Positions 1-10,670 of a stretch of 10,670 nucleotides of DNA are shown here, one piece after another (the first letter of the stretch is position 1; every line of letters begins with the position of its first letter). Under the pieces are notes generated by a model. It did no database searches. It was not told the DNA's origin and was given only the letters and a program-made list of their open reading frames with translations. The stretch is from CAVPRW01 sp046727435 [NCBI: bacterium]. GTDB lineage: Bacteria > Tectomicrobia > Entotheonellia > J063. The stretch lies in assembly GCA_046727435.1 (NCBI GenBank), contig JBKPCR010000432.1, forward strand, positions 1 through 10,670, given 5' to 3'. The position numbers and the translations under genes were made by a program.

Positions 1-1
1 C

Positions 2-1528
2 ACATCCCCACAGGCCAGGGTCGTGGTCAACGGCACAGGGCTGACGCTGGCGCCTGGCTTTATCGATCTTCATACCCACTCCGATTACACGCTCCTGGTC
101 AATCCTCTGGCCGAAAGCAAGGTGCATCAAGGTGTCACCACTGAGGTGATCGGGAACTGCGGCACCTCACCGGCGCCACTAGGTGACGAGGCCTTGCCAA
201 TTATTCGAGCGCGCATGCAGCAGCAATACCGGTTGGATGTCAACTGGCGCACGCTGGCCGGCTACCTGGAACGACTGGCCGAATCGGGGACCGCAGTAAA
301 CGTCGTCCCCATCGTCGGTCATGGGACTATTCGCAGCGCCGTCATGGGTTATGCCCAGCGACCACCGACGACGAGTGAATTAACGCATATGCAAAGGCTG
401 ATCGCCGAGGCTATGACGGACGGCGCTTTCGGTCTATCGACGGGCCTGGTGTATGCTCCCGGCTGTTATGCCGACACCGATGAGATCGTCGAGCTGGTAA
501 AGGTGGTGGGGCAGGCCGCCGGGATGTATTTCTCCCACATACGCGGCGAGAGCGATTCGGTGCTGGAAGCCGCGCAAGAGGCAATCACCGTGGGCCAACG
601 GGCTGGCGTGGCGGTACAGATCAGTCATCTCAAAACGGCCGGCCGCGAGAACTGGGAGAAAACTCCAGCCTTGCTCGACCTGTTGGACCAGGCAAATGCG
701 CGCGGTCTCGACGTGACTGGCGATATGTATCCCTATACCGCTGGTGCGACCTCCCTGGGTGCCTTGCTTCCTCCATGGGTGCACGAGGGTGGGCTGACCA
801 AGCTGTTGCCACGCCTGCGAGATGAGCAGGTCAGGGCACGCATCCGTCGCGACCTCGAGCAAGGAGTCGACGGCTGGTGGAATCCCGCACACGCCGCCGG
901 CTGGTCTGGGGTGCAGATCAGTCGCGCCCCGCAGCATCGATCCTACCAGGGCATGCGCCTCAGCGACATCGCCTCCCTGCGCCAGCAAGACCCCTTAGAG
1001 GCTGCGTTGGACATCCTCCTGGCCGAGGAAGGCAATGCCGGGGTGGTGCTGTTCATGATGGGTGATGTCCAGGTGCAGACGATTTTGCAGCACCGGCGGG
1101 TGATGATTGGCTCCGATGCAGGCGCCACCGCGCCCTATGGTGTGCTTGGGCAGGGTCACCCGCATCCGCGTGCCTATGGGACATTCCCGCGTATCTTGGG
1201 CACTTATGTGCGCGAACGTGGAGTGATCTCTCAGGAGGAAGCGATCTTCCGGATGACTGGGTTAACCGCCTGGCGGCTTGGCCTGAGCGATCGCGGACTC
1301 GTCCGTCCGGGCTACAAAGCTGATTTGGTGATATTTGACGCGCAACATATCGCCGATCAGGCCACTTACGACATGCCGCACGCCTACCCAACGGGTATCC
1401 GTTGGGTCCTTGTCAATGGACAAGTTATCCTGCGTGACGGTGAACGCCTGCCTGTTCTCCCCGGCCGTGTCCTGCTCCGGGCTGGCAACTCACCCGGAAG
1501 CCATGTAATCCCGGGCGCGGAGGCCTAA
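2..1528 (+). CDS. N-acyl-D-amino-acid deacylase (D-aminoacylase family), 5'-truncated by window edge
   Basis: Members of this amidohydrolase family hydrolyse N-acyl-D-amino acids (or related N-acyl or D-amino-acid amides) to the free D-amino acid in a Zn-dependent TIM barrel. The frame is open to the left edge, so the GTG at 23 is probably internal and the real start lies outside. Counting residues from that GTG, the sequence shows the metal motif HTHSD (H17, H19), the family cysteine in GNCG (C46), histidines in SHIRGES (H172) and QISHLK (H202), and the catalytic aspartate in IGSDAG (D365). A GHPHPRAYGTFPRIL block (378-392) and a C-terminal beta-sandwich segment (YKADLVIFD, 431-439) follow, as usual for D-aminoacylases. 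About 500 residues are visible, so only some tens are missing. No signal peptide can be judged. It is followed by a 257-base gap, so a link to the downstream glycan genes is uncertain. The family call is secure; the exact substrate is not. Confidence 0.93.
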   Translation, partial: TSPQARVVVNGTGLTLAPGFIDLHTHSDYTLLVNPLAESKVHQGVTTEVIGNCGTSPAPLGDEALPIIRARMQQQYRLDVNWRTLAGYLERLAESGTAVNVVPIVGHGTIRSAVMGYAQRPPTTSELTHMQRLIAEAMTDGAFGLSTGLVYAPGCYADTDEIVELVKVVGQAAGMYFSHIRGESDSVLEAAQEAITVGQRAGVAVQISHLKTAGRENWEKTPALLDLLDQANARGLDVTGDMYPYTAGATSLGALLPPWVHEGGLTKLLPRLRDEQVRARIRRDLEQGVDGWWNPAHAAGWSGVQISRAPQHRSYQGMRLSDIASLRQQDPLEAALDILLAEEGNAGVVLFMMGDVQVQTILQHRRVMIGSDAGATAPYGVLGQGHPHPRAYGTFPRILGTYVRERGVISQEEAIFRMTGLTAWRLGLSDRGLVRPGYKADLVIFDAQHIADQATYDMPHAYPTGIRWVLVNGQVILRDGERLPVLPGRVLLRAGNSPGSHVIPGAEA

Positions 1529-1785
1529 AGCTGGGCAGCATCGATGGACTGGGTACGGAGGAGAGGTATCGAGCGCAACCACGCGTCAGGAACCGCGCAA
1601 TGCCCCCACACTCCCGTGCTGGTTCCCGGAGCTATTTGCTAGAGCTGATGGTCTACTCGTGAACGATGCAAGCCCGCACGTAGCATTGCTGTACGGCTCG
1701 CTATCGTGATCCTCGCATGCACGTGTTAAGGCGGTCACGTGGGCTTGGAGCGGTGTAGTGGAGGCCTGGAGGAAGAAGAAGAACG
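1529..1785. other. Intergenic gap without a convincing gene; probable leader of the glycan cluster
   Basis: No reading frame here looks coding on either strand. The longest + strand ATG frame (from 1543, 32 codons) has no family resemblance or usable Shine-Dalgarno site. No clear sigma-70 promoter or T-tract terminator was found. Two CACGTG palindromes (1720-1725 and 1736-1741) lie 16 bases apart, and the GGAGG of the next gene is at 1768-1772. As the longest spacer in the window it is a reasonable place for the promoter of the downstream genes, but that is inference. Confidence 0.4.
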
Positions 1786-4326
1786 ATGCGTCCCTATGAT
1801 GTGGGGTCGGCGGGGGATCCCGCCGCGGTGGAACCTCCACGTGTCGAAGTACGTGGGAAATTTTTGTGGTCTGGTGCAACTAAATTTTTCATGCGTGGTG
1901 TCTCGTATGGTCCCTTTCAACCGGATGCCATGGGTAGCCCGTTTCCCAGCATGGAGCAAATCAACCAAGACCTGGCGCTGATGCGACAGGCGGGCATCAA
2001 CACCATCCGCACTTACAACGTGCCGCCGCAACGCTTGCTCGATCTCGCGTTGCAGTGGAATATTCATGTATTGGTCGGCATTCCCTGGGAGCAGCATATT
2101 TGCTTCCTCGACGACCGCCAGACGGCGCGCAACATCCGTGCCGCCGTCTCGCGTGCGGTGCGCTTCTGTAACGGGCATCCCAGCATCCTTGCCTACTTCA
2201 TCGGCAATGAAATCCCGTCGCCGATCGTGCGCTGGCACGGCCACAAGAAGGTGAGCCAGTTCCTGGCGCAGCTCTATGAGACCGCCAAAGCCATCGATCC
2301 GCTCACCCTGGCGACTTACGCCAACTATCCGCCAACCGAGTATTTACAGACCGACTTCGCCGACTTCTACGCCTTTAATCTCTATCTCCACGCTGAACCC
2401 GCCTATCGCCGTTATGTCGCGCGACTGCACAACCTGGCTGGCGACAAACCCCTGGTGTTGAGCGAGTTTGGCATGGATGCCATCCGCTCCGGCGAAGACT
2501 ATCAAGCTGACACGCTGGCCTGGCAAGTACGCACCGCGTTCGAGATGGGCGCCGCCGGCACGGTGGTGTTCACCTGGACGGATGATTGGTTCACCGGCGG
2601 CTATCAGATCACCGACTGGGCCTTTGGCCTGGTGCGTGGCGATCGGACGCCACGGAAGGCCTATGTGGCGGTGCAAGGAGCCTATCAAGCCCCATGTCCA
2701 CCCTTGCCCGAGGATGCCCCGAAAATCTCCGTCGTGGTGTGTGCGTACAATGCCGAGCCAACGATGCGCGACTGCCTGGAGTCACTGACTAAACTCTCGT
2801 ATCCCCGCTATGAGGCGGTGATCGTCGACGACGGCTCGACCGACCGCACCGGCGCTATCGCCGATGAGTACCCTCAGTTCAAGATCATTCATCAGCCGAA
2901 TCGCGGTCTCAGTGCGGCTCGCAACGTTGGCATGGCGGCCGCGACAGGCGACATCATCGCCTACCTCGATTCGGATGCCATGGCCGATCCAGATTGGCTC
3001 ACCTATCTGGCCTGGAAGTTCAAGCGCACCGACCACGTCGGCGTCGGCGGACCGAATCTGCCGCCTCCAGAGGAGGGTTGGCTGGCCAACTGCGTGGCCT
3101 CGTCGCCCGGCTCACCGACGCATATTTTGCTCGACGATGACACCGCCGAACACATCCCAGGCTGTAATATGGCGTTCCGCAAAGATGCGCTGGCTGAGAT
3201 CGGCGGCTTTGATACGACCTACACGGCGGCGGGTGATGATGTCGACATTTGCTGGCGTTTGCAGGAACGCGGCCATCGCATCGGCTTCAGTCCAGCCGCC
3301 ATCGTGTGGCACCACCGGCGCAAGACCATCAAGTCCTATCTGAAGCAACAGATGGGCTATGGCAAGGCTGAAGCCATGCTCCTCCAGAAGCATCCGGATC
3401 GGTTTAACGCGGTCGGCTGCGCCAGATGGGCTGGACGCATCTACGGCGGCATCCGCACTGGCCTGTCAACCGCCAAGGGGTTTATCTACTATGGCCCATT
3501 CGGGTCCGGCTTGTTTCAGCGTGTGTATCATGCCCCACACTCCTGGCTGGCTGACCTGCCTCTGTCGCTGGAATGGAATATCCTCACGGTGCTGTTGCTG
3601 CTGGGGGGATTCCTTTCGCCCCTGTTGTGGATTCTGGGTGGCCTAAGCGGCATGGCGTCGGCGTGGGCGGTCGTGCAACAGACGATGCTGACGGACGTCC
3701 CCGTGACGCACCATCGTCGGCTGGGCAAACTCCTCGTGGGGGCACTGCACTATATTCAGCCACTGGCACGCGGTTGGGCTCGCGTCAAGCGCGTTTGGCA
3801 GCAGCAACCACGCGCCACTCGCTGGCCGGGTTTCTTCCAGCGCTTTCCGTGGGGGACTTGGAGGCCGCGGGTGATGCTGTCGTTTTGGACGGAAGACGGG
3901 ATTGAAAAAGATGCCATCCTCCAATCTCTGATCCAGCAATTGCGTGAGGGCGGCTATCCGACACTGCACGACTCGGGTTGGAAGCCTTGGGATCTAGCCA
4001 TCGACGAACATCTGTGGTCACGCATTCCCATTGAGGTCCTCGTCGAAAACCATGGCGGGTCAAAGCGCCTGGCCCGCTTCAGGCTCTCCTGGCATTTGGC
4101 CCCGATCGCCAAGGCGATCCTCTGGACGTGCGGCGTTTTCCTGGTCCTTGGGATGCTGGAATCCAAGGCATGGCTGGTCGTCGTGGCAGGTGTTGCCGCT
4201 CTGGCCGGCTTCTCGTGGGTGACGTTCAAGAGTGGGTCGGCTATCCAAGAGTTGAGCCAGATGATTAGAGATGTGGCAACCAGGTTGAAGCTCTTACCGA
4301 TCAATGGCACACATAAAAGGGCTTGA
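1786..4326 (+). CDS. Clan GH-A glycosidase-like TIM barrel fused to a family 2 glycosyltransferase, membrane-anchored
   Basis: This 846-residue, two-enzyme protein probably builds and trims or transfers sugar chains at the inner membrane. Residues about 20-300 look like a complete clan GH-A barrel (GH2/GH5-like). The acid/base glutamate is in GNEIP (N141, E142) and the nucleophile in LSEFG (E227); the last strand is GTVVFTWTDDW (258-268). Residues about 312-540 form a GT2 domain with VVVCAYN (316-322), VDDGS (347-351), the metal-binding DSD (395-397), the GDDVD acceptor-base motif (483-487) and QQMGYG (521-526). Hydrophobic stretches follow at about 597-631 and 773-813, flanking a soluble region of about 140 residues. 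No signal peptide or transmembrane segment precedes or separates the two catalytic domains. ATG 1786 is preceded by GGAGG 13 bases upstream (1768-1772) and by an in-frame TAG at 1756, which fixes the start. The domain calls are firm; substrate and product are unknown. Cyclic or linear beta-glucan synthases with fused glycosidase domains are a possible analogy only. Confidence 0.9.
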   Translation: MRPYDVGSAGDPAAVEPPRVEVRGKFLWSGATKFFMRGVSYGPFQPDAMGSPFPSMEQINQDLALMRQAGINTIRTYNVPPQRLLDLALQWNIHVLVGIPWEQHICFLDDRQTARNIRAAVSRAVRFCNGHPSILAYFIGNEIPSPIVRWHGHKKVSQFLAQLYETAKAIDPLTLATYANYPPTEYLQTDFADFYAFNLYLHAEPAYRRYVARLHNLAGDKPLVLSEFGMDAIRSGEDYQADTLAWQVRTAFEMGAAGTVVFTWTDDWFTGGYQITDWAFGLVRGDRTPRKAYVAVQGAYQAPCPPLPEDAPKISVVVCAYNAEPTMRDCLESLTKLSYPRYEAVIVDDGSTDRTGAIADEYPQFKIIHQPNRGLSAARNVGMAAATGDIIAYLDSDAMADPDWLTYLAWKFKRTDHVGVGGPNLPPPEEGWLANCVASSPGSPTHILLDDDTAEHIPGCNMAFRKDALAEIGGFDTTYTAAGDDVDICWRLQERGHRIGFSPAAIVWHHRRKTIKSYLKQQMGYGKAEAMLLQKHPDRFNAVGCARWAGRIYGGIRTGLSTAKGFIYYGPFGSGLFQRVYHAPHSWLADLPLSLEWNILTVLLLLGGFLSPLLWILGGLSGMASAWAVVQQTMLTDVPVTHHRRLGKLLVGALHYIQPLARGWARVKRVWQQQPRATRWPGFFQRFPWGTWRPRVMLSFWTEDGIEKDAILQSLIQQLREGGYPTLHDSGWKPWDLAIDEHLWSRIPIEVLVENHGGSKRLARFRLSWHLAPIAKAILWTCGVFLVLGMLESKAWLVVVAGVAALAGFSWVTFKSGSAIQELSQMIRDVATRLKLLPINGTHKRA

Positions 4327-4339
4327 GACGCTGAGCCAA

Positions 4340-4389
4340 GTTGCGCGGAGAGTGGTGGCGTCTGCGCCTTCGTGCACTGTTGCGCGAAG
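4340..4389. repeat. Short imperfect direct repeat, GTTGCGCGGAG / GTTGCGCGAAG
   Basis: Copies at 4340-4350 and 4379-4389 match at 10 of 11 bases and are 39 bases apart, in the gap before the ABC exporter gene. They could be an operator half-site pair or chance. No partner copy was noticed elsewhere in the window. Confidence 0.25.
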
Positions 4390-4407
4390 CCTCACACATA
4401 TAGAACA

Positions 4408-6252
4408 ATGGATATGACGAACGTACGACCTCATATCAGTGCACTTGGCTTATGCTTGCGCGTCATGGCCTATTTTCGCGCCCACTGGCAACTCCTCAGC
4501 GTCGGCCTGCTTTTGACTGGGCTTGGAATCGGTACCGAACTGCTCAAGCCCTGGCCGCTGAAGTTCATCATCGATGCGGTCCTGGTCGACGAATCCCCAG
4601 GTTCCGGGATGGATCAGGCGATCCTGGCCATTCTCGGGGGGGAGAAATCAACCCTGCTCGCTGCCCTCTGCGCTGGCATTCTAGTCGTGTATCTGAGCGC
4701 CGGCACGCTGAATCTGGTGAGCAAGTATTTGCTCGTGAAGGTGAGCTTGCGTGTGCTGACGCAGCTACGCTGCGATCTGTTTCGACACCTACAGCGTCTG
4801 TCGTTGCGCTTTCACGACCGGAATCGCATCGGTGACTCGCTCTATACGCTCAATACCAACGTCTACGCCGTCCAAGGCATCTTTTGCGACGGCTTCGTTC
4901 CCGTCCTGGAGGCGAGCGTCACCGTGATCGGCATGGTAGCGATCATGCTAGGCATGGATTGGCAGCTCACCTTGCTTTCGATCGCCACCGTGCCGGTGCA
5001 GGTGCTGGTCACCAAATACTATGCCGATCGGATTCGCCAGGCCTCGAGCGATTTCCACTCGGCTGAAGGACATGTCAGCGCCTCAGCCGAGGGCACCTTA
5101 TCGTCGGTGCGCTTAGTGCAAGCCTTCGCCCGCGAGGACTACGAAGCCGAAAAATTCTCCCGCAAGTGCCAGCAAAGCTACTCCTCCAACCTACGATTGA
5201 CCATGACCCAACTGTGGTCAGGGGTGGTGGTGAGCGGGGTCACCGCCGGAAGCCTCGGCGGTGTGACCTATGTCGGAGCCTCGCACGCGCTCAGCGGCCA
5301 GATCTCCACCGGCGAACTGCTGGTTTTCCTGGCCTACCTGCAAATGTTATACACACCCTTGCAGACTCTGAGCTATTCGTCATGGTCTGTGGGCTGGGCG
5401 GTCGCCGGGGCGCAGCGGGTCTTCGAGATCCTAGATACGCCGGAGGATATTCGTGACATGCCCGGGGCGGTGGCGTTGAAGCGGGTCTATGGTGCCATCG
5501 AATTTCGTGATGTGGGATTCGCCTATGGCCCAGATCGCCCGGTGTTTTCGCATTTGAGCTTCACGGTAAACGCTGGTGAGACGGTGGCGATCGTCGGTAC
5601 CAGCGGCGTCGGCAAGACGACTTTGCTGAGCCTGATCCTACGTTTTTACGATCCGACGGCGGGGGCAATCCTCCTTGATGGCATCGATATTCGCACCATG
5701 AAGGTGCAGAGCCTGCGCGAACAGATTAGCATCGTGCTCCAAGACCCCATCTTATTGGGATCGACGATCCAGGAGAATATCGCCTATGGTCAGCTCACCG
5801 CCTCGTTTGAGGCAATCGTCGAGGCCGCCAAGGCGGCGGGGGCACATGAGTTTATCATGCGTTTCCCCGACGGCTACGACTCGGAGGTCGGTGAGCGCGG
5901 TGTCCGACTATCTGTTGGGCAACGGCAGCGCATCGCCATCGCCCGTGCCTTCCTGAAGGATGCCCCACTCTTGATTCTCGATGAACCGACTTCGGCGTTG
6001 GACCTGAGGAGTGAGGCTACTGTGGTGGACAGCCTCGAACGCCTGATGCATGGACGTACGACCTTTGTCGTCACCCATCGACTCTCTCTGGCACGCCAAG
6101 CCTCGAAGGTCATTGCGTTGAACTCGGAATCGTTGCAGATCGCCGATTCGGTCGATGATCTCCTCCGACATGGAGCTCTCTATCAAGAGGTCTACGATCT
6201 TAGTCAGTCTCCCGAGCCCAGCCTAATGGTGGAATATCCCCCATCAACGTGA
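4408..6252 (+). CDS. ABC exporter, fused permease and ATPase (MsbA/NdvA-like half-transporter)
   Basis: This 614-residue half-transporter would dimerise to flip or export a lipid-linked or oligosaccharide product. About six membrane segments are visible (roughly 29-46, 83-104, 164-183, 187-204, 269-290, 302-321), followed by a nucleotide-binding domain. That domain has Walker A GTSGVGKT (397-404), a Q-loop glutamine (445), signature LSVGQ (501-505, with V in place of the usual first G), Walker B LLILDE (521-526) and the switch histidine in VTHR (557). All catalytic residues are present, so it should be active. The start is uncertain. ATG 4408, ATG 4414 and GTG 4372 are all in frame and none has a good Shine-Dalgarno site. 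ATG 4408 is chosen because the 12 extra residues from GTG 4372 (including CC) look unlike a normal transporter N-terminus. It lies 81 bases after the glycosyltransferase fusion, which suggests it exports that enzyme's product. Type IV ABC exporters also carry drugs and peptides, so the cargo is inferred from context. Confidence 0.92.
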   Translation: MDMTNVRPHISALGLCLRVMAYFRAHWQLLSVGLLLTGLGIGTELLKPWPLKFIIDAVLVDESPGSGMDQAILAILGGEKSTLLAALCAGILVVYLSAGTLNLVSKYLLVKVSLRVLTQLRCDLFRHLQRLSLRFHDRNRIGDSLYTLNTNVYAVQGIFCDGFVPVLEASVTVIGMVAIMLGMDWQLTLLSIATVPVQVLVTKYYADRIRQASSDFHSAEGHVSASAEGTLSSVRLVQAFAREDYEAEKFSRKCQQSYSSNLRLTMTQLWSGVVVSGVTAGSLGGVTYVGASHALSGQISTGELLVFLAYLQMLYTPLQTLSYSSWSVGWAVAGAQRVFEILDTPEDIRDMPGAVALKRVYGAIEFRDVGFAYGPDRPVFSHLSFTVNAGETVAIVGTSGVGKTTLLSLILRFYDPTAGAILLDGIDIRTMKVQSLREQISIVLQDPILLGSTIQENIAYGQLTASFEAIVEAAKAAGAHEFIMRFPDGYDSEVGERGVRLSVGQRQRIAIARAFLKDAPLLILDEPTSALDLRSEATVVDSLERLMHGRTTFVVTHRLSLARQASKVIALNSESLQIADSVDDLLRHGALYQEVYDLSQSPEPSLMVEYPPST

Positions 6253-6301
6253 GCCGCACGGACCATTCGCTAGGCTCGGATCGGTGGGGATAGGGACATC
6301 A

Positions 6302-6424
6302 ATGTGTCACTCAGGTATCATCCCGGCATACGACGAAGAGCTGCCGATTGAGAAGATTTCGCGAGTGATTCACGCCTTCCTGCGGCGGCAGCCTCACACA
6401 GTGGAGATCGATGTCGTGAAATAG
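6302..6424 (+). pseudogene. Probable N-terminal remnant of a family 2 glycosyltransferase
   Basis: A 40-codon frame begins with ATG 6302 and ends at TAG 6422-6424. Its product contains IIPAYDEELPIEKI followed by a helix and then TVEIDVV. This reproduces the first strand, helix and second strand of GT2 enzymes of the dolichyl-phosphate-mannose-synthase type (typically VIIPAYNEE...IGxVI...VEVIVVDDGS). It stops immediately before the expected DDGS motif. Neither the same frame after the stop nor the other two + frames continue the fold, so the rest of the enzyme is absent rather than merely frameshifted. It sits between the ABC exporter and methyltransferase genes, as if a GT2 gene was deleted from the cluster. 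A purine-rich AGGG lies just upstream of the ATG. The alternative is a chance resemblance in a short frame, but the match runs through consecutive GT2 elements in the right order. Confidence 0.55.
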
Positions 6425-6489
6425 TGTCTGCGGTTGGTACGACGGGCCAACGCAGACGCCGATGAAGGCTATACGAACGAGGTGAGCCC

Positions 6490-7218
6490 ATGCTACGTAT
6501 CCCGGACTTGGCGGATCCCCGCTATCTGGATGAAGTCGGTTGGTTCCTCTACCACGAGCGATATGAGCGCCATCAATTCGGTGGCTCGTATGACGACGAA
6601 CGGCGACAATACTCGCACCTGCTCTTGGAAGAAGTGCTCGGCTACTGCGGTCAAGACCAGGTGTGGTTGGCAGATAAAGCCGTCGTAAGCGTCGGTTGTG
6701 GGTGCACCGGTGATCTAGCTGCCTGGCCGGCAGCGAGTAAGATCGCTGTTGACCCATTGCTGTATACCTATCAGAAGTTAGGGATGCTCATCGAAGATAT
6801 CGACGGCACGACTTGCACGGTGCATTTGGCAATGGGAGTTGAGGAACTCCCATTACTGGATGAGTGTGCACATCTTGTCATCTGCCGCAATGCCTTGGAT
6901 CATATGCCGGATCCGGCGAAGGCCTTGCAACAGATATGGAGGATTCTCAAAGCGGAAGGGATGCTATTTCTGAGCGTGGATCTTGGCGGCTTCGCCACTC
7001 CAGATGAGCCAACGGTTTTCTCGGCCGAGAGCCTTGTCGCTCTCCTGCTACAGGAACAGTTTGAGATCGTCAGACACACGGGTGACGATCTGCCTCACAG
7101 CGCGTGGCGCCCCTGTAGTAGGCGCATTCTGGCGCGGAAGAAATCACAAGCGGGTGTGACACTTGATCGGGAAGAGATCCTCCAGGCATATATGGCGCGG
7201 CTCGGCGAGCAGGGGTGA
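6490..7218 (+). CDS. Class I SAM-dependent methyltransferase
   Basis: This soluble 242-residue protein transfers a methyl group from S-adenosylmethionine. Residues 65-76 form motif I (VVSVGCGCTGDL, the glycine-rich SAM loop). An acidic residue ends strand 2 (D88, in IAVDP), as expected for ribose binding. The LPLLDECAHLVICRN strand-4 region and the DHMPDPAKAL helix (137-146) match Methyltransf_11-type enzymes. The glycine loop is unusual in having two cysteines (VGCGC). There is no signal peptide or membrane segment. ATG 6490 has GAGGTG at 6479-6484, five bases upstream. It lies between the exporter and two glycosyltransferase-like genes, so a sugar O-methyltransferase role is plausible but inferred. 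The family is secure; the acceptor is unknown. Confidence 0.88.
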   Translation: MLRIPDLADPRYLDEVGWFLYHERYERHQFGGSYDDERRQYSHLLLEEVLGYCGQDQVWLADKAVVSVGCGCTGDLAAWPAASKIAVDPLLYTYQKLGMLIEDIDGTTCTVHLAMGVEELPLLDECAHLVICRNALDHMPDPAKALQQIWRILKAEGMLFLSVDLGGFATPDEPTVFSAESLVALLLQEQFEIVRHTGDDLPHSAWRPCSRRILARKKSQAGVTLDREEILQAYMARLGEQG

Positions 7219-7258
7219 GGGTGATGGATCGAACGCAGCGGGCCGGGGGAAAACACGC

Positions 7259-8416
7259 ATGACTTCGCGACTTCGCATCATCGTGACAGGGCTTATCGCC
7301 CAGTACCCTCTTGGCGGGGTGACGTGGGACTATTTTCAGTATGTCCTCGGCCTCGCGCAGCTCGGCCATGAGGTATACTATGTCGAGGACACCGGACAAT
7401 GGCCTTATAATCCAGCCGAGGGCGGCATAGGCAAAGGCTGTGACTTCAACGTCGGATACCTCTCTGGCATCATGTCACGTTACGGGCTGGCCGAGCAATG
7501 GGCTTACCGGTTTCCATGGCAATCCCAGTGGTTTGGGCTTTCCGACTCGACCCGCCACGAGGTGATCCAATCGGCTGATCTGCTCATCAATATCTCTGGC
7601 ACCATCGAGCGGCCCGAAGAGTATCGGCAGGTAGGCCGACTGGCCTATATCGACTCCGATCCGCTCTTCACGCAGGTGAAGCTGGCGCGGGGGCAGCTCG
7701 ATTTCCGCAAATGGATCGATCTCCATGATGTCCAGTTCAGTTTCGGGGAATGTTTGTCTTCGGCCGTGCCTGAGACCGGCCACCAGTGGCGCCCGACACG
7801 GCAACCGATCGTACTGTCGGAGTGGCGCCCGGAAACACCCCATCGTGAGGTCTTCACCACCGTGATGAACTGGACGAGTTACAAGCCCGTGGTATACGGC
7901 AATCAGAGCTATGGCCAAAAAGATGTCGAGTTCATGCGGTTCCAGGAGTTGCCGAGTCTCGTGGCCCCGACGGTACTGGAGATCGCCGTCAATGCCGGAA
8001 AAACCCGACGCACCCCACGCCAATTGTTAGCGCACAAGGGATGGCGCGTGGTCGATCCGGCGCAGGTCTGTCCCGATCTCGACACTTATCGCCAGTACAT
8101 CGAGTCCTCGAAGGCAGAGTGGAGCGTCGCCAAAAATGGCTACGTCTTGGGCCAGCCCGGTTGGTTCAGTTGCCGTTCGGCATGCTATCTGGCGGCTGGC
8201 AGGCCTGTTGCGGTCCAGGATACGGGTTTCAGCGCCGTGCTGCCGGTAGGCGAAGGGCTCCTGACATTCACGACGGTGGAGGGGGCAGTCGCAGCGATCA
8301 ATGAGATCGAAGCAAACTATGCACGACATGCTAAAACGGCGCGCGCGCTTGCAGAGGAATATTTCGATGCGGCGAAAGTGCTGGACCAGCTGATCGATGA
8401 AGCACTGCAGGCTTGA
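7259..8416 (+). CDS. GT-B-fold glycosyltransferase-like protein, first of a tandem pair
   Basis: This 385-residue cytosolic protein resembles GT4/GT1-type glycosyltransferases. The N-terminus has a Rossmann-like strand (LRIIVTGLIAQYPLGG, 5-20) and a helix leading into LGHEVYYVEDTG (35-46). The C-terminal half has GWFSCRSACYLAAGRPVAVQ (301-320) followed by DTGF (321-324). That block resembles the R..YLA.G.PV..Q.TG segment of GT-B enzymes that faces the nucleotide sugar. A terminal helix carries EEYFDAAKVL (366-375). The ATG at 7259 is preferred over an upstream in-frame GTG at 7163, which would overlap the methyltransferase by 56 bases and add a low-complexity tail. GGGGGA (7245-7250) is suitably spaced before 7259. 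The gap after the methyltransferase is 40 bases, so co-transcription is likely. The fold call is by motif; donor, acceptor and linkage are unknown. Confidence 0.75.
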   Translation: MTSRLRIIVTGLIAQYPLGGVTWDYFQYVLGLAQLGHEVYYVEDTGQWPYNPAEGGIGKGCDFNVGYLSGIMSRYGLAEQWAYRFPWQSQWFGLSDSTRHEVIQSADLLINISGTIERPEEYRQVGRLAYIDSDPLFTQVKLARGQLDFRKWIDLHDVQFSFGECLSSAVPETGHQWRPTRQPIVLSEWRPETPHREVFTTVMNWTSYKPVVYGNQSYGQKDVEFMRFQELPSLVAPTVLEIAVNAGKTRRTPRQLLAHKGWRVVDPAQVCPDLDTYRQYIESSKAEWSVAKNGYVLGQPGWFSCRSACYLAAGRPVAVQDTGFSAVLPVGEGLLTFTTVEGAVAAINEIEANYARHAKTARALAEEYFDAAKVLDQLIDEALQA

Positions 8417-8480
8417 CGAGCGTGGGTAGAGTGGGCTGGCTAAGAGGCTCTCAAGCAATGAAGAGGCAGAGGAAGCAGTA

Positions 8481-9647
8481 ATGGACGTGACGAAGTCGAA
8501 AGTCATCGTGGTGTTAGGGATTATGGGAATCATGCCGGTGGCGGGTACTGGTGTGGCCTGGAACACCATCCAGCATCTCATGGGGCTACGCCGCCTGGGA
8601 TACGAAGTCTACTATGTGGAAGCAACCGGTGTGTGGCCTTTTAACGCCACTACCGACGATTGCACTTTTCCGGTGACTTACATCAGCAGCTTGCTGAACC
8701 ATTTTGGCTTCCAAGATCGATGGGCCTATGTCGCCGCCCACAGCGACGGTCGCTGCTATGGCTTGTCGGCGCTGCAAGTTCAAAAGCTGTATGCTCGCGC
8801 CGATGCCATCGTCAATCTGTTCGGGGGGACGATGCTGCGCGACGAGCACATGATATGCCCGATACGAATCTACCTTGAAACCGACCCTGTGGTACATCAG
8901 CTTCGGATTGCCAATGGTGAACAACGCTACATCGATCTGGTTGGCGCACATACAGCACTGTTTACCTGGGGAGCAAACTACGGTGCGCCAGATTGTAGTG
9001 TGCCGGTGGCACCTTTCACATACAAACCGACCCGCTCTCCCGTGATGCTCGAATATTGGGATGCCCCCTGCAATCCAGCGGCCAGGTATTTCACGACAGT
9101 TGGCCATTGGGATCAGTCGGTCAAAGACCTGGAATACAACGGCGAACGTTACTCCTGGAGTAAGCACCGCGAGTTCTTGAAGATCCTCGATCTGCCACGC
9201 TGTACGAGTCAGGAGTTTTCTCTGGCCCTGGCCATCGATGATCCAGCGGCCGTGCAGATGCTCGAAGGTTACGGCTGGCATGTGGAAGATGCCTATACAG
9301 CCTCGAAGACCCTGGAGAGCTATCGGAAATATATCTGGGGTTCGCGCGGCGAGCTCACGGTCGCCAAGGATATGAACGTGCGCTTGCGCAGTGGTTGGTT
9401 CAGTGAGCGCAGCGCCTGCTATCTCGCCGCAGGCAAGCCGGTGGTGACCCAGGAGACGGGGTTTAGCAAGTCGCTCCCTACCGGCCTGGGATTGTATGCG
9501 TTTCGCACGCTAGAAGATATCCCGCCCGCCATTGAGGCGATCAACAGTGACTACCAGAAACATGCCCAAGCTGCCAAGGAAATTGCCGCGGAATACTTCG
9601 ATGCTAAGAAGGTGCTGCGACAGGTGATGCGCGAGGCAGGGGTGTAG
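8481..9647 (+). CDS. GT-B-fold glycosyltransferase-like protein, second of a tandem pair
   Basis: This 388-residue protein is a clear paralogue of the gene just upstream. Shared blocks in the same order are LGYEVYYVEATGVWPFN (39-55), WAY (81-83), a TRSPVMLEYWD segment (184-194), YRKYI (281-285), LTVAK (292-296), SGWFSERSACYLAAGKPVVT (304-323) and EYFDAKKVL (371-379). The N-terminal loop (GIMGIMPVAGTGVAW, 13-27) and the central region differ strongly, suggesting a different donor or acceptor. There is no signal peptide or membrane segment. ATG 8481 has AGAGGA at 8468-8473, seven bases upstream. The gap after the first paralogue is 64 bases, and the next gene starts 15 bases after the stop. A cytosolic sugar transferase acting on the same glycan is the likeliest role; direct evidence is limited to the C-terminal motif. 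Confidence 0.75.
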   Translation: MDVTKSKVIVVLGIMGIMPVAGTGVAWNTIQHLMGLRRLGYEVYYVEATGVWPFNATTDDCTFPVTYISSLLNHFGFQDRWAYVAAHSDGRCYGLSALQVQKLYARADAIVNLFGGTMLRDEHMICPIRIYLETDPVVHQLRIANGEQRYIDLVGAHTALFTWGANYGAPDCSVPVAPFTYKPTRSPVMLEYWDAPCNPAARYFTTVGHWDQSVKDLEYNGERYSWSKHREFLKILDLPRCTSQEFSLALAIDDPAAVQMLEGYGWHVEDAYTASKTLESYRKYIWGSRGELTVAKDMNVRLRSGWFSERSACYLAAGKPVVTQETGFSKSLPTGLGLYAFRTLEDIPPAIEAINSDYQKHAQAAKEIAAEYFDAKKVLRQVMREAGV

Positions 9648-9648
9648 C

Positions 9649-9653
9649 GGAGG
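9649..9653 (+). promoter_or_regulatory. Shine-Dalgarno site deciding the GTG start of the YdjC-family gene
   Basis: GGAGG lies nine bases before GTG 9663, an ideal spacing. The alternative ATG at 9702 has no comparable site, so the longer 259-residue product is favoured even though the conserved domain begins near residue 18. Confidence 0.7.
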
Positions 9654-9662
9654 GAAAGTGCG

Positions 9663-10442
9663 GTGCTGGCACACGTGTCCAATGGTGTGGGCGTGGCGTC
9701 GATGGTTTCGACCAAATATCTCATCGTGAACGCGGATGATTTTGGCCAAAGTTTCGGGGTCAATCGTGGCATCATCAAGGCCTATCGTTGTGGCATCGTC
9801 ACCAGCGCGAGTTTGATGGTGCGCTGGCCGGGTGCCGCTGAGGCGTCGGCATATGCCCGGGAACATCCAAGCCTTAGTCTTGGGCTGCATGTCGATCTGG
9901 GTGAAAAAGTCTTTCGTGCGGGAGACTGGGTCCCCCTGTATGCGGTGGTGCCGATGCAGGATACCACCGCCATTCGCGATGAAATATCCCACCAACTGGA
10001 TGTGTTCCATCACCTCATGGGCCATGATCCCAGTCATCTCGATTCCCACCAGCACGTCCATCTGCGGGAACCGGTGCGCACCATTCTCATCGAGGTGGCT
10101 CAGCGGCTTGGGATTCCGCTCCGACAGTGCGCGGCGGAGATTGGCTATCGCGGCAGCTTCTACGGACAAACCGCGGAAGGTGCGCCCTTGCCCAACGTAA
10201 TCAGCGTCGAAGGACTGATTCACATCCTGGAGACGTTGCCAGCGGGGTACACGGAGCTGGGCTGCCATCCAGCGGAACACTGCGACCTGGACACCATGTA
10301 TCGCCTCGAGCGTCTGAAGGAACTCAGAGTTTTGTGTGATCCACAAGTGAGGGCCGCGATCACGGCTATGGGGATCGAGTTGTGTTCGTTTACCAGCTTC
10401 CCCAATGGACACGAGCGGTCCGTATGCAATACACCCGCGTAG
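9663..10442 (+). CDS. YdjC/ChbG-family carbohydrate deacetylase (HpnK-like)
   Basis: This family removes acetyl groups from N-acetylated sugars, for example chitooligosaccharides (ChbG) or an acetylglucosaminyl hopanoid (HpnK). It uses a divalent metal in an alpha/beta barrel. The 259-residue protein shows the hallmark LIVNADDFG (20-28, with D25 and D26), GLHVDLG (74-80), DSHQHVH (127-133) with the metal-binding histidines, and a late TELGCHP motif (197-203). The length is normal and no key motif is missing. No signal peptide is seen, so it should act in the cytosol. GTG 9663 is chosen because of the strong GGAGG before it. The gap from the preceding glycosyltransferase-like gene is only 15 bases, implying co-translation. 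In context it may deacetylate an N-acetylhexosamine in the glycan being built. No hopanoid genes are nearby, so HpnK function is not assigned. Confidence 0.9.
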   Translation: MLAHVSNGVGVASMVSTKYLIVNADDFGQSFGVNRGIIKAYRCGIVTSASLMVRWPGAAEASAYAREHPSLSLGLHVDLGEKVFRAGDWVPLYAVVPMQDTTAIRDEISHQLDVFHHLMGHDPSHLDSHQHVHLREPVRTILIEVAQRLGIPLRQCAAEIGYRGSFYGQTAEGAPLPNVISVEGLIHILETLPAGYTELGCHPAEHCDLDTMYRLERLKELRVLCDPQVRAAITAMGIELCSFTSFPNGHERSVCNTPA

Positions 10443-10500
10443 GCGTACTTCCCACAGAGAACTGTCAACGGATGCGCCCGCACAGGTCCGGTAAGATGCA

Positions 10501-10518
10501 ACCGTCAACTACGACGGT
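10501..10518. other. Short inverted repeat ACCGTC-AACTAC-GACGGT
   Basis: A perfect 6-base stem with a 6-base loop lies between the deacetylase gene and the next gene. It has no T-tract, so it is not a convincing intrinsic terminator. It may be an operator or may fold near the ribosome-binding site of the downstream gene. Chance is possible at this size. Confidence 0.3.
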
Positions 10519-10529
10519 GCTTGCCTTAA

Positions 10530-10535
10530 AGGAGG
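10530..10535 (+). promoter_or_regulatory. Strong Shine-Dalgarno site (AGGAGG) for the right-edge gene
   Basis: An uninterrupted AAAGGAGG core (10528-10535) lies four bases before ATG 10540. It is the best ribosome-binding match in the window, though the spacing is slightly tight. Confidence 0.8.
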
Positions 10536-10539
10536 AGTG

Positions 10540-10670
10540 ATGGAGAAACTATTGCCTGAGCACTTGAAGGACTTTTGGCAGACGGTAGTGCGCCATGAGC
10601 ATACCGCCGAAGACTACACGCGCGAATACGACCGCGCCCTCGCCGCATACCGGCAGACCTGGGAGCGCGC
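10540..10670 (+). CDS. Unrecognised protein, N-terminal 44 codons only (cut by right edge)
   Basis: The open frame runs from ATG 10540 to the window end without a stop. The visible product starts MEKLLPEHLKDFWQTVVRHE and continues as a charged, aromatic, helix-prone segment (for example DYTREYDRALAAYRQTWERA near the end). There is no signal peptide or membrane segment. The strong AGGAGG before it and the coding-like composition support a real gene. It follows the deacetylase by 97 bases on the same strand, so it may belong to the same cluster. No family can be assigned from this fragment. Confidence 0.7.
   Translation, partial: MEKLLPEHLKDFWQTVVRHEHTAEDYTREYDRALAAYRQTWER

Follow-up and report, generated by a model that had tools for sequence, protein, structure and literature searches.

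In the cyclic glucan synthase (Cgs) of Agrobacterium, all soluble domains, including GT84, the cyclase, and GH94, are cytoplasmic (PMC10901819). In the pseudomonad NdvB (GH17-GT2), the GH17 domain is modelled in the periplasm and is joined to GT2 via a membrane region (PMC10237404). The initial annotation of the DNA analysed here had cited "NdvB-type" synthases as a precedent; the pairing of a glycosidase with a glycosyltransferase stands, but the label had lumped together two unlike things, the periplasmic GH17 of NdvB and the cytoplasmic GH94 of Cgs. On its forward strand, the window (the whole stretch of 10,670 nucleotides that was analysed) carries an open reading frame (1786..4326) for an 846-residue protein in which a clan GH-A barrel is fused to a GT2 domain. 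Like Cgs, this GH-A/GT2 fusion unites a glycosyltransferase and glycan processing in one membrane protein, and its soluble domains are predicted to be cytoplasmic as those of Cgs are. Unlike Cgs, it has an N-terminal GH-A barrel as its processing domain, and its 846 residues compare with a GH94 part that starts at residue 1536 in Cgs (PMC10901819). The pseudomonad NdvB/BcsA-like orphan shares with the fusion a TIM-barrel glycosidase N-terminal to GT2; in contrast to NdvB, whose barrel is modelled as periplasmic, the fusion has no membrane segment between the two domains. Neither GH94 nor GH17 models are among the 8 families matched in the Pfam search, and no GH94-type model is among the best 25 of the 29 NCBIfam families matched. 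The glycosyltransferase part matches GT2 models; the profile libraries used contain no GT84 model known to us. The fusion pairs the domain type of NdvB with the predicted topology of Cgs, and Cgs is the mechanistic precedent for cytosolic synthesis and processing. Among the matches listed, mostly from the non-subscription literature, no title or abstract describes a cytosolic GH-A/GT2 fusion.

The ATG of the fusion gene is the first ATG, GTG, or TTG past the upstream in-frame stop, so a longer form bearing a signal peptide is impossible under these start codons. The GH2-type barrel and the GT2 domain each score over their Pfam cut-offs, with PF02836 (Glyco_hydro_2_C, residues 20-244, E 1.4e-11, 44.6 bits, cut-off 21) and PF00535 (Glycos_transf_2, residues 315-472, E 6.7e-37, 127.4 bits, cut-off 23.3), respectively. 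The AlphaFold2 model of the fusion, built from 25 sequences (pLDDT 77.6, pTM 0.73, with barrel residues 265-275 under pLDDT 50), agrees with Pfam on a complete clan GH-A barrel and a GT2 domain in one protein, as had been proposed. The barrel occupies residues about 20-305 (1843..2700) and the GT2 domain residues about 312-540 (2719..3405). This two-domain architecture holds, while the gene cluster, two C-terminal hydrophobic hairpins, and a further C-terminal domain had been overlooked. In the first hairpin (residues about 593-634, 3562..3687), residues 593-611 exceed the hydropathy threshold and the second half is inferred from a model helix (612-634) and from other members of the family; the second hairpin (residues about 773-833, 4102..4284) is delineated by the model and hydropathy.

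Retaining glycosidases of clan GH-A have a (beta/alpha)8 barrel with the acid/base glutamate after strand 4 and the nucleophile glutamate at strand 7. In the AlphaFold2 model, the eight strands of the barrel span residues 36-40, 73-76, 94-98, 134-141, 175-180, 195-198, 223-228, and 258-261, which puts E142 (codon 2209-2211) after strand 4 and E227 (codon 2464-2466) within strand 7, the canonical GH-A sites. By its modelled fold and the placement of both glutamates, the barrel is a member of clan GH-A. The earlier assignment of E142 as acid/base and E227 as nucleophile is borne out by this placement and by their retention in 25/25 aligned sequences, and we infer from the strand positions and the structural match described below that the two residues face a common pocket. 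The wider GH-A active-site set follows the same pattern in the 25 sequences, with N198 also present in every one, N141 and W264 in 24 each, and R75 in 23 (an L replaces it in one, and a truncated sequence lacks it).

Among solved structures, the barrel is best matched by the GH157 endo-beta-1,3-glucanase of Labilibaculum antarcticum (LaGH157; Z 29.2, rmsd 2.8, 289 residues). Sequence alignment pairs E227 with LaGH157 E224, the residue altered in the E224A structure 9g4n; however, the identity is about 20% and the 537-residue LaGH157 chain matches by its barrel only. GH2 enzymes come next, from Z 28.6 down, and include glucuronidases and galacturonidases. A Z of 29.2 for GH157 against 28.6 for GH2 is a tie that favours neither glycosidase family for the barrel. 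The Pfam model for GH72, a glucanosyltransferase family, gives a weak match (31.3 bits, cut-off 25.9) over residues 20-143, part of the barrel only. The kinship with GH157 and GH2 favours a beta-linked glycan, and a glucan is a possible product. By analogy, the hydrolysis of linear beta-1,3-glucan by a GH157 enzyme, reported in PMC10229575, is a hint only as to the substrate of the barrel.

The GT2 domain displays D349, the D395xD397 motif, DD484-485, and QQMGYG at residues 521-526. D349, D395, and D397 are present in all 25 aligned sequences and in 52/52 distinct genes, and DD484-485 in 51/52. With a profile match over the curated cut-off and the Asp motifs (D, DxD, and a second DD/ED), the domain is by its sequence a GT2 family member. 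The QQMGYG stretch is without the RW of Q(Q/R)xxRW, given in PMC10237404 as the motif of processive BcsA-type synthases, so this GT2 may add few sugars. The best NCBIfam match is MftF (TIGR03965, residues 306-562, E 2.4e-52), but its 178.4 bits fall short of the cut-off of 280, which does not make the domain an MftF. MftF, 470 residues long in M. smegmatis, adds as many as nine beta-1,4-glucoses to mycofactocin (PMC7491314). The incomplete Q(Q/R)xxRW motif fits a limited extension as in MftF. A link to mycofactocin itself is not supported, as no radical SAM match exceeds the cut-off in the genomes of 25 relatives, some of them incomplete (best 178.9 of 265 bits), a count read against 0/14 control genomes and hence without a positive control. 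Sub-cut-off radical SAM matches occur in 24/25 of the relatives' genomes.

With a Kyte-Doolittle threshold of 1.6 over a 19-residue stretch, none of the 25 aligned members has an over-threshold stretch up to the end of GT2 (maximum 1.54 in L018, 0.91 in the window). This agrees with the earlier reading that neither a signal peptide nor a membrane segment precedes the barrel or separates the domains; a hidden segment between them, named there as the observation that would overturn it, was looked for and not found. An exported glycosidase was rejected, there being no signal or membrane segment. The segments over threshold in the window fusion (593-611, 773-791, and 796-814) all lie past the GT2 domain, as does every one of the two to four segments seen in 20/25 members. 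All four segments exceed the threshold only in L004, L009, and L018 among these 20, and the even number of crossings is predicted from the model helices and from the members taken together. In the five remaining, verrucomicrobial members (L019-L023), no segment is over threshold anywhere, and some homologues from Verrucomicrobia, L020 and L022 among them, are about 695 residues long with no predicted membrane segment; these segment-free members support a cytosolic barrel. In 44 members, the hairpin loops contain 7.1 and 4.0 K+R per 100 residues compared to 9.3, 18.2, 22.6, and 16.7 in the flanks, which fits the positive-inside rule. Most simply, the barrel, the GT2, and the C-terminal domain are thus all predicted to be cytosolic, and the glycosidase probably resides on the same side as the GT2, as the initial annotation had it. 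The sole high value before GT2 in the wider set (1.68, L070) falls at the very start of an in-frame upstream extension, introduced when the sequence was extracted, before the conserved N-terminus.

A contig scan gave 33 pattern matches, and relatives of the fusion were recognised at 24 loci (L024 being cut at a contig end), with 36-49% identity to the window protein. Their record titles name Binatia, Deltaproteobacteria, Alphaproteobacteria, Acidobacteria, Nitrospiraceae, Chloroflexi, Verrucomicrobia, and Candidatus Eisenbacteria. This recurrence, together with E142 and E227 in 25/25 sequences, is more than chance. Further genomes were sampled by phylum at E 1e-150, with tallies that include the seed genomes and a few matches to part of the alignment only: the fusion occurs in 5/198 genomes from the phylum of G001, 22/297 from that of G007, 19/240 from that of G011, 2/198 from that of G008, 7/201 from that of G010, and 4/148 in the G002 sample, which overlaps that of G001. 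The fusion is thus widespread but sparse. A whole-genome look at 15 hosts found a match in each, and more than one in G004, G011, and G013. The homologue queries were the whole protein or the whole alignment, which biases these counts against barrel-less members; the one apparent case, L078 from the phylum of G010, is really a fusion split over two frames.

After removal of 19 same-gene duplicates from 71 sequences, the window included, 52 distinct genes remained, and both catalytic glutamates are present in 50 of them. Two genes depart from this: L054, an additional copy whose barrel has decayed and whose genome holds the intact L053 as well, and L063, a partial locus sequence that was not counted as barrel-less. 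On average, the barrels are 46% identical and the GT2 domains 56%. In 10 close pairs, dN/dS ranges from 0.032 to 0.210 for the barrel and from 0.026 to 0.098 for GT2; by this measure on the coding sequences, the barrel is under purifying selection, and it is apparently maintained as an enzyme. Over 1128 pairs (excluding L054, L063, L024, and L028), the distances between barrels and those between GT2 domains are correlated at r 0.89, showing that the two domains have travelled together. The in-frame stops in the L048, L049, and L050 matches proved to be the last codon, a normal end. A plasmid origin was discarded: 13 plasmid records match 26-32% of the query around GT2, and 0/13 cover 80% of it.

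The ABC exporter partner of Cgs is ChvA/NdvA. In the window, the fusion gene is followed on the same strand by an MsbA-like ABC exporter that has its membrane part and its ATPase on a single chain (4372..6252; PF00664, PF00005), which scores 437.8 bits with the NCBIfam MsbA model (cut-off 602) and 362 bits with the glucan exporter PRK13657 (cut-off 733). Then come, all on the forward strand, a methyltransferase-like protein (6490..7218; PF08241, 4.1e-10), two glycosyltransferase-like paralogues that are 36% identical, GTx1 (7259..8416; PF13524, 18.6 bits, cut-off 25) and GTx2 (8481..9647), and a YdjC/chitin-disaccharide-deacetylase-like protein (9663..10442; PF04794, 8.1e-48). The GTx1 frame is open from 7163, and the start at 7259 is the one preferred by the gene call. 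The GTx proteins match four PDB sequences at E 0.079-0.097 only, taken as chance, and a solved family was rejected for them; they form an undescribed glycosyltransferase-like family.

Adjacency was counted by tblastn (150 bits for the exporter, 80 bits for GTx) in 44 other loci; dropping L009, L012, L018, and L020, which have under 2 kb downstream, left 40. In 25 of these, an exporter follows on the same strand no more than 2.1 kb downstream, and in two (L014, L058) it lies further off; a match over threshold is absent in 13, with weaker exporter-like matches, not counted, near L019 (83.6 bits) and L063. GTx is found downstream on the same strand in 20/40 loci. Neither exporter nor GTx exceeds the threshold on the same strand in 13/40, 10 of them verrucomicrobial, and the export context is therefore not universal. 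Four additional loci all have GTx and an exporter within 0.5 kb, upstream in L080. YdjC relatives occur near the fusion in 3/48 loci (L056, L078, L080). Among the other neighbours, of which 30 selected proteins were put to Pfam, are deacetylases of the polysaccharide type (L056, L010) and the PIG-L type (L060), methyltransferases (L057, L060, L014), hexapeptide transferases (L057), and GT4-type proteins (L059, L060). Further, L015 has a sulfotransferase and, as a weak match, a pyruvyl-transferase; L008 has ATP-grasp and APH-type proteins; and L013 and L052 have epimerases. Verrucomicrobial loci often give no exporter or GTx match, and some have as a neighbour a class III aminotransferase (L011, and L064 with a GT87-like gene as well) or a queuosine gene (L020); the pathway is therefore not uniform. 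The recurring deacetylases are a hint of amino sugars.

This neighbourhood gives the picture of a glycan that would be built and decorated in the cytosol and then exported. The adjoining exporter and glycan-modifying genes make an ordinary extracellular hydrolase unlikely, in line with the earlier doubt about extracellular degradation. By sequence and model, the barrel is of the retaining type, and it and the GT2 domain both look intact. The data suggest that the fusion is a glycan synthase, cytosolic but membrane-associated, that carries its own editor and is present in several distant bacterial groups. At the membrane's inner face, GT2 would lengthen an acceptor-bound oligosaccharide. The barrel would cut the same glycan and pass the cut end either to water, which amounts to trimming, or to another sugar, which amounts to transglycosylation, branching, or ring closure; the decorated, finished glycan would then be exported by the ABC protein. 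We give about even chances to the barrel editing the product of its own GT2 in this manner, by trimming or transglycosylation.

Sequence and fold do not discriminate between hydrolysis and transglycosylation, nor among the transglycosylase, cyclase, chain-length editor, and product-release roles that the initial annotation had offered. The barrel could be a plain hydrolase for quality control or turnover that clears stalled or faulty chains or breaks down a glycan in the cytosol, the fusion only keeping it near the synthase. Its nearest solved relatives, LaGH157 and the GH2 glucuronidases and galacturonidases, are hydrolytic, and a GH157 enzyme hydrolyses linear beta-1,3-glucan (PMC10229575), while the weak partial GH72 glucanosyltransferase match (31.3 bits) leans the other way; we regard this explanation as possible, if rather doubtful. 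A barrel acting before or beside GT2, making a primer from a pre-made glycan for GT2 to extend or transferring the product to a carrier such as a lipid, appears quite improbable to us: the MsbA-like exporter and the hydrophobic hairpins would suit a lipid-linked product, and MftF, the nearest curated glycosyltransferase, extends a small-molecule acceptor (PMC7491314), but an acceptor or carrier gene is not prominent among the 30 selected annotated neighbours.

That both glutamates persist in 50/52 genes at about 46% mean barrel identity, with the remaining GH-A active-site set nearly invariant, speaks against a non-catalytic module that binds or scaffolds the acceptor for GT2. The decayed-barrel copy L054 beside the intact L053 in one genome would be in keeping with such a role, which nevertheless seems very improbable. 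All records of the 24 loci are titled MAG, as could be expected of an assembly artefact or a recent functionless accident; however, the same join recurs in the 24 loci and in further genomes, including contigs of 2.2 to 3.8 Mb (L045, L047, L048, L049), which refutes the artefact reading, and with purifying selection acting as well, the chance of either is practically negligible.

Within the preferred reading of a barrel that edits the product of GT2, a more specific version would make the fusion a cytosolic equivalent of cyclic glucan synthase that evolved independently, in which the GH-A barrel closes or re-links the beta-linked oligosaccharide of GT2 by intramolecular transglycosylation, followed by decoration and dedicated MsbA-like export. 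We consider this version unlikely. We know of no glycan of such a kind in several of the host phyla. If the editing reading is true, a widespread, undescribed mechanism would couple the making of a glycan to its editing within the cell, ahead of export, in host groups about whose surface or secreted glycans little is known. As both active sites lie on one 846-residue protein, the idea that a glycosidase edits what its own glycosyltransferase makes is directly testable.

The small C-terminal domain of the fusion (residues about 690-770, 3853..4095), flanked by the two hairpins, gives no Foldseek match in the PDB at E 0.001 (best E 0.11), and several weak START/Bet v 1-type rows were not counted as evidence for a known fold. 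Folded alone, the domain reaches a pLDDT of 82.5, and its D736 and E754 are invariant in 25/25 members.

Two neighbouring genes downstream of the GH-A/GT2 fusion, GTx1 (7259-8416, plus strand) and its paralogue GTx2 (8481-9647, plus strand), encode glycosyltransferase-like proteins. The sole Pfam match of GTx1, to PF13524, falls below the cut-off, while the Pfam profile search of the window proteins gave no match for GTx2 and the corresponding NCBIfam search none for either protein. Paralogues of about 385 aa, often with several copies in one cluster, are found in the window and at six fusion loci of other genomes (L004, L006, L007, L010, L014, and L024). GTx is probably an undescribed GT-B-like family. 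At L010, the relative of GTx1 (14312-15233), divided between two matches, is 68-76% identical to the window copy. As this identity far exceeds the 44% between the fusions of L010 and the window, sequence comparison suggests a related source lineage or an exchange of GTx genes. The L007 record is titled as a Klebsiella pneumoniae MAG, a label that is probably wrong; its cluster is the same as in Binatia and Deltaproteobacteria loci.

Among the 44 fusion neighbourhoods searched, no relative of the upstream amidohydrolase (23-1528) above 80 bits or of the methyltransferase (6490-7218, plus strand) above 60 bits was found near the fusion.

The small C-terminal domain of the fusion (residues ~690-770; 3853-4095, plus strand), in which D736 and E754 are invariant, gave no significant match in a PDB fold search. 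It is retained, in shortened form, even in members devoid of membrane segments.

Several fusion copies are altered or extended. L054, a second copy within one genome, has a decayed barrel and retains the GT2 Asp motifs, and the fusion at L078 (7302-9724) is complete but divided between two reading frames. At L062 (7718-11497, minus strand), an open frame of 1259 aa bears a C-terminal extension that, judged by eye, we take to resemble an NHL-like repeat propeller. Other long frames, of 1275-1344 aa, occur in several more fusion matches of the 297-genome phylum sample.
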